Shown: one piece after another, positions 1-64,000 of the stretch | Layout of the letters: each line of letters starts with the position of its first letter | Position numbering within the stretch: the first letter of the stretch is position 1 | Source of the DNA: Methylovirgula sp. 4M-Z18 | Lineage (GTDB): Bacteria > Pseudomonadota > Alphaproteobacteria > Rhizobiales > Beijerinckiaceae | Length of the DNA stretch: 64,000 nucleotides | Assembly (NCBI RefSeq): GCF_037890675.1 | Contig: NZ_CP149574.1 | Location: forward strand, 4,006,874-4,070,873 | Direction: 5' to 3' | Position numbers and translations under genes: made by a program | The notes under the pieces: model-generated | What the model saw: the letters and a program-made list of their open reading frames with translations, nothing else | The model's database searches: none | What the model was told of the DNA's origin: nothing

Positions 1-48
1 GAAGTTCCATCTCGGCAATGGAACCGCGCACGTCATGGGAGAAAACGC

Positions 49-1389
49 ATGTCGGACAGCAAGGATCACGATTCCAAGACCGCATCGCAGCCGCGCGCCG
101 GCCTGGCGCGCCGGCAGTTCCTCAAGGCAGCGGGGCTGGCCACGGGCGGCCTCCTCGCCTCCCCGGCGCTGCTGCGCCAAATCTCCGTCGTCCACGCGGC
201 CGATCGGACGGAGATCTCCTTCGCCAGCGCGAAGTTCTTCGCCAAGTCGACGCTCGCCCAGGTCGTCGATGCGTTCAACGAGAGCCAGGGCAAGATCCTC
301 GTCAAATATGACGAGTTGCCGCCGCCGAGCGCCTCGACCGAGGTCCACCAGGCCCTGGTGCAGCGCCTCGCCAAGAAAGACGGCTCGCCCGACGTCTTCA
401 CACAGGACGTGGTCTGGATCGCCGAATTCGCCGGCGCCGGCTGGGCGCTACCGCTCGACGAGTATGTTGCGGCGGACGAGCAGGCCAAGTATTTCTCGGG
501 CGTCATGGATGCCTGCCGCTGGAGCGGCAAGCTCACCGCCCTGCCCTGGTTCGTCGATTCCGGCATGCTCTATTACCGCACCGACCTCCTGGCCGAGGCG
601 GGGGCGACGGTGCCCGAAACCTGGGAGCAGCTGGTGGTCGCGGCGCAGGCGATCGTGAAGGCCGGCAAGGCGAAGATCGGCTTCTCATGGCAGGCCAAGC
701 AGGCGGAGGTCCTGATCTGCGACCTCGTCGAATTCGTCTCCTCGAACGGCGGCAGCATTCTCGGTGCCGATGGAAAGAGTGTGAAGATCGCCGATCCCGC
801 CGCAGTCGACGCGGTGCAGTTCATGTACGACACCATCATCAAGTACAAGATCAGCCCGGCAGACGTGCGCAGCTGGGACGAGGAGCCCTCGCGTGCGCCC
901 TTCACCGGCGGCGACGTGGCCTTCCTTCGCAACTGGTCCTATGTCCATCCGATCTCCCAGGACGCCAAGACCTCCTCGGTGGTGGGCAAAGTCGGCGTCG
1001 CGCCGCTGCCCCATTTCGCCGGCGGCAAGAGCGCGGCCTGCCTCGGCGGCTACCAATACGGCGTCAATGCCTCGACCAAGAAGCGCGATGCGGCGATCGA
1101 GTTCCTCAAATGGCTGTCCCAGCCCTCGACACAATTGCATTTTGCCACCGAGCTCGGCCTGGCGCCGACCCGGCCGGAAGTGTTCGACTCCCCTGAGCTC
1201 GCCAAGGCCCAGCCCTTCATGCAGACGCTCAAGCCCGTCTTCGTCGGCGCGACGCCTCGTCCGGTGACGCCAAAATACGCGCAGGTCACTCTGGCCCTGC
1301 AGTCGGCGGTGTCGCAAGCCGTCACCAACGGCAACGTCAAGGAGGCCCTGGGCCAGGCCAAGCTCAAGCTTGAGAAGATCATCGGCTGA
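49..1389 (+). CDS. Sugar ABC transporter substrate-binding protein (family 1), Tat-exported
   Basis: A 446-residue periplasmic binding protein that should capture a sugar or sugar derivative for the permeases encoded next. The N-terminus carries a twin-arginine signal (RRQFLKAAG near residue 22) followed by a hydrophobic stretch, so it is probably exported folded through Tat. Length and layout fit the MalE/UgpB-like family 1 binding proteins. The ATG at 49 is preceded by GGAG at good spacing. The stop codon overlaps the start of the first permease by one base, so this is the first gene of a polycistronic unit ending with the aldolase-like gene at 6650. The substrate cannot be read from the sequence. 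The presence of a sugar kinase and an aldolase-like gene in the same operon makes a monosaccharide or its derivative likely. Confidence 0.9.
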   Translation: MSDSKDHDSKTASQPRAGLARRQFLKAAGLATGGLLASPALLRQISVVHAADRTEISFASAKFFAKSTLAQVVDAFNESQGKILVKYDELPPPSASTEVHQALVQRLAKKDGSPDVFTQDVVWIAEFAGAGWALPLDEYVAADEQAKYFSGVMDACRWSGKLTALPWFVDSGMLYYRTDLLAEAGATVPETWEQLVVAAQAIVKAGKAKIGFSWQAKQAEVLICDLVEFVSSNGGSILGADGKSVKIADPAAVDAVQFMYDTIIKYKISPADVRSWDEEPSRAPFTGGDVAFLRNWSYVHPISQDAKTSSVVGKVGVAPLPHFAGGKSAACLGGYQYGVNASTKKRDAAIEFLKWLSQPSTQLHFATELGLAPTRPEVFDSPELAKAQPFMQTLKPVFVGATPRPVTPKYAQVTLALQSAVSQAVTNGNVKEALGQAKLKLEKIIG

Positions 1390-2336
1390 TGGCTTTGCGC
1401 TCGACACTCGAGACGGACGAAACTGCCGCGTTCGGCGAGAGCGGCGAGAAAAGGGGCTGGGCGAGTCGCCTTGCCCCCCTCCTCTTCCTCACGCCGGCGA
1501 GCGTCGCCATCCTCGCCGTGTCGGTGTACCCGATCCTGGACGGGGTGTGGCTGTCGCTGCGCAACACGCTGCTCTCTACGCAAGCGGACGAGTTCGTCGG
1601 GTTCAGCAATTATGCAACCCTCTGGCAGGACGACTTGTTCTGGTCGGCTTGGCAGCATACGCTGGTCTTCACCGCCGCCTCGACAGTGCTGGAGACGCTG
1701 ATCGGCCTCGGCATGGCACTGGTCCTCTACGAGCCGTTCCGTGGCCGCGGCATCGTGCGGGCCGCAATGCTGGTGCCCTGGGCGATCCCGACGGTCGTGA
1801 CGTCGAAGATGTTCGGCTGGCTGTTCGACGGTCAGCACGGGGTGATCAACTGGCTTTTCCTGAAGGCCGGGCTGATCTCCGACTATGTGAACTGGTACGG
1901 CTCGCCCGACACCGCCTTCCGGTCGATCGTTATCGCGGATGTGTGGAAGACGGCACCCTTTATGGCCCTGCTGCTGCTCGCAGGTCTACAGACCATTCCG
2001 CGCTCGCTGATCGAGGCTGCGCGCATCGATGGCGCCGGGCCCTTCGCGGTTTTCTACTACGTGCGCCTGCCGATGCTTTTGCCGACGCTTTTGATCGCCG
2101 GCATGTTCCGGGCCCTTGACGCCTTCCGCATCTTCGACCTCGTCTATGTGCTCACCGGCGGCGGCCCAGCCGATTCCACCGAGGTGCTCTCGACCCTCAC
2201 CTACAAGACGCTCTTTTCGGGTCTCGATTTCGGCTATGGCAGCACGCTCTCGGGCGCGATGTTCTTGACGGAAGCGCTGCTGGCTGCCGGCTTCGGCCTC
2301 TTCATCGTCCGCCGCATGCGGCGGGCACAGGATTGA
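1389..2336 (+). CDS. Sugar ABC transporter permease, MalF/UgpA type
   Basis: A 315-residue inner-membrane permease with about six transmembrane helices after a hydrophilic N-terminal tail. The EAA loop that docks onto the ATPase is visible as EAARIDGAGPFAVFYYVRLP around residue 215. Length and loop sequence fit the MalF-like half of carbohydrate ABC transporters. Its ATG overlaps the TGA of the binding-protein gene by one base, and the second permease starts about 10 bases downstream. This points to translational coupling and a heterodimeric channel. Confidence 0.92.
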   Translation: MALRSTLETDETAAFGESGEKRGWASRLAPLLFLTPASVAILAVSVYPILDGVWLSLRNTLLSTQADEFVGFSNYATLWQDDLFWSAWQHTLVFTAASTVLETLIGLGMALVLYEPFRGRGIVRAAMLVPWAIPTVVTSKMFGWLFDGQHGVINWLFLKAGLISDYVNWYGSPDTAFRSIVIADVWKTAPFMALLLLAGLQTIPRSLIEAARIDGAGPFAVFYYVRLPMLLPTLLIAGMFRALDAFRIFDLVYVLTGGGPADSTEVLSTLTYKTLFSGLDFGYGSTLSGAMFLTEALLAAGFGLFIVRRMRRAQD

Positions 2337-2345
2337 GGGGCAGCT

Positions 2346-3191
2346 ATGTTCAACTCCACCAGCACCGCCTCCCTCGTCTCGCGCCTCGTGCTGCAGGCAG
2401 CTGCGGCCATGATCGTGGTCTGGTCGCTCGCTCCGTTCCTGTGGCAAGTCTCGACCGCCTTCCAGGAAGACCGCCTGCTCACCGCGGCGACGCCGAGCTT
2501 CCTGCCTTGGCCGGGCACACTCGAGCATTTCCGCAATATCTTCGTCGAGAAGCAGTTCCACCTCTATGTAGTGAACTCGCTGATAGTGGCCGGCGCCACT
2601 GCGCTCCTCTGCCTCACCATCGGTGCGTTTGCCGCCTTCGCGTTGTCGCGCCTTCGCATCGCCTCGCGCTTCGGCATCCTCGGCCTGTTCCTGTCGGTGT
2701 CGATGTTCCCACAGATCGCCATCGTCGGCCCGCTCTATCTGGTCGCCTCGAATTTCGGGCTGATGAACACCTATACGGCGCTGATCATCATCTATCTCGC
2801 CATGGGCCTGCCCTTGGTGATCTGGGTGCTCTTCGGCTATTTCGAGACCATCCCACGCGAGATCGACGAGGCGGCGATCATCGACGGCGCCGAGCCGCTG
2901 CGCCTGCTCGTCTCCGTGATCGTGCCAATGTCGCTGCCGGGTTTCGTCACGACGGGGCTCCTCGCCTTTATCATGGCCTGGAACGAGTTCATGTTCGCCC
3001 TTGCCTTCACCTCGGGTGTGGAGCGCCAAACCATTCCAGTCGGCATCGCCAATTTCACCAACCTCTATTACGTGCCCTGGGGCGACATTGCCGCCGCCTC
3101 CGTCGTCGTGACGCTGCCGCTGGTCACCATGGTGCTGATCTTCCAGCGCTATATCGTCGAGGGCCTCACCCAGGGAGCGGTCAAGGAATGA
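2346..3191 (+). CDS. Sugar ABC transporter permease, MalG/UgpE type
   Basis: A 281-residue inner-membrane permease, partner of the MalF-like protein just upstream. It has the MalG layout: one N-terminal helix, a periplasmic segment, then helices ending in a short charged tail. The EAA loop is DEAAIIDGAEPLRLLVSVIVP near residue 180. The TGA stop overlaps the ATG of the downstream kinase in an ATGA arrangement, so the transporter and the first cytoplasmic enzyme are translationally coupled. Confidence 0.92.
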   Translation: MFNSTSTASLVSRLVLQAAAAMIVVWSLAPFLWQVSTAFQEDRLLTAATPSFLPWPGTLEHFRNIFVEKQFHLYVVNSLIVAGATALLCLTIGAFAAFALSRLRIASRFGILGLFLSVSMFPQIAIVGPLYLVASNFGLMNTYTALIIIYLAMGLPLVIWVLFGYFETIPREIDEAAIIDGAEPLRLLVSVIVPMSLPGFVTTGLLAFIMAWNEFMFALAFTSGVERQTIPVGIANFTNLYYVPWGDIAAASVVVTLPLVTMVLIFQRYIVEGLTQGAVKE

Positions 3192-4495
3192 GCGATCTCG
3201 CCTATGACCGCACCTGGCGGCGCGCCTATCGGGCCCTCGCTGAGGTGCTCGTCGAACGAGCGCCGTCGGCGCGCCCGCTCCTCACCGGCTTTGCGGTCTG
3301 TGTCGACAAGCGTATCGACCTGCATGTCGTGGCGCCGCCGCTGGCCGAGATACGCGAGACCGGCGCGCGGCACTTCTTCGCCGAGCTGATGGCACGGGCC
3401 GGAGCCGGGCGCGGCGGCGAGATCCTGGTGGACTGGCCAGGCGGCCCCGCCTTCCTCGATACCTTCGCCGGGCCGCGGGATGCGGCTATCGGCGGCACCT
3501 CGGCGCAGGCCGCCTGGACGCTCTCCCGTCTCGGGGCGCCGGTCGTGCTGGCACTCAGCGACCGCAGCGCCGAGATCCTCGCCCTACTCGATCCTAGTAT
3601 CCGCCTAGCTGGGCCCGACGGCGAGGCGATTCCGGTCGGCGAGGTCGCGGCCCAGGGAGTGGGCAGGCCCGCCCACTACATTTTGGAATATGCAGCGGGC
3701 CGGCCGCTGCCGGGCGTGACGCCGCCGCGCTCGACCCGCGTCATCGTGCGCTTCGCCGACGAGGACATCGAGCGCGACTCGGCCTTCCGCGCCTTCAGTC
3801 GGCGCCACAGCGCCGGCGCCCGGACCGCGCTGCTGTCGAGCCCGAACACCGTACCGCCGGGGCAGTTCGAAGGCGCGCTCGACGAGCTCGCCGAAGCGGT
3901 GGGCGAATGGCGTGCCGCCGGCGTCGGCCTCGTCCATCTCGAGCTCGGCGAGTACCCCTGGCCTGGAACGCGCGACGCGACGCTCGCCCGGCTCGGCGGG
4001 ATCGTCACCTCCATCGGCCTCAACCTCAATGAGCTACGTTCCCTGGCGGCTGCGCCCGGAACGACCGAGGCGCAGGCCCTTGCCCTCGCCGAGCAGGTCG
4101 GCGTCACCCGCCTCGTTGTCCATGCCGACGACTGGGCCCTGGCGGTGACGCAGGGCGACGCGCAGATCGAGCTGGAAGCCATCGCAACGGGCTGCCTTCT
4201 CGCCTCCGCCCGCGCCGCGGCCGGCGCGCCCGTCGCCGAACCGCACATTCCGGAGGAGGCAGTCTTTTCGCCGCCGCCGGCCCCGCCCCTCACTCGCTGC
4301 GGCGGCTGGTCGGTCGTGTGCTGCCCGGCGCCGCACCTGACCCATCCTGCCTCGACCGTGGGCCTCGGCGACACCTTCGCCGCCGGCTTCCTGCTCGCCC
4401 ATTCGCTCGCCTCACCCCTCGGCGTGTTTGCCGGCATGGCGAAGGCCGGCACGAGCCTGGCGGATGCCGGCTGCGCCCTTATTCCTTCAAAGTGA
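3188..4495 (+). CDS. ADP-dependent sugar kinase (ADP-glucokinase/phosphofructokinase family)
   Basis: A 435-residue cytoplasmic kinase assigned to the ADP_PFK_GK family, whose members phosphorylate glucose or fructose 6-phosphate using ADP rather than ATP. Three family motifs are present in order: HxE as HLEL (His250, Glu252), NxxE as NLNE (residues 279-282, magnesium site) and GxGD as GLGD (residues 392-395, catalytic Asp395). The ATG at 3188 overlaps the permease stop by four bases; no other start is needed. The family is best known from archaea and animals and is uncommon in bacteria. Here it sits inside a sugar ABC operon next to an aldolase-like gene, so it probably phosphorylates the imported sugar or a product of it. 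ADP preference and substrate are inferred from family membership only. Confidence 0.78.
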   Translation: MSDLAYDRTWRRAYRALAEVLVERAPSARPLLTGFAVCVDKRIDLHVVAPPLAEIRETGARHFFAELMARAGAGRGGEILVDWPGGPAFLDTFAGPRDAAIGGTSAQAAWTLSRLGAPVVLALSDRSAEILALLDPSIRLAGPDGEAIPVGEVAAQGVGRPAHYILEYAAGRPLPGVTPPRSTRVIVRFADEDIERDSAFRAFSRRHSAGARTALLSSPNTVPPGQFEGALDELAEAVGEWRAAGVGLVHLELGEYPWPGTRDATLARLGGIVTSIGLNLNELRSLAAAPGTTEAQALALAEQVGVTRLVVHADDWALAVTQGDAQIELEAIATGCLLASARAAAGAPVAEPHIPEEAVFSPPPAPPLTRCGGWSVVCCPAPHLTHPASTVGLGDTFAAGFLLAHSLASPLGVFAGMAKAGTSLADAGCALIPSK

Positions 4496-4507
4496 ACGGA
4501 GACGATC

Positions 4508-5605
<1,098 letters not shown>

Positions 5606-5645
5606 TCCTCTCCTCCCACCCCCGGAACACGCCAAGGAGCATTCC

Positions 5646-6650
5646 ATGTATCGTTTGGACACCAAGCTCGCCAAGATCAGGGCCGGCAACTACAAGAAGG
5701 GCGATTTCATCATCGCTGACGCCAAGGACGGCGATATGTCCAACCCAATCCCAGCGACTGGGCCGCTGCGCGATGCCAAGGGCAATGTGCTGCGCTTTCG
5801 CACCCGCGCCGAGTTCCTGGAACAGATCGCCGCGATCGTGCGCCAGGACCTTCTCGACATCATGCTAGTCTCTGCCTCGAACCTCGAACTCCTCAAGGAG
5901 GCCGGTGCCTTCAACGGTAGTGCAGTGAAGCCTTCCTTCCGCGCCAATGACACCAGCGACATCTGGGGCGCCCGTCCCAACGGCTATGGCAAGCTCGGAG
6001 CCTCGCGCCCCTTCCGCACCGCCAATCTGAAGCGCGTCGCCGAGGCTGGCCTCTCCGATCTCGGCCTCTATTCGATGACCTTCGTCAACGACCTGGAGGC
6101 GGACCTGCACTCGCTCGAGCATTTCGCGGCCTTCCGCGAGGATGCGGGCGCGAACGGCATCACCTATTTCCTGGAGGTCTTCAACCCCAACATCGATTGC
6201 GGCCTGCCGCCGGAAGCGATCCCGCAATATGTCAACGACTGCCTGGCGCGTTCGCTCTCGGGCGTGTTGAAGCGCGACCGACCGCAATTCCTGAAATATC
6301 CCTATAACGGCGCCGCGGCTCTGGAAGAGCTCGTTTCCTTCGACCCGCAGCTCGTCGTCGGCGTGCTCGGCGGGGGCGCAGGCACGACGCGCGACACCTT
6401 CGAGCTCCTCTACCAGGCCGAGAAGTACGGCGCCCGCGTCGCCCTATTCGGCCGTAAGATCAACCTCGCCGAAAGCCAGCTCGACATCGTGCGCTTCATG
6501 CGCGCCGTGGCCGATGGCGAGATGAAACCCCTCGATGCCGTCCGTGGCTATCACGGTGTACTCAAGGATAAGTCCATTCCCCCGGTGCGCAACCTCGAGG
6601 ACGACAGCGCTGTGACCGAGGCGGTTCTGAAGAAGGCAGCCTCCGCCTGA
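5646..6650 (+). CDS. Conserved protein, probable class I (Schiff-base) TIM-barrel aldolase
   Basis: A 334-residue soluble protein without a signal peptide, last gene of the sugar operon, with a clear AAGGAG site six bases before its ATG. I do not recognise a named family with certainty. Several features recall class I aldolases of the DhnA/LacD kind: a lysine in FLKYPYNG where the Schiff-base lysine would lie, a glycine-rich phosphate-binding turn GVLGGGAGTTRDTFELL, and a second loop VALFGRKINLAES with the 'GR' typical of the last barrel strand. Paired with a sugar kinase, such an enzyme would cleave the phosphorylated sugar into trioses or related fragments. The alternative is an epimerase or isomerase with the same fold. 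Function is inferred, not demonstrated. Confidence 0.6.
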   Translation: MYRLDTKLAKIRAGNYKKGDFIIADAKDGDMSNPIPATGPLRDAKGNVLRFRTRAEFLEQIAAIVRQDLLDIMLVSASNLELLKEAGAFNGSAVKPSFRANDTSDIWGARPNGYGKLGASRPFRTANLKRVAEAGLSDLGLYSMTFVNDLEADLHSLEHFAAFREDAGANGITYFLEVFNPNIDCGLPPEAIPQYVNDCLARSLSGVLKRDRPQFLKYPYNGAAALEELVSFDPQLVVGVLGGGAGTTRDTFELLYQAEKYGARVALFGRKINLAESQLDIVRFMRAVADGEMKPLDAVRGYHGVLKDKSIPPVRNLEDDSAVTEAVLKKAASA

Positions 6651-6698
6651 AGACGCACCCCGCCTTCTCTGACCAAGGCGAACGCCTCTTCAGGAATA

Positions 6699-6734
6699 GC
6701 AGCGGCGGGGTTCTCCTCCCGGTCCCGCCGCTGC
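6699..6734 (+). terminator. Hairpin after the sugar operon
   Basis: A perfect 11-bp stem (GCAGCGGCGGG / CCCGCCGCTGC) with a 14-base loop lies 50 bases after the aldolase-like gene. There is no clear T run, so it may act as a weak or factor-assisted terminator or as a 3' stabilising structure. Confidence 0.5.
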
Positions 6735-6744
6735 ACTACTGCAG

Positions 6745-6992
6745 GCCACGTCGAGCGGCAGCGTCGACAAGCCTTTGAAATGGATAGTACGCCGGTCGTC
6801 GCGGGTTGCGAAACGGCGGAAGTGCTTGAGCCCGTTGAAGCAGCGCTCGATGCGATTTCGCTGTCTGTAAGTTTCCGCATCATCCGGGACAATGACCTTG
6901 CGCGTGCGCTTTGAGGGGATGGCGGCTTTTGCCCTATATTGGCGATCACTGCACGAAAAGCTTTGCTGTCATAGGCTTTGCCGAGCTGTTGA
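6745..6992 (-). pseudogene. IS5-family transposase remnant (C-terminal part, frameshifted)
   Basis: Read on the minus strand, the conceptual product contains GKAYDSKAFRAVIAN, then after a frameshift AAIPSKRTRKVIVPDD and YRQRNRIERCFNGLKHFRRF. The last of these is the hallmark of the C-terminal DDE region of IS5-family transposases, including the R-IE-F-LK signature. The N-terminal half and both inverted repeats are missing, so the copy is dead. It marks an old insertion at the right edge of the first operon. Confidence 0.75.
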
Positions 6993-7091
6993 TAAACTCG
7001 GTGGATACGCGAGCTGTGGAGCGTGACAGATGCTCGTGCGGCAATCGGCGGGCATTCGCGTGCCTGGGGCTATATTGGAGTGGCGGAAAAA

Positions 7092-7328
7092 TGGCGGACC
7101 AAGAGGGATTCGAACTCAGCGGTTGCGTGAGCCCAAATATCGTGCTCGCCTTCGCCGAGGAGGCCGACCAGCTAAGCAGCAGAATCGTTGGGCAATGAGC
7201 CCACAGGCGTAGCCGGTGCAAGAATGCAAAACCCGGCTGATTTTCGGCGGAGTTTTGGTCAGATCGCGATGCTGAGCGACATACGTTGGAAGTGGTTGCG
7301 GGGCAGGATTTCAGCTTAACTTGCGACG
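7092..7328. repeat. Dispersed repeat, copy 1, beginning with a tRNA-Ser 3' end
   Basis: About 237 bases that align, with divergence, to 29763-30000 in the same orientation. The left end is the complement of a tRNA-Ser 3' terminus (reverse strand reads GAGTTCGAATCCCTC...CCGCCA, positions 7092-7117). The right part contains GGTTGCGGGGCAGGATTT, which matches the 3' end of tRNA-fMet. Neither piece has a cloverleaf, so these are fragments. Such pieces often mark former integration sites. Confidence 0.6.
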
Positions 7329-7735
7329 GTCGTGAATGCCCGACACCGTGCCGGAATTGCTTGGCGCAGAGGAGCTTATCGGACTTTTTCGCGTCGCAGC
7401 GTAGGGACTCCTCGTCCACTCGACAATTCGCCTGTCAACAAAAAGCGTTTCTATATAAATTCTCTCTCAATTGTCCAACGAACTCGGCAGATGCCAGCGC
7501 CGGACAACAACACCACGATTGTCGCTAAACATTTGAAGCTCCTCATCTTCGATGGACGATCAAATCGCCATCGCCCGCACCCCCTTCTCCGCAGTCGCCA
7601 CCAGCAGCTTGCTCGTTCGTACCTGCCGCAGAGAAGGCGCGCTGGCGGTGCCCTCGGTATGACTTAGCCTGTACCTGACAAAGAGGTACTTTGGCTTGCG
7701 GCGCCCCCAAGCCGCGTTCTTGTCACCCTAGGGCG
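7329..7735. other. Intergenic stretch with no recognisable gene
   Basis: Roughly 400 bases between the tRNA-derived repeat and the promoter region of the GntR gene. Short open frames exist on both strands but show no domain, no plausible ribosome site and no consistent codon pattern. I see nothing that I can assign here. Confidence 0.5.
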
Positions 7736-7754
7736 GAGATGCTAGCATGTAGCA

Positions 7755-7768
7755 TATTATCGATAACC
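7755..7768. promoter_or_regulatory. Predicted GntR operator, site 1 (autoregulatory position)
   Basis: The 14-mer TATTATCGATAACC contains the perfect palindrome TTATCGATAA (7757-7766). It lies 12 bases before the ATG of the GntR gene and belongs to a set of four related sites (also 9513, 15448, 20389) with consensus GTNATMKATNAC. The position suggests repression of the regulator's own transcription. Confidence 0.55.
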
Positions 7769-7779
7769 TTGGGCAGTTT

Positions 7780-8424
7780 ATGGATAGCCGATTGCATCAA
7801 ACAAACTTGCGGGACCAGGCACTGCAAGTACTCAAGTTCAGGCTCGTATCCGGCGATCTTGCTCCCGGTCAGATTTATTCGGCCGCCGCATTGGCCGCTG
7901 AGCTCGGCGTATCGAACAGCCCTGTTCGCGAAGCTATGCTTACCCTCGTCAATCAAGGACTTCTGGAGACTGTCCGCAATCGGGGATTTCGCGTCATTCC
8001 GCTTAGCGACAAGGAACGACGCAACATTTACGATTTGAGAATTTTGCTCGAAATACCGTCGATGGTGAAACTCAGTAAAATGAGCGGGACAATTGCTCAA
8101 CGAAAAGACGAATTCTCGAAGATTGCGTCAGACATGGTGAAATGCGCCAAGAAGGGCGATATCGTCGGCTACCTCGACATGGACCGCAACTTCCATCTTG
8201 GCCTTCTTGAGATACTACAGAATGAACAGTTGGTATCGATCGTCGAGAAACTTCGGGATCAAACACGACAATATGGATTGAAAGCATTGTCCGATCGAGG
8301 TGACCTCGTGAGATCGGCGGAAGAGCACCAGCCTATTTTGGATGCAATTATCTCGGGCGATGGCAAGCTGACGTCGAAATTGATGACGGAGCACCTGAGT
8401 CACCTCGTCAGGGACTGGGCATAG
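7780..8424 (+). CDS. GntR-family transcriptional regulator with FCD effector domain
   Basis: A 214-residue DNA-binding regulator. A winged helix-turn-helix occupies about residues 10-75 (SAAALAAELGVSNSPVREAMLTL), and an all-helical FCD domain follows. The FCD domain has histidines in FHLGLLE, EEHQP and EHLSHL, which in this family coordinate a metal and help bind a small acid ligand. It is the only regulator in 7780-23267 and lies at one end of the block. Recurrent palindromes in the promoters of the block (7755, 9513, 15448, 20389) fit its expected dimeric binding mode. The likely role is a repressor released by the imported substrate or an intermediate. Confidence 0.9.
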   Translation: MDSRLHQTNLRDQALQVLKFRLVSGDLAPGQIYSAAALAAELGVSNSPVREAMLTLVNQGLLETVRNRGFRVIPLSDKERRNIYDLRILLEIPSMVKLSKMSGTIAQRKDEFSKIASDMVKCAKKGDIVGYLDMDRNFHLGLLEILQNEQLVSIVEKLRDQTRQYGLKALSDRGDLVRSAEEHQPILDAIISGDGKLTSKLMTEHLSHLVRDWA

Positions 8425-8530
8425 ATTATAGTCGGGTCTAGTTGTGAAAAGCTGAGCGCCTATTGGCGCTGTAAGGCAGAGCACATCTTGTGGCGCCTCG
8501 GGGCAATGCCTGGGCTAAAACGAAGAGAAC

Positions 8531-8550
8531 GGCCCCGCCGCGGCGGGGCC
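8531..8550 (-). terminator. Intrinsic-like terminator of the binding-protein gene
   Basis: A perfect 20-base palindrome of ten G/C-rich pairs (GGCCCCGCCG and its complement) sits just 8 bases beyond the stop of the minus-strand binding-protein gene. On the minus strand it is followed by a short T-containing tail. It may also insulate the convergent GntR gene. Confidence 0.7.
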
Positions 8551-8558
8551 GAGCAAGT

Positions 8559-9437
8559 TCATTGGAAGCCGTACTTAGGCGGCGTCGAACCTTCCTTGTA
8601 GATTTCAGCCATCTTCGCCGCTCCGTAGGCAGTGTCGTTCTTATCGAGAATCTTCGCGTATTCGCCGCTCTGGATCAGATGGTCGTATGCCACCTTGAGA
8701 GCAGCGAGCAGCTGTTCGGAGTTTTCGTTGCGCGCAACGGCCGTCGCACAAGGGCCGCCGCCGATTTCGCCGGACGCGTCGAGGCCAGCGTTGAGATGAA
8801 TGGATTCCTGCGCACCACCGCGGTTGATGAGCACGCCCTCAACACGGCCGCTATTCAGAGCGAGGATGGCGTTGCTGATCGAGGGGAATGCGCTAACGGT
8901 CGGTGCTTTGTCGCACTTTGCCGCACCGGTCTTCAGGGTTTCCAGTTCAGCCGAACCAGCCATCGCGCCGACGATATGTCCGCAGATGTCGGGAAGCTGG
9001 GTCGGCTTGTAGCCGCTCGCCTTGACAACCAGGAAAGAGCTATAATCCTGCCAGTCAGTGACGAAGTCGGCGACCTTCAGACGCTCGGAGGTGACGTAGA
9101 ACTCGCCGAAAGAAATGTCGTACTTGTTTGCCTGCAGGCCAGTCAGAGCTGCGGCGAAGGGAATCAGGCTGACTTCGGCCTTGACGCCGAGCGTCGCCGC
9201 GAGTGCGTTCGCAAGGTCAGCGTCCATCCCCTTGAGGTCATTGCCGTCCTTGTAGGCGAGCGGCTTCCCAACGTCAGGAACAGCGATGCGCAGTGTTCCT
9301 GCATCTTTGATGGCCTTCGGAAGCAAGGCCACCGCTTCATCCGACTTGGTCACGCCTTGAGCGTATGCCGATGTCAGCGACAGTACTCCCGCGGCCGTCG
9401 CGGCTAGCACCGATATAATATTGCGCCTGCTAATCAT
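8559..9437 (-). CDS. Polar amino acid ABC transporter substrate-binding protein
   Basis: A 292-residue periplasmic binding protein of the family 3 (PBPb) type, which binds amino acids, opines or similar zwitterions. It has a signal peptide with a hydrophobic core and an AYA-Q cleavage site near residue 26, then the two-lobe fold (GTLRIAVPDVGKPLAY, GMDADLANALAATLG, VDFVTDWQDY region). Permease and ATPase genes for the same system lie 10 kb away (19408-20352 and 18612-19415). All three are on the minus strand of one GntR-controlled block. Given the enzymes between them, proline, hydroxyproline or a betaine/pyrrolidine analogue is the best guess. Confidence 0.88.
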   Translation of the reverse strand: MISRRNIISVLAATAAGVLSLTSAYAQGVTKSDEAVALLPKAIKDAGTLRIAVPDVGKPLAYKDGNDLKGMDADLANALAATLGVKAEVSLIPFAAALTGLQANKYDISFGEFYVTSERLKVADFVTDWQDYSSFLVVKASGYKPTQLPDICGHIVGAMAGSAELETLKTGAAKCDKAPTVSAFPSISNAILALNSGRVEGVLINRGGAQESIHLNAGLDASGEIGGGPCATAVARNENSEQLLAALKVAYDHLIQSGEYAKILDKNDTAYGAAKMAEIYKEGSTPPKYGFQ

Positions 9438-9512
9438 CCCTATTCCCCTTCCCTTGATAGCGGTTGGCTATCGATCCAATAGCGACCGCTTCATTGACAA
9501 TAGTTGCTTACG

Positions 9513-9526
9513 GGTGATATATTACC
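9513..9526. promoter_or_regulatory. Predicted GntR operator, site 2
   Basis: GGTGATATATTACC is an imperfect palindrome in the divergent promoter region between the binding-protein gene (start 9437, minus) and the flavoprotein gene (start 9619, plus). Its core is the exact reverse complement of the core at 15449-15460. A weaker related sequence, CTTATCGATTG, follows at 9528. Confidence 0.55.
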
Positions 9527-9618
9527 GCTTATCGATTGCTATGCAAGGCCTTTTTGACTAACGATCCCATGAGCAGGAAATTGCTGCAGACGGCCACAGC
9601 CACGATTGCGATCGAATC

Positions 9619-11073
9619 ATGGACAGTATCGAGGTGAGACCTGAAATGGATAAGGCGAACTACGACGTCATTATTGTCGGTGGAGGACCATCGGGACTTT
9701 CTGCTGCTTGGGAGCTTCGCGAACGAAACCTCATCGTCTTGGAAAGGACGCATCGCCTCGGCGGCCGCCTTTATTCGATGACGCGCGGAGACTACTGGCT
9801 GAACCTCGGCGGCCATCTCTTCCCGCCAGCGGGCTCGCATATGCGCAACATTCTCCACTCGATTGGTCTCGACATCATCGCCATCCCTGGAAATAAGTTC
9901 GCAATCTGTTGGGGCGGAAAGGTTTACAAGCCTAAAGCCGTCTCCACGCTTCCGTTCACAATGAAGATGAGCCTGCGCGAGCGCATTGCGCTTGCTTCGC
10001 TCGGCCTGCGCATCTTGAAGGCGGTGAAGGGCTGGCAGAAGGAAATGCTACCGATCTATGGTGAAAACAACCAGCGTCGACGCGCACGCGTCGCGCGTTA
10101 CATGGGAAACCAGTCATTTCGCGATTTCATTGGGAGCGTGCCGAAGCGGGTCGAAGACCTGTTCCAGTCCGCCTCCCGCCGCGCGGCCGCCGAAGCCGAA
10201 GACCAACATGCTGGCGTCGGCGTCTCTCTGTTCGGTGCCGTCTGGGCCGGCAAAGGCGACTCCATGGCTCTGAACCTGAATGGCGGCTCTGGTCGCTTCG
10301 GCGAACGAATGATGGAACTGCTCGGAGAACGCGTGCGTTACCACACCACCGTCAAGTCGGTGAAGAAGACGGGTGATTTTGTCACTGTGGTCTATGAAAC
10401 AGAGGGCGTTGAACACACCGCTACGGCTTCCCAGGTCATTATCGCGGTTCCCGCTTACGAGGCAGCCCAGATCGTCCAAGATATTCCGGAGGACATCAGG
10501 AGCGTCCTGAAGAATGTCCAGTACGGTCCCTTCCCCACTATGGGCATCATAACCGACGAGACCGGCCCGATGCCGTATGACGATATCTATGCCATCACGA
10601 CCCCTGACGCCTCCTTCGATATGTTTTTCAACCATGCCAACCCGCTCCGCGTCGGGCCAAGAAAACCTGGAGGCAGTTTGATGGTCTATTCCGGCGGCGC
10701 GCCCGCGCGTGAGATGCTAAAGCTCACTGACGAAGAGATCAGGGATAAGTATCTTGCCGATGTATATAAAATGTTCCCCGAACTGAAAGGTCACGTTAAG
10801 GAAACGATCGTTCAACGATGGGTTCCTGGCAATACATATCGTCCTGCGGGGTTCAACTTCGATCCTATGTTGGCCTATTGCGAGCGCGACGACGTCGATA
10901 TCCATTTCGCCGGAGACTATTTCGCCGAAATCGGAAACATGGAGATCGCAACGGGCACGGGTCATGAGGCCGCGAAGCGGGCGCGCGCCCGCTTGGAGAG
11001 TAAGCAACGGTGCGTCTCACCGATTCACGTCGTCAGTTCGAGAGGTGCGGGCAGCGCCGCATCCCGGAGCTAA
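9619..11073 (+). CDS. FAD-dependent amine oxidase-like oxidoreductase
   Basis: A 484-residue flavoprotein related to the amine oxidase/protoporphyrinogen oxidase superfamily. The FAD-binding Rossmann motif is VIIVGGGPSGLSAAWELRE near residue 19, followed by the GG doublet (RLGGRLYSMTRG) and a C-terminal FAD motif (IHFAGDYFAEIGNMEIATG, about residue 430). A second methionine (MDKANYD, residue 10) is an equally plausible start. It is followed after three bases by the Gfo/Idh gene. In a block otherwise fit for hydroxyproline degradation it could supply the FAD-dependent oxidation of a cyclic D-amino acid, but it is not the usual DadA-like dehydrogenase. The substrate is unknown. Confidence 0.82.
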   Translation: MDSIEVRPEMDKANYDVIIVGGGPSGLSAAWELRERNLIVLERTHRLGGRLYSMTRGDYWLNLGGHLFPPAGSHMRNILHSIGLDIIAIPGNKFAICWGGKVYKPKAVSTLPFTMKMSLRERIALASLGLRILKAVKGWQKEMLPIYGENNQRRRARVARYMGNQSFRDFIGSVPKRVEDLFQSASRRAAAEAEDQHAGVGVSLFGAVWAGKGDSMALNLNGGSGRFGERMMELLGERVRYHTTVKSVKKTGDFVTVVYETEGVEHTATASQVIIAVPAYEAAQIVQDIPEDIRSVLKNVQYGPFPTMGIITDETGPMPYDDIYAITTPDASFDMFFNHANPLRVGPRKPGGSLMVYSGGAPAREMLKLTDEEIRDKYLADVYKMFPELKGHVKETIVQRWVPGNTYRPAGFNFDPMLAYCERDDVDIHFAGDYFAEIGNMEIATGTGHEAAKRARARLESKQRCVSPIHVVSSRGAGSAASRS

Positions 11074-11076
11074 GGC

Positions 11077-12105
11077 GTGACGACAATATGCTTCGGCATC
11101 ATTGGCGCAGGTGTAGCAGCCGAGACGCATGCCCGCGAACTTCGCAATGTCGCTGGTGCACGGCTGGTATCGGTCTTTGCCCGAAACAAAGAAAAGGCAG
11201 CGGCATTTGCCGCAGCCTTTTCCGTTCCAAAATCTTCTGACGATCTCCAAGAATTCCTCGCGAACGCGGCACTTGACGCAGTCATCGTGACCACGCCCAA
11301 CGGTGTGCACATGGAGTATGCGGTAGCAGCGGCAAAGGCGGGGAAACATGTTGTGGTCGAAAAGCCACTGGAAATTACATCCGGACGTGCCCAAAACATT
11401 GTTGACGCTTGCAATTCTTCTCGGGTCGGGTTGTCCGTCATTTATCATCGCGTCCATTCGCGAGCCGCGCGCCAAGCCGAGTTGGACGTGCAAAACGGTG
11501 CTCTGGGTCGCATTTTTCTGATGAACATCGTCGACAACCAGTTTCGTGTTCCCGCGTATTACCAAGGGGACGCATGGAGAGGCACGCGAGCGACTGAGGG
11601 CGGTGGATGCGTCATCACGCAATCAACACATATGATCGATCTGGTGCAGTTTCTGCTCGGCCCAATCGCCTCCGTCTACGCCGCAACGAACACGGTGCTC
11701 CATGATATCGAAACAGAAGACGCTGCAGTGGCGGTCTTCCACTTCCGATCTGGGGTGCTGGGAACGTTTTCCTCCTCGACCGCCGCTTTCCCGGGCCAAC
11801 GGCATCTTTTATCAATCCACGGAACGAAGGGGACAATCATCATTAACGGGGAGCATGACGAGATACTCTTTCGCCAAACAGCTGACGAAGGGGAAACCCA
11901 TGCAACGCCTGTGGGGTTTAGCTTTCGGGACGTTCAAAATCCGCGCGACTTTCCAACGCTCGGTCAGCGCAGGCAGCTGCAGTCAATCGTCAATGATCTG
12001 CGCGACGGTATTTTGCCAAATGATGGCGCCAGGGCCTTGACGTCGGTACAGGTTGTCGAGGCAATTTACCGATCTGCCGCCGAGATGAGGCCAATTCTTC
12101 TCTAG
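11077..12105 (+). CDS. Gfo/Idh/MocA-family NAD(P)-dependent oxidoreductase
   Basis: A 342-residue dehydrogenase starting at GTG three bases after the flavoprotein stop. The N-terminal Rossmann fold begins FGIIGAGVAAETHARELR. The conserved EKP (HVVVEKPLE, about residue 92) supplies the family's catalytic lysine region, and the C-terminal half has the TQSTHMIDLVQFLLG helix with the conserved histidine. Members oxidise or reduce sugars, inositols and related polyols. Its presence beside amino-acid enzymes suggests the substrate carries a sugar-like or hydroxylated part. Confidence 0.88.
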   Translation: MTTICFGIIGAGVAAETHARELRNVAGARLVSVFARNKEKAAAFAAAFSVPKSSDDLQEFLANAALDAVIVTTPNGVHMEYAVAAAKAGKHVVVEKPLEITSGRAQNIVDACNSSRVGLSVIYHRVHSRAARQAELDVQNGALGRIFLMNIVDNQFRVPAYYQGDAWRGTRATEGGGCVITQSTHMIDLVQFLLGPIASVYAATNTVLHDIETEDAAVAVFHFRSGVLGTFSSSTAAFPGQRHLLSIHGTKGTIIINGEHDEILFRQTADEGETHATPVGFSFRDVQNPRDFPTLGQRRQLQSIVNDLRDGILPNDGARALTSVQVVEAIYRSAAEMRPILL

Positions 12106-12260
12106 CCGCCGTGCCTCACATATTGGATACCGTTTGCGGACGATCCCGTTCAAATCCAGAGTGCCGCCGTCCTTGCACCGCATCATCCGTGCTGGAATAA
12201 CACCGCAGAATATCCCGGCCTTCAGCTTCAGTCACCGCTCGCCCAAATCGACTTTTCTGT

Positions 12261-12288
12261 CAGGCGATCCCAAAAGTGGGATCGCCTG
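12261..12288. terminator. Bidirectional hairpin between convergent genes
   Basis: A perfect 12-bp stem (CAGGCGATCCCA with TGGGATCGCCTG) and a four-base AAAG loop lies between the convergent Gfo/Idh gene and the DapA-family gene. On the minus strand it is followed by a few T-rich bases. It is well placed to end transcription in both directions. Confidence 0.75.
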
Positions 12289-12319
12289 CAAGCGGCCGGT
12301 CATCTTGAGGGGGCCGACG

Positions 12320-13225
12320 CTATTTGGAAACGCTCGTTAGGTAGGCGGGATTTACGGAACCAAGTACGGCCTTCAACGCCTCCTTCTGAGCCGCAGTATA
12401 CTGCGGAATCGGCGCACGGACCGGGCCGACCTTGAGGCCCAGGATTTCACAGGCGGCCTTGACGCCACTGTTGTAGCGGCCGCTGCCAAGCGTGCGAATG
12501 ATCGGATTGATCTCGCGCCAGATCGAAACGAGTGCCTGGTCATCACCGCTCTCGCTCGCCTTCTGCAGCTTTGCCAGAACTGGAGCCATGAAGTTGGCAA
12601 TGCCCATCACCATGCCCGGTGCCTTCAGCGCAAGTGCCGGAAGCATCAGTACGTCCTCACCATTGAAGAAAGTAATCTCAAGCGAATGCTCGGCGATAAG
12701 CGTGTTCATCTGCGTGATGTTCGCCGAGGAGTCCTTGACGAACTCGACCTGAGGAATCTCGCGGGCCAGCTTCAAGAGGAAATCGACATCAAGATGCAGA
12801 CCGGTTGCGGGAGGGAAGTTATAGGCGCAGATCGGCAGGCTGGTCGCATCTGCGACGGCGGCATAATAGGCAAAGGCCTCGTCAAAGCCGATTGGCTCAT
12901 AGTAGGGCGTCGCCAGCATAATCGCGGTCGCACCGACCCGCTCCGCATGCTTTGAAAACGCGATCGCCTCCCGGGACGAAGTTGCACCTGTATGGGCCAA
13001 AACCGCTGCGCGGCCAGCGGTCTGCTCGACGACGACCTCGACCAGCCGAAGTCGTTCTTGATGCGAGAGCACTGAGAATTCGCCAGTTCCACCCGCCGGA
13101 ACGAACCCGTCCACGCCATCGGCAATATTTTGATCGACGAGTGCACGAAGAGCTGCTTCATCGATCTTCTCGCCATCGGCCGTGAACGGCGTCACGATTG
13201 CCGAAAGCACACCTTTAAGTGTCAT
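12320..13225 (-). CDS. DapA-family lyase/deaminase, candidate pyrroline-4-hydroxy-2-carboxylate deaminase
   Basis: A 301-residue TIM-barrel enzyme of the dihydrodipicolinate synthase/N-acetylneuraminate lyase family. The Schiff-base lysine is Lys164 in EFVKDSS, the catalytic tyrosine is Tyr135 in CAYNFPP, and the carboxylate-binding loop is GGTGEF (45-50). In hydroxyproline degradation a family member deaminates pyrroline-4-hydroxy-2-carboxylate to 2-oxoglutarate semialdehyde, which the aldehyde dehydrogenase in this block could oxidise. Other family members act on 2-keto-3-deoxy sugar acids, so the assignment rests on its neighbours. It lies directly downstream of the epimerase gene on the same strand. 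Confidence 0.82.
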   Translation of the reverse strand: MTLKGVLSAIVTPFTADGEKIDEAALRALVDQNIADGVDGFVPAGGTGEFSVLSHQERLRLVEVVVEQTAGRAAVLAHTGATSSREAIAFSKHAERVGATAIMLATPYYEPIGFDEAFAYYAAVADATSLPICAYNFPPATGLHLDVDFLLKLAREIPQVEFVKDSSANITQMNTLIAEHSLEITFFNGEDVLMLPALALKAPGMVMGIANFMAPVLAKLQKASESGDDQALVSIWREINPIIRTLGSGRYNSGVKAACEILGLKVGPVRAPIPQYTAAQKEALKAVLGSVNPAYLTSVSK

Positions 13226-13251
13226 TTGATCTCTCCAAGATGAGGGAAACG

Positions 13252-14313
13252 TTAGAGCGGTGCGAAGCCATCGGCGAGGACATCTTCCGCGTCCGCAGCG
13301 ATGATAAGGAAACCGTTGATGTAGGCCCTTCCCGTCAAAGCTGGTGTGACGAACGTCCGATCCGCCGTAGCTCTCACGCGTTTCGCCGTCACGGTGAAGG
13401 TCGAGCCAATAATGCTTTGCGTTGTTAGGGTCTGGCCAGGTTCAATCTGGCCCTCGGTGACGAGCTTGGCAAAGAATGCGCTGGTTCCAGTTCCGCATGG
13501 AGAGCGATCGATCACGCCAGGGGGCGCGACGACAACGATCTTGGCCCGATCCCGAATTGTGGGGCCGTATTCGTAGAAAAGCACTTGGTAGACGTCGAGC
13601 AACTCGTTCGAAATCGGGTCATAGACGCCCTTTTCGGTGTAGATCTCTTTCAACCGTCGCGCTACGCGCACAATCTCGGTGGCATTGTTGCAGTCCAGAG
13701 AAAGGCCGATCGCCTTGGAGTCCACGGAGATATAATAGTCGCCGCCATAGAGCAGCTCGACTGGCATCGCCTGACCGTCGACTTCGCAATCGCTGCGAGA
13801 GACTACGAACGACTCGACGTTCGTGAGTGTGATGGTGGTGAATTTGTCTCCCTCGCGCCGCGCCGTGACACCAACCGGCCCGGCAGGTGTACGGATGCTA
13901 AATTCGGTCCTGGTCGGGTCATCGCGCCAAAGGTTCGGTAGCATATCCAGCTCTACGATGACCGACGCAAAGCCAATCATACAATGACCGCACATGGGTG
14001 GATATGAGCCGGGCTCCAGGATAACAGCACCGATATCGCAGCCGTCCTCCTTTGAAGGAATTGGAAGCACCGCACAGGTCAAGCCACCGCCGCGCGGCTC
14101 ATGAACCAATCGCCTGCGCCAATGATCGGCATTATTGCGCAACCATTCGCGCGCCGCATCGACTGTTGCAACGCCGACCGGCAATTCGATCCCAGACAAC
14201 ACAATGCGTGTCGGATTTCCACCTGTGTGCGAGTCGACTGCGAGGATTTCCTGTCGATCCGAGTGGTCAAGCCAGTTGATCGCTGCCCGCGGAAGAATAC
14301 GACTGTCAGACAT
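13252..14313 (-). CDS. Proline racemase family protein, probable 4-hydroxyproline 2-epimerase
   Basis: A 353-residue cytoplasmic epimerase. Both catalytic cysteines are present: Cys108 in PPMCGHC and Cys273 in RSPCGTGTSA. This two-cysteine arrangement is that of proline racemase and 4-hydroxyproline 2-epimerase; trans-3-hydroxyproline dehydratases have a Thr at the second site. The HTGGNPTR motif lies near residue 29. It would convert trans-4-hydroxy-L-proline to cis-4-hydroxy-D-proline. The start overlaps the stop of the upstream enolase-superfamily gene (TAATG), so the two are translationally coupled. Confidence 0.85.
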   Translation of the reverse strand: MSDSRILPRAAINWLDHSDRQEILAVDSHTGGNPTRIVLSGIELPVGVATVDAAREWLRNNADHWRRRLVHEPRGGGLTCAVLPIPSKEDGCDIGAVILEPGSYPPMCGHCMIGFASVIVELDMLPNLWRDDPTRTEFSIRTPAGPVGVTARREGDKFTTITLTNVESFVVSRSDCEVDGQAMPVELLYGGDYYISVDSKAIGLSLDCNNATEIVRVARRLKEIYTEKGVYDPISNELLDVYQVLFYEYGPTIRDRAKIVVVAPPGVIDRSPCGTGTSAFFAKLVTEGQIEPGQTLTTQSIIGSTFTVTAKRVRATADRTFVTPALTGRAYINGFLIIAADAEDVLADGFAPL

Positions 14314-15419
14314 TATTTCGTCACCTCGAAAAGAGCGCGACCCAGAGCCTTATGATCTACGTTTATGCCGAGGCCCGGCGCGTCCGGCGCACTGCCGTGC
14401 CCCCTGTCGGAACGCGGCGCGTCACGGGCGACACGTTCCTTGGTCCAATCGTTGAAAAACGAGGCGTGAAGCAGGGCATCAGCACGCGTACTGGCGGCGA
14501 CGTGCGAGACCGCCGCAGTCGTCACGTCACCGCCCCATACGTCCTCGATGCACATTGTCATGCCGAGGTCCTGCGCCTGGTTGCGCATCCGCACGGCGCC
14601 GGTGATGCCACCCACGCGCGCGAGCTTGATATTGACGGATCCCGCACCCGCCTCGTACTTGGCACGGTACAGTTCGGCCGAGTTGACAACCGACTCGTCC
14701 ATGACAAGCGGCAGCGAGCTCATCTTCTGAACGATGGCGCAGTCCATCGTGTCTCTACAGGGCTGCTCGACATAGATATTGAGACCGGCCAATTCTCGAA
14801 CAGCGATAATCGCCGCCTGGAGGTTCCAACCTCCGTTAGAGTCTGCAACAATCACCGCATCAGGCGGGCAAGCGGCCACGACGCTGCGTGTTCGCTCGGC
14901 GTCCTCATACGGATCATTGCCGACCTTCACCTGGAAGCGATTGATGCCGACCTTTCCGCGAGCGCGCACAAACTCGGCCATCTGATCAGGCGATGCCAAC
15001 GGTACCGCCTCGTAAAGGGGGAAACTCGTTTGGGCTATACCGCCAATCAGCTTGGAGATCGGCATGTTTGCGACCTTGCCTAAGATGTCCCAGCAAGCAA
15101 TGTCGACGGCGCTCTTTGAACTGTTCTGGCCTAGCAGGACAGCATCCATCGCCCCATGCACGAGAGTAAGATTCGTTGGGTCCAGGCCGATAAGGGACGG
15201 AGCCATGACGCGAATAGCTTCGCGAGTTCCTTCGGCGAACGCTGGTAGATAGGTCCCCCCGAGCGTGCTGCTTTCGCCCCAGCCTTCAATCCCGTCATCC
15301 GTCCGGATTCGAACGAGTGTGGACGCTTGGCTTTGAGCCGCCCTGCCCTTCGACATAACGTACTCGCCGTGGGCATAAGTCAGCTCATACCCGTATACTT
15401 CTATGGAGGCGATCTTCAT
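14313..15419 (-). CDS. Mandelate racemase/muconate lactonizing family enzyme, candidate cis-3-hydroxy-L-proline dehydratase
   Basis: A 368-residue enolase-superfamily enzyme. The second-strand base is in FQVKVG (about residue 162) rather than the common KxK pair. The metal-ligand acids lie in ADSNGGWN, VEQPC and MDES, and the opposite lysine is in NIKLARVGG. The terminal CIEDVWGGD loop matches that of characterised cis-3-hydroxyproline dehydratases as I recall them. Such enzymes form pyrroline-2-carboxylate, the substrate of the reductase encoded at 15972-17030. Proline-betaine epimerases are a close alternative. A predicted operator lies 29 bases upstream of its start. Confidence 0.75.
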   Translation of the reverse strand: MKIASIEVYGYELTYAHGEYVMSKGRAAQSQASTLVRIRTDDGIEGWGESSTLGGTYLPAFAEGTREAIRVMAPSLIGLDPTNLTLVHGAMDAVLLGQNSSKSAVDIACWDILGKVANMPISKLIGGIAQTSFPLYEAVPLASPDQMAEFVRARGKVGINRFQVKVGNDPYEDAERTRSVVAACPPDAVIVADSNGGWNLQAAIIAVRELAGLNIYVEQPCRDTMDCAIVQKMSSLPLVMDESVVNSAELYRAKYEAGAGSVNIKLARVGGITGAVRMRNQAQDLGMTMCIEDVWGGDVTTAAVSHVAASTRADALLHASFFNDWTKERVARDAPRSDRGHGSAPDAPGLGINVDHKALGRALFEVTK

Positions 15420-15447
15420 TGAAAGTCGACCTTAGTGATTGGTAACG

Positions 15448-15461
15448 TGTAATATATCACA
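15448..15461. promoter_or_regulatory. Predicted GntR operator, site 3
   Basis: TGTAATATATCACA, an imperfect palindrome located 29 bases upstream of the enolase-superfamily gene. Its 12-base core is the exact reverse complement of the core in site 2 (9514-9525), which is unlikely by chance within a 15-kb block. Confidence 0.55.
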
Positions 15462-15971
15462 TGCAACCAATCGCCTGTCAACACGAGGAACGGAGTTCCT
15501 AGGAGGTTTTCCCCGTTTATTTCCGATACACAATCGAAGAGTTCGAAGAGATGCCGATTGAGGAAATGGTTTTGATGATCGATCTCCCAATGAAGGCGCA
15601 GGAATCGGCCATACCCCAGATAGAGTGCCTAGACTCGTTCACGATCCGAGAAGTGACGCTTGCCCAGTACGGCGTTGCGTTTGATGGGCGCAGGGCCGCG
15701 CGTCCAACTTGGAGTGGTCTTTGGCTTTGGTTCTTTTTCAACTTTCAGTAATCGGCGCCGACAAATCGGTAAGAGCAATCTCGTAGCCATTCCACAATAG
15801 TTTGATGAGGTCCACATGGGCGCCGGTATTCGGTGGCGACCCCTGGCATCAAAGCAAACCACCACGCCAGAGAATATGGAAACAGGCGAGTGATCGTTAG
15901 AAAAAGCTTCCGTGCAACTCAGGATCCAATCGCACAAGTGCCACAAAAAGTGCACTCACGAAACCGTCACC
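15462..15971. other. Intergenic stretch, no supported gene
   Basis: About 510 bases between the dehydratase promoter and the end of the reductase gene. A 66-codon plus-strand frame (15551-15751, MPIEEMVLMIDLPMKAQES...) has an acidic amphipathic start and a Trp/Phe-rich end but no ribosome site or known homologue. It may be a relic. I assign no function to this stretch. Confidence 0.4.
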
Positions 15972-17030
15972 TTATGCCGGTCTCTCGCACGCGCAGACGT
16001 TCCTGGATGCACCCAACGTCTTCACCAGCGCGATCAATTCTTCATAAACAGACCGCTGCACACTCATGCCGGCGTGAAGACTGTTAAGGCGTGCTTGGTA
16101 TCTGCGTTGCGATGGCAATCTCGCATCCTGGCCGATGATCGCATCAAAAAGCAATTCGGCGCGAGCGAGGTTTTTCCCTAGTGCCTCCCCCAGAAAAACA
16201 CGTGGATCGAATATCAAAATCAATTCTCCATGACATGGCGTTGCGTCGAGCCCATCGTCGAGAGCCTTCGATTCCAAGCTGATCAGGTCGTTGATCAAGG
16301 GGCCAGCCAGAAGTTCCACCATGGTCGACAGCGCGGATCCTTTGTGCCCACCGAAGGTCAGCATGGCGCCGCGAAGCGCCTCGGCTGGATCCACCGTTGG
16401 CTGACCATTGCGGTCGAGGGCCAGCCCCGGCACAAGGCTTTTGCCAGCTCGCCGGTGAAGTTCGATCTCGCCGCGGGCCGTGGCGCTCGTCGCGAAATCG
16501 AATACAAACGGATGATTATCCACTCTCGGCCATGCGAACGCGATTGGGTTGGTGCCGAAAACCGGTTTTGTGCCGCCAGCCGGCGCCACCCAGCTGTGGC
16601 TCGGTGTCAAGGCAAGCGCCGCGAAACCCCGTTCGGCCAACGGCTCGACTTCCGGCCACAAAGCGGAAAAGTGATAGCAATTATTGATCACGAAGGCTGC
16701 AAGGCCTTGAGATCGTGCTTTTTCAACGGCAAGTTCGATGCCTTCATTGTAGGCGTAGGATGAAAAGCCGAAGTCAGCGTCGACCTTTAAGATCGATGGC
16801 GCCGAGTCGATCACCTTCGGCATCGCAGCCTTGTTCACGCGCCCTGTTGCCAGCGCACGCGCGCAACCGATCAATCGATAGAGTCCGTGCGAGTGACATT
16901 CGTCCCGCTGCCCGGCGACAATAACCGCAGCCACAGCCTCGGCATGCCTTCTGCCAAGGCCGGCGCCCGTAAGAACTCGCAGGCAGAGGTCGCTCGCTTC
17001 GTCTAGCGTGACAGTAACGGTTTCGGCCAC
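15972..17030 (-). CDS. Malate/L-lactate dehydrogenase-family reductase, probable pyrroline-2-carboxylate (piperideine-2-carboxylate) reductase
   Basis: A 352-residue NAD(P)H-dependent enzyme of the Ldh_2/MDH type-2 fold. Hallmarks are the catalytic histidine in DECHSHGLYRL (about residue 48), CYHFSALWPEVE, the nucleotide-pocket stretch PVFGTNPIAFAWPR, and GGHKGSALSTMVELLAG near the C-terminal half. The pattern matches the DpkA/LhpD branch, which reduces the cyclic imine pyrroline-2-carboxylate to L-proline, better than true malate dehydrogenases. It fits next to a dehydratase that would make that imine. The last 15 residues (GASRNVCACERPA) look atypical and could reflect a changed 3' end. Confidence 0.82.
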   Translation of the reverse strand: MAETVTVTLDEASDLCLRVLTGAGLGRRHAEAVAAVIVAGQRDECHSHGLYRLIGCARALATGRVNKAAMPKVIDSAPSILKVDADFGFSSYAYNEGIELAVEKARSQGLAAFVINNCYHFSALWPEVEPLAERGFAALALTPSHSWVAPAGGTKPVFGTNPIAFAWPRVDNHPFVFDFATSATARGEIELHRRAGKSLVPGLALDRNGQPTVDPAEALRGAMLTFGGHKGSALSTMVELLAGPLINDLISLESKALDDGLDATPCHGELILIFDPRVFLGEALGKNLARAELLFDAIIGQDARLPSQRRYQARLNSLHAGMSVQRSVYEELIALVKTLGASRNVCACERPA

Positions 17031-17107
17031 TGATCTTTATTCCCTTGGGGACACGTGAGAGCCAAGCAGCCCAAGCGCCTCGGCACTGGCTATCGCGTAG
17101 AAAGCGA

Positions 17108-18580
17108 CTAGCTGAGCGTGACCCAGATGGTCTTTAGCTGCGTGTATTGGTCGAAGGCTTCGAGACCTTTGTCATAGCCGCCGAAGCCGGACGTTTTGTA
17201 GCCGCCGAAGGGCGTTGTAATATCGCCCTCGCCATATCCGTTGACCGCCACCGTTCCTGCCTGCACCTGACGCGCGACACGGATTGCGACGTTGATGTCG
17301 GTAGAGAAAACGGTCGCGGCGAGGCCATAGGCGGAAGCGTTTGCAATACGAATGGCCTCCTCTTCCGTCTCGAAAGGCAGAACGGCGACAACGGGTCCGA
17401 AAATTTCGTCCCGAGCCAAAGCCGTCTCTGCGCGAACATTGTCGACGACCGTTGCCTCCACGAACCAACCGCCAGTTTCCTGGAGCAATTGGTTCCCTCC
17501 TGAAACCACTCTCGCGCCATCCTTCCGGGCCTGGTCGATTGCGCCAAGAACACGGGCCAGGGCTGAGGCTTCGATCAGCGGTCCGAGTTTGGTCGAATGA
17601 TCCGTGGGTTGACCAACAACCCAAGTTTTCGCGGCCTTGATCAATTTGTCGACGAAATCCTGCTTGATGCTGGACTGGACGAGAACGCGGGAACCGCACG
17701 TGCAGTTCTGGCCCATATTCCAGAATGCGGCGCCCGCGAGATTCTCAGCGATCTGATCGAGATTTTCCGCGGCATCGGCCATGACGATCTGGGGACTCTT
17801 TCCGCCGCACTCCAGTACAACCTTCTTGAGGTTGCTGTCAGCTGAGTAGCGTAAGAACTGTCGACCGATTTCTGTGGAACCCGTGAAAGAGATGACATTG
17901 ACGTCCGGATGCAGCCCGAGCGCCTTGCCCGCAATATGCCCAAGCCCGGGGACGACATTGAACACACCGGCAGGAACGCCTGCCTCGAAGGCCAGTTCGG
18001 CAATTCGCAAGGTCGAAAGAGGGGCAAGTTCGGCCGGCTTGACGACGATCGAATTACCAGCCGCGAGTGCCGGCGCGATCTTCCAGGAAAGCGTTCCGGC
18101 CGGGAAGTTCCACGGCAGCACCATGCCAACCACGCCGACAGGCTCGCGCACGATCAGCCCCAAATTGCCCTCCCCCGTCGGGGAGATCTTGCCGAAAACC
18201 TTATCGATGGCTTCCGCGTACCACCGGATATTGTTTACGACATCGGGAACGTCCAGGTTTTCGCAGTCGGCAATGGGTTTGCCCGCGTCAATGGAATCGA
18301 GCAGGGCGATCTCCTGTCCGTTGGCTTCGATCAGATCCGCAAACTTGCGCAGTATCCTTTTGCGTTCACGCGGTTCGATGCGGCTCCACGTGCCGGCTTC
18401 GAACGCACCACGTGCAGCTCTGACGGCCGCATCAACGTCGCCAGCGGAACACGCGGCCACTTTGATCAACAATGTCCCGGTCGCCGGATTGAGATTCTCG
18501 AACTGGGCGTTGTCCTCGGCATTCACGAACTTGCCGTTGATGAAGGCTTGGTTCCGTACGTTTTTTGGGAGGCTTGTCAT
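17108..18580 (-). CDS. NAD(P)+-dependent aldehyde dehydrogenase, candidate 2-oxoglutarate semialdehyde dehydrogenase
   Basis: A 490-residue enzyme of the ALDH superfamily. The general base is Glu257 in VLECGGKSP, the catalytic nucleophile Cys293 in GQNCTCGS, and the oxyanion asparagine lies in PWNFPAG (about residue 158). The sequence style is close to the PuuC/betaine-aldehyde branch. In the context of a hydroxyproline-type pathway the logical substrate is 2-oxoglutarate semialdehyde, giving 2-oxoglutarate for the TCA cycle. This is inferred from the neighbours. It lies between the reductase and the transporter ATPase genes, all on the minus strand. Confidence 0.88.
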   Translation of the reverse strand: MTSLPKNVRNQAFINGKFVNAEDNAQFENLNPATGTLLIKVAACSAGDVDAAVRAARGAFEAGTWSRIEPRERKRILRKFADLIEANGQEIALLDSIDAGKPIADCENLDVPDVVNNIRWYAEAIDKVFGKISPTGEGNLGLIVREPVGVVGMVLPWNFPAGTLSWKIAPALAAGNSIVVKPAELAPLSTLRIAELAFEAGVPAGVFNVVPGLGHIAGKALGLHPDVNVISFTGSTEIGRQFLRYSADSNLKKVVLECGGKSPQIVMADAAENLDQIAENLAGAAFWNMGQNCTCGSRVLVQSSIKQDFVDKLIKAAKTWVVGQPTDHSTKLGPLIEASALARVLGAIDQARKDGARVVSGGNQLLQETGGWFVEATVVDNVRAETALARDEIFGPVVAVLPFETEEEAIRIANASAYGLAATVFSTDINVAIRVARQVQAGTVAVNGYGEGDITTPFGGYKTSGFGGYDKGLEAFDQYTQLKTIWVTLS

Positions 18581-18611
18581 GTCTGTTCCACTAGCAATCT
18601 TGGATTGAAAG

Positions 18612-19415
18612 TCATAGGACCTTGCTCAGGAACGCCTTCGCGCGGTCGCTCTTGGTGTTGGTGAAGAGTTCGGAGGGGCTGCCCTCTTCGACGACCACGC
18701 CTCCATCCATGAAGACAACCAGGTCGCCAACCTCGCGCGCGAAACCCAGTTCGTGGGTGACCACGATCATTGTCATTCCCTCCGCGGCGAGTTCGCGCAT
18801 CACATTTAAGACCTCACCCACAAGTTCCGGATCGAGGGCGCTTGTGGGTTCGTCGAAGAGCATCAATTTCGGCTTCATTGCCAACGCCCGCGCGATGGCG
18901 ACACGCTGCTGCTGACCGCCCGACAATGTTCTGGGATAGCTGGCGGCCTTCGATGTAAGACCAACCTTTGCGAGCAGTTGCATGGCCTCGTCGATCGCCT
19001 GCTTCTTGTCGACCTTCTTCACCCCGACCGGCGCTTCGATGATGTTTTGCAGCACCGTCATGTGAGGAAAGAGATTGAAGCTCTGGAACACCATTCCGAT
19101 GTCGGCGCGCTGACGCGCCACCTCGCTTTGCTTCATTTCGTAGAGTTTCCCGGCATGCTGACGATAGCCGACTAACTGGCCGCCAACTTGCAACAGACCT
19201 TTATCGATGCGTTCGAGATGGTTCATGCACCGCAGGAACGTGCTCTTACCAGATCCCGAAGGCCCCAAGATGCACGCGACCTTCCCGTATTCCACAGTGA
19301 GATCGACACCTTTGAGCACGTGCAGATATCCGAATGACTTTTCAACGCCGCGCGCGACGACCGCAAAATTCTGCCCCGGCTTGGAATTGGAAATGGGTGT
19401 CTGCATGTCAGGCAT
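18612..19415 (-). CDS. Polar amino acid ABC transporter ATP-binding protein (GlnQ/HisP type)
   Basis: An ATPase of about 267 residues with Walker [10 protein letters not shown], signature [14 protein letters not shown], Walker [20 protein letters not shown] and switch [12 protein letters not shown]. The open frame extends upstream to 19490. The start is more likely at MPDMQTP (19415) or MQTP (19406), because the permease stop lies at 19408-19410 and this gives the normal overlapping arrangement. It serves the permease directly upstream and the binding protein at 8559-9437. Confidence 0.9.
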
Positions 19416-20352
19416 TCCCCGCGATATCGGCTGAATTCGCCGCGACATCATCTGCAGGAACGGCTGCCGTCCTGCGGTCGCTTCGGCCAAAATGCCGCTC
19501 CAGAAAATGCTGCATGATCGATAGGATGGTTGTCAGAACGAGGTACCAGATGGAGGCTACGATCAGCAGCGGTATGGTCTCAAAATTCACCGTGTAGATG
19601 AGCTGCGCTGAGTACAGAAGTTCCTGCAACGCAATAACACTGACCAGAGACGTGGTCTTGAGCATGCCGATGAGTTGGTTGCCCGTGGGCGGAATAATCA
19701 CGCGCATTGCCTGTGGCAAGACGACACGCCACATCACCCGGAAGCTCGACATGCCGAGCGCTTCTGCCGCTTCCCTTTGCCCAGCGGCAACCGAATTCAG
19801 CCCGGATCGTACGATTTCGGACATGTAGGCGCCCTCGTTCAATCCAAGTCCCAGAAGCGCAGCGACATACACCGTTATGTATTGGTTGGCGTCGAAACTG
19901 CCGAAGCTGGGGCCGAAAGGGAACCCGATGGTAATTTTCGGGTAAAGCGCGGAGAGATTGAACCAGAAGATAAGCTGGACCAGCAGCGGGGTACCGCGAA
20001 ACACCCACAGATAGCCGGAAGCCACGCTAGCCAGGACGCGATTTTCGGATGTCCGCATAAGCGCGATGACAGTGCCCAGAATGATGCCAATTGCCATGGC
20101 GGCAATGGTCAACCAGATCGTCATAAGCAGGCCGGAGATGATGGCATCGTCCAACAGATACTTGAGAACGATCTCCCACTTGAAGCGCGGATTGGTGATC
20201 ATCGAGGTGACCAGCCCGACCAAAACCACCAGCAAGACCGCCGCGGCCAGCCACCGGCCATAGTGCCTGAGTGGGACGACGGGCATTTTTTCGATGTCCT
20301 GACCCGCGGGCCAGCTTGATAGGTCTGTCACTGGCATTCCCCTAACGGTCAT
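19408..20352 (-). CDS. Polar amino acid ABC transporter permease (HisM/GlnP type)
   Basis: An inner-membrane permease of about 314 residues with roughly five or six helices. The ATPase-contact loop is [23 protein letters not shown] long N-terminal extension (about 35 residues before the first helix) and a 40-residue hydrophilic C-terminal tail are longer than usual. The start is uncertain: ATG at 20352 is chosen, ATG at 20337 or TTG at 20385 are alternatives. Only one permease gene is present, so the channel is probably a homodimer. Confidence 0.85.
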
Positions 20353-20388
20353 CCTCGGATTTTGCTCTGGCAATTTATGACGCAACCA

Positions 20389-20402
20389 TGTAATCGATAA
20401 CC
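20389..20402. promoter_or_regulatory. Predicted GntR operator, site 4
   Basis: TGTAATCGATAACC lies in the divergent region between the permease gene (minus) and the lactone-oxidase-like gene (plus). It combines the ATCGATAACC half seen at site 1 with the TGTAAT half seen at site 3. Confidence 0.5.
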
Positions 20403-20477
20403 GGTAGCCGCTTACATAGTGACGTTGACGGCTGAAGCAGTCAAGGCCCGCGCAGTCGAAAATGATGGGAGAGTCGT

Positions 20478-21701
20478 TTGGCAGGTAAGAGTCGATGGTC
20501 CAACTGGGGCGGCAACCAAACGTTTCAGCCAGCGAAAAGCGTGACTCCCGCCGATGAGGCGGATGCGATCTCGGAGATTCGAGCCGCGATCGCGCACAAA
20601 CGACCCATCCGGGTAGCCGGCGGCGGGCACTCCTTCACACCCATTGTTCAGACAGACGGAATCCTCCTCGACCTCTCGGGGCTTAGCGGCGTGATTTCGG
20701 CGGATCCGTCGGAACGCCGGGCAAAAGTCTGGGCAGGATCGAAGCTTGCCGCGCTGGGAGCTCCCCTCTGGAGCGAAGGACTGTCGATAGCCAATCAGGG
20801 CGACATCGACGCCCAATCCATCGCAGGCGCCATAGCCACCGGCACAAAGGGATCGGGCATCAACTTTGGCTCGATGTCTTCGATGGTCACAAGCCTGAGA
20901 ATCGTCAACGGTCGAGGTGACGTTGTAGACGTCGATCAATCCGATCTCGAGCGGCTCCGTGCTGCCCAAGTTTCCCTCGGATTGCTGGGGCCTTTGCTGA
21001 GGGTCGGTTTACAGCTCGTGCCGGCTTACCGGCTTCGCGAGGAAAATGTCATCTTGCCGATGACAGAGGTGATGCGACAGTGGGACTTCTTCCTTTCCGA
21101 GTATCGGCATTTCTCGTTCTGGTGGATGCCGACAGACCGGTCATCCCACATGTACAAGCTCGGCGACGTTCCGGCCGATCATTGCTTTGTGAAGTTGCTG
21201 AGAGAAGTTCCTGCCGACGAGCCCGAGTCGCCGGTCGGCGAAACGAACCGACGCACGGATCGAGCGTACCGCATCTATCCGGATGGCACGACCGTCGCCG
21301 AGTTTCATGAACTTGAATACATGATCCGAGCAGCGGACGCTCGCGCCGTCGTGGCGTTGATACGTGACCTGATGTGGAAGCGATTCCCGGACGAAATATC
21401 GCCGCTACAGGTCCGTTGGCAGAAAGCGGACGACGCATTTTTGTCTGCCCAAGGCGGAAGAGATACCACGTCAATTTCCGTCTCTGGTGAAATAGGTCGA
21501 AACTATCTTCCATTCCTCCGCGCAGTTGACGAGACGCTGCAGCCATTTTCAGCGCGCCCACATTGGGGCAAGATTCACTTTCTCGATCGGGAGCGCGTGG
21601 AGCGGCTGTATCCGGATTTTGTGCGGTTCCAGAAGGTCAGAAAGGAAATGGACCCGGACAATCTGTTCCTTAACCCTCACCTTGCGGATCTCTTTGGCTG
21701 A
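20478..21701 (+). CDS. FAD-binding oxidoreductase of the aldonolactone oxidase family (ALO/GULO type)
   Basis: A 407-residue flavoprotein of the VAO fold. The FAD loop RVAGGGHSFTP (about residue 45) carries the histidine that in this family can bind FAD covalently. The C-terminal HWGKIHFLDRE motif (about residue 363) is diagnostic for L-gulono/D-arabinono/xylitol-type oxidases. The start is TTG at 20478; the nearby ATG codons are out of frame and a GGGAG element precedes it. Members oxidise sugar lactones or alditols. It is followed after 12 bases by another flavoprotein gene, and a GntR-type operator precedes it. Confidence 0.85.
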   Translation: MAGKSRWSNWGGNQTFQPAKSVTPADEADAISEIRAAIAHKRPIRVAGGGHSFTPIVQTDGILLDLSGLSGVISADPSERRAKVWAGSKLAALGAPLWSEGLSIANQGDIDAQSIAGAIATGTKGSGINFGSMSSMVTSLRIVNGRGDVVDVDQSDLERLRAAQVSLGLLGPLLRVGLQLVPAYRLREENVILPMTEVMRQWDFFLSEYRHFSFWWMPTDRSSHMYKLGDVPADHCFVKLLREVPADEPESPVGETNRRTDRAYRIYPDGTTVAEFHELEYMIRAADARAVVALIRDLMWKRFPDEISPLQVRWQKADDAFLSAQGGRDTTSISVSGEIGRNYLPFLRAVDETLQPFSARPHWGKIHFLDRERVERLYPDFVRFQKVRKEMDPDNLFLNPHLADLFG

Positions 21702-21713
21702 GCATCGTTTCAA

Positions 21714-23267
21714 ATGATGGACAATGGATTTTCCGACCTCGCAAAATCACCGTTCGACGTGCTGATCATTGGCGCCGGCATAAATGGCTGCTCGACGGCG
21801 CGGGAACTTTCCCGCCTCGGCTACAGCGTTCTGCTTGCTGATCGTGGTGACCTTGGCGGCGCAACGACCGCCCGTTCGGGGCGCGTCCTGCATTGCGGCC
21901 TGCAATTGCTCGCACCCAAGCGGTCCCTGGTGGACTATCTAGCAGACCCCTTGGACCTGGTGATGCGTCTTCGGTCCGCCAGGAGAGCAGCTCGGGATTT
22001 CGAGGAGTTCTGTCGTCAACCGCCGCGGCAACTCGAGCCGATGACAACCTTCGTGCCGATTTTCCATGACAGCCCCTACAGCGGATGGCAGGTCGACCTG
22101 GGCGCAAAGGTCATCAGGATGTTCGTTGGCAACGGCGCAAATTTCCAATATCGCCGCTGGGGCCTTAACGAGAGCCGATCCAATCCGTTTGTCCCGGATC
22201 TTGGCAAACGTGAGACGCTCCGATCGCTGATTTCGTTCCGAGACTTTCGGTTTTGCTGGCCGGAGCGGATCGCGATTGACGCTGCACTTGCCGCCGAGCG
22301 AAATGGCACCAGACTTTTGAGCTTCACGAATGTGAGTGATCTATCGCGTGCGCCAGCCGGTCGTTGGCATGCAAGACTGGTGCAGGTTCGTGATGGCGAT
22401 CGCGAGATGGAGGTGTCCGCCCGCATCGTCCTCAATTTGGCTGGCGCCCGGGTCGACGACGTGATCGCCAGCGCAAATCCCACATCGGTCATCGCGAAGA
22501 AAGTGGTCGCCGTCAAGGGTGTCTACCTGCTGGTGAAACTCCCGGCGCGATATCACGGTCTGGGTCTAGCCGGAACGAACAGTGTTGGCGAGCCGATCTG
22601 CTGCCTGCCTTGGATCGATCTCCACTATATTGGTCCCACGGAGACACCATTCACCGGTGCATTGGCGGATGTCAGACCAGAAGAGGAAGATATCGATTTC
22701 TTGCTGGCCGAAATGCGCAGATTTGCTCCCGGCCTTGCAATTACTCGAAGCAACGTTGTGATGGCCTGGGCCGGCGTACGTCCCATAACGACCCAGAAGG
22801 GATATCCCAAAGGCAAACGACTGCCATTTAACACGATTCATGATCTGGCTTTGGAAGGGTTGCCGAACATGCTGGCACTCAGCTGGGGCATTGTTGCAAA
22901 CCATCGTTCGACGGCTCGGGCACTCGCCAAAGCAGTCTCTTCAAAAATTCCACGTTCCAGGCCGGTCCAGGCGCAGTGGAGTGGACACATCGCCCTTCCG
23001 GGAACAGGGCGCCGACTCCAGGATGACTATTCAGCCACAGACGATGACGTGAGGTTCTGCGTCGAACATGAGCACGCGAAAGACCTGAGCGGCGTCTTAT
23101 TCAGTCGGATAGGCCTCGGCTGGACTGGACATATGACCGCAGAAGCGGTGCGCGTTGCGGCAACGACGATGGCGCCACTGCTATCGTGGAGCCGGAGTAG
23201 GACACAGGATGAGCTCGACAAATTCAAAACAAAGCTCAAGGTCGATCATTGCTACGAGCTTGTTTGA
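21714..23267 (+). CDS. FAD-dependent oxidoreductase, GlpD (glycerol-3-phosphate dehydrogenase)-like
   Basis: A 517-residue flavoprotein with an N-terminal dinucleotide motif (VLIIGAGINGCSTARELSR, about residue 17), a GGATTARSGRVLHCGLQLL segment typical of GlpD/DAO-type enzymes, and a GlpD-style C-terminal helical domain (DVRFCVEHEHAKDLSGVLFSR). True GlpD has SS/TSS-K near the second motif, so this is likely a paralogue acting on another polyol phosphate or hydroxy acid. It forms a two-gene operon with the lactone-oxidase-like gene and closes the GntR block on the right. Confidence 0.82.
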   Translation: MMDNGFSDLAKSPFDVLIIGAGINGCSTARELSRLGYSVLLADRGDLGGATTARSGRVLHCGLQLLAPKRSLVDYLADPLDLVMRLRSARRAARDFEEFCRQPPRQLEPMTTFVPIFHDSPYSGWQVDLGAKVIRMFVGNGANFQYRRWGLNESRSNPFVPDLGKRETLRSLISFRDFRFCWPERIAIDAALAAERNGTRLLSFTNVSDLSRAPAGRWHARLVQVRDGDREMEVSARIVLNLAGARVDDVIASANPTSVIAKKVVAVKGVYLLVKLPARYHGLGLAGTNSVGEPICCLPWIDLHYIGPTETPFTGALADVRPEEEDIDFLLAEMRRFAPGLAITRSNVVMAWAGVRPITTQKGYPKGKRLPFNTIHDLALEGLPNMLALSWGIVANHRSTARALAKAVSSKIPRSRPVQAQWSGHIALPGTGRRLQDDYSATDDDVRFCVEHEHAKDLSGVLFSRIGLGWTGHMTAEAVRVAATTMAPLLSWSRSRTQDELDKFKTKLKVDHCYELV

Positions 23268-23320
23268 GAGCTTTCACGTAGCTCAGGTCGGGATACGGCT
23301 CGCAGCTGTACGGTACGCGT

Positions 23321-23480
23321 TCAGGTGCGTGGAATGGGGATCATGATGCGCTCGGGTTTCGGCCCTTCGGCCGCCAAGCTGGCGAAGATGCGATCAAACA
23401 CGCCAAGCCGGCGCCGGCGGATAAAGCGGTTGTAGAGCATTTTGTGCGGCCAGCGCCCTTGGGCGCATCCTTACGCCGCA
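23321..23480 (-). pseudogene. IS5-family transposase orfA fragment
   Basis: On the minus strand the fragment reads NGLRRKDAPKG, then after a frameshift WPHKMLYNRFIRRRRLGVFD and RIFASLAAEGPKPERIMI, ending at a stop. This is the N-terminal region of IS5-type transposases (normally ...APKGYGPHKTLYNRF...). The rest of the element is missing. It adjoins the left IS1380 fragment. Confidence 0.75.
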
Positions 23481-23499
23481 GACCATTGCAGATCACCTA

Positions 23500-23990
23500 G
23501 CCCGGATTATGCATGGCAGCTTGGCGGATGTAGCCTAAGAGGCTGATTTTGCGTAGCATCTGGTTGTCGAAGCTGATTCACGCGATTTCTGCCGAGCCAC
23601 CCCCCGCCATGAACGATCCTATGCTGCCGCTACCCGGTCTGTCATCCGTTTCGCGCAAATCCGTTGTGGCTAAATTCGATGGCGGCTCGTTGTCGTCGGA
23701 CGGCGGCATCCTGGTGCTGCGAAAGCTGGAGCAACGGCTGTGTGTCGCCGATCGTTTGGCCGCCTGCATCGACGACCCGCGCGCTCCCGACCAGATCACG
23801 CACTCTCTTTCCGACATCATTCGCTTTCGCCTGTTGATGATCGCGGCCGGCTATGAAGACGGCATCGACGCCAATCGCCTACGCGCCGATCCCGCCTTCA
23901 AAATGGCGCATGACCTTGCCCCCGTCCGACCGCGAGCTGTGTTCGCAATCGACGATCTCGCGGCTGGAAAACCTGCCCGGCGCAAAAAAT
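23500..23990 (+). mobile_element. IS1380-family element fragment, left copy
   Basis: The fragment holds the left part of an IS1380-type element, including about 100 bases before the transposase gene. It is nearly identical over about 210 bases to 29252-29470, in the same orientation. Together they bracket the exosortase cassette. The right portion of the element is missing in both copies. Confidence 0.7.
23609..23990 (+). pseudogene. IS1380-family transposase, truncated and frameshifted
   Basis: The frame starts MNDPMLPLPGLSS and contains VVAKFDGGSLSSDGGILVLR, typical of the IS1380 N-terminus. It continues to GYEDGIDANRLRADPAFKMA. A one-base shift near 23920 moves the continuation (PSDRELCSQSTISRLENLPGA) to another frame, and homology ends near 23988. 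The full transposase is about 450 residues, so more than two thirds is lost. Confidence 0.8.
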
Positions 23991-24237
23991 CCTGAGCCTG
24001 GCGCTGACGCACATCCCGCGGCTCGTCACTTGACCCACGGCGCGGCGCGCCCCGTCTTCAACCCTATCCCGTCAACCTCAAGCCTCGACCCTCGCACCTC
24101 CGTCCCGTCACAGGAGAGGATGGGCCGCGTCAACACGTCCGCGTCCCGGTCGACAATTGCAAAACGCCCCGCAAAACCGCTATCGCCACGCATAATGGCG
24201 GCTAGCAGAGTCAAACAATTGCGGGTGATTTGCCATG

Positions 24238-24262
24238 GGGTCAACATTTGGTGCAATTTCAC
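24238..24262. repeat. 25-bp sequence repeated inverted at 59722-59746
   Basis: Positions 24238-24262 are the exact reverse complement of 59722-59746. Here the sequence sits between the left IS1380 fragment and the TPR gene; the other copy lies just outside the IS630 element. It may be the end of an unidentified transposable element. Confidence 0.55.
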
Positions 24263-24266
24263 GCAT

Positions 24267-26486
24267 TCACCAATGTGTCTCGACTTGTTCTGCTTGGGTC
24301 GTAAGTTCGTCAAGGAGTTGGAGTGCTTTTTCCCTGTCAGGAAACTCTTGATTCGACTCTTTAGCGCGCTGCAAGACGGTGATCGCGGCGCTTATCTGTT
24401 GTGTACTATAAAGCGCGGTTGCTAGATGAAATTGTATCTCGGGCCTATCCGGCAATTTGTGTGCGCTCTGTTCTAACAGAGACAAACCTCTATAATAATA
24501 TGCTCTCTTAATATAGATCCAACCCAAGGTGTCGCAGATATAAGGGTCGTTCGGCATCATCTTCCAGGCTTTCTCGGCAAGATGAGCAGCCTTCGCAAGG
24601 TCTGGAATCTTTTCGGTATAGATACTTGCCAAGTTGTTAAGTGCCGCGGCCGAGTCGGGCTCAACCGTCAGAAGCTGTTCATAGGTACTCCGCGCCGCCT
24701 CGAAGTCCTTCAGATCGGTCTGAATCATCGCGATCTGGAGAAGCACAGCAGGCGACTTATTCCTGTTGGCAAATGAAGTCAGCTGCTCCAACGCCTCTTG
24801 CAATCTGTGCGTGGCAACGTAAGCGGCTCCAAGTAGGAGATAAGCCGGCTCGAAGTTGGCATCCAGCTCGATGGCCTTTATCGAGGCTGCTTCCGCTGCG
24901 TCGTAATCCTCCCGAGCGAGATCGATCTCAGCTTTGAGACACCACAGGCTTGGGACAGTCGGAGATTTGGCGAGTTGCTCCTCTACGCGGCTCGCGGCAG
25001 CCTCCCTATGGTTTTCTGCGATATCCATCTTCACGATCTGGGAAAGAGCAGGGAGATAGCCCGGTGCGATTCGCAAAGCTTCTTCGAAAGCTGATCGGGC
25101 ATCTGCCGGTCGATTTTGGCGGGCAAGATACATACCGATGAGCAACGCCGGTTGCGGATCTTTAGGGAACAAGTCCGACATCCGGCGATAAGTCGCCAAC
25201 GCTTCCCCGCTGTTGTGCTGTATCAAATAGGCGTCGGCCAAAATGAGATGCGGACCAATACGCGGCGGTTCCCGTTTAATTAACTCTGTAAGCGAGGCTA
25301 TCGCTGTAGCCGCGTCTCCCTTTATTAACTTTAATTCATCGCGCAGAACGACCGCGTCCTCAAAATCTGGGTCCAGCGCAACGGCTCGATCAAGGCTATC
25401 TATAGCCTGATCAACATTTCGGATGGATAGTTGCTTCAGCGCGATCTGGTAATGCAGATCCGGAACACGGTCGTACATCGATCGAAGCCGCGCGAACTCT
25501 TGAAGGGACTCAAGGGGTAATTTCAAGTTTGCCTTGGCGACTAGTGCGGCATAATTGGTGGGCTCCTCCGCGAGGATTGTGTCCGCGATCTTTACACAAT
25601 CCTGAACCCGTCCTTCTCTACAGGCCAGGTTCATTAAGTCGACCCAGGCTGGGAGGAAATCCGGCGCCTTTTGGGTTATCTCCTTCAACAAGAGGTCAGC
25701 TGTTTCGCGCTCTCCATTTGCACGCTTGAAGTCTGCATACCCTATTCGCCAGTTAGATCGCAGTCGCGCATGTTGCGTGGCCATCGCCAAAAAGTGGTCT
25801 GCTCTTTTTGCGTCGTTGCGCATCCAGTACAGGTGCCCCAACGCAAATTGCGCAGGAGCGAAACTCGGGTCCAGTTGTAAGGCTTGTATCAAATCGGCTT
25901 CTGCGCCCGCGGTATCAAGCTGCCGCAAGTCCAGTGTTCCGAGCGCGACTTCATAAACAGCCCGATCGCCAACTTGTTGGCGAAGGGCCTCGATCCGCTG
26001 ACGGGCGTCTTGAATATCCTGCGTTGAGCGGGCTGCATCGGTCAGCAGCAAAACTGCTTCCTCGTTCACGGGATCTCTTGTCAATACCGAATTTGCGGCC
26101 CTTTTAGCCTTTTGCTTCACACCCACCGCTAAATAAACTGCGCCAAGCTTCAGCTTCACTGTATCATTTTCTGGTTCGAGCGCCGCTGCTTGCTGTAGAT
26201 ATTCGTATGATTTGGAAAGCCTGCCTTGATCGAAATAAATAACGCCTAGCTCTCGCGCTGCCACGGCGTCACCAGGAAACAGTCGAAGTACTTTAAGATA
26301 TTCTCGCTCGGCATTTTTAAAATCTTCCGATGCGAGATATTGTGTCGCACGCCTCATATAGAGCTCTTTGTCGGCATCCTTCGAGGTGAGATGATCGCTA
26401 AGTGTCACGAACAGCAATGTGATGAACAGGAGAGCCGATGACAAAAGTAGAATGGTGACGCAAAATTTGTACCGATGGGCCGCCAT
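24267..26486 (-). CDS. TPR-repeat protein of an exosortase system (PrsT-like)
   Basis: A 739-residue protein with one N-terminal membrane segment (FCVTILLLSSALLFITLLFV) followed by about 18 tetratricopeptide-like helix pairs across the remaining length (for example AREYLKVLRLFPGDAVAARELG and LAEKAWKMMPNDPYICDTLGWIY). The frame extends to a TTG at 26516, but ATG at 26486 has GAGG four bases upstream. The architecture resembles PrsT, the large TPR protein accompanying PEP-CTERM/exosortase loci. It is the last gene of the minus-strand cassette behind the ice-binding-like gene. A role as periplasmic or membrane scaffold in export or polysaccharide assembly is inferred. Base composition is AT-richer than in flanking operons. 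Confidence 0.8.
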   Translation of the reverse strand: MAAHRYKFCVTILLLSSALLFITLLFVTLSDHLTSKDADKELYMRRATQYLASEDFKNAEREYLKVLRLFPGDAVAARELGVIYFDQGRLSKSYEYLQQAAALEPENDTVKLKLGAVYLAVGVKQKAKRAANSVLTRDPVNEEAVLLLTDAARSTQDIQDARQRIEALRQQVGDRAVYEVALGTLDLRQLDTAGAEADLIQALQLDPSFAPAQFALGHLYWMRNDAKRADHFLAMATQHARLRSNWRIGYADFKRANGERETADLLLKEITQKAPDFLPAWVDLMNLACREGRVQDCVKIADTILAEEPTNYAALVAKANLKLPLESLQEFARLRSMYDRVPDLHYQIALKQLSIRNVDQAIDSLDRAVALDPDFEDAVVLRDELKLIKGDAATAIASLTELIKREPPRIGPHLILADAYLIQHNSGEALATYRRMSDLFPKDPQPALLIGMYLARQNRPADARSAFEEALRIAPGYLPALSQIVKMDIAENHREAAASRVEEQLAKSPTVPSLWCLKAEIDLAREDYDAAEAASIKAIELDANFEPAYLLLGAAYVATHRLQEALEQLTSFANRNKSPAVLLQIAMIQTDLKDFEAARSTYEQLLTVEPDSAAALNNLASIYTEKIPDLAKAAHLAEKAWKMMPNDPYICDTLGWIYIKRAYYYRGLSLLEQSAHKLPDRPEIQFHLATALYSTQQISAAITVLQRAKESNQEFPDREKALQLLDELTTQAEQVETHW

Positions 26487-26630
26487 TTTCCTCAAGATCC
26501 TGATTTGGTACCGCAATCTACTTGGCTTGATTTTTCGCAGTCAATTTTAGCCATTGGTGCGGGCGCGCAGGGAAATGGGCCGCGGCTGGCAAACTTTGTC
26601 CGTCTATCTCTCTTCACACCAGGCTTAACT

Positions 26631-27557
26631 TTAAATCCGTCTAACTCCTGTTCGACGCAGCCATAGAGCCAGGAGGAGACCCCCTAGTATGAGGAAAGAT
26701 GGAATGCTCGCTCCTATTAAAGGTGCGGGCGCGCCATTGACGCCGCTCACGTTCGCCCCGGACGCTATGTTGATATTGCCGCCGCTAATTATCGAGCCGG
26801 CAAATGACCCGGGGGAAAGCTGGACATTCTCGTTGGGCGCAAGGATAGTCCCTGCCAAAACTGATTCATTGAGCAGACCGCCGCTGGCTTGAACATTGTT
26901 TCCAGTAACATTGAAGACGACATCATTCGCTGTGAGACCGCCAGCTAATACGATGTCGGCCGAGTTAAGTGCCATGCCGCCGGAGTCGTTCAAAATAAAT
27001 TCAGTACCAGCTGAGCCGCTTAGCGTGAGAACCGCTCCGTTCCCCAAGGTGATGCTGCTGAGATTAATGACGTTCAGGCCTCCAGGATTGCCAGCAGTAA
27101 TTGTCGTCGTGTTTGTGATCTGGCTCCCGGAGACGGTCTGGGTCGGTGTCAGAGCTGAAAACGCGCTTGACGCCTTGGCAGCAGAACTGGCGGCTGAAGA
27201 GAGGAGCGCGCCTTGATCAGTAAGAACGCCGCCGATGGGCAAAGCGCCACCGCTGAAGTTCGCGGTCTGCGAACCACCCAAGTAGAGGCTGCCAATTAAA
27301 GGAACGCCGGAATCACTGAAATTCCCTGAACTGGTCCCAAGGACTCCTACATTTCCCAAGATCGATCCTGGAGGAGCAGGGCCGGATATACTGACGTTGC
27401 CGTTGCTGTTGATATCGAGGACCGCGAAATTCCCGGCCGCACCAAGTTCGGTACTAATAAAATCCGCAGACGCGGAACGCATTGGAGCCACGATGAACAG
27501 CGCCGTCGCGGCAACTGCGCCGACAAATCGGCTGGTTGCAAGAGATTTTAAAGCCAT
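26631..27557 (-). CDS. DUF3494 ice-binding-like surface protein with C-terminal sorting tail
   Basis: A 308-residue exported protein. The signal peptide ends near SASA-D (about residue 31). The central 210 residues are rich in Gly, Ser, Asn and hydrophobic repeats (GAAGNFAVLDINSNGNVSIS, FILNDSGGMALNSADIVLAG, TGNNVQASGGLLNESVLAGT), the pattern of the DUF3494 beta-helix fold found in ice-binding proteins and adhesins. The C-terminus is a tripartite tail: APAPLIGASIPS, a hydrophobic helix, then RRTGVRR, as expected for an exosortase substrate. ATG at 27557 has AGAGG five bases upstream; an ATG at 27572 is possible. Probable role is a surface adhesin or matrix protein; ice binding itself is not implied. 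Confidence 0.82.
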   Translation of the reverse strand: MALKSLATSRFVGAVAATALFIVAPMRSASADFISTELGAAGNFAVLDINSNGNVSISGPAPPGSILGNVGVLGTSSGNFSDSGVPLIGSLYLGGSQTANFSGGALPIGGVLTDQGALLSSAASSAAKASSAFSALTPTQTVSGSQITNTTTITAGNPGGLNVINLSSITLGNGAVLTLSGSAGTEFILNDSGGMALNSADIVLAGGLTANDVVFNVTGNNVQASGGLLNESVLAGTILAPNENVQLSPGSFAGSIISGGNINIASGANVSGVNGAPAPLIGASIPSFLILGGLLLALWLRRTGVRRI

Positions 27558-27642
27558 GACAGCCTCTTTCATTAGAAAGCCATCCGGTTATTCGGACTTT
27601 CCGAAAAATCCGCAAATTAAATTACACATTTAAAGGACCTCG

Positions 27643-27673
27643 AATTAAATAAAATGTCAAGTTATCTTTTGAC
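27643..27673 (-). promoter_or_regulatory. Duplicated promoter element upstream of the ice-binding-like gene
   Basis: A 31-bp sequence identical to 29201-29231, located about 85 bases upstream of the gene. On the minus strand it contains TTGACA as a good -35 box with AT-rich sequence at -10 distance. An inverted repeat, GTCAA-N8-TTGAC, overlaps that -35 box and could be an operator. Confidence 0.6.
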
Positions 27674-27708
27674 GCTACGGACGCCTTTCGGTTCAAGGGC
27701 CGTGACTG

Positions 27709-28215
27709 TCAGCTCGAAACGGCAGGAAGATAGTCGCGATCCCAGACGAGGCGCCAATCCACGGCGTCAACGGCCTCGCAGCCAATCGGGGCGTCGATGC
27801 GCAGGAGGTGCCATCCAGGCGTGTATCGACTAAGGCCTAAGAGAGCAAGCGCTGCCTGGCTCGTCCGTTTCAGATAGACTCCTATTCGATCTCGTTTTTT
27901 CCAGGTGCTGTCTAGGTAGACGTAGCGGATCGAATAGTTACCCCGCGCAACTCCAATCAAGGGCTCGTCCTCGAAGGTCAAGAAGAGAACGGTAACGTAC
28001 ACTGGCCCGGGGCATCCTGGGGCATCGAACGTCAGCTGCCCCTGCGTACTTGCCGTGGCGGGCTCTTGAAAGGCCAAGCCACCTGCCTCTCCCACGCGGA
28101 TAATCGCCGGCACCATATTCTCGCTTGCTGGGAATATTTCGCTGGGACGAGAATTAACGAGTAGCGTAGCTATTAGAAGGGTCCCAAAAACCGCATGGTG
28201 CATACGCACTTTCAT
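27709..28215 (-). CDS. Small exported protein associated with the exosortase
   Basis: A 168-residue protein whose ATG overlaps the exosortase stop in an ATGA arrangement. An N-terminal hydrophobic segment (AVFGTLLIATLLVNSRP) suggests membrane anchoring or secretion. The remaining 130 residues are predicted soluble, with beta-rich stretches (QGQLTFDAPGCPGPVYVTVL) and a conserved-looking end (GWHLLRIDAPIGCEAVDAVDW). I do not recognise a named domain. Position and size resemble the EpsI-like or accessory proteins often encoded with exosortases. Its exact job is unknown. Confidence 0.7.
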   Translation of the reverse strand: MKVRMHHAVFGTLLIATLLVNSRPSEIFPASENMVPAIIRVGEAGGLAFQEPATASTQGQLTFDAPGCPGPVYVTVLFLTFEDEPLIGVARGNYSIRYVYLDSTWKKRDRIGVYLKRTSQAALALLGLSRYTPGWHLLRIDAPIGCEAVDAVDWRLVWDRDYLPAVSS

Positions 28216-29084
28216 GGCTCCAGATCCCGCTGCCCAACCAGCCAAGCGCTAAGAACCAGAACAATCGCGCCGGTTCCCGTTTCGAACACCTGCGCACCGA
28301 CTCCGTCGTGCCAGAAGTGAAAGGAACCTCTATTTGATGCCATCAGATATAGCCTGGCCCAATTCAACAAAATAAGAGCGCCCGCAATAATCGCTCCTTT
28401 GATCGCATCCCCGCGCTGCCAAGCAGGGTGTGTGAATCTGGTAAACGCTATCCAACAAAGCAAAGCCAGAGATAAATTGTGGAACGAAGAGCAACCACTA
28501 TATATGATGATTCCATCGCCATCGGCATTGGTGATGACGTTGTCATTCCAGGTTATATCAGATCGGCCAACCGCGAGTAGGGTTCCTATTACTGCTGCTT
28601 CAGCATTGAGTAATAAGGGCGCTAGGAGGTTAAATAAGACATGTCCCCAAAAAGCCTGTACGGATAGAGCCCCCAGCACCACACCGGCGCCACGAATGTA
28701 ACGATCTCCTGAGGCGAAAACCCACATATAGACGGCAAGACCGGAGCTTGCGAGCCAGATCATTCTATTAGTCGGCAAAAAAAGTACCGCGCAGAACAAT
28801 ATGGAAGCTACAAAATCTCGTACATTTGCTTGCCCGTTTCGATCGGCTCTGATGAGCAACCGGAAAACTCCAACCCATGCTAGGTACTGAAAGAAACTGG
28901 CAGATGCGACGTTGAAAAATCTATCTGAGAACGCTTCAACTCGTGGATCAATCAGCAGATGCAACACAAAATTCGAAAAGATGATCGAGCTAGTCCATAA
29001 GAAAATAGTAGATCTGGGCGTCGCCCAGATTTGTGTTTTGTCAAACGACACCGAGGTCGGTACGAGAATTTTCTCAAAAAACAT
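28212..29084 (-). CDS. Exosortase/archaeosortase family membrane protease-transpeptidase
   Basis: A 290-residue polytopic membrane protein with about eight helices. The three expected active-site regions appear in order: the cysteine in GIIIYSGCSSFHNL (about residue 187), the arginine in LNWARLYLMA (about 245) and the histidine in FHFWHDGVGA (about 260). Exosortases cut C-terminal sorting tails and join the protein to a cell-surface acceptor. The substrate is probably the DUF3494 protein at 26631-27557. The sequence is divergent from classical EpsH (no AC-SG motif), so I do not assign a subtype. It is the first gene of the cassette and has its own copy of the repeated promoter upstream. Confidence 0.82.
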   Translation of the reverse strand: MFFEKILVPTSVSFDKTQIWATPRSTIFLWTSSIIFSNFVLHLLIDPRVEAFSDRFFNVASASFFQYLAWVGVFRLLIRADRNGQANVRDFVASILFCAVLFLPTNRMIWLASSGLAVYMWVFASGDRYIRGAGVVLGALSVQAFWGHVLFNLLAPLLLNAEAAVIGTLLAVGRSDITWNDNVITNADGDGIIIYSGCSSFHNLSLALLCWIAFTRFTHPAWQRGDAIKGAIIAGALILLNWARLYLMASNRGSFHFWHDGVGAQVFETGTGAIVLVLSAWLVGQRDLEP

Positions 29085-29200
29085 AGATAGTCTCTGATCA
29101 CGAAAAAAAGCTCCCCGCGCCCAGAGAGACGGTTAGCACCGGGGCGCGATGCGTCCGAAAAACCTGCAAATTAAATTAACGATTTAAAATTAAAACCTCC

Positions 29201-29231
29201 AATTAAATAAAATGTCAAGTTATCTTTTGAC
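29201..29231 (-). promoter_or_regulatory. Duplicated promoter element upstream of the exosortase gene
   Basis: The second exact copy of the 31-bp element, about 117 bases upstream of the exosortase start. It again gives TTGACA on the minus strand followed by an AT-rich -10 region. A neighbouring GCAAATTAAATTA block is also shared with the copy near 27612, so the duplicated region spans about 75 bases with divergence. Confidence 0.6.
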
Positions 29232-29251
29232 ACGATGTCGATAGTGAATTA

Positions 29252-29470
29252 ACCTGAATTATGCATGGCGGATGTAGCCTAAGAGGCTGATTTTGCGTAG
29301 CATCTGTTTGTCGAAGCCGATTCACGCGATTTCTGCCGAGCCACGCCCGCCATGAACGATCCTATGCTGCCGCTACCCGGTCCGTCATCCGTTTCGGGCA
29401 AATCCGTTGTGGCTTAATTCGATGGCGGCTCGCTGTCGTCGGACGGCGGCATCCTGGTGCTGCGAGAGGT
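29252..29470 (+). mobile_element. IS1380-family element fragment, right copy
   Basis: Nearly identical to 23500-23730. The transposase frame begins at 29352 (MNDPMLPLPGPSS) but has a TAA where the left copy has a lysine codon (VVA-stop-FDGG), and homology ends near 29467. It is therefore a dead fragment, in direct orientation relative to the left copy. About 5.5 kb of exosortase cassette lies between the two. Confidence 0.75.
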
Positions 29471-29762
29471 GGTGCCCCTCCCGAAGCGCATCATATCATC
29501 TCTTTCCCTTACCGCGAATTGCGACCCAAAGACCGGCCGCGCTCAAGCGACGGCCGGGCTGATCAGGCCGGGGCGAGAGAGCCGGACGCCTCATTTTTGA
29601 TTGCGTTGATTCAGATTGCGTTTGCAGAGAAGCGACTGAGCAAATAGCCGTGTGCATTCAATTCCGTTCGCTCACAACCGCAAATCTGACCTAGGTAGCA
29701 GCGCAGATGAGACCAGGTCGCTTCTTAATATTACATATATCTCAATTAGATAAGTGAAAATC

Positions 29763-30000
29763 TGGCGGAGAGGGAGGGATTCGAACTCCGTGCTAGGAGG
29801 ACGTAAATGTCCTGTTCGTAATGAGCGCGACAGCCGACCGACCAGCGACGCAATGGTTGGACCGTGACCCACAAGCATGGCGGGCGCAAGCGTGCAAAAC
29901 CCCGCCGGTTTCTGCGACGGGATTCTGATCAGATTGGGATGGCGAGCGATTTATGTTTGAGGTGGTTGCGGGGGCAGGATTTGCTCTCAACTTGCGACGT
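29763..30000. repeat. Dispersed repeat, copy 2, beginning with a tRNA-Ser 3' end
   Basis: The direct, diverged counterpart of 7092-7328. Positions 29763-29789 are the complement of a tRNA-Ser 3' end (T arm and acceptor strand ending CCGCCA). Near 29971 the piece GGTTGCGGGGGCAGGATTT matches the tRNA-fMet 3' end. No complete tRNA fold is present. The stretch 29471-29762 before it and 30001-30129 after it show no gene. Confidence 0.6.
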
Positions 30001-30129
30001 TTCGGCTTTTCTCGCGCGGTGCGGGATCTTCGGGGGGCGGAAGGTCGTATCGGGCTTTTTCGGAGTGCCGCTTAGAGACGGTGGTCTCGCTAACTTGTTG
30101 CAGGACTTCAGAGCCACGATCTGATCGAG

Positions 30130-30870
30130 TTAAGGCGGACACGACTTTAGGGCGCGGGCGCCGCTTGGAGATGCGATAGACGGCTGCCGGCGGGATGTTG
30201 AGGATCGAACCGCCAACCTTGTTGGCTTTCCTTCCAGCTTACGGCCTTTATCCTGATAGTTCCAACCTGGTATGGTGATCTGGCCGAAAACGACGCCGTC
30301 GTGGTTGACGAGGTCCTCAGGGGTCGATGGCCGTCCCTTGCGGGCAAGATACTTTGGGCTGGCGCAGGTTACGAAGCCGAAATCGCAGATCTTGACCGCG
30401 TAAAGTGAACTGTCGGCAAGCTCGCCCAACCGGACCCCAACGTCGACGTGCTCGTCGACGAGGTTGACGAGGCGATCGAGGGAGAGGACGTTCAGCGTGA
30501 TCTCGGGATATTCGCAGAGGAAGTCGTAAGCAAGCCGCAGCACATAGTGCTGGCCGAACACCATCGGCATGGTTATCGTCAATACGCCTCTCGGGGTTTG
30601 ATATTCGCCCGAAGCCCGAAGCTCGGCGTCCTCGATTTGCGCGACGATCTGACGGGCCGCATCGACATAGTCGCGGCCCGCATCGGTGAGCTGGATGTTT
30701 CGGCTGGTCCGAACGAGAAGGCGAGTACCAAGATGGCGCTCGAGTTCCGCGACTTTCCGGCTCACGCTCGGCAGCGGCGCGTTCAGTTTGCGACTTCCTG
30801 CCGACAAGCTGCCGGCGTCGACGACTGCCAGCAAAACCCGTATTGCATCGAAACGGTCCATGAGACCCAT
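30130..30870 (-). CDS. LysR-family transcriptional regulator, C-terminally truncated
   Basis: A 246-residue regulator. The N-terminal helix-turn-helix (FDAIRVLLAVVDAGSLSAGSRKL, VSRKVAELERHLGTRLLVRT) and most of the periplasmic-binding-like effector domain are normal up to about residue 210. After WNYQDKGRKLEGKPTRLAV the product ends in a low-complexity Ser/Arg tail unrelated to the family, about 50 residues short of normal. The break coincides with repeat-type sequence. It may still bind DNA but probably lacks a complete dimer or effector domain. The start is ATG at 30870 or 30861. Confidence 0.7.
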   Translation of the reverse strand: MGLMDRFDAIRVLLAVVDAGSLSAGSRKLNAPLPSVSRKVAELERHLGTRLLVRTSRNIQLTDAGRDYVDAARQIVAQIEDAELRASGEYQTPRGVLTITMPMVFGQHYVLRLAYDFLCEYPEITLNVLSLDRLVNLVDEHVDVGVRLGELADSSLYAVKICDFGFVTCASPKYLARKGRPSTPEDLVNHDGVVFGQITIPGWNYQDKGRKLEGKPTRLAVRSSTSRRQPSIASPSGARALKSCPP

Positions 30871-31192
30871 CCTCCTTGCGCCGGCGGTCGTGACTCTGCT
30901 CACCGGCACCGATCGAATTGCACGCGTTGGCAACAGTCCCGCCAGGCGCCAGTACAATCTCAGCCTCACGCTGTTTCGCGATGATTTTTTCTAACTTGTG
31001 TTTCCTCGCGACCGCAGTCCTTCTTTTTGGCTCACACTAAAATAGTCGACGGACCACTCAGAAGAGCAGATCATTCTATTGCAGCGCCAGCACATGACGG
31101 AACTCAATTGAAGGATTTCTTACAAGCCGTCGCCAGCATGTCCTCCAACTTCATGTCGGACGAGTCCGTCTGAAGATGGACAAAGCAACAAT

Positions 31193-31873
31193 TTAACGGT
31201 CTGCAGCCAACGCAACAATGGCGGCAGGCAGTTCGCGCATATGAGCAATGGTCTTCTGTGCGCCGGCTTCCGTGAGTCGGCTTGCGTGCGCGGGGTATGT
31301 GTGACCGCCGCCTGTAAAACCGATCACCCGCATGCCGGCGGCCCTGGCGCCCTCGACGCCAGCAGTTGAATCCTCGATGACAACCGTCTGTGCCGGCGCA
31401 ACTCCCATTTGCCTGGCACCGTGCAGGAAAATGTCCGGCTTCGGCTTTGAACGGTCGTCGCCAAGTTCCTTCGCCGAAAATATGTGTGGCGCGAAGTAGG
31501 ATTTCAGTCTGGTTTTCGTCAGCATCACGTCAAGCCGCGAAAGCCTCGTGTTGGAGCAAACGCAGCGCTTGTAAGGAAGCTGCGACAGCACAGAGGCGAC
31601 GCCGTCGATGGCCTCCACCTCACGAGCGAGCCTAGTGTCCAGGATCGTCTCGGTTTTATCGAGCAACGCATCCACAAGCGAAAGACCGGTTTCCTTCTCA
31701 ACGGCGCAAAGGATGTTCCGCCATGTCATGCCGGAAAAGCGCTCCGACAGTTCGACGGCGCTGATCGAATAACCGGCCTCAGAAAGAAGCGCGGCTTCCA
31801 CCTGCACACCAATCATTTCGGAATCGATCAGAACGCCATCACAGTCGAAGATCGTGAGATCAAGATTGGCCAT
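31193..31873 (-). CDS. HAD-superfamily phosphatase (sugar-phosphatase-like)
   Basis: A 226-residue hydrolase with HAD motif I DCDGVLIDSE (nucleophile Asp10 and acid Asp12), motif II CVCSNTR, motif III lysine in RSKPKPDIF and motif IV VIEDSTAGVEGARAAGM. The helical cap after motif I resembles phosphoglycolate phosphatase and beta-phosphoglucomutase relatives. ATG at 31873 (MANLDLTIF) fits the fold; an upstream extension to 31969 is unlikely. It is the last gene downstream of the sugar ABC operon and probably acts on a sugar or polyol phosphate of that pathway. Confidence 0.87.
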   Translation of the reverse strand: MANLDLTIFDCDGVLIDSEMIGVQVEAALLSEAGYSISAVELSERFSGMTWRNILCAVEKETGLSLVDALLDKTETILDTRLAREVEAIDGVASVLSQLPYKRCVCSNTRLSRLDVMLTKTRLKSYFAPHIFSAKELGDDRSKPKPDIFLHGARQMGVAPAQTVVIEDSTAGVEGARAAGMRVIGFTGGGHTYPAHASRLTEAGAQKTIAHMRELPAAIVALAADR

Positions 31874-31996
31874 GGAAATCCCGGGACGATCGAGCGGTTC
31901 ACTTTGAAACAGACTCACGGAAACTTCTACTCTTTTGTTCAAGTGCGAGCGTAGAACCGCTCCACACATTTGCTGAACACACTCGATCGTGACGTG

Positions 31997-32725
31997 TCAG
32001 CACGCCGTGAAGCCACCGTCAATTGGAAGCGATACCCCCGTTATCATCGATGCTCCGTCACCCAGCAGGAACACGATCGGCACCGCAATCTCATCTTCTG
32101 TTGCCCAGCGTCCGAGCGGCATTTGTTTCAGGAACGGTCCACCGATCTCTGGCCGGCCCCAGTAGAATTCGGACATTTCTGTCATAACGACGGTCGGGTT
32201 CACGCTGTTCACGCGGATATTGTATTTGCCGAGCTCCAGCGCGGAAACACGAGTGATGTTGTCGAGCGCTGCCTTGGACGAGCCGTAGGAAATATGACCG
32301 GACAGCGCCACAAGAGAGGCTTGGCTCGAAACGTTGACGATCGACCCACCCCTACCGTTGCGGATCATCGATTGGGAAGCATATTTGATGACGAGCAACG
32401 CGCCGCGCGCATTGACATTGATCACATGGTCGAAAACGGCGATGTCGGTTTCCATCGGCGTGGCAATCTCGCCGCCAAACCCACCGCAATTGACAACGCC
32501 CCAAATGTCGGTTCCTCCAAGCGCCGCTCGAACGCTCTCTTCCGATGCCAGGTCAAACGGCAAGGTTTTGCAGCCCGTTTCGGCTGCGAGCGTGTTCAGC
32601 GCGTCGACCGAGCGGCCGCTGGCATAAACGACAGCGCCCGCCTCGACCAATCGGCGCACGGTTGCACCGCCTATGCCGCCGCTTGCGCCGGTGACGAGCA
32701 CGGGTTTTCCTTGAAGACCCCACAT
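31997..32725 (-). CDS. Short-chain dehydrogenase, L-xylulose reductase (DCXR)-like
   Basis: A 242-residue SDR with cofactor motif TGASGGIGGATV, the NVNARGA segment, and catalytic Ser-Tyr-Lys in NVSSQAS and YGSSKAA. The VNPTVVMTEM stretch and the SLPIDGGFTAC end are characteristic of dicarbonyl/L-xylulose reductases as I recall them. It probably interconverts a ketose and a polyol. Lying behind a sugar ABC transporter controlled by SorC, it may oxidise an imported polyol to the ketose handled by the kinases at 37992-40564. Confidence 0.83.
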   Translation of the reverse strand: MWGLQGKPVLVTGASGGIGGATVRRLVEAGAVVYASGRSVDALNTLAAETGCKTLPFDLASEESVRAALGGTDIWGVVNCGGFGGEIATPMETDIAVFDHVINVNARGALLVIKYASQSMIRNGRGGSIVNVSSQASLVALSGHISYGSSKAALDNITRVSALELGKYNIRVNSVNPTVVMTEMSEFYWGRPEIGGPFLKQMPLGRWATEDEIAVPIVFLLGDGASMITGVSLPIDGGFTAC

Positions 32726-32844
32726 GGCATTATTTCCCTGTTTACCCTCTGCCGGCCTTTATGGCGGTCTGGCCAAAGGTCATTTCATGACATACTGAAA
32801 GTTGTCGCGGTCGGCGCCTGACCACTCGGGCCCGACCTTCGCCG

Positions 32845-33591
32845 CTAGCCGCCAATCATCAGTTTCACGACCTCGTCGTGGTTCGTCTCTGAGATCTTGC
32901 GCTCTCCCGCGACAATGCCACGCCGAAGTACGACAATGCGGTCGGAGACGGCGAAAATGTCCTGCAGATTGTGGGAGATGAAAATCACGCCCCTCCCTTG
33001 TGCCTTCAGCGACTGAATGAGAGCGACGACCTTGCGTTGCTCTGGCACGCCAAGGGCCGCGGTTGGCTCGTCCATGATCAAGATCTTGGCATTCCAGTAC
33101 ACGGCGCGGCCGATGGCCACGGCTTGGCGCTGGCCACCCGAAAAGTTGCTGACCGGTGCGTCGAGGCGCTTCACATGGAAATCCAGAAGGGCCATCGTGT
33201 TCTCGGCGGCTTTGGCCATAGCTTTGCGATCGAGAACGGGCAGAAACCCGAACATCCGCTTCATCGGCTCCCTGCCAAGAAAGATATTCGCGCCAATCGT
33301 GAGATTGTCGGCCAACGCCAGATCTTGGTAGATTGTCTCGATACCTTTCGCGCGGGCATCCTGTGGCGAGGAAAAGGCGACGGTGCGGCCCTCGATCAGG
33401 ATCTCCCCCGCCGTCGGCGGATAGACCCCCGAAATCGCCTTGATCATCGTCGTCTTGCCCGCTCCGTTGTCTCCGGCCAACGCGACCACTTCGCCTGGCC
33501 TGACGAGCAGGGAGCAACTATCGAGCGCTTTGACTGCACCGAAGTGCTTGGCAAGGTTGCGAACTTCGAGCAGCGGGGTTGCGTTATTCAT
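32845..33591 (-). CDS. Sugar ABC transporter ATP-binding protein, single-domain (FrcA type)
   Basis: A 248-residue ATPase with Walker A GDNGAGKTT, signature FSGGQRQAVAIGRA, Walker B ILIMDEPTAAL and switch FISHNLQ. It carries one ATPase domain, unlike the double-domain RbsA, so it would work as a homodimer, as in rhizobial fructose-type systems. Its start overlaps the permease stop by eight bases. Confidence 0.9.
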   Translation of the reverse strand: MNNATPLLEVRNLAKHFGAVKALDSCSLLVRPGEVVALAGDNGAGKTTMIKAISGVYPPTAGEILIEGRTVAFSSPQDARAKGIETIYQDLALADNLTIGANIFLGREPMKRMFGFLPVLDRKAMAKAAENTMALLDFHVKRLDAPVSNFSGGQRQAVAIGRAVYWNAKILIMDEPTAALGVPEQRKVVALIQSLKAQGRGVIFISHNLQDIFAVSDRIVVLRRGIVAGERKISETNHDEVVKLMIGG

Positions 33592-34648
33592 CCTGCTTTC
33601 CTCCGCTAAACCGACGCTGCGCCTGGTCGATCAACACCGAGATGATGATGACGATGCCAACGGCAATGAACTGCCAGAATGGCTCGACGTTCATGAAAAC
33701 CAGGCCGTATTGAATGACGGCAATCACTAGTGCGCCGGCGACCGTACCGATGATTGTGCCCGAGCCGCCGAAGAGGCTTGCACCGCCGATGACGACGGCT
33801 GCAACGCTGTCGAGCAGCAGAGGCTCGCCGGCCTGGGCAGCGCCTGCAGTGAACCGCGCCGCATAGAGTGCGCCACCAAGCCCCGCGCAGACCGCGGAAA
33901 GCGTGTAGAGGCGCAAAAGGTGCGACTTGATATCAATGCCGGCGCGGCGGGCAGCCTGCGCATTGGCGCCGACGGCATAGTTATGCTGGCCGAAACGCGT
34001 CTGGCTGAGCAAATAGTGCATGATGAGGACGAAAATGATAGTAACCAGAACCAGGTCGGGAAAGCCAAAGAACCGCCCGTTGCCGAGCTCGGCGAAATAA
34101 GAATTCTTAACCGGAACCGTCGTACCGCCCGCCAACAGAAACGCGGCACCTCTTGCCACGCCATACATGCCGAGCGTTCCGATGAAGGGCGGCACCTTGA
34201 GTCGTGAGATCAAAAGCCCGTTAATGATGCCGGGCACCGCGGCGGCGAGCATCGCTGCAAAAATGCCCACAATCATGGCGACTTCCAGCGGCGTGTAGAG
34301 GCCGGCGATGTTCGTGACATGTGCCGCGACTACGGCGGCAAGCCCCATGATGAAGCCCGCCGACAGGTCGATGCCGCCAGAAATGATGACGAATGTCTGC
34401 CCGATAGCGAGCAGCAGAGGGGCGACTGCGAAAACCGCCACCGACTGCCAGTTGAAAGAGGAACCGACAAAAGTTCCGCCAAAATCGAGACGCGCCCAGA
34501 TTTCAAATATGATGATGAGCGCCGCGAGGAAAAGCCACGCGCGCAATTGGGCGATACGCTGAACGACACTTTTACGCACATCCGCATGATCCGCTTGGGG
34601 CGCAACATGTGGAATTGTACCGGGAGGTACGATCTGCTGTTTTGGCAT
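33584..34648 (-). CDS. Sugar ABC transporter permease, RbsC/FrcC type
   Basis: A 354-residue inner-membrane permease with eight to ten helices. The family signature is GGIDLSAGFIMGLAAVVAAHV (about residue 105). Further conserved pieces are the cytoplasmic loop YAVGANAQAARRAGI and the terminal GGASLFGGSGTIIGT. The N-terminal 35 residues are hydrophilic. It is the middle gene of the transporter operon. Confidence 0.92.
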   Translation of the reverse strand: MPKQQIVPPGTIPHVAPQADHADVRKSVVQRIAQLRAWLFLAALIIIFEIWARLDFGGTFVGSSFNWQSVAVFAVAPLLLAIGQTFVIISGGIDLSAGFIMGLAAVVAAHVTNIAGLYTPLEVAMIVGIFAAMLAAAVPGIINGLLISRLKVPPFIGTLGMYGVARGAAFLLAGGTTVPVKNSYFAELGNGRFFGFPDLVLVTIIFVLIMHYLLSQTRFGQHNYAVGANAQAARRAGIDIKSHLLRLYTLSAVCAGLGGALYAARFTAGAAQAGEPLLLDSVAAVVIGGASLFGGSGTIIGTVAGALVIAVIQYGLVFMNVEPFWQFIAVGIVIIISVLIDQAQRRFSGGKQDE

Positions 34649-34766
34649 CTGTAATTCCGGACAGCGAAAAAGCCGGCGCCCGCAGGCCCCGCTCTTTCCA
34701 AGGGTTAATTGAAGCTGGCGGACATCCGGCCTTTTTCAAGCCGGATCCGGTCTCGGCGGCAAATGC

Positions 34767-35756
34767 TCAATCGGAGTAGATGAATCTGGCGACGGCTGCT
34801 TCGGCAACATTCGACTTGTCGATAACCGTGAAGCCGGTACCGATCGCTGTTGGAATGGAATTGCCCGTCAGATGTGCATGGGCGCAAATGACCCCAAAGT
34901 AACCGATTTCAGCCGGATGCTGCGCGATGGCGAAGTCGACCAGACCCGATTTCAGGTTGTCGACGATCGAAGTCGGCGCGTCGAAGGCCGCTACCTTGAT
35001 CTTTCCGGTTTGGCCTGCTTGTTGGACGCCATTTGCTGCGCCGAGCGCGGAGAAAAGATTGGCGCCAAACACACCGTCGAGATCCGGATTACGCGCGAAA
35101 ACGGCCTGGAGCTGCGATGCGGCCTTGTTCGCGTCGTCGTCGTTAAACTGTGTTTCCAGAACTTTGACGTTTGGATATTTCTTCATCTCGGCCTTGAAGC
35201 CCTCTTCGCGCTGGTCAGTGGTCGAGATGCCGGGCTTCACGTTGGAAACGTAGACCTTGCCCTTCTCCCCGATGGCCTTTGCCAGGGCACGTGCAGCGAT
35301 TGCGCCGCCAAGGACGTTGTCTGAGGCGACATAGGCGAGTGGGAAATCCGCGTCTCCGCTGCCCGTCTGGTATTTGCCGTTGCCGATGAACGTATCGACG
35401 GTGATGATCGGAATGCCGGCGTCGGCAGCCTTCTTCATCGGCTGGACGAGCTGGTCCTTGTCCGTCGGCGCAATCAGAATGGCGTCCGGCTTCTTTGCGA
35501 TGATGGCATCGAGTACAGGAACCTGGGTTACGGGGTTGAAATCCGGTGCGCCCTGGAAAACAATTTCCGCGCCGACTGCCTTGGCAGCTGCTTCCGCGCC
35601 CTTGCGCATAGTGATGTAGAAGGCATCCGTGGTGAGCCCCGGAATCAGAGCGATCGTAAATTTTTTATTTTCCGCCCGGGACTTGCTTACGGCAAAAGCA
35701 ACCGGTGCGCTCATGGCCATGGCTGCAGCGGTTTTGACGAACGAACGACGCTCCAT
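34767..35756 (-). CDS. Sugar ABC transporter substrate-binding protein, RbsB type
   Basis: A 329-residue periplasmic protein of the ribose-binding (peripla_BP_4) family. The signal peptide (RRSFVKTAAAMAMSAPVAFA, possibly Tat) is followed by the fold start KFTIALIPGLTTDAFYITMRKGAE and the hinge segments AILIAPTDKDQL and DGVFGANLFSALG. The ATG at 35756 has GGAGGAAACT immediately upstream. It is the first transporter gene after the SorC regulator on the minus strand. The enzymes in the block suggest a ketohexose or polyol such as tagatose, altritol or galactitol. Confidence 0.9.
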   Translation of the reverse strand: MERRSFVKTAAAMAMSAPVAFAVSKSRAENKKFTIALIPGLTTDAFYITMRKGAEAAAKAVGAEIVFQGAPDFNPVTQVPVLDAIIAKKPDAILIAPTDKDQLVQPMKKAADAGIPIITVDTFIGNGKYQTGSGDADFPLAYVASDNVLGGAIAARALAKAIGEKGKVYVSNVKPGISTTDQREEGFKAEMKKYPNVKVLETQFNDDDANKAASQLQAVFARNPDLDGVFGANLFSALGAANGVQQAGQTGKIKVAAFDAPTSIVDNLKSGLVDFAIAQHPAEIGYFGVICAHAHLTGNSIPTAIGTGFTVIDKSNVAEAAVARFIYSD

Positions 35757-35858
35757 AGTTTCCTCCCTGTCCCTATATGGCGAATTGGTCTTCATTGCTT
35801 CCGATCGGCATCTCGTCCGATCGAATAGGGAACTATGTGCGCCAACATCATGCCGGCG

Positions 35859-35891
35859 TCAAGAAATTTCTTCCTGAAAATTATTTCTTGA
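35859..35891. promoter_or_regulatory. Inverted repeat between SorC and the binding-protein gene
   Basis: TCAAGAAAT and ATTTCTTGA are separated by 15 bases, about 100 bases upstream of the binding-protein start and 28 bases downstream of the SorC stop. It may be an operator for the regulator or a weak terminator behind it. Confidence 0.35.
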
Positions 35892-35918
35892 TAGCTTTCG
35901 CCAGCAAGTCTGGCCGAC

Positions 35919-36869
35919 TCAGACTTCCGGTCCGGGACGCAGGATGTCCAGAATGGCCTGGGCAGTGGCCGTATCCGTCACCAAGCTATTGATCATGCCT
36001 GAGCGGACCGCGCCGATGATCCCCGGCGCCTTTTTCACCGTTGCCGCCACCCCGATGGCAAGGGTCGTTCGACGCAACTGATCGGCGGAGGCAGCAATCA
36101 TCCTCTCTTCGCCGTCCCAGTTCAGCAATGCGCCATTTATATCGACATAATGACGAATGACATCGCCGACCGCTCCGCCGATGGCCTGTTCGCTTTCGGT
36201 GGCGGCACTCGCCTCCGGTGCATTAATGGCGTGCGGCAATCCAACGCCGACGATGACACAGTCAAGGCGGTCCCAAAGCCTCGTCGTTTCCTGCACGAGG
36301 GGATCGCTCATGAAGGCATCTCGCAATTCGACTGAGGATACGTAGGGTGCATGTAGGAAATGCGCCACGCCACCAAACTGCTCGGCCGCTTGGCGAACGA
36401 ATTCGTTGATCTGAAAATGGGGTGCCGCCTGCTGCATTCCGCCGTTGAGCGCGACAGCGCGCGCGCCCTGCAGGCGCGGCAACCCGGCCGCCAAAACCTC
36501 CCGGACAGCCCGCCCCCAGCCGATACCGATGATCGACCCCGCTCCAAGCCCTTCATCCTTGATGAGCGCGCCGAGCGGCGCGGCCAATGCGCCAAGAACA
36601 CCTGTCGAAGGGGTTTCAACAACGACGGCGCGCTTCAGCCCGAGCGCTTCTGTCAATTCGAGCGTAATCTCTTCAGGAGAGGAGAGGTCCATCACCTCAA
36701 TTTTCACGATGCCGAGCGCTCGCGCCTTTTGCAGGAGACGTGAAACCGTCGCAGTAGATACGCCGATCTTACGTGCGATATCGACCTGCGCCATGTTCGC
36801 CTCGTAGTGCAACTTGGCGACCATGTGGAGCGTCGCCCGCGACGCCGGGGTTTCTTGAACGGTAGGCAC
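35919..36869 (-). CDS. SorC/DeoR-type sugar-responsive transcriptional regulator
   Basis: A 316-residue regulator. The N-terminal helix-turn-helix (MAQVDIARKIGVSTATVSRLLQKA) is followed by the SorC sugar-phosphate-binding domain (GIGWGRAVREVLAAG, LNGGMQQ, VIVGVGLPHA, IGVAATVKKAPGIIGAVRSG). Members of this family sense phosphorylated sugars made by the pathway they control. The gene lies between the transporter operon and the divergent aldolase/kinase operon, with a 195-base intergenic region (36870-37064). It probably controls both sides. I could not identify a confident operator there. Confidence 0.9.
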   Translation of the reverse strand: MPTVQETPASRATLHMVAKLHYEANMAQVDIARKIGVSTATVSRLLQKARALGIVKIEVMDLSSPEEITLELTEALGLKRAVVVETPSTGVLGALAAPLGALIKDEGLGAGSIIGIGWGRAVREVLAAGLPRLQGARAVALNGGMQQAAPHFQINEFVRQAAEQFGGVAHFLHAPYVSSVELRDAFMSDPLVQETTRLWDRLDCVIVGVGLPHAINAPEASAATESEQAIGGAVGDVIRHYVDINGALLNWDGEERMIAASADQLRRTTLAIGVAATVKKAPGIIGAVRSGMINSLVTDTATAQAILDILRPGPEV

Positions 36870-37064
36870 AATCAGCTTGCAATTCCTTTCTGAAATGTGT
36901 TACAGGAATAAAACTACATCGAAATGGCCCGAACTTCAATACGAGCGCGAGCCTGTTCGAGGGAATTTCATCATTGGCGCCACAAGCAGGGGGATGATTC
37001 GCTTCCCTGAGATTGAGACGTCTGACGCCCAAAGCAAGCGTGTTTTAATTTAGGGAACGAGACA

Positions 37065-37979
37065 ATGGCAGCTATGACGACCGCGGAGCGGCGCGGATAC
37101 CAACAAATTTGTGATGCGAGCGGCTCGATGATGGTCATCGCATGCGACCAGCGCGGCGGTATGCGGACACTTCTTGCGGCAACGCCCGAGGAGCAGGCGA
37201 AAATCGGGAACAATATCTTGGGCGAGACCAAGGCCGACATCGCCCGCTATCTCGCGTCGCATGCCGGCTGTGTGCTGGTGGACCCGATCTGTGCGGTTCC
37301 CGATCTGGTTGACAACGATATCCTGCCGCGCCACACAGCTTTGCTGATCGGAATCGACGCCTCCGGCTGGGAAATCTCGCCGGAAGGCTATCGTATTTCG
37401 AAAATCGTCGACGGTATCAATGCGCGCCGCGTACGGGAATTGGGTGGCACAGGCGGAAAAATCATGGTCTATCTTCGCATGGACCATGAAGCGGCCAATG
37501 CCAAGAACCTAGCGACGCTGAAGGAAACCATCGAGGATTTTGCCCGCGAGGATCTGCTGCTTGTCGTGGAATTTCTGACCTATCAGGTCGAGGGCGAAAG
37601 CCGCGAGGAATACGAAGCGAAAATTCCCATGCTGATCCGGGAAGGAACGCGCGCCTGCCTTGAATTGGGCTCCAAAGTGCTGAAGATTCCTTATCCGGGA
37701 TCGGAGGCGGCTTGCGCCGAAGTGACCCGGATTGCGGGCGACGTTCCGTGGGCTGTTCTGTCGGCCGGCGTTGACCACCAGACGTTCCTCGGCCAGGTCG
37801 AGGCGGCTATGAAGAACGGTGCATCCGGCGTCATTGCCGGCCGGTCGCTGTGGAAGGATTGCATCTCGCTCGACCGCAAAGTCTCGCAAGACAAACTTTC
37901 CACAACGGCGGTTTCGCGCCTGCGCGACATCCAGGCGCTCATCAAGCGCTATCGTCATAGCCAAAGCGCCGCGGCCTGA
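37065..37979 (+). CDS. Class I aldolase, LacD/DhnA-like (tagatose- or fructose-bisphosphate aldolase family)
   Basis: A 304-residue TIM-barrel aldolase. The Schiff-base lysine is Lys207 in SKVLKIPYPG. Other family marks are IACDQRGGMR (about residue 25) and the phosphate-binding end LSAGVDHQTFLG... GASGVIAGRSLWKD. Related enzymes cleave tagatose 1,6-bisphosphate, fructose 1,6-bisphosphate or sulfofructose 1-phosphate. In a block with a PfkB kinase and a GatZ-type protein, a hexulose phosphate substrate is most likely. It is the first gene of the plus-strand operon divergent from SorC. Confidence 0.85.
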   Translation: MAAMTTAERRGYQQICDASGSMMVIACDQRGGMRTLLAATPEEQAKIGNNILGETKADIARYLASHAGCVLVDPICAVPDLVDNDILPRHTALLIGIDASGWEISPEGYRISKIVDGINARRVRELGGTGGKIMVYLRMDHEAANAKNLATLKETIEDFAREDLLLVVEFLTYQVEGESREEYEAKIPMLIREGTRACLELGSKVLKIPYPGSEAACAEVTRIAGDVPWAVLSAGVDHQTFLGQVEAAMKNGASGVIAGRSLWKDCISLDRKVSQDKLSTTAVSRLRDIQALIKRYRHSQSAAA

Positions 37980-37991
37980 GGCTCGTCGCCC

Positions 37992-39431
37992 ATGTTCTCG
38001 GAGCGTTTCGCAATCGGTGTCGATGTCGGCGGGACAAACATGCGCGCCGCAAGCATATCGCCGACCGGCGACATTTTACGCAAGAAGGTGGTCGCAGGCA
38101 GCCGTGAACCTGACCAAGCGCTTGACTTGATCAAAGCGCTGATCCGCGACATGGGCGGTGAAAACGCGGCGGCGATTGGGATCGGCATCCCCGGGCGCGT
38201 CGACGGTTGGACCGGTGAGGTCATCTCGGGCGGTTTTCTGGACCTCTCCGGAAAAGACCTCAAGGGTGAAATCGCTCAAACCTTTGGCCTGCCCGTGATG
38301 GTTGCCAACGACTGCGGCATGGCGCTGATCGGTGAGGCGAGGCGAGGCGCCGCCTCGGGCCTGCGCAATGTGGTGATGCTGACGATCGGCACCGGCATCG
38401 GCGGCGCGACGATGGACGGAGGAAAGGTCGTCCATGGCAAACGTTGCGCAGGACAGTTCGGCCATCTCATCGTGAATGTGAACGGGCAGCCCTGCCCTTG
38501 CGGCCAGCGCGGCTGCGTCGAGACCGAATCTTCGGGCACATCATTGCGGCGCCACCTGAATGAGGCCGGCTATAGCCAGGAAACGCGTTTCGAACACGTT
38601 CTGCCGCTCGCTATCTCAGGTGATCCAAACGCCTTGGCAGTGATGCGTGCGTGGGCAGGACCTCTGCGGGCGGCCGTCAACACACTTTCTGCCGCCGTCG
38701 ACCCGGATGTCGTCATCCTGGGCGGCGGTATGGGGCACGCCGCCCTACAAGCCCTCAGTTTCTTGCCTGCGGCGAAGAATTGGTACGAAATCGAGATACG
38801 AGGCGCCCTGCTCGGCGATGATGCCGGTGTCATCGGTGCTGGACTTGCCGCTTTCGACCTTACCGGGGAAACCGGCCGCCCGGCCGCACACGCCGGCAAA
38901 GGATTGGTGATGGTAAATGGGGTGCCCGGTTCCGGGAAAAGCTCGCTTTCCCATAGATTGTCCTCACGCACGGGATGGCCCGTTCTAGCGCTCGACACGA
39001 TCAAGAATCCGTTCCTCGAACTGATCGAAGATGTAGACAGGCCGTTCAACCGAGTTCTCGGCAGGGCGAGCTACAAATCCATCTTTTCGATTGTCGCGGA
39101 AGCCCCTGAAGGCTCGACCTTCATCGTTGACGCGTGGTTCGGCTTCCAGCCCCGGGAAACCCTGCTGGAGCATGTGGCGATGGCCGGCATTACCGGCATC
39201 GTGGAACTGTGGTGCCACGCACCGCCGGAAACCGTCGGTGAGCGCTATTCCAGCAGGGCCAGCCAGCGGCTCCCCGGCCATCCGGGACAATCCTATGTGC
39301 CCGAGCTTATAGAACTTGCCAAGCGGGCAGAGCCATACCACCTCGGCCCTGTCCTTGATATCGACACCACAAAGCCCCAGGACGTTGAAAGCATCACAAC
39401 CTGGGTGAAAAACGCCTTGTTCGCTACATGA
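37992..39431 (+). CDS. ROK-family sugar kinase fused to a C-terminal P-loop kinase domain
   Basis: A 479-residue two-domain protein. Residues 5-295 form a ROK kinase: ATP motif DVGGTN (11-16), catalytic Asp107 in VANDCGMA, GTGIGG (134-139), GQFGH with His158, and the zinc cluster PCPCGQRGC (167-175). Residues 303-479 form a separate P-loop domain with Walker A VNGVPGSGKSS (308-318) and an AAA_33/shikimate-kinase-like layout. ROK proteins are usually about 300 residues, so this is a true fusion in one uninterrupted frame. It could phosphorylate two successive substrates or use the second domain for regulation. Confidence 0.85.
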   Translation: MFSERFAIGVDVGGTNMRAASISPTGDILRKKVVAGSREPDQALDLIKALIRDMGGENAAAIGIGIPGRVDGWTGEVISGGFLDLSGKDLKGEIAQTFGLPVMVANDCGMALIGEARRGAASGLRNVVMLTIGTGIGGATMDGGKVVHGKRCAGQFGHLIVNVNGQPCPCGQRGCVETESSGTSLRRHLNEAGYSQETRFEHVLPLAISGDPNALAVMRAWAGPLRAAVNTLSAAVDPDVVILGGGMGHAALQALSFLPAAKNWYEIEIRGALLGDDAGVIGAGLAAFDLTGETGRPAAHAGKGLVMVNGVPGSGKSSLSHRLSSRTGWPVLALDTIKNPFLELIEDVDRPFNRVLGRASYKSIFSIVAEAPEGSTFIVDAWFGFQPRETLLEHVAMAGITGIVELWCHAPPETVGERYSSRASQRLPGHPGQSYVPELIELAKRAEPYHLGPVLDIDTTKPQDVESITTWVKNALFAT

Positions 39432-39604
39432 GCTGGGCTCGGGTCGGATGTTCCCATCACTATATGCATCATGGCAGCGATTTTCGTTCTGAACGGCATG
39501 GTGCTTTCGAAGTCGATCCTTGGAAAGCAAACTCATCGTCACAGGCGTTGTTATTCTCATCGCCGTATGGCTCGATACACGCAGCAAATCGTTGAGCATA
39601 TGAG

Positions 39605-40564
39605 ATGTCGCAAGCTATGGGTAAAATTATCACGATCGGAGAAATTCTCGTCGAGATCATGGCCATGGAAACGGGCAACGGCTTTAAAACCGCTATTCCA
39701 TTGATTGGTCCTTTTGCGTCCGGAGCACCGGCAATCTTCATCGATCAGGTGGCGAAGCTCGGGCAGCCCTGCGGTATCATCAGTGCGGTCGGCCAAGATG
39801 ATTTTGGCGCCCTGAATGTTGAACGGCTGCGGCGGGACGGTGTCGATGTGTCAGCCATCGGCATGCATCCCACCGCGGCGACGGGCAGTGCCTTCGTGCG
39901 CTACCGCCCCGACGGCAATCGCGACTTCATTTTCAATATCAAGCACAGCGCTTGCAGCGCCATCGGGCTGACGCCCGAGGCTGAAAAGCTGATCGAGACC
40001 GCGAATCATCTTCACATCATGGGCTCTGCACTTGTCTCCGAGGGGATTATCTCCCTAATCCGCGCAGCAATCGCACATATCAAAGCCAAGGGCGGCACAA
40101 TCTCTTTCGATCCCAATATCCGCAAGGAAATTTTTGAATTACCCGGCATGCGCGCGGCTTTGGATCACGCGCTTCAAAATACCGATCTCTTCATGCCAAG
40201 CGGACCGGAAATCCTGCTCTTCAGCAAGGCTGCTGACGAAAAAGAGGCGATCGCAGAATTGCTTGATCGCGGCATCAAAGCGATCGTCGTCAAGCGCGGG
40301 GCGAATGGAGCAAGTTACTTTGACAGCGCGGGCGAGGCATTCGCGCCGGCTTTCAAGGTTGACGAGGTTGATCCCACAGGTGCCGGCGACAGTTTCGGAG
40401 CGGCGTTCGTCACTTGCTGGCTAAGGGGAATGGAGCCGCGCAAGGCCCTCATCATCGCCAACGCGACGGGCGCGCGAGCGGTAGGTGTGAAAGGTCCAAT
40501 GGAGGGAACCTCCACGATGGCGGAGATCGAGGCATTCCTGGCAAAGCATAGAGAGACGGCGTGA
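39605..40564 (+). CDS. PfkB-family sugar kinase, candidate D-tagatose kinase
   Basis: A 319-residue ribokinase-like enzyme. The PfkB signatures are GAPAIFIDQVAKLGQPCGIIS (about residue 40) and DPTGAGDSFGAAF near residue 259, whose Asp is the catalytic base. A stop-start overlap with the following GatZ-type gene links the two. In characterised galactitol/altritol pathways of Agrobacterium a PfkB kinase makes tagatose 6-phosphate, which a GatZ-like epimerase converts to fructose 6-phosphate. This pair fits that scheme. The exact sugar is inferred. Confidence 0.82.
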   Translation: MSQAMGKIITIGEILVEIMAMETGNGFKTAIPLIGPFASGAPAIFIDQVAKLGQPCGIISAVGQDDFGALNVERLRRDGVDVSAIGMHPTAATGSAFVRYRPDGNRDFIFNIKHSACSAIGLTPEAEKLIETANHLHIMGSALVSEGIISLIRAAIAHIKAKGGTISFDPNIRKEIFELPGMRAALDHALQNTDLFMPSGPEILLFSKAADEKEAIAELLDRGIKAIVVKRGANGASYFDSAGEAFAPAFKVDEVDPTGAGDSFGAAFVTCWLRGMEPRKALIIANATGARAVGVKGPMEGTSTMAEIEAFLAKHRETA

Positions 40565-41853
40565 ACAGTACCAACAGACTTCGTGCCCTTCCTGCCCGTT
40601 ATGCAAGCGGCACGTGCACCGGAATAACTTCGATCTGCTCCGCGCATCCGCTAGTCATCGAGGCCGCTCTGTTGGAAGGCGTCGCCACCGGTACGGATGT
40701 TCTGATCGAAGCCACTTGCAATCAGGTCAATCAGGAAGGCGGCTATACGGGGATGACGCCAGCCGACTTCCGGCAATTTGTCGAAAAAATCGCCCTGCGG
40801 GTTGGATTCGATACAAAGCGACTCATTCTGGGTGGCGACCATCTTGGCCCAAATCCGTGGAGACATCTTCCCGCCGAGGAGGCCATGCGGCGGTCCGAAG
40901 CGATGATGGATGCGTTCGTGCGGGCAGGTTTTACCAAGATCCATCTTGATACGTCGATGGGTTGCGCAGGCGAACCCGTCGCACTGCCCGATGAGACGAC
41001 CGCGGCGCGCGCGGCGCGCCTTGCGAAAGTATCGGAAAGCGCGGGGGATTCAACCGACTACGATCGCCCTCTATATATTATCGGCACTGAAGTGCCGATC
41101 CCGGGAGGCGCAATGGAGGCGCTCAATCATCTCGAATTGACCAAGCCGGACGCAGCCATCGAAACGGTAGAGGTGCATCGCAAAGCCTTCACCGCACTTG
41201 GCCTTCAAGACGCGTTTGAACGGGCCATCGGTGCGGTCGTGCAGCCTGGTGTCGAATTTGGCAACGAAAATGTTGTCATTTACGATAGGGGCAAGGCAGC
41301 CTCCTTGAGCGCGGTTCTCAAGCAGGTGCCACAATTCGTGTTCGAGGCTCATTCGACCGACTATCAACCGGTGCAGGCGCTGTCCGAGCTAGTGCAGGAC
41401 GGGTTCGCAATCCTTAAGGTCGGTCCGATGCTTACATTCGCGCTGCGGGAGGCGCTTTACGGCCTTGATCAACTTGCGGCCTTTCTCGACAATCTGGGCG
41501 ACGAAGAGACGCTGCGCGGAAAGATGGAGCGGCTGCTCCTTGCCGAGCCGAAGAATTGGGAGAAATATTACCATGGTGATGCCACGGAGCGTCGCTTGCA
41601 GCGCCATTTCTCATATAGCGACCGCATCCGCTATTATTGGCCGCACCCCGACGCGCGCGCTGCCGTAGACGCTCTGCTCCGGCGGCTCTCAGGGCGCAAG
41701 CTGCCAGAAACGCTCATCAGCCAATATCTTGGCACGCTCTACCCGGCAGTTGCATGCGGCAAGGTCGAATCTCAGCCGCACGCGTTGATGATCGAAGCGG
41801 TTCGCAACGTCATTCGCAATTATGATCGAGCGGCGATGGTCCGCCATTCATAG
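40561..41853 (+). CDS. GatZ/KbaZ-like protein, candidate D-tagatose-6-phosphate 4-epimerase
   Basis: A 430-residue protein of the family annotated as the 'non-catalytic subunit' of class II tagatose-bisphosphate aldolase. Recognisable segments are EATCNQVNQEGGYTGMTP, GGDHLGPNPW, HLDTSMGCAGE, YIIGTEVPIPGGA and FEAHSTDYQ. Members of this family in Agrobacterium were shown to epimerise tagatose 6-phosphate to fructose 6-phosphate on their own. The start is GTG within the preceding kinase stop (GTGA). No GatY/KbaY catalytic partner is encoded nearby, which favours the epimerase role. Confidence 0.85.
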   Translation: MNSTNRLRALPARYASGTCTGITSICSAHPLVIEAALLEGVATGTDVLIEATCNQVNQEGGYTGMTPADFRQFVEKIALRVGFDTKRLILGGDHLGPNPWRHLPAEEAMRRSEAMMDAFVRAGFTKIHLDTSMGCAGEPVALPDETTAARAARLAKVSESAGDSTDYDRPLYIIGTEVPIPGGAMEALNHLELTKPDAAIETVEVHRKAFTALGLQDAFERAIGAVVQPGVEFGNENVVIYDRGKAASLSAVLKQVPQFVFEAHSTDYQPVQALSELVQDGFAILKVGPMLTFALREALYGLDQLAAFLDNLGDEETLRGKMERLLLAEPKNWEKYYHGDATERRLQRHFSYSDRIRYYWPHPDARAAVDALLRRLSGRKLPETLISQYLGTLYPAVACGKVESQPHALMIEAVRNVIRNYDRAAMVRHS

Positions 41854-42179
41854 CGAGGATTGTGAATGTGATCCTAAAAGTGACCCCGCGCTGAGAGCCA
41901 CAACCCATTGATAATATTTACGCAATCTAACGAATCCTAGAGGTCCGCGTCGATGGTAGATTGACCCTCTGAATGACGGGAGGTTAAACAACAATATCAA
42001 ATACCTGCGGGCATTTCGTATGCGAGTCAACATTCTGAGCAATTTCACAGACCGGCGTCAGCCAGAACTTGCATCCTTTCCAAGTTGAGGTGGTTGCGGG
42101 AGGGCGCAACTACCGAGACCGACATTCGCTGGAAGTGGTGATTTGAAAGCTTCGATCTAGCACAGCGACGCAATGTGGA
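41854..42179. other. Intergenic stretch with a short repeat piece
   Basis: No gene is visible between the GatZ-type gene and the IS3 remnant. Around 42087-42150 short pieces (GAGGTGGTTGCGGG, GACATTCGCTGGAAGTGGT) match parts of the tRNA-derived repeat at 7270-7300 and 29968-29985. They look like a third, heavily decayed copy. Confidence 0.4.
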
Positions 42180-42425
42180 GTCGAGGGCCTGTCGGCCACG
42201 GCCTCGGCGAGAAGCCGCTTCAGCTTGGCGTTCTCTTCTTCAAGGCCGCTCGGGCGTTTCGCCTCCGAGACATCTATGCCCCCGAACTTCGCCTTGCATG
42301 CATAGAAAGTTGCACTGCTGATCCCGTGCTTCGGGCAGACATCAGCCGTGGGAACACCTCCCTCCTAATCGCGCAAGACCACAATGATCTGCTCCTCTGC
42401 AAACCTCGATCTCTTCGTGGTCCAG
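42180..42425 (-). pseudogene. IS3-family transposase orfA remnant
   Basis: Read on the minus strand: KRSRFAEEQIIVVLRD, an in-frame TAG, then EGGVPTADVCPKHGISSATF, YACKAKFGGIDVSEAKRP and LEEENAKLKRLLAEA. This is the helix-turn-helix plus leucine-zipper protein OrfA of IS3-family (IS407/IS51-like) elements. OrfB and the terminal repeats are absent. Confidence 0.85.
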
Positions 42426-42595
42426 TCTTTCCTTCGGGCCGGACTCTAGCCTCTTCTGGAGGACATGGTAGGTGCCACAGCACATTTAGCCTCCGGCGCC
42501 GTTTAGAATCCATCTGCTGCGCCCCATTGCCCCGTCGGCACCACATGGCGGCGGCCTCAGCGAACTCAGAATGCGTTTCGAGCGATGTGGAATGA

Positions 42596-43315
42596 TTATT
42601 TGATTTTGCGCGCTCCGTCGGATTGTCCGCTTTCGATGAGCGAGAGATAACGCTGAGCGGCCTTTGAAAACTTCGCCTGCCAGATTGTATGAGCTTTAGA
42701 AAGGTTTCCGTCTCTAATCGCCTCATAAAGTTTCATCACGTAGTTCTGGGCATCCGCTTTGCGATCCGTATAGACAACCCCGAGTAGATTATTGAAGCGT
42801 CTCACGTCCCCCGTCAGTTCCGAGAAGTAACGAATGGTCCTCTCCAAGTCAGTCGCCTCGATGATAGCCTGCTGAAACTCAAGGTCATTGCTGACGGTTT
42901 GAGCCTGGTTATCGAGTTCAGCGAACTTGACAGCGTTTTTGGCTAGTTTTTCCAAACGATTCAGATCGGATGTTTTGAGGCGGCCCGCTTCCGACAAGAG
43001 GTAATCAAGCGCGATACGGCCAAGCGCCACCCTAATATTATAGACCTCGATCACGCTCGCGGCGTCGACAGCGCGGACAGAAGCGCCCTTGTTTCGCTTC
43101 AGTTCCACAAAACCTTCACGCCCAAGTAATCGCAGCGCTTCCCGAACCGGATGACGAGAGACATCGAGCATGTCGGTGAGTTGTTGCTCAATAAGGCGGT
43201 CCCCAGGCTTAAACTGCCCCCCGATGATGGCCTTCCGGATTTGCTCAGCGGCAAATTGGGTGGCCTCCATGTTGGTCATTCGGGCCATGACCGATTTTTC
43301 TACAGACTTCGACAT
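42596..43315 (-). CDS. GntR-family transcriptional regulator with FCD domain
   Basis: A 239-residue regulator. The winged helix includes QFAAEQIRKAIIGGQFKPGDRLIEQQLTDML and VSRHPVREALRLLGREG; the FCD domain covers about residues 95-225. It is the only regulator in 42596-59514. A 19-bp palindrome (ATTGTAGAT, one base, ATCTACAAT) recurs at the promoters at 44319, 45273 and 49484 and is the natural candidate for its binding site. It probably controls both the threonate genes and the flavin monooxygenase operon. Confidence 0.9.
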   Translation of the reverse strand: MSKSVEKSVMARMTNMEATQFAAEQIRKAIIGGQFKPGDRLIEQQLTDMLDVSRHPVREALRLLGREGFVELKRNKGASVRAVDAASVIEVYNIRVALGRIALDYLLSEAGRLKTSDLNRLEKLAKNAVKFAELDNQAQTVSNDLEFQQAIIEATDLERTIRYFSELTGDVRRFNNLLGVVYTDRKADAQNYVMKLYEAIRDGNLSKAHTIWQAKFSKAAQRYLSLIESGQSDGARKIK

Positions 43316-43479
43316 CCGACGTTCTCTTCCATTTGACGGAACGTCCTACTCCAGCGACTCATTTTTGTCGATCATATACAATGGAAACCCACAGAAACTC
43401 CAATTCATGCCCTCTTGATCCCGGCTCGGTTGGCGACGCCCGGAGTCCAAAATGCGGTAGCCGGGGATCGCCTCGGAAC

Positions 43480-43730
43480 CGGCGCTTCAGCGCGATCGCA
43501 TTACCCCGGGGACCGAGCTCGATCATTTTCGTCCATCCCGCCGCGCAGGAGCACATCATGAACGGCGACGGCGAACTCGAATAGTTGCCAAGATGGAACC
43601 CCGCAAACCATGCAATGCTGAAGTCGCGCTCCTCGGCCGTTTGAACCATCTTTCTCATATTGCACATGATACCACGCGCGCCATGCGGATGATCGCGAAC
43701 TGTCATGAGTCTGAATAGGCCAAGCAGCGT
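43480..43730 (-). pseudogene. Luciferase-like monooxygenase, N-terminal relic
   Basis: About 80 codons match the beginning of the intact monooxygenase at 50084: LLGLFRLMTVRDHPHGARGIM compares with QLGLFNLMTLRDHPDGAQGVM, and NYSSSPSPFMMCSCAAGWTK with NYSSSPSPLMMCSYAAGWTK. The start codon has become ACG (43728-43730) although a TTAGGAG ribosome site remains. Homology ends after ELGPRG near 43480. It lies directly behind an intact flavin reductase gene, so the pair is a decayed duplicate of 49532-51175. Confidence 0.8.
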
Positions 43731-43787
43731 ATCGTTCTCCTAAATCGAATTGAAATCAGGCATTCGGATGCCTTGTGTTTTGTTCGT

Positions 43788-44291
43788 TCATGCGGCGCTC
43801 TGAAAGGCAAGCGGCGCGCCGACGGCATAAGCGCCATCCTGGTAGATCAGCGGTGCAACTTGGGAGGCAAAGCGCGACGCGATCACGCGACCAACGATGA
43901 TGTCGTGGGTCGAATAGCAGTAGGCGTGATCGACTTCGCAAAAGAGATTTGCTTGTGCATCCGAGAGATACGGCATCCCATTCCGCAAGGCCCAATTGCC
44001 AACGAGAAACCGCTCCTCTGCCGGTACGCCTCCACTAAAGCGCTTGGAGATATCGACCTGAGAAGCCTGCAGCAAGTTGATGCAATAGCGCCTCTCCTTG
44101 CGCAGAGGATCGCTGATCGATGCTTTTTGATTGATACAGGCCAGAATGGAGAGCGGAGAGAAGCACAACGACGTCACTGACGTCACAGTTATCCCGTACC
44201 GCACGCCTTCGTTTTGGCAGGAAATCACGCAAACCGTTGCCGCGAGACGCCGCATGGATTGACGGAAATCTTCTTGGTTTTGATCAAGCAT
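43788..44291 (-). CDS. Flavin reductase domain protein (paralogue 1)
   Basis: A 167-residue FMN-binding split-barrel protein that would supply reduced flavin to a monooxygenase. Segments such as MRRLAATVCVISC, RYGITVTSVTSLCFSPLSIL and RYCINLLQASQ are typical of the flavin reductase-like family. It is roughly two-thirds identical to the protein at 49532-50041 by eye. Its partner monooxygenase downstream is broken, so it may be redundant or serve the other copy. A perfect 19-bp palindrome lies 28 bases before its start. Confidence 0.88.
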   Translation of the reverse strand: MLDQNQEDFRQSMRRLAATVCVISCQNEGVRYGITVTSVTSLCFSPLSILACINQKASISDPLRKERRYCINLLQASQVDISKRFSGGVPAEERFLVGNWALRNGMPYLSDAQANLFCEVDHAYCYSTHDIIVGRVIASRFASQVAPLIYQDGAYAVGAPLAFQSAA

Positions 44292-44318
44292 CCCGCGCTC
44301 CCTTTTTCTGACTCTAAA

Positions 44319-44337
44319 ATTGTAGATTATCTACAAT
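44319..44337. promoter_or_regulatory. Predicted GntR operator (perfect 19-bp palindrome)
   Basis: ATTGTAGAT-T-ATCTACAAT, a perfect palindrome 28 bases upstream of flavin reductase 1. It is one of three related sites (45273-45291, 49484-49502). Confidence 0.65.
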
Positions 44338-44424
44338 CTGTCAAGGCAAGTTTTGCCGTCAGTTATTAAAGGCCAACAACAGGAGGCCCCTCGGGCTAGA
44401 AGAAAGTGCTTGCGGTGCAACGCG

Positions 44425-45090
44425 TTAAGGGTGGTCGTGATCGTGGGCGGGAAGATTAACAGGGAAATGGCGCCGCAGATCCTCGACCTGGTCGGAGGAC
44501 AGATAGCGAGGATTTAGGCCTCTCAGGAGGAGATAGAGCCTCGCCGTTTCTTCAAGTTCTTCCGTTGCAAAAACCGCCGCCTCCAGATCCTTACCAGTGA
44601 CCACAGGTCCATGGTTGGCGAGAAGCACAGAGGTATATTTTCCGGCGAGCCCCTTGATCGCCTCGGCAACGGCTGGATCGCCAGGACGGTGATAGGGCAC
44701 AAGTGCGGTTTGTCCCGCACGCATCAAATAATAGGGAGTCATCGGCGGCAATACGGCTTTGGGATCGATTTCCGGAAGCATCGTCAAGGCAACGGAATGC
44801 GTCGAATGCAGATGCACGACGGCTTGCGATTCGGGCACCGTTTCATAAAGCGCTGAATGAAGTGGAATTTCCTTGGTAGGCGCATCGCCGGAAATCAATC
44901 GACCGTTCGGGTCCAGCCGAGAAATCCTTCCCGGATCCAAAAAACCGAGCGACGCATTCGTCGGCGTCACGAGCCAGCCACCATTCGGCATTCTAACCGA
45001 AATGTTGCCGGATGAGCCTGGCGTCAACCCGCGATCAAACAGCGATTTACCATAAAGGCATATCTGCTCACGAAGACTCGTTTCGTTCAT
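44425..45090 (-). CDS. otnC: Class II aldolase/adducin family, 3-oxo-tetronate 4-phosphate decarboxylase
   Basis: A 221-residue zinc-dependent enzyme of the FucA/AraD fold. The metal site histidines lie in VVHLHSTHS and ANHGPVV; GLTPGSSGNISVR is the family phosphate loop. With LtnD, OtnI and OtnK genes divergent and adjacent, it fits OtnC, which decarboxylates 3-oxo-tetronate 4-phosphate to dihydroxyacetone phosphate. The C-terminus is rich in His and Asp (PAHDHDHP). It shares the 45091-45326 intergenic region, and therefore the palindrome at 45273, with ltnD. Confidence 0.85.
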   Translation of the reverse strand: MNETSLREQICLYGKSLFDRGLTPGSSGNISVRMPNGGWLVTPTNASLGFLDPGRISRLDPNGRLISGDAPTKEIPLHSALYETVPESQAVVHLHSTHSVALTMLPEIDPKAVLPPMTPYYLMRAGQTALVPYHRPGDPAVAEAIKGLAGKYTSVLLANHGPVVTGKDLEAAVFATEELEETARLYLLLRGLNPRYLSSDQVEDLRRHFPVNLPAHDHDHP

Positions 45091-45272
45091 CTTATTTGCT
45101 CCTTCGCTCTCACCTGCCGCCGGCGAACATTTTCGACCGCCTCAACCCGCCAAACTCTACGCAGATCCATAGATCTTTGATGCCGCTTCTAACCACGCTT
45201 CCAGTAGCGGCATGACGACACCTTTGGTTACGGAAAAATTTTGCCGCGCGGATCCCTCAAAAGGGATTGCAG

Positions 45273-45291
45273 ATTGTAGATAATCTGCATT
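45273..45291. promoter_or_regulatory. Predicted GntR operator at the otnC-ltnD divergent promoter
   Basis: ATTGTAGAT-A-ATCTGCATT differs from the perfect palindrome at 44319 in the spacer and two positions in the right arm. It lies about 36 bases before the ltnD start. Confidence 0.6.
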
Positions 45292-45326
45292 ATGCTATCG
45301 CAAAATTTCACCGGAGAACAAGAAAA

Positions 45327-46250
45327 ATGTCGATTTCGCATCCTTCCACCGGTCCGGCCGCCGCAGTCATAGGACTGGGATCGATGGGGTTGGGGATGGC
45401 AAAATCGCTGTTGAAAGCCGGTTTTACCGTAAGGGGCTGCGATGTATCCCAGGCGGCCAAGGACCGCTTTTCGCAAGCTGGCGGACAGGTCGCCGACACG
45501 CCCGCGGAAGCCGCAAAGGACGTAGGTGTCGTCCTTTGCGTCGTGATCAATAGCACGCAAACCGACGGCGTTCTTTTTGGAAAAAACGGCGCCTTCCAAG
45601 CTATGAGGCCCCAATCCGTCTTCGTATCGTCCGCCACGATGGCGCCGTCCGAAGCCAGGCGGCTGGCGGGGCGGCTGGCAGAGAGGAATATTCATTATCT
45701 CGATGCGCCGATTTCCGGCGGCGCCGTCAAGGCGGCCGACGGCGCCTTGACAGTGATGGCGTCAGGTAGTCGAGCTGCTTTTGAAAAGGCTGAGGGACTG
45801 CTAGCCGCTATCGCTGCGAAGACCTACCGGCTGGGTGATGCTCCAGGGATCGGGGCATCCGTGAAAATGATCAACCAGCATCTGGCTGGCATCCACATTG
45901 CCGCCGCTTGCGAAGCCATAACCCTAGCCTCAAAATTGGGGCTCGATTTGCCCACGGTGTACGAGGTGATCACCGCATCCGCCGGCAATTCCTGGATGTT
46001 CGAGAATCGCGTACCTCATATTCTGTCCGGGGATTACACACCGCTCAGTTCCGTCGAGATATTCGTCAAGGATCTTGGGATTCTTCAGGATATGGCACGA
46101 ATGGAACGCTTTCCGGCTCCGCTCGCCGCGGCGGCCCTGCAGATGTATCTTGCCACTTCAGGCGCTGGAATGGGCGGAGATGACGATGCTTCTGTCGCAC
46201 GCACCTATGCCGCACTTTCAGGTGCCAGCTTGCCGGAGCATCGCTCATGA
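45327..46250 (+). CDS. ltnD: L-threonate dehydrogenase (beta-hydroxyacid dehydrogenase family)
   Basis: A 307-residue NAD+-dependent dehydrogenase. The N-terminal Rossmann motif is IGLGSMGLGMAKSLLKAGF, the substrate loop DAPISGGAVKAADGALTVMASG, and the catalytic lysine region VKMINQHLAGIHIAAACEA. The ATG at 45327 follows CCGGAGAAC. LtnD oxidises L-threonate to 2-oxo-tetronate. The name rests on the neighbouring otnI, otnK and otnC genes; the protein alone could be another hydroxyacid dehydrogenase. Confidence 0.85.
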   Translation: MSISHPSTGPAAAVIGLGSMGLGMAKSLLKAGFTVRGCDVSQAAKDRFSQAGGQVADTPAEAAKDVGVVLCVVINSTQTDGVLFGKNGAFQAMRPQSVFVSSATMAPSEARRLAGRLAERNIHYLDAPISGGAVKAADGALTVMASGSRAAFEKAEGLLAAIAAKTYRLGDAPGIGASVKMINQHLAGIHIAAACEAITLASKLGLDLPTVYEVITASAGNSWMFENRVPHILSGDYTPLSSVEIFVKDLGILQDMARMERFPAPLAAAALQMYLATSGAGMGGDDDASVARTYAALSGASLPEHRS

Positions 46251-47023
46251 TCCGGTTTGCGGCCAACCTCTCCATGATGTTTACGGAATGGCCGTTTCTC
46301 GATCGCTTCCAAGCGGCGGCGGATGCGGGATTTGGAGCTGTCGAATATCTTTTCCCTTATGATTTTCCCGCGGAAGCGATTCAGGAACGGTTGACGAAAT
46401 TTCGCCTGATGCAGGCGATCTTCAACTTGCCCCCCGGGGACTGGCCGGCGGGAGAGCGCGGGCTTGCCGCCCTGCCCGACCGTTTCGCGGAATTCAAGGA
46501 CAGTGTCGCAAAGGCGCTACACTATGCCGAAGCAACCGGGGTCAAGAGTCTGCACATGATGGCCGGCATTGCCGACCGCCACGATCCTATTGCGACCGCG
46601 CAATATCGACAATCGGCTTTGTTCGCCGCTGAACAACTCGCCACCAAGGGGCTGACCCTGCTGTTGGAGCCCATCAACACGCGCAGCATGCCTGGCTATT
46701 TCCTAAACGACTTCGCTTTTGCCGAGAGCTTTATCCGTAGCTCCAATATGGAGAATGTGAAGCTGCAGTACGACGTATTCCATCGCCAGATTCTGCATGG
46801 CGACGTCACTGCAAGCTTCCAGCGACTGCTTCCAATCATTGGACATGTACAGATCGCGAGCGTGCCGGACCGACATGAGCCCGACCAAGGCGAGATTAAT
46901 TGCGACCATTTTCTGAGCCATTTGCAAACGCTCGGCTATGACGGGTTTGTCGGCTGCGAGTACATTCCTGCTGGGCAGACATGTGACGGGCTTGGATGGT
47001 TCCTGCCCTACCGAAAGCACTAA
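46247..47023 (+). CDS. otnI: 2-oxo-tetronate isomerase (hydroxypyruvate isomerase family)
   Basis: A 258-residue TIM-barrel isomerase. Family marks are FAANLSMMFTEWPFLDRF, AVEYLFPYDFPAE, the metal glutamate in LLLEPINTRSMPGYFL, and QYDVFHRQ. Its ATG overlaps the ltnD stop (ATGA). OtnI converts 2-oxo-tetronate to 3-oxo-tetronate. The C-terminal PAGQTCDGLGWFLPYRK ends one base before the otnK start region. Confidence 0.88.
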   Translation: MIRFAANLSMMFTEWPFLDRFQAAADAGFGAVEYLFPYDFPAEAIQERLTKFRLMQAIFNLPPGDWPAGERGLAALPDRFAEFKDSVAKALHYAEATGVKSLHMMAGIADRHDPIATAQYRQSALFAAEQLATKGLTLLLEPINTRSMPGYFLNDFAFAESFIRSSNMENVKLQYDVFHRQILHGDVTASFQRLLPIIGHVQIASVPDRHEPDQGEINCDHFLSHLQTLGYDGFVGCEYIPAGQTCDGLGWFLPYRKH

Positions 47024-47024
47024 A

Positions 47025-48290
47025 ATGACGATTCTCGTTGCGGCGATCGCTGACGACTATACGGGCGCATCTGACCTCGCCAATACGTGGCGCAAAGCCG
47101 GATTCCGTACGGTCCAAACGATTGGCATTCCCTCCAGCACGCATGGCTTTACGGACATTGACGCCTTGGTCGTGTCCCTAAAGATTCGATCTGTGCCGGC
47201 GAGCGAAGCCGTTGCCGCGGCGCTCAACGCCGACGCGTTCCTGCGCGGGCTCGGTGTTCCGCATGTCATGTACAAGATCTGCTCGACTTTCGACTCCACC
47301 GATGACGGTAATATCGGACACGTGACCGAGGCACTGCGCGCGAATGCCGGCGCGGACTGGGCATTGATCTCACCCGCATTTCCCGAGACCGGCCGAACCG
47401 TTTATAAAGGTCATCTCTTTGTTGCGGACACTTTATTGAACGAGAGCCCGCTGAAAGATCATCCCCTCAACCCCATGCGCGATGCGAACCTTGTTCGTGT
47501 TCTTTCGAGGCAGACCAAACACCCCGTTTACAACGTCGATTTTCAAACCATGAACCAAGGCGCATTGGCTTGCCACGAGCGCATTAAGTCTCTCCCTCAC
47601 AGACCGTGCTCGATCATAGCTGACGCGATTTCACAGAACGACCTTGACATTCTCGGCGAGTTGGCAATTTCGAACCCCGTCTCCACCGGTGCGTCCGGCC
47701 TCGGCGCTGGAATTGCCCATGCGATCTTGCAACAGCACTCCAAAATTATCGCGGCAAAACCGTTGGAGCCTGTCGCAGGATATGCGGCCGTGCTTGCGGG
47801 AAGTTGTTCCGCACGCACATTGGAGCAAATTGCGGCCGCCGAATTACATATGCCGACATTCAAACTCGACCCCGATCAGTTGATTGCGTCGAACGGTAAC
47901 GTGGAAACGGCAATAGGCTTTGCTCGGCAGCACATCGGTACAGGCCCATTCCTCATCGCTGCATCGAGTTCGCCGGATACGGCACGCGCCGTGCAACAAA
48001 GGCACGGTAAGCTCGTAGCCGGACAGGTGATTGAAGCGGCCCTTGCCGATATCGCGGCACGATTGGTTGCGATGGGTGTGAAGCGACTCGTCGTAGCAGG
48101 GGGAGAAACATCGGGCGCAATCGTGGACCGGCTGGGTATCGAGAGCTTTGAGGTCGGTGACGAATTGGCGGCAGGTGTTCCCGTCCTAAGATCAACGGAC
48201 CCGAAATCCGGAAACCTGATGATGGTACTCAAGTCGGGCAATTTTGGCGGGACCAATTTCTTTCATGACGCACTCGTTCGGATGAAATAG
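47025..48290 (+). CDS. otnK: 3-oxo-tetronate kinase (four-carbon acid sugar kinase, DUF1537)
   Basis: A 421-residue kinase of the DUF1537 family, now known as four-carbon acid sugar kinases. The N-terminal substrate domain has AAIADDYTGASDLANTW and YKICSTFDSTDDGNIG; the C-terminal nucleotide domain has VAGGETSGAIVDRLG and PGNLMMVLKSGNFG-like sequence. OtnK phosphorylates 3-oxo-tetronate at C4. ATG at 47025 lies just after the otnI stop; an upstream extension in frame is not needed. Confidence 0.9.
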   Translation: MTILVAAIADDYTGASDLANTWRKAGFRTVQTIGIPSSTHGFTDIDALVVSLKIRSVPASEAVAAALNADAFLRGLGVPHVMYKICSTFDSTDDGNIGHVTEALRANAGADWALISPAFPETGRTVYKGHLFVADTLLNESPLKDHPLNPMRDANLVRVLSRQTKHPVYNVDFQTMNQGALACHERIKSLPHRPCSIIADAISQNDLDILGELAISNPVSTGASGLGAGIAHAILQQHSKIIAAKPLEPVAGYAAVLAGSCSARTLEQIAAAELHMPTFKLDPDQLIASNGNVETAIGFARQHIGTGPFLIAASSSPDTARAVQQRHGKLVAGQVIEAALADIAARLVAMGVKRLVVAGGETSGAIVDRLGIESFEVGDELAAGVPVLRSTDPKSGNLMMVLKSGNFGGTNFFHDALVRMK

Positions 48291-48381
48291 CAGCGCCCCG
48301 GCTAAACTATGAGCTGTCGCTACATCACGAGCCGAGTTGCCGAATGGCATTGTTTCCGCATTCGAAACGAGGGAAATACAC

Positions 48382-49137
48382 ATGGAATCTACCTTCGGAG
48401 GCAAGACTGTCGTTGTTTCCGGTGCCGCAGGCGGCGTCGGCCGAGCGGTCGTCGCGCAATTGGTCGCGCAGGGCGCTCGTGTTTGTGCGACAGATATTGC
48501 GAGCACCGTGACCCAGTTTGACGAAATCAAACCGGATCAAATTGTCTCGGTTATGGCGGACGTCACAAAGTCAGACGACGTCGAAAAGATCTTTGGTGTC
48601 GCAGAGGCGAAATTCGGCTCTGTCGATATACTCATCAGCAACGCCGGGTTTATTATTTCGAAGTCGGTGCACGATACCACCGAAGAGGAATGGGATCGCG
48701 TGATGAATGCGAATGCCAAGTCACTCTTTCTGATGTCAAAACGAGCGCTTCCTTCGATGATTGCAAAAGGGGCCGGTTCGATCGTTGCAACAGGTTCGAT
48801 CTCAAGCGTCTTAGGCTTACCAGAACAGGCTGCCTATTGCGCTGCGAAGGGCGCGCTTTTGCAGCTTGTGCGGCAGATGGCGATTGATTACGCGCCGAAG
48901 GGTATCAGAGTGAATGCTGTCGGCGCGGGTTCGATCGACACGCCCTTTTTGCGGCGATATCTGGACGGTTTGGAAGATCCCATTGCGGGCGAAGCTGCTA
49001 TCAAGGCCGCCCATCCGCTTGGTCGTTGGGCGGAGCCTAGCGAAATCGCTGATGCGATTCTCTATCTTGCAGGAAAAAAGGCATCGTTCGTCACAGGCCA
49101 GATCCTGATGGCGGACGGGGGATACTCTGCTCGGTAG
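48382..49137 (+). CDS. Short-chain dehydrogenase/reductase, last gene after otnK
   Basis: A 251-residue SDR: cofactor motif SGAAGGVGRAVV, SNAGF, and catalytic Ser-Tyr-Lys in ATGSISS and YCAAKGA, with the usual VTGQILMADGGYSAR end. It begins about 90 bases after otnK with GAGGGAAA upstream, so it may be in the same transcript. Substrate not recognisable. It could feed the tetronate pathway by oxidising a related acid, or convert a sugar precursor. Confidence 0.85.
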   Translation: MESTFGGKTVVVSGAAGGVGRAVVAQLVAQGARVCATDIASTVTQFDEIKPDQIVSVMADVTKSDDVEKIFGVAEAKFGSVDILISNAGFIISKSVHDTTEEEWDRVMNANAKSLFLMSKRALPSMIAKGAGSIVATGSISSVLGLPEQAAYCAAKGALLQLVRQMAIDYAPKGIRVNAVGAGSIDTPFLRRYLDGLEDPIAGEAAIKAAHPLGRWAEPSEIADAILYLAGKKASFVTGQILMADGGYSAR

Positions 49138-49483
49138 CGGATAGAGCCTCCTGCTGCAAAGCATCCCTTATCAGGTGGAATTGGGCGAGTTCGGCTTTAG
49201 ATGAGCGGGGCGCGACCGGTAGATTTCCGATCGTGATGCTGGCTCGGGCAACAGTTCGATGCGTCGATCGCCCGAATGGGGCGACGAGCGGAATGGTTGT
49301 GCCTCCAAAGGCAGTCGAGAAGTCAGCAAGTTGTGTTCAAACACGCGCTGCCTCGCTCATGAGTCCAATCGAGATTCCGGCTTTGGCCGCATTGGCTCCG
49401 GGTCAGGACTGGGCGCACGACTACCACCATTAAAGGAAGCAATCTCCTGTGAATCAAATTGCTCAAAAATAGTGCGTTGACAG
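49138..49483. other. Intergenic stretch, no supported gene
   Basis: About 350 bases before the operator of the monooxygenase operon. Short frames on both strands show no family resemblance. I see nothing that I can assign other than the promoter region itself. Confidence 0.45.
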
Positions 49484-49502
49484 ATTGTAGATAATCTGCA
49501 AT
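49484..49502. promoter_or_regulatory. Predicted GntR operator of the monooxygenase operon
   Basis: ATTGTAGAT-A-ATCTGCAAT, one base pair away from a perfect palindrome, 30 bases upstream of flavin reductase 2. Spacing to the gene is the same as for the site at 44319. Confidence 0.65.
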
Positions 49503-49531
49503 CTTAAAGCTAGGAACAGGAAAAGCAGAAA

Positions 49532-50041
49532 ATGCTCTCGCAGGATCTGAGAACCGAGCATTTCCGACAGTCCATGCGGCGCGTGGCCTCGACGGTCTGC
49601 GTGATCTCGTGCAAGCACGATGGGCGCCGCTACGGCATCACCGTCACGACGGTAACTCCGCTCAGTTTCGCCCCGATTGCGATCCTCGCCTGCGTTAATC
49701 GCAATTCGTCGATCAGCGTGCCGCTCAAGGAAGAGGGGCGCTACTGCATCAACGTGCTTCGCGCCTCGCAGTCCGACATATCCAACTCATTCAGCGGCGG
49801 GCGACCAGCCGAGAGACGTTTCGACATTGGCGAGTGGAACGAAAAGGAGGGCGTCCCCTACCTGCCGAGCGCACAGGCGAACCTGTTCTGCGAGATGGAT
49901 CAGGCAATCTCGTACGCCACCCACGACATAATTATCGGACGGGTGGCGGGAGTGGCATTCGCCTCCGATGTCGACCCGTTGATCTACCAGAACGGCGCCT
50001 ATGCGCTGACTTCGCCCATGGTCCTCCAGAAGGCTGGATAG
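49532..50041 (+). CDS. Flavin reductase domain protein (paralogue 2)
   Basis: A 169-residue reductase of two-component flavin monooxygenases. Recognisable stretches are MRRVASTVCVISC, RYGITVTTVTPLSFAPIAIL, RYCINVLRASQSDISNSFSGG and THDIIIGRVAG. It is the first gene of a plus-strand operon running to about 59514 and is followed after 42 bases by the monooxygenase. It is the intact counterpart of 43788-44291, with different codon choice (higher GC here). Confidence 0.9.
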   Translation: MLSQDLRTEHFRQSMRRVASTVCVISCKHDGRRYGITVTTVTPLSFAPIAILACVNRNSSISVPLKEEGRYCINVLRASQSDISNSFSGGRPAERRFDIGEWNEKEGVPYLPSAQANLFCEMDQAISYATHDIIIGRVAGVAFASDVDPLIYQNGAYALTSPMVLQKAG

Positions 50042-50083
50042 GACTGATTGCCAACGTCGATGACGGATCTTAGGAGCAAATGA

Positions 50084-51175
50084 ATGCAGCTTGGTCTTTT
50101 TAACCTGATGACGCTACGCGATCATCCCGACGGCGCCCAGGGCGTGATGCGCGACACCCGCAAGATGGTGGAGACCGCCGAGGAACTCGGCTTCGACATT
50201 GCGTGGTTCGCCGAGCACCATTTCGCCAACTATTCGAGCTCGCCGTCGCCGCTGATGATGTGTTCCTACGCGGCCGGCTGGACCAAGCGGATAAAGCTTG
50301 GCCCGGGGGTGATCGTGCTGCCGCTGTACAACCCGCTCCGTGTCGCCCAGGAGATCGCTGTCGCCGACACGCAAACCGAGGGCCGCTTAGTCATCGGTAT
50401 GGGTACGGGCTATCAGCGCTACGAGTTTGATCGCTATAATGTCGTTCTGGACGATCGGGTCGACGTTTTCCTTGAATATTGGGACGTTATCGAAAGGGCG
50501 CTCGTCGATGGCGAGGTCGAATACAAGGGAAAACACGTCTCCCTTCCCATAACCAAGTTCGCGATCAGCACGCAGCAGAAGCCTCTTCCGCCAATCTTTG
50601 TCACCTCCTCTCATCCCAAACTCCTCGAGCGGTTCAAGAAGTGGAAGGCGGTCCCGTTCCTTGCGGCCAGCACGCTCGGGTCGCCCGTGCTCTACAAGAT
50701 GGTCGACGGGCTCAACGACGCCTGGAGGAGCATCGGCGAGCAGCCTGCGGCCAAGCCCTTGGCGATCATGCAGTACCTCGCCATAACCGACAATCGCAGC
50801 GAGGCCATGGCCGTTGCGGAGCGTGCCCGATATGTAGGGCGCATGGCGCATTATTTGCGCCAGGCCTCACCGCCGCTGGACGACAACAGCTACATCAGCA
50901 ACCAGGCGTTTGAGGGCGAGTACACGCTCGACCAGTATGCAAACAACATGGTGGTGGGCGATCCGCACACCGTTGCCGAGAAGATGGTCGCGGACATCAA
51001 GCGTCTCAATCCTAGCAACTACACCTGCAACTTCTCCTTCGGCTGCATGCCGATCGAGTTGGCGCATCGCTCGATCGTTCGGTTCAAGAACGAAGTCGTG
51101 CCGCTCATCGAGAAGGAAGTGGGACCTATCGAAGCTATCGGCGTGACACCCGAGCTGGCGAGAAAGGCGAGTTGA
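50084..51175 (+). CDS. Luciferase-like (LLM class) flavin-dependent monooxygenase
   Basis: A 363-residue TIM-barrel monooxygenase that would use FMNH2 from the reductase encoded upstream. Typical stretches are AEELGFDIAWFAEHHF (about residue 36), LGPGVIVLPLYNPLRVAQEIAVAD, and GRLVIGMGTGYQRYEFDRY. It lies among transporter, RidA and lactonase genes, which points to oxidation of an imported amine, lactam or sugar derivative. It does not resemble the alkanesulfonate enzyme SsuD closely. The N-terminal part has a decayed copy at 43480-43730. Confidence 0.88.
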   Translation: MQLGLFNLMTLRDHPDGAQGVMRDTRKMVETAEELGFDIAWFAEHHFANYSSSPSPLMMCSYAAGWTKRIKLGPGVIVLPLYNPLRVAQEIAVADTQTEGRLVIGMGTGYQRYEFDRYNVVLDDRVDVFLEYWDVIERALVDGEVEYKGKHVSLPITKFAISTQQKPLPPIFVTSSHPKLLERFKKWKAVPFLAASTLGSPVLYKMVDGLNDAWRSIGEQPAAKPLAIMQYLAITDNRSEAMAVAERARYVGRMAHYLRQASPPLDDNSYISNQAFEGEYTLDQYANNMVVGDPHTVAEKMVADIKRLNPSNYTCNFSFGCMPIELAHRSIVRFKNEVVPLIEKEVGPIEAIGVTPELARKAS

Positions 51176-51234
51176 GCGGCTTTGAAAAATGCCCAACCAA
51201 TAACGTGGTCCGCAACATTAAAATGGGGAAGGAT

Positions 51235-52059
51235 ATGAGAACAATGATGAAGACTCTGCTGGCAGCAGCGGTTGCCACATTGGCACTCGCTGGTCAGGCG
51301 CATGCCGACTCCGCGCTCGACACGATTGTCAAGAATAAGCAGCTGCGCTGCGGCATCATGCTGGACGCGCCGCCCGCCGGATTTCGCGACCAGAACAACC
51401 AACCCGACGGCTATGATGTCACCTACTGCAAGGACATGGCGAAAGCGCTCGGCGCCGAGCCGGTGATCATCGAGACGCCATCGCCGGATCGCATCCCGGC
51501 CTTGGTTTCGAACCGAATCGATGTGCTGATCTCCTCCACTACGCCGACCCCGGCGCGCGCGCTGACGGTGGCCTTCACACAGCCCTACACCAACAACATC
51601 ATGATGGTGGTGACGCGCAAGGACACCGGGATCAACCAGTATTCCGATTTGAAGTCCAAGAAGCTCGGCGGCGTCATAGGCGCCACGCCCGAGCAGCTTT
51701 TCAAGCAGGAGCTCGCCAAGGGCTGGCAAAGTTCCGGGGCGACCTACACCGGTTATGCGAGTGATGCAGAATCCTACCTTGCGCTGCAGCAAGGCAAGAT
51801 AGATGCGATCCTGATCGCCGCTGGCGTTTTCCACGCGCTTTCGCAAAGCGGTCAGTTTCCCGAATTCGTAGCGGAGGGAGCGGCGCCGTTGGCCGATTTC
51901 GGTTCAATCGCGGTTCGCCGCGACGACGAGCAATTCCTCAATTGGGCGCGGCTGTTCATCTTCCAGCAGGAGGTAAGCGGGCGCCGTGCCGAAGTCTACA
52001 AGAAGTATTATGGCGACGGTCCGTTGCCGCCGCTGACAGCCGACGGCATCAACTTCTAA
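51235..52059 (+). CDS. Polar amino acid ABC transporter substrate-binding protein (tandem copy 1)
   Basis: A 274-residue periplasmic family 3 binding protein. The signal peptide ends at QAHA-D near residue 24. Family stretches are LRCGIMLDAPPAGFRDQ, GYDVTYCKDMAKALGAEPV and RIPALVSNRIDVLISSTTPT. ATG at 51235 has GGGGAAGG upstream; an earlier in-frame start at 51172 is less likely. It is about 90% identical to the next gene and probably binds the same or a closely related ligand. Confidence 0.9.
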   Translation: MRTMMKTLLAAAVATLALAGQAHADSALDTIVKNKQLRCGIMLDAPPAGFRDQNNQPDGYDVTYCKDMAKALGAEPVIIETPSPDRIPALVSNRIDVLISSTTPTPARALTVAFTQPYTNNIMMVVTRKDTGINQYSDLKSKKLGGVIGATPEQLFKQELAKGWQSSGATYTGYASDAESYLALQQGKIDAILIAAGVFHALSQSGQFPEFVAEGAAPLADFGSIAVRRDDEQFLNWARLFIFQQEVSGRRAEVYKKYYGDGPLPPLTADGINF

Positions 52060-52152
52060 CCTCGAAACCTCAGCCAGCGAGGAAGGCAAGCTGAGCGGCC
52101 TCAAAAATGCTCAGCCAGCAACTTAGTCTGCAAAGCAGAAAAGGGGAACAAA

Positions 52153-52977
52153 ATGAAAGCGATTGTAAAGGCTCTGCTGGCGACAGCGGTCGCCTCCTTG
52201 GTGTTCGCAGCTCAGGCGCATGCCGAGTCTGCCCTCGACACGATCGTCAAGAACAAGAAGCTGCGCTGCGGCATCATGCTGGATAGCCCGCCTGCCGGAT
52301 TTCGCGATCAGAACAATCAGCCCGACGGCTATGACGTCGCCGTTTGCAAGGACATGGCGAAGGCGCTCGGGGCCGAGCCGGTGATCATCGAGACGCCATC
52401 GCCGGATCGCATCCCCGCCTTGGTTTCGAACCGCATCGACGTGCTGATCGCATCCACCACACCGACCCCGGCGCGGGCGTTGACGGTCGCCTTCACCCAG
52501 CCCTATACCAACAACATCATGACCGTGGTGACGCGCAAGGACACCGGGATCACCCAGTATTCCGATCTGAAGTCTAAGAAACTCGGCGGTGTCGTGGGCA
52601 CCACACCCGAGCAGCTCTTCAAGGAGGAACTCGCCAAGGGCTGGCAAAGTTCCGGGGCGACCTACACCGGTTATGCTAGCGATGCAGAATCCTACCTCGC
52701 TCTACAGCAAGGTAAGATAGATGCCATCTTGATCGACGCAGGTGTCTTCCACGCGCTTTCGCAAAGCGGTCAGTTCCCGGAATTCGTCAAGGCGGGGGCC
52801 GCACCTCTGGCCGATTTCGGCTCGATCGCGGTTCACCGCGACGATCAGCAATTCCTCAACTGGGCGCGGCTGTTCGTATTCCAGCAGGAGGTAAGCGGGC
52901 GCCGGGCCGAAATCTACAGCAGGTATTACGGCGATGGCCCGTTGCCGCCGCTGACGGCCGACGGCATTAACTTCTAA
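52153..52977 (+). CDS. Polar amino acid ABC transporter substrate-binding protein (tandem copy 2)
   Basis: A 274-residue protein that closely repeats the preceding one (GIMLDSPPAGFRDQ, CKDMAKALGAEPV, PLPPLTADGINF end). The duplicated unit includes about 70 bases of leader before each gene (TTGAGCGGC... / CTGAGCGGC...). Differences cluster in the signal peptide and a few surface positions, for example TYCKD to AVCKD and IAAGV to IDAGV. It is followed by a hairpin and the two permease genes. Confidence 0.9.
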   Translation: MKAIVKALLATAVASLVFAAQAHAESALDTIVKNKKLRCGIMLDSPPAGFRDQNNQPDGYDVAVCKDMAKALGAEPVIIETPSPDRIPALVSNRIDVLIASTTPTPARALTVAFTQPYTNNIMTVVTRKDTGITQYSDLKSKKLGGVVGTTPEQLFKEELAKGWQSSGATYTGYASDAESYLALQQGKIDAILIDAGVFHALSQSGQFPEFVKAGAAPLADFGSIAVHRDDQQFLNWARLFVFQQEVSGRRAEIYSRYYGDGPLPPLTADGINF

Positions 52978-52986
52978 CCAAAAGGT

Positions 52987-53016
52987 TCATGCCGGCGGGC
53001 CAATCTGCCGGCATGA
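52987..53016 (+). promoter_or_regulatory. Intercistronic hairpin between binding-protein and permease genes
   Basis: TCATGCCGGC and GCCGGCATGA form a perfect 10-bp stem with a ten-base loop, 9 bases after the binding-protein stop. Such structures commonly protect the upstream message and allow more binding protein than permease. Confidence 0.6.
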
Positions 53017-53031
53017 GCATCGGGTGACTGC

Positions 53032-53694
53032 ATGAACGGCTATCAGTTCTACTGGTCAATCGTCTGGGACTCACTTCCCCTGCTGTTGGCAGGAGCCTGG
53101 GTGACGATCCAGATCACCATTCTCGCCTTCATCATCGGCACGCTGATTGCGATGCCCATGGCCGTTGCGCGCCAGCAGGGAGAAGGATGGGCCTACCGCT
53201 TTTCGACCTGGTGGGTGGAGCTGTCGCGCAACACGCCTGCGGTCTTTCAGCTCTATCTTTTTTATTTCGGGGTGGGCGCCTTCCACATCAACATCCCCAG
53301 CTACGCCGCCGTGCTCATTTCCGTTTCCTTCAATAACGCCGGATATATGACGGAAATCTTCAGGGGTGGCTTGGCCGCCATCCCGCAACAGCAGCTGTCG
53401 GCTTCGCGCTCGCTTGGCATGACCAGCCCGCAGAGCTTCATCTACGTGATCTTTCCGCAGATGTTCAAGGTGATCTTCCTTGCGTATATCACACAAGGCA
53501 TCTGGGGGATGCTGAACACTTCGCTTGGCATGCTGGTGGGACTGCAGGAGCTCTCGGGCGCCACGCAGTACGCACAGTCGACATCCTTTCGAACATTCGA
53601 GTTCTTTCTGGTCACGGCACTGATCTATTACCTCATTGCCAAAGGGTTGCAGTTATCGTCCCACCTCGCCTTCCGGCTCATCTACAGGAGCTAG
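53032..53694 (+). CDS. Polar amino acid ABC transporter permease (HisQ type)
   Basis: A 220-residue inner-membrane permease with about five helices. Conserved pieces are WVTIQITILAFIIGTLIAMP, the NTPAVFQLYLFYFG segment, and the ATPase-contact loop LSASRSLGMTSPQSFIYVIFPQ. It pairs with the next permease. Confidence 0.92.
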   Translation: MNGYQFYWSIVWDSLPLLLAGAWVTIQITILAFIIGTLIAMPMAVARQQGEGWAYRFSTWWVELSRNTPAVFQLYLFYFGVGAFHINIPSYAAVLISVSFNNAGYMTEIFRGGLAAIPQQQLSASRSLGMTSPQSFIYVIFPQMFKVIFLAYITQGIWGMLNTSLGMLVGLQELSGATQYAQSTSFRTFEFFLVTALIYYLIAKGLQLSSHLAFRLIYRS

Positions 53695-53696
53695 GC

Positions 53697-54353
53697 ATGC
53701 AGTTTCAATTCGCAAACCAAGGCCTTGCCTGGTCGGACGCATATTTCCTGGCTGAGGGGTTGCTCAACACCGTCAGGCTGGCCGCCGCGGCAACCCTTAT
53801 TGGCACGCTTGCCGGGATCGTACTTGGCTGGCTGCGCACCGTGTCTTTGACGGCGAGGGTCGCAACCACCCCCTTCATCGACATCCTGCGCAGCGTGCCG
53901 ATGATCATCCAGCTGATACTCGCCAACAGCTTTCTGTCGATCCTGGGCTTCGGCGCTTCACCCTTTTGGTTCGGGACAGTCGCGCTTGGCGCCTGGATGT
54001 CGGCGGTAACCGCCGAGGTGGTCCGCGCGGGCCTCCTCTCGGTCCCGGTTCAATACCGCAGAAGCGCTCGCTCGCTCGGCATGAACGGTTACCAGGAGCT
54101 TTTGTACATATCCACGCCCCTGGCATTCAGGACGGGACTGGCTCCGTGGATCGGTCTCGTCCTCAGCCTGATCAAGGACAGCGCTCTTGCGGGCGTGGTC
54201 GGCTACGTTGAGTATATGCGTTCCACCCAAATACTCATCACCAGGACACATGAGACCTGGTTGCTGCTGATGGGTGCGGGGCTTTTCTATTTCATCATCT
54301 GCTATCCGGTTTCGCGTTACAGCCGGCACCTCGAAAGAAAGGTCCGCGTATGA
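53697..54353 (+). CDS. Polar amino acid ABC transporter permease (HisM type)
   Basis: A 218-residue inner-membrane permease, second half of the channel. It shows RSVPMIIQLILANSF and the contact loop YRRSARSLGMNGYQELLYISTP. Two bases separate it from the first permease, and its stop overlaps the ATPase start (ATGA). Confidence 0.92.
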   Translation: MQFQFANQGLAWSDAYFLAEGLLNTVRLAAAATLIGTLAGIVLGWLRTVSLTARVATTPFIDILRSVPMIIQLILANSFLSILGFGASPFWFGTVALGAWMSAVTAEVVRAGLLSVPVQYRRSARSLGMNGYQELLYISTPLAFRTGLAPWIGLVLSLIKDSALAGVVGYVEYMRSTQILITRTHETWLLLMGAGLFYFIICYPVSRYSRHLERKVRV

Positions 54354-55108
54354 TCCTCATCAATAACGTCCTGAAGGCCTTCGGCGCGGTGATCGTTCTG
54401 AAGGGCATCGACCTCAAGATCGAGAAAGGCGAACTCGTCTGTCTCATCGGCGCAAGCGGCTCGGGCAAGTCCACGCTTCTCCAGACTATCAACGGTCTGG
54501 AAAAGATTCAGGGAGGCGAGATCATTGTCGATGGCGTGAGTGTTCACGACCCGAATACCGACATCAACAAGCTGCGCCGAAAGGTCGGAATAGTCTTCCA
54601 GCAGTATAATGCATTCCCTCATCTCACCGCCCTGGAGAACGTCGCGCTCGCCCCGCGCGTCGTCGCGAAGCGTAGCCGCAAGGAGGCACTTGAGCTCGCG
54701 CGAAAGCACCTCGCGCATGTGGGGCTTGGCGATAAGGGGGAGAGCTTGCCGTCACAGCTTTCGGGCGGGCAGCAGCAGCGACTCGCGATTGCACGCGCCC
54801 TCGCGATGGAGCCAAGCTACATGCTGTTCGACGAGGTCACCTCGGCACTCGATCCGGAACTGGTGGGCGAAGTCCTGGAGACCATGCGGCTCCTTAAGCG
54901 CGAGGGGATGACTATGGTGGTCGTCACCCACGACATTAATTTCGCTCGGGAATCGGCTGACCGCGTGGCCTTCCTTTATCAGGGCCAAATCTGTGAAATC
55001 GGCACGGCCGAAGAAGTGATCGACAATCCCCAGAAAGAACAGACTCAGAAGTTCCTGCGACGCGAGAAGCGCAGGCCTCTTGAAATCGTCCGAAGTTCGG
55101 TCGCTTAG
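54350..55108 (+). CDS. Polar amino acid ABC transporter ATP-binding protein
   Basis: A 252-residue ATPase. Walker A is GASGSGKST, the signature [14 protein letters not shown], Walker [19 protein letters not shown] and switch VVTHDINFARE. In Walker B the usual DEPTSALD is DEVTSALD, a Pro to Val change that is tolerated in some family members. It completes the transporter of the monooxygenase operon. Confidence 0.92.
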   Translation: MILINNVLKAFGAVIVLKGIDLKIEKGELVCLIGASGSGKSTLLQTINGLEKIQGGEIIVDGVSVHDPNTDINKLRRKVGIVFQQYNAFPHLTALENVALAPRVVAKRSRKEALELARKHLAHVGLGDKGESLPSQLSGGQQQRLAIARALAMEPSYMLFDEVTSALDPELVGEVLETMRLLKREGMTMVVVTHDINFARESADRVAFLYQGQICEIGTAEEVIDNPQKEQTQKFLRREKRRPLEIVRSSVA

Positions 55109-55144
55109 CGAACTCCACTCAACACACCATTGAAGGTTAGACTC

Positions 55145-55906
55145 ATGATCTCGTTCAATCTCACGGGAAAGGCGGCGCTCGTCACCGGCGGCGCGTCGGG
55201 CATCGGCCTGGCAACCGCGCACATAATGGCCAAGGCCGGGGCCAAGGTCGCAATCAACTTTCTGCCGGCGGACCAGCGGGGTGAAGCGGCCCTCGCTCAA
55301 TTCCAAAAGGAAGGGCTCAACGTTATCGGTGCTCCAGGTGATGTCGGCGACGCCGGGCAAGCGGAAGCAATGGTGCTTGAGGCGGTGGCGACGCTCGGCC
55401 GTCTCGATCTGCTTGTCAACAACGCGGGCATACCGGGCGTGAAGGTCCCGGTGCCAATCAACGATCTTGACGGCATTACAGAGGAGCTCTGGGCAAGTCT
55501 CCTTAACGTCAATCTTATGAGCGTGTTCCGGTGCTCTAAGGCTGCGGCGCCCGCTCTCAAGGCGGCCAAAGGAGCGATTGTAAACACCGCCTCCATCGCG
55601 GGTTTTGGCGCGGTGGCGAGCACCATTGCCTATAGCGGCTCCAAGGCGGCAGTCATCAACCTGACGAAGAACCTGGCGCGCGCGCTTGCTCCTGACGTGC
55701 GGGTCAACGCCGTGGCGCCCGGCGTGGTCGAAAGCTCGTGGGGCATCGAATGGTCGGAGGAGCGTCGTCTGAGCACCATTGCCAACACACCTCTGAAGAA
55801 AGTCTGCACCACGGCCGATGTCGCTCAGCTCATCGTCTATCTTGGTTTCGCCGGGGCGCTGATCACTGGTCAGACGGTGGCGATCGATGGTGGGATCTCG
55901 ATCTGA
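55145..55906 (+). CDS. Short-chain dehydrogenase/reductase
   Basis: A 253-residue NAD(P)-dependent SDR. Motifs are VTGGASGIGLATA, VNNAGIPGV, and the catalytic Ser/Tyr/Lys in NTASIAG and YSGSKAA; it ends ITGQTVAIDGGISI. ATG at 55145 is used. It lies between the transporter and RidA genes, so it probably oxidises or reduces an intermediate released after monooxygenation. Substrate unknown. Confidence 0.87.
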   Translation: MISFNLTGKAALVTGGASGIGLATAHIMAKAGAKVAINFLPADQRGEAALAQFQKEGLNVIGAPGDVGDAGQAEAMVLEAVATLGRLDLLVNNAGIPGVKVPVPINDLDGITEELWASLLNVNLMSVFRCSKAAAPALKAAKGAIVNTASIAGFGAVASTIAYSGSKAAVINLTKNLARALAPDVRVNAVAPGVVESSWGIEWSEERRLSTIANTPLKKVCTTADVAQLIVYLGFAGALITGQTVAIDGGISI

Positions 55907-55926
55907 ATTGGATAACGGAGAACGAA

Positions 55927-56346
55927 ATGGAACTCGTCAAGCTCAAGTCAGGCAGCGTCCTCGAAGAGAAGGAAGGCTATTCGCGCATCGTCGCCCTCGA
56001 GAACTGGATTTTCATGTCCCTCACAGCCGGGCGCGACTACAAGACCCGTGCGATGCCCGATACGGCAATCGAGCAGGCGAAGCAGGCGATGAAAAATGTG
56101 GAAGGGGCGCTTGAGGCGGTCGGCAGCAGCCTTGCGGATGTGGTGCGGCGGCGCATCTTCATTCCGCGTCAGGCGGACGTCCCGGAAGTGATGGCCTATA
56201 TGGGCGAGAAGTTCCGGGGCGTCGATCCGGCAAGCTGCGTCAGCTGCGGCCCGCTGGGCGGACCTGAATATCTCTTCGAAATCGAGATCACTGCCTATCG
56301 TGGCGCGGGCGCACTTCCCGTGAAGAACCTGTCGATCTCGCTTTAA
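55927..56346 (+). CDS. RidA/YjgF family protein (enamine/imine deaminase-like)
   Basis: A 139-residue protein of the Rid superfamily, trimeric enzymes that hydrolyse enamines and imines formed during amine metabolism. The family core is seen in AMPDTAIEQAKQAMKNVEGAL, VRRRIFIPRQADV, and the C-terminal EYLFEIEITAYRG strand. It is slightly longer than the canonical 128 residues. Next to a flavin monooxygenase it suggests that the substrate or an intermediate contains nitrogen and passes through an imine. Confidence 0.85.
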   Translation: MELVKLKSGSVLEEKEGYSRIVALENWIFMSLTAGRDYKTRAMPDTAIEQAKQAMKNVEGALEAVGSSLADVVRRRIFIPRQADVPEVMAYMGEKFRGVDPASCVSCGPLGGPEYLFEIEITAYRGAGALPVKNLSISL

Positions 56347-56488
56347 TTGAACGAGACGGCTGATGCATCGGCGCGTTAGGCGCCTCTGCATCTTCACCCC
56401 CGGGGCTCTCCCGAGCCGTCTGCACCGCAGGCATCGAGAGCAGGGACAGACAATCCAACTAAGAACATTGCGGGATGGAGAGAGGCCG

Positions 56489-57436
56489 ATGACGACGGTT
56501 GCGGTTCTGGGTACAGGGGTCGTTGGCTCCTCCTGGGCTCTCGTCTTTGCGCGCCGGGGCTACGAAGTCAACGTCTTCGACATCTCCGACGATGCTCTTG
56601 CCGCGACAACAACATTCGTCCGACAAGCGCTTGTCGACCTAGAGAAGGAAGACCTGGCCGGATCGGACGGCATCGACGACGTAATGTCGCGGCTTCATAC
56701 GACTACAGACCTGGCCGAGGCGGTCGCGAATGTCGACTATATCCAGGAGAGCCTGCCGGAACGCGTTGAGATAAAGCGATCTTTCTACAAAACGCTGGAC
56801 GACCTCGTCTCACCCTCAACAGTGGTTGGAAGTTCCACATCCGGACTGCCTGCTTCCTCGTTCACTGAAGGTCTTCGCCACGCACCACGGTGTCTGGTCG
56901 TCCACCCGATTAATCCGCCTCATCTCATTCCATTGGTCGAGATAATTCCAGCGCCATGGACTGCGGCTGCCACGGTCGAGCGCGCGGTGGAACTGATGCG
57001 AAATGTGGGCCAATCTCCGGTCACGCTGACCCGGGAGATTAACGGCTTTCTGGTCAATCGTCTCCAGAGCGCGGTTCTTGGAGAGGCGTTTCGCCTCGTC
57101 GAGGACGGCATCTGCGACGTCGATGCCGTCGACAAGGCGATAAAGGACGGTTTGGGCCTGCGTTGGTTCTTCATGGGGCCGTTTGAGACGATCGATCTCA
57201 ATGCGAGCCAAGGCGTCACAGAATATTGCCGCAACCTTGGTCCGATGTACGAGGGTCTTGCGAGGGAACAATCCGATCCCCGCCCTTGGTCCCCTCAACT
57301 CGTTGCGAAGATCGATGCGGCAATGCGATCGGTCACGCCGAGCAAGATGCTGGTGCAGAAGCGCGCCTGGCGTGACCGCTGCCTGGCTTCCTTCGTGTCG
57401 ATGAAGAAACGTGTCCTTGCGGCACAAGGAGATTGA
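56489..57436 (+). CDS. 3-hydroxyacyl-CoA dehydrogenase-family protein (L-gulonate 3-dehydrogenase/carnitine dehydrogenase-like)
   Basis: A 315-residue dehydrogenase with the N-terminal NAD motif VLGTGVVGSSWALVFARRGY and the catalytic histidine region HPINPPHLIPLVEIIP (about residue 143). The length and the lack of a second helical domain fit the lambda-crystallin/L-gulonate or carnitine dehydrogenase branch rather than fatty acid oxidation. ATG at 56489 follows GGAGAGAGG. Together with the lactonase and SDR it suggests processing of a hydroxy or sugar acid. Confidence 0.82.
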   Translation: MTTVAVLGTGVVGSSWALVFARRGYEVNVFDISDDALAATTTFVRQALVDLEKEDLAGSDGIDDVMSRLHTTTDLAEAVANVDYIQESLPERVEIKRSFYKTLDDLVSPSTVVGSSTSGLPASSFTEGLRHAPRCLVVHPINPPHLIPLVEIIPAPWTAAATVERAVELMRNVGQSPVTLTREINGFLVNRLQSAVLGEAFRLVEDGICDVDAVDKAIKDGLGLRWFFMGPFETIDLNASQGVTEYCRNLGPMYEGLAREQSDPRPWSPQLVAKIDAAMRSVTPSKMLVQKRAWRDRCLASFVSMKKRVLAAQGD

Positions 57437-57497
57437 ACGCGTAGAAACGCGCGTCGATGGAGGAGAGGCCGCTCGACCGCATGGGAGGAAGATCAGC

Positions 57498-58412
57498 ATG
57501 GAAATGCATTATTTCGAAGCGCTGGATCCGCGCTTCAGCAAGTTCATCATTCCAGTCTGTCAGCTGGAGCGCCTTTACAGCGGCACACGCTGGGCCGAAG
57601 GTCCCGTCTATTTCGCAGACGGCCGGTTCCTGGTTTTTAGTGACATCCCAAACAATCGCATGCTCAAGTGGGACGAACAAAGCGGCCACGTCGACATATT
57701 CCGGTATCCGTCCAACTTCTCGAATGGAAACACCCGTGATCGTGAAGGACGGCTGGTATCATGCGAGCATGGGGCACGGCGCGTCACCCGGACCGAATAC
57801 GACGGCCGCATAACTGTTCTGGCGGATAATTACCGAGGAAAGCGGCTCAACTCACCCAACGATGTCGTCGTGACATCCGACGGCGCCGTGTGGTTCACCG
57901 ATCCGTTGTACGGGATCCTGACCGATTACGAAGGCAATAAGGGCGAGAGTGAAACGGGAACCCGGAACGTCTATCGCCTGGATCCAGCGAACGACGAATT
58001 GACAGTAGTCGTGGACGACTTCGACATGCCGAATGGTCTGGCGTTTTCGGCTGACGAGAAGACCCTTTATATCGCCGACAGCGGCCGGTCCCATGGCCAC
58101 GACAAGCCACATCACGTCCGGAAGTTCTCGGTGAGCGGGCCTGGAAAGCTGACCTCTCATGGGATTCTGGCCGAGATCGACCCTGGCATTCCAGACGGCA
58201 TCCGGCTGGATATCGATGAGAATGTTTGGGTGGCCGCCGGCGATGGCGTTCATTGCTATGCGCCGACAGGCGAATTGCTGGGCAAGATCTTGGTCCCGGA
58301 GCCGGTAGCAAACATCTGTTTCGGCGGCCCGAAGCTCAATCGACTGTTCATTGCGGGAAGCAGCAGCCTCTACGCCATCTATCTGAACACACGAGCAGTT
58401 CGTTCAAAGTAA
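57498..58412 (+). CDS. SMP-30/gluconolactonase family lactonase
   Basis: A 304-residue six-bladed beta-propeller hydrolase. The metal site is recognisable as the glutamate in RWAEGPVYF (about residue 37), the asparagine in LNSPNDVVV (about 120) and the aspartate in YIADSG (about 195). Such enzymes open sugar lactones with calcium or zinc. ATG at 57498 is preceded by GGAGGAAG. It is probably translated from the same message as the dehydrogenase. Confidence 0.88.
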   Translation: MEMHYFEALDPRFSKFIIPVCQLERLYSGTRWAEGPVYFADGRFLVFSDIPNNRMLKWDEQSGHVDIFRYPSNFSNGNTRDREGRLVSCEHGARRVTRTEYDGRITVLADNYRGKRLNSPNDVVVTSDGAVWFTDPLYGILTDYEGNKGESETGTRNVYRLDPANDELTVVVDDFDMPNGLAFSADEKTLYIADSGRSHGHDKPHHVRKFSVSGPGKLTSHGILAEIDPGIPDGIRLDIDENVWVAAGDGVHCYAPTGELLGKILVPEPVANICFGGPKLNRLFIAGSSSLYAIYLNTRAVRSK

Positions 58413-58449
58413 CTATCTCGGCTCGTCATACAGCAAGAGGAATTTGACG

Positions 58450-59514
58450 ATGAAGTATCGCACTCTGGGCAGGACTGGCCTCAAGGTTTCGGTGCTGAGC
58501 ATGGGCACCTTCACATTCGGCGGGGAAGGAATGTTCTCAGCCGCAGGCAACCACGGAGTGGAGGAAGCGCACAAACTCGTTGGAATCTGCCTCGACGCAG
58601 GCATCAACCTGTTCGACACATCAAACATGTATTCGACGGGCCGCTCGGAGGAGATCCTTGCCGAAGCTCTTGGCGCTCGGCGCCAGGACATCCTGATTTC
58701 ATCGAAGGCCCGCATGCGCATTGGGGACGGCCCCAATGACGAGGGCGTATCGCGGTACCATTTGATCAGGGAATGTGAGAAGAGCCTGAGGCGGCTCAGG
58801 ACCGATGTCATCGACATCTATTACATGCACGAATGGGATGGCCTGACGCCAGTGGACGAGATGCTTCATGCCTTGGATACGCTGGTGAGCCACGGAAAGA
58901 TTCGCTACATCGGCTGCTCCAACTATACCGGTTGGCAGATCATGAAGGCGCTCGGTATCAGCGATAGGCTCGGATATCAGCGCTTCGCTACTCAGCAGAT
59001 TCACTACACCCTCGAAGCGCGCGAAGCCGAATACGAGCTGCTGCCGATTTCGGTGGATCAAGGCTTGGGTGTGCTCGTCTGGAGCCCGCTCGCCGGCGGC
59101 CTGCTGACCGGTGCACATCGCCGCGGCCAGCCGACATCACCAGGGTCGAGGCAGGCCAAGGGCTGGACAGAGCCGCCAATCCGCGACGTGGAGCGGCTCT
59201 GGCGTATTGTCGACGAACTCGTGGCAATCGCCGAGAGCCGCGGTGCCACCGCCGCGCGGGTCGCGCTCGCATGGCTGCTGGATCGCCCGGCGATCACGTC
59301 ACTGGTCGTTGGTGGGCTGACCGAAGCGCACTTCCTGGACAACATCTCGGCTGTGGAGCTGGAGCTTACTGTGGATGAGAAGCAGCGTCTCGACGGCGTG
59401 AGTGCCATTCCCTCCATCTATCCGTACTGGCATCAGTTCAACTTTGCACGGGATCGATTCAGCGAGGCCGATTGGGCGCTGCAGCGCAACTACCTAAAGT
59501 GGGACACGCACTGA
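58450..59514 (+). CDS. Aldo/keto reductase
   Basis: A 354-residue NADPH-dependent reductase with a TIM barrel. Catalytic residues are seen as Asp and Tyr in LFDTSNMYSTG, Lys in ILISSKARM and His in DIYYMHEWDG. The start is ATG at 58450. The style is that of the YajO/GsaK-like long AKRs. It ends the operon; after it, 59515-59754 contains no gene. Confidence 0.9.
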   Translation: MKYRTLGRTGLKVSVLSMGTFTFGGEGMFSAAGNHGVEEAHKLVGICLDAGINLFDTSNMYSTGRSEEILAEALGARRQDILISSKARMRIGDGPNDEGVSRYHLIRECEKSLRRLRTDVIDIYYMHEWDGLTPVDEMLHALDTLVSHGKIRYIGCSNYTGWQIMKALGISDRLGYQRFATQQIHYTLEAREAEYELLPISVDQGLGVLVWSPLAGGLLTGAHRRGQPTSPGSRQAKGWTEPPIRDVERLWRIVDELVAIAESRGATAARVALAWLLDRPAITSLVVGGLTEAHFLDNISAVELELTVDEKQRLDGVSAIPSIYPYWHQFNFARDRFSEADWALQRNYLKWDTH

Positions 59515-59754
59515 AACGACAGGAACGTTAGTCGAGGGGTACAGAACGTTTTCCACGTGTCCTGCAAGGATAGCTTAGTGGCAGGCTTCGCGTTAGGTGA
59601 TTGCGTTCGTATAGCAGCAACGACATTCCCGATTGTGAGAAACAGGCGGTTACACAAGTCCGCAGGGCTGCGCTGCATGCTTGCAACTCCACGTTTATTC
59701 CAACTCCGGTATCAAAACGCAGTGAAATTGCACCAAATGTTGACCCTGTCGCTA
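59515..59754. other. Non-coding stretch with inverted copy of a 25-bp repeat
   Basis: No gene is visible. Positions 59722-59746 are the exact reverse complement of 24238-24262 and lie 8 bases before the IS630 left end. Confidence 0.5.
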
Positions 59755-60806
59755 GAGCACGCGGCGATTAAGCTGAATCGAAGAGGGATTCCCAAATCAT
59801 GCTTCTTCTGATTCAACCTTGTGGCCGGAGGAGGTCAACAGGGATGGCAGGAGCTTATTCTCAGGATTTGCGTGATCGGGTGATCGACGCGGTTGTGGTT
59901 GGGGGCATGAGCCGCCGCGGTGCGGCGGAGCGATTTGGGGTCAGCGAGGCATCGGCCATCAAGTGGGTCGAGCGCTTTGAGCGAAGCGGCTCACGGACGG
60001 CGGCGAAAATGGGGGGCTACAAGCGCGTGAAGCTGGCGCCGCACCGGGCGTTTCTCGAAGGTTTGCGCGCCGAGAAATCCGACATCACGCTGCAGGCGCT
60101 TTGCGATCGACTGTTGGCCGAACGCGGTGTCGCCGCCGACACGTCGCTGATGAGCCGGTTTTTCCGCCGCCTCGGCGTCACGATCAAAAAAAGACGCTCG
60201 TCGCCCGCGAGCAAGACCGCCCGGACGTGAAGCGCCATCGGCTGCGCTGGCGCAGCCATCAGCAGCGCATCGATCCCGCGCGGCTCGTCTTCATCGACGA
60301 AACCTGGACCAAAACCAACATGACCCGCCGCTATGGCTGGGCACCGCGGGGCCAACGGCTCGTGGCAAAGGTGCCGCATGGGCACTGGAAGACGGCGACC
60401 TTTCTGGCCGCCTTGCGCAATGACCGCGTTGAGGCGCCATGCCTGTTCAACGGACCCATCAACGGCGAGCGTTTTCTCGCCTATGTCGAACAATTCCTGG
60501 TTCCGACCCTCAAACCCAACGATATCGTTGTGCTCGACAATCTGGGATCGCACAAAGGCAAGGCGGTGCGAGCGGCCGTGCGCGCCGCTGGGGCCCGCCT
60601 CGTCTTTCTGCCCAAATACTCCCCCGATCTCAACCCGATCGAGCAAGTCTTCGCAAAGCTGAAAACGCTCGTGCGAAAAGCCGCGCCCCGCTCGTTCGAT
60701 GCCATCGCCAACGCTCTGGCAACAGCCTTGACCGCCTTCTCTTCGCAAGAATGCGCCAATTATCTCAGAAACTCAGGATACGCATCTACCTAAATGCAGA
60801 ACGCTC
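59755..60806 (+). mobile_element. IS630-family insertion sequence, apparently complete
   Basis: About 1.05 kb flanked by TA on both sides (59753-59754 and 60807-60808), the usual IS630 target duplication. The ends begin GAGC on both sides when read inward, and the imperfect inverted repeats extend about 25 bases. It contains one transposase gene in two overlapping frames. Confidence 0.8.
59844..60793 (+). CDS. IS630-family transposase, two frames joined by frameshift
   Basis: The first frame (59844-60230) encodes the helix-turn-helix part (MAGAYSQDLRDRVIDAV, GAAERFGVSEASAIKWVERF). The second frame (open from 60101) encodes the DDE part: VFIDETWTKTNM, VVLDNLGSHKGKA and YSPDLNPIEQVF. They overlap around a run of seven A residues at about 60185-60191, a classic slippery site, so the active enzyme is probably made by programmed frameshifting rather than being broken. 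The RBS GGAGGAGG precedes the ATG. Confidence 0.82.
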
Positions 60807-60808
60807 TA

Positions 60809-61110
60809 ATCTGTAAATAAGCACCTAAGCGCGACGCCAGCCGAGGGCTGTGCAAGCTCTTAGTATACCGGATGAAACGCTTCACCACGCGGGGGTTGCG
60901 ATCGGCGTCGACCCCGACACAGCCGAATCCAGATTCTTCGATCGTTCTTAATGGGTTATATTGAGCTGATGCGGGGTCATGCTTTGATGCTTACTCACAC
61001 CTGATTTGCATCTGCGACGCTAAGTGCTTGATTTTGCTGGAATGAAATATAACGCAAAACCAAAGGACCCCAACAAACTATTGATTTTGCTGAGGTCTTC
61101 TATTCAAACT
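60809..61110. other. Non-coding stretch, nothing recognised
   Basis: About 300 AT-rich bases between the IS630 right end and the tRNA fragment. No open frame with family resemblance and no clear hairpin was found. Confidence 0.45.
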
Positions 61111-61162
61111 GGTTGCGCGGGCAGGATTTGAACCTGCGGCCTTCAGGTTATGAGCCTGATGT
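61111..61162 (-). pseudogene. tRNA-fMet 3' fragment (anticodon arm, T arm, acceptor strand)
   Basis: On the minus strand the fragment contains TCAGGCTCATAACCTGA (anticodon stem-loop with CAT) and GCAGGTTCAAATCCTGC (T arm), and ends in CAACCA. This is the 3' 50 bases of an initiator tRNA. The D arm is missing, replaced by unrelated sequence, so it should not be functional. It may be the trace of an element integrated at the tRNA gene. Confidence 0.75.
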
Positions 61163-61299
61163 CCAGTTCTCATTTTTATCCCGCGCGGTGCGCCACTTCG
61201 GTTCCCATCTGCGAACGTTTGGACCGTTTCCGTCATCTGAACATTTGGCACAATGGCGGCGAGATCTAGCGGAATGCCGGCGTCATTTCGGGGTTGAAG

Positions 61300-61683
61300 T
61301 TAAGCGAGTGCGCTATTCTCGGGGATGAGCGAGCCTTTGAACTCGATGGTCGTGAAAGCCAAATTTGTCTCGCCGATATTAGTGAGGTCGTGAACAATCG
61401 CCTCGTCGTCAGCGAAGGCGAAAACCCTGCAATCTCCGGGCTTGTACTCGGTGTCCACGGCGTTGCCGTCGGAATACATCGAGCGAGAGCACCCCGAAGT
61501 AAGAGCGATCCAGCAGTAGTCAAGCTCGTGCCTGTGGAAGCCGAAGCGTTCACCGGGCGCGAGATTGATGTGCCAGATTTTCACGAGATCGGATTCAGAC
61601 ACGAGAGTCTGGCCCACGCGCCTATTCGCGTTCGCGATTTCTTCCCGCAGAGTCTTCGATACTTCAATATCAAGTTCACTCAT
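61300..61683 (-). CDS. Small cupin-like protein
   Basis: A 127-residue protein with a single beta-barrel (cupin) domain. HINLAPGERFGFHRHELDYCWIAL shows the first cupin motif with two histidines, and YKPGDCRVFAFADDEAIVHDLTNIG matches the second. ATG at 61683 has AGGA eight bases upstream. It follows the SDR gene on the minus strand within a sugar block. It may bind a metal and a sugar acid, acting as an isomerase, mutarotase or sensor. No specific function is assigned. Confidence 0.7.
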   Translation of the reverse strand: MSELDIEVSKTLREEIANANRRVGQTLVSESDLVKIWHINLAPGERFGFHRHELDYCWIALTSGCSRSMYSDGNAVDTEYKPGDCRVFAFADDEAIVHDLTNIGETNLAFTTIEFKGSLIPENSALA

Positions 61684-61705
61684 CGGTGCCATCCTGATTT
61701 TCCCG

Positions 61706-62494
61706 TCATGTCGTGGGTATGACGCCGCCATCGATACTGATCACATCCCCGCTGATGAATTCGGCGAGATCGGAAGCTAAATATAGAACAGCCATTGCTA
61801 CGTCTCGGGGGGTGCCCAGACGCCCGGCCGGCAGTTTTGATTCAACCAAAAACGCGTCGACGGCTCCTTCGATTGTTGTGCCGTAGTAGTCGGCAAGCGC
61901 GTGTAAAAAACCTCCTGGACGGTCCCACAATTCAGTCCGAATATGCGCCGGCGCGATTACGTTTGATCTGACGCCCTTCGGAGTGAACTCGCGGGCAAGT
62001 GCTTTCGAGAGAAGTGTAATGGCTGCTTTCGAAGTACTATAGTCGGGCAGAAGGGGATGTGGCATTCGCCCAGCCTCAGAGCCGCAGTGGATCAAGACGC
62101 CTTTTTTCTGGGCGATCATGGTGGGGAGCACTGCGCGTGCCATCCGGATATAGCCGCCCAGATTAATGTTCATCGTCTCGGCCCAATCGTCATCGGATAC
62201 ATCAAGAAAACCGCCGCGCGTCGGGCAAATAGCTGCATTATTGAACAGCACGTCGATCCGTCCAAATGCTTCCAACGTAGCTCTCGCCACGGCATCCCCC
62301 GCTCCTTTTTGCCTTAAATCAACGTCGCAGGTCACCCAGTGATCGAGCGCCCCTAAATCGGCCAGAGCCGACATATCGCGGCTGACGCCGACGACCCGTG
62401 CTCCTTCCGCTAAGAACATTTTGGTTGTTTCCAGGCCAATCCCTGAACTCGCACCCGTGACAATCACAACCTTGTTCTTCAGGTTCAACTCCAT
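61706..62494 (-). CDS. Short-chain dehydrogenase/reductase
   Basis: A 262-residue SDR: VTGASSGIGLETT, FNNAAICPT, catalytic Ser region CGSEAGR and YSTSKAA, and the ISGDVISIDGGVIPTT end. ATG at 62494 has GAGGAT upstream; a longer frame to 62563 is less likely. Lying directly behind an RbsC-type permease gene, it probably oxidises the imported sugar or polyol. Confidence 0.87.
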   Translation of the reverse strand: MELNLKNKVVIVTGASSGIGLETTKMFLAEGARVVGVSRDMSALADLGALDHWVTCDVDLRQKGAGDAVARATLEAFGRIDVLFNNAAICPTRGGFLDVSDDDWAETMNINLGGYIRMARAVLPTMIAQKKGVLIHCGSEAGRMPHPLLPDYSTSKAAITLLSKALAREFTPKGVRSNVIAPAHIRTELWDRPGGFLHALADYYGTTIEGAVDAFLVESKLPAGRLGTPRDVAMAVLYLASDLAEFISGDVISIDGGVIPTT

Positions 62495-62603
62495 GTCTGC
62501 ATCCTCCCCGCGTTTTGCACGCCTGTCTGGCTGGAGTTCCACAGACCTTGAGATGTTCGTCAAGCTCGATATTGCGCATCCGAGAATTCACGCTCGCTTG
62601 TCA

Positions 62604-63593
62604 TCAAAGGAGGCGCAGCCGTGTCGTGCGAGAGACAACCGAAACGGCGATCACGATGATAAAGCCCTTAACGATGCTTTGAACATAGGTGTCCATCCCC
62701 ATCAGATTCAAACCATTGTTCATGATGCCAATCAGTAACGCCCCGAAGAACGTGCCCATCACGGTCGCCGTACCGGGCCGGAGCATGGTCATTCCGATAA
62801 ACACCGCCGCAAGCCCGTCGAGCAAATAGGTATCGCCTCCGTTTGGCTGTCCGGATCCAAGGCGTGCGGAGAGGATAACGCCAGAAATCGCGGCGAAAAG
62901 CGAACTTAACGCCAGCCCGAAGACACGGTAAGAACGTACCTTAATGCCGGAAAGCTCCGCGGCGCGAGCGTTGCCGCCGACCGCGTAGAGATAGCGGCCG
63001 AAGGTCGTACGCTCCATAACAAACCAAGATCCCGCCACGATGATCAGCATGAACAAGGCCGGATAAGGAAGGAAGCCACCGATCTTGCCCTGACCGACGA
63101 AGAGATACTCCGAGGGAATCCCGCCATAGATCGCGCGGCCGCCCGAAATCATGAAGTTTATACCCCACAAGATCGAGCCAGCGGCCAACGTGGCAATCAA
63201 GGACGGAACACCGACTCCAACCACGAGAGTGGAGTTGATCAATCCGACCAAAAGCCCCGCTCCGAGTGCCGCCAGGATCGCGATCGGGATCGGCACGCCG
63301 CTCACCATTAGCAGCGGCGCAAGCAGGCCCCCCAAACCGACAACGTAGCCCACGGAAAGGTCCATTTCCTTGGCCGCAAAACCGAAGGTCAGACCGACGG
63401 CGACAATCGTCAGCATGGAAATCTGCTGAAGGATGTTAACCAGATTCGTTCCGGTAAAAAATCGATCTGTGCCGAGAGCAAAACCCAAGAACAGCAGCAC
63501 AAGCACCGCTAGTGTACTGAATTTTTGCGTAATCGAGCCAAGACGCATGCCTTTAGATACTCCAATCGAACGGCTGGCTGTCGTTGTTGTCAT
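62604..63593 (-). CDS. Sugar ABC transporter permease, RbsC type
   Basis: A 329-residue inner-membrane permease with eight to ten helices. The family signature is AAKEMDLSVGYVVGLGGLLAP (about residue 75); further marks are YAVGGNARAAELSGIK and GMTMLRPGTATVMGTFFGALL. Its start overlaps the ATPase stop by four bases (ATGA). A different permease of the same family lies at 33584-34648. Confidence 0.92.
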   Translation of the reverse strand: MTTTTASRSIGVSKGMRLGSITQKFSTLAVLVLLFLGFALGTDRFFTGTNLVNILQQISMLTIVAVGLTFGFAAKEMDLSVGYVVGLGGLLAPLLMVSGVPIPIAILAALGAGLLVGLINSTLVVGVGVPSLIATLAAGSILWGINFMISGGRAIYGGIPSEYLFVGQGKIGGFLPYPALFMLIIVAGSWFVMERTTFGRYLYAVGGNARAAELSGIKVRSYRVFGLALSSLFAAISGVILSARLGSGQPNGGDTYLLDGLAAVFIGMTMLRPGTATVMGTFFGALLIGIMNNGLNLMGMDTYVQSIVKGFIIVIAVSVVSRTTRLRLL

Positions 63594-64000
63594 CGCGTCG
63601 CTCCTGCGATTGCATTGATGAAGACGGTTTCGCTGAAGTCTTTGCGCGAAATTTGGTCGGCCTCGCGCCCACCTCTAAACGCGACGACACGATCCGCCAC
63701 GTGAGCGATTTCAAGAAGATCACTGGATGCAAGGACGACTGCGGCTCCTTGCTCCGCGAGAGACACGATGAGGTCGTGAATCTCCCGTTTCGCCCCGATA
63801 TCAACACCTTCTGTCGGTTCGACGAAGATAAATAGCTTGTATTTCCCTTCGGCGGCAAACTGCCACTTTGCGACGGACACTTTCTGCTTATTGCCCCCGC
63901 TGAGCTCAATGATCTTGGTCTCGGCGCTCGCGGTCTTGATGTTGAGGCGCTTGATCAAACGCAGCGTTTCGCTTCGTTCCCGGCCACCTTGAATTAGGCC
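63590..64000 (-). CDS. Sugar ABC transporter ATP-binding protein, RbsA type (partial, runs off the window)
   Basis: Only the last 136 codons are visible; the frame stays open through 64000. The piece has the C-terminal ATPase signature ELSGGNKQKVSVAKW and the GVDIGAKREIHDLI stretch of RbsA/MglA-type double ATPases. The Walker B region reads FIFVEPTEGVD: a valine takes the place of the usual aspartate before the glutamate. If real, this half would be catalytically weak. The binding-protein gene is probably outside the window. Confidence 0.85.
   Translation of the reverse strand, partial: GLIQGGRERSETLRLIKRLNIKTASAETKIIELSGGNKQKVSVAKWQFAAEGKYKLFIFVEPTEGVDIGAKREIHDLIVSLAEQGAAVVLASSDLLEIAHVADRVVAFRGGREADQISRKDFSETVFINAIAGATR

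Follow-up and report, generated by a model that had tools for sequence, protein, structure and literature searches.

The 64,000-nucleotide window of Methylovirgula sp. 4M-Z18 contains a cassette of four minus-strand genes (24267-29084 in the ORF list of the window), bracketed by two 5' fragments of an IS1380 element. We consider this cassette to be, with good probability, a horizontally acquired exosortase system that probably pairs one enzyme with one cargo. Its mechanism is modelled here on the proposal made for the PEP-CTERM/EpsH (XrtA) system (Haft et al. 2006, PMC1569441). The four genes announced in an earlier note on this DNA are indeed present, and all four ORFs are full length. They encode an exosortase-like membrane protein (28212-29084), a small partner protein (27709-28245), a choice-of-anchor A surface protein proposed as cargo (26631-27572) and a TPR protein (24267-26516). 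We give an even chance to a more specific proposal. According to this proposal, the enzyme belongs to a family of exosortases without a name, widespread in Rhizobiales and allies, that recognizes the tail PGPxAGxGLP, and the window holds a mobile, stand-alone and minimal version of the system, with one enzyme and one cargo, free of any exopolysaccharide (EPS) locus and driven by twin promoters.

The exosortase-like protein is composed of 290 residues. Searches of Pfam and NCBIfam gave no meaningful match between this protein and the curated exosortase models (TIGR04178, TIGR02602, PF09721 and EpsI), and PF09721 found nothing in the whole genome. Its assignment to the exosortase superfamily comes from its relatives, because these match the generic exosortase/archaeosortase signature TIGR04178 and keep the Cys/Asn/Arg/His set. 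The signature is matched at E<0.01 by 19 of 24 relatives, a few of them above the 23-bit cut-off, but not by the window protein; PF09721 is matched by two of the 24. The exosortase call of the earlier note is thus upheld through the relatives, whereas the window protein itself stays under every Pfam and NCBIfam exosortase cut-off. The broader idea of a protein-sorting module gains support by the same route. In the alignment of relatives, Cys198, Asn241, Arg244 and His259 are conserved without exception across 24 sequences, and the three residues proposed for the active site (Cys, Arg and His) follow one another in the order known for the superfamily. The AlphaFold2 model of the enzyme (pLDDT 79, pTM 0.77) is a reasonably confident multi-helix bundle with long helices throughout, and these predicted helices would account for the about eight membrane helices of an exosortase. 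Foldseek searches with the enzyme and partner models revealed nothing in the PDB at E<=0.001, and the enzyme has no sequence relative there.

Relatives of the enzyme are distant. They were found in 10 of 385 genomes of the class by sequence search and in 13 of 385 by profile search, a count that includes the window's own genome and two weak cases. Two Rhizobium plasmids and 18 named genome loci complete the set. The 18 loci were identified by the enzyme alone, in a profile scan of genome contigs with a four-sequence alignment. Identity to the window enzyme is about 20-32%, and none exceeds 32%. The hosts are Nitrobacter, Bradyrhizobium, Mesorhizobium, Microvirga, Devosia and Methylobacterium, besides the Rhizobium plasmids. 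The named subfamilies XrtW, XrtX, CrtC, ArtE and ArtD are not approached by this group, and a search of the available literature found no paper on it. Judged from these comparisons, the relatives appear to form an exosortase family of Rhizobiales and allies that has no name in current databases. A quick tree gives good support to a core family of 21 rows. The window enzyme lies outside the core clade, on a long branch joined to locus L014, a pairing that may be artefactual. The window enzyme is best described as a putative divergent member of the family.

The gene at 26631-27572 encodes a protein of 313 residues with a signal peptide and the C-terminal tail GAPAPLIGASIPSFLILGGLLLALWLRRTGVRRI. 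The earlier note had assigned it to the ice-binding-like DUF3494 proteins. This assignment is rejected, as no Pfam family matches at E<=1; instead, the protein matches the choice-of-anchor A model TIGR04215 with 37.3 bits, over the cut-off of 29. No match to it was found on plasmids. The choice-of-anchor A family is named for the varied C-terminal anchors of its members. The anchor of the window cargo is a tail that is not modelled in NCBIfam 20. The proposed sorting signal is encoded at 26631-26735 (minus strand) and comprises a motif, a membrane helix and a basic end. It reads GAPAPLIGASIP, without PEP, and the PEP-CTERM model TIGR02595 does not match it.

The link between tail and enzyme is clearest among the relatives. 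Many of them have, close to the enzyme gene, a small secreted protein whose C-terminus consists of GAPGPxAGAGLP, a membrane helix and a basic RRRR end. A leave-out model of this tail was built from the window and three class loci only, and applied to the 18 independent loci. In 14 of the 18, the tail is found beside the exosortase, and no other ORF of 2108 reaches E 0.01; reversed and shuffled controls gave zero matches. The tail protein is directly 5' of the enzyme in most of the 14 loci, and in all of them it either overlaps the enzyme ORF as called or lies no more than 700 bp from it. At the genome scale, holders of the enzyme have 1 to 7 tail proteins each, many of them far from the enzyme gene. 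These proteins carry a signal peptide, and their bodies are glycine-rich or diverse. With only those genomes counted that gave no seed to the tail model, tails at E<=1e-5 occur in five of six holders and in none of 40 non-holders (Fisher 4e-6). No NCBIfam model reaches its cut-off on these tails, except for a borderline LPXTG-anchor match in one protein. The association has exceptions in both directions. Family members on deep branches, in six genomes (G154, G165, G185, G254, G268 and G334), are without such a tail, and one enzyme-less genome (G382) has two similar tails (E 1.2e-4).

In the window's own genome, the cargo tail GAPAPLIGASIPSFLILGGLLLALWLRRTG is the only signal match, with its own row included in the model. 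When that row is left out, the tail scores 12.4 bits (E 0.06). It is still the top hit among 1247 window ORFs, and its left-out score is exceeded by at least six of 5000 reshuffles of that same tail. We regard it as a divergent outlier of the family tail. The co-occurrence of enzyme and motif-helix-basic cargo that marks the superfamily appears strong for the relatives and moderate for the window. The order of the genes, the three parts of the tail, the lack of any other candidate and the shared promoter make it likely that the window enzyme is paired with the window cargo.

The upstream regions of the enzyme and cargo genes have a 79-nt block in common (alignment score 97; shuffled sequences reach at most 36). 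The block in front of the exosortase gene (29154-29231, minus strand) contains a perfect palindrome, TGTCAAAAGATAACTTGACA, that overlaps TTGACA. The near-copy in front of the cargo gene (27600-27673, minus strand) has one change in the palindrome. The exact pattern TGTCAA-N8-TTGACA occurs once in the genome, and the full palindrome is found within 1.34 Mb at these two sites only, even with four mismatches allowed. A window segment scoring 72 could have passed for a third copy of the block; it is taken as a self-overlap of the query (29085-29120, 36 matching bases at 2 points each). Regulation by sigma-54, as with PrsR, is rejected since the two promoters share no GG-N10-GC element: one such string precedes the exosortase gene and none precedes the cargo gene. 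In the relatives, the cargo gene often lies directly in front of the enzyme gene, and the two are likely in one transcript. The window cassette would reach co-expression through promoter duplication instead.

The partner gene (27709-28245, minus strand) is located directly 3' of the enzyme gene, in the window as in most relatives. Its likely true start is the ATG at 28215, which overlaps the exosortase stop codon as ATGA. In relatives, the partner has roughly 165 residues, an N-terminal helix and two invariant cysteines. The window partner, with one N-terminal membrane helix and the two cysteines, fits the profile of these proteins (E 3.9e-5). It has no match in Pfam or NCBIfam, including EpsI (TIGR02914). 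The partners of 20 relatives likewise do not match EpsI in Pfam searches, nor convincingly any other family. The TPR protein (24267-26516, minus strand; 749 residues, no lipobox seen) had been called PrsT-like. The resemblance is real, with 265.1 bits against the PrsT model TIGR02917, but the score is below the cut-off of 312.2. The TPR gene was found in no other locus of the family.

By annotation, the Rhizobium relatives lie in EPS clusters, and several relatives (for instance L012, L018 and L020) adjoin polysaccharide or sugar-transfer genes, as seen from annotation or by eye. The earlier note had seen no such cluster near the cassette. This is supported by a search with one set of query proteins, the EPS proteins of Rhizobium sp. 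WL3: no EPS cluster was found at E<=1e-10 in 1.34 Mb around the cassette, and the only trace was a weak gmd/fcl pair at 3.66 Mb. Since none was found within this distance, unlike in the Rhizobium locus, the cargo may be passed to something other than a polysaccharide produced by neighbouring genes.

Composition sets the cassette apart. Its GC content is 52.2%, compared with 57.5 and 58.5% in the 10-kb flanks and 61.2 +/- 2.0% in 114 sampled windows of the chromosome (z -4.6; none of the 114 is as low). In codon usage, each of the four genes ranks within the bottom 1-3 among 199 reference genes. The AT-richness claimed in the earlier note is confirmed. Between about 7 kb and the right end of the window at 64 kb, the flanking DNA is higher in GC than the cassette but lower than the whole chromosome, so that the cassette stands as the extreme within a larger accessory region. 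A search of 35 other genera of the family Beijerinckiaceae recovered no homologue of the enzyme. Composition and this absence together support acquisition of the cassette from outside, in line with the transfer proposed earlier.

How the genes arrived is another matter. The left IS1380 fragment (23493-23985, plus strand) holds the 5' end and the N-terminal part of the transposase. The right one (29255-29475, plus strand) has the same orientation and an in-frame stop. As the earlier note had it, the two are direct and nearly identical repeats (23519-23732 and 29263-29475, 94-95% identical over 213 nt). The left piece is 72% identical, over 23493-23982, to full-length IS1380 elements on rhizobial plasmids and covers 85 of the 419 positions of NF033539. 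Comparison with these full-length relatives identifies both pieces as left ends. Two directly oriented 5' ends around AT-rich genes would be expected if an IS1380-bounded composite transposon had moved the four genes as a unit, an arrival route compatible with a sorting function. We find it unlikely. A composite transposon has an IS copy with its outer end on either side, and a duplicated target, but both pieces here are truncated, without 3' ends, and the outer right end is missing. The two fragments are the sole copies in a genome-wide search, with no intact IS1380 anywhere, and no target duplication can be read around them. Moreover, GC is lowered, though less strongly, across about 57 kb. 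No reference site is available for an empty-site comparison because the left neighbour gene is itself sporadic (4 of 40 relatives, 28-38% identity).

A 3'-end scar of a tRNA-Ser lies ~290 nt to the right of the right IS1380 piece, and a second tRNA-like 3' end is located at 7.1 kb, where GC drops from 65 to 55%. These scars suggest past insertions of the integrase type in the region. The intact parent of the first scar, tRNA-Ser(CGA), is 788 kb distant. The adjacent tRNA-Ser fragment is for this reason not taken as the end of a simple tRNA island.

The system may be envisaged as follows. An N-terminal signal peptide would direct export of the cargo, and the C-terminal tail (PxP motif, membrane helix and basic end) would keep it in the inner membrane. 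Using Cys198 together with Arg244 and His259, the exosortase would cut at the motif and pass the cut cargo to an acceptor, so that the cargo would finally be displayed on the outside of the cell. The partner with its two cysteines, translated along with the enzyme, would assist the enzyme in the periplasm, and the TPR protein would probably help in hand-over or in assembly at the outer surface. The duplicate promoters with their common operator would switch on enzyme and cargo together. A comparable cysteine chemistry has been proposed for the archaeosortase ArtA, namely a cut near the C-terminus, a thioester and transfer to an acceptor (PMC7157517); by analogy, the same chemistry is proposed here. 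Unlike the window system, ArtA is archaeal, recognizes a cargo signal of its own and transfers its cargo to a lipid (PMC7157517).

As in the PEP-CTERM/XrtA system (PMC1569441), the cassette encodes a multi-helix membrane enzyme with invariant residues that fit a transpeptidase, a cargo with a signal peptide and a C-terminal motif-helix-basic tail, a PrsT-like TPR protein and a small gene directly 3' of the enzyme gene. This likeness, the PrsT score of 265 bits and the EPS clusters around the Rhizobium relatives could be read to mean that the cassette is an ordinary fragment of such a system, that is a divergent EpsH with PrsT and a PEP-CTERM protein, severed from its exopolysaccharide locus. 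We hold this to be very unlikely. The tail motif is PGPxAGxGLP in the family and PAPLIGASIP in the window, not PEP. The enzyme matches neither PF09721 nor TIGR02602, the partner is not EpsI, and the PrsT cut-off is not reached. No PrsK or PrsR is seen in the window, the two promoters share no sigma-54 site, and the window copy lies outside any EPS cluster. In addition, the family of the nearest relatives is a separate one, without a name and with a different tail. It could also be that the enzyme merely looks intact and that the genes are no longer expressed or functional, with IS pieces and a truncated neighbour marking a degrading region. The truncated IS fragments, the tRNA 3' scars nearby, the long branch of the enzyme and the right neighbour, a LysR gene matching only 129 of the 209 positions of its substrate domain, agree with such a decaying remnant. 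This reading seems improbable to us, as the four ORFs are full length with the catalytic residues kept, and the promoter blocks and palindrome are conserved between two genes. The acquired one-enzyme, one-cargo exosortase system is therefore preferred. Counted against it are the failure of the curated models on the window enzyme, its long branch, the weak left-out tail, the tail-less deep members, G382, a TPR gene found in no other locus and the lack of a solved structure resembling the enzyme or partner model.

Many exosortase systems handle dozens of cargo proteins and are found within large polysaccharide loci. To our knowledge, the acceptor to which exosortases attach their cargo is still unknown. 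With a four-gene unit and one cargo, the cut site of the enzyme and the acceptor would become testable by mass spectrometry. If the cassette is truly a minimal exosortase system, four genes could be enough to approach the question of the acceptor. The family tail would in addition suggest what becomes of many small secreted proteins that lack annotation in Bradyrhizobium, Microvirga, Mesorhizobium and Nitrobacter, genera of which several are associated with plants. The host of the cassette is a soil-type alphaproteobacterium.

About 290 nt to the right of the right IS1380 piece (29255-29475), the minus strand carries an exact tRNA-Ser(CGA) 3' end (29763-29785) without the remainder of the gene. 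The intact tRNA-Ser(CGA) gene is located on the same contig of the window's own genome (G000:C1:4825172). The isolated 3' end is a possible integration scar. A second tRNA-like 3' end, TTCGAATCCCTCTTGGTCCGCCA, is found at 7087-7117 (minus strand), where it coincides with a fall in GC content from about 65% to 55%; no intact parent was found within the parts of the genome that were read. Finally, region 61113-61185 (minus strand) matches the Rfam tRNA model with 33.3 bits and received no tRNA call from ARAGORN. It is possibly a degenerate tRNA.

On the left of the cassette, what by eye resembles the remains of an IS5-type transposase gene lies on the reverse strand at 23320-23490; the left IS1380 piece (23493-23985) looks to have been inserted into it. 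Within the cassette, a terminator-like hairpin with a T-run (29111-29128, minus strand) lies between the exosortase promoter block and the exosortase start codon, and is perhaps an attenuator. Because 8 such sites were observed versus 5.4 expected, the hairpin is a weak signal.

In other genomes, small glycine-rich secreted proteins bearing the PGPxAGAGLP tail were found at loci L076-L104, for example in Microvirga puerhi (G452). They are scattered genome-wide, with at most 7 per genome. Two adjoining genes, L049 and L056 (G382:C56:8882 and 10361), encode a tail, GAPAPVAGGGLA..., resembling that of the family. A profile search of their genome for the exosortase-like enzyme gave no match, and these tails may belong to another exosortase.

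To the right of the cassette, a LysR-family gene (30130-30969, minus strand) is probably truncated, since only 129 of the 209 substrate-domain positions are matched. Flavin reductase and luciferase-like monooxygenase genes occur twice (43359-44291 and 49532-51175); the left luciferase-like copy, reduced to 115 aa, is a decayed duplicate. Two ABC-type substrate-binding proteins, similar by eye, are encoded in tandem at 51172-52059 and 52153-52977.
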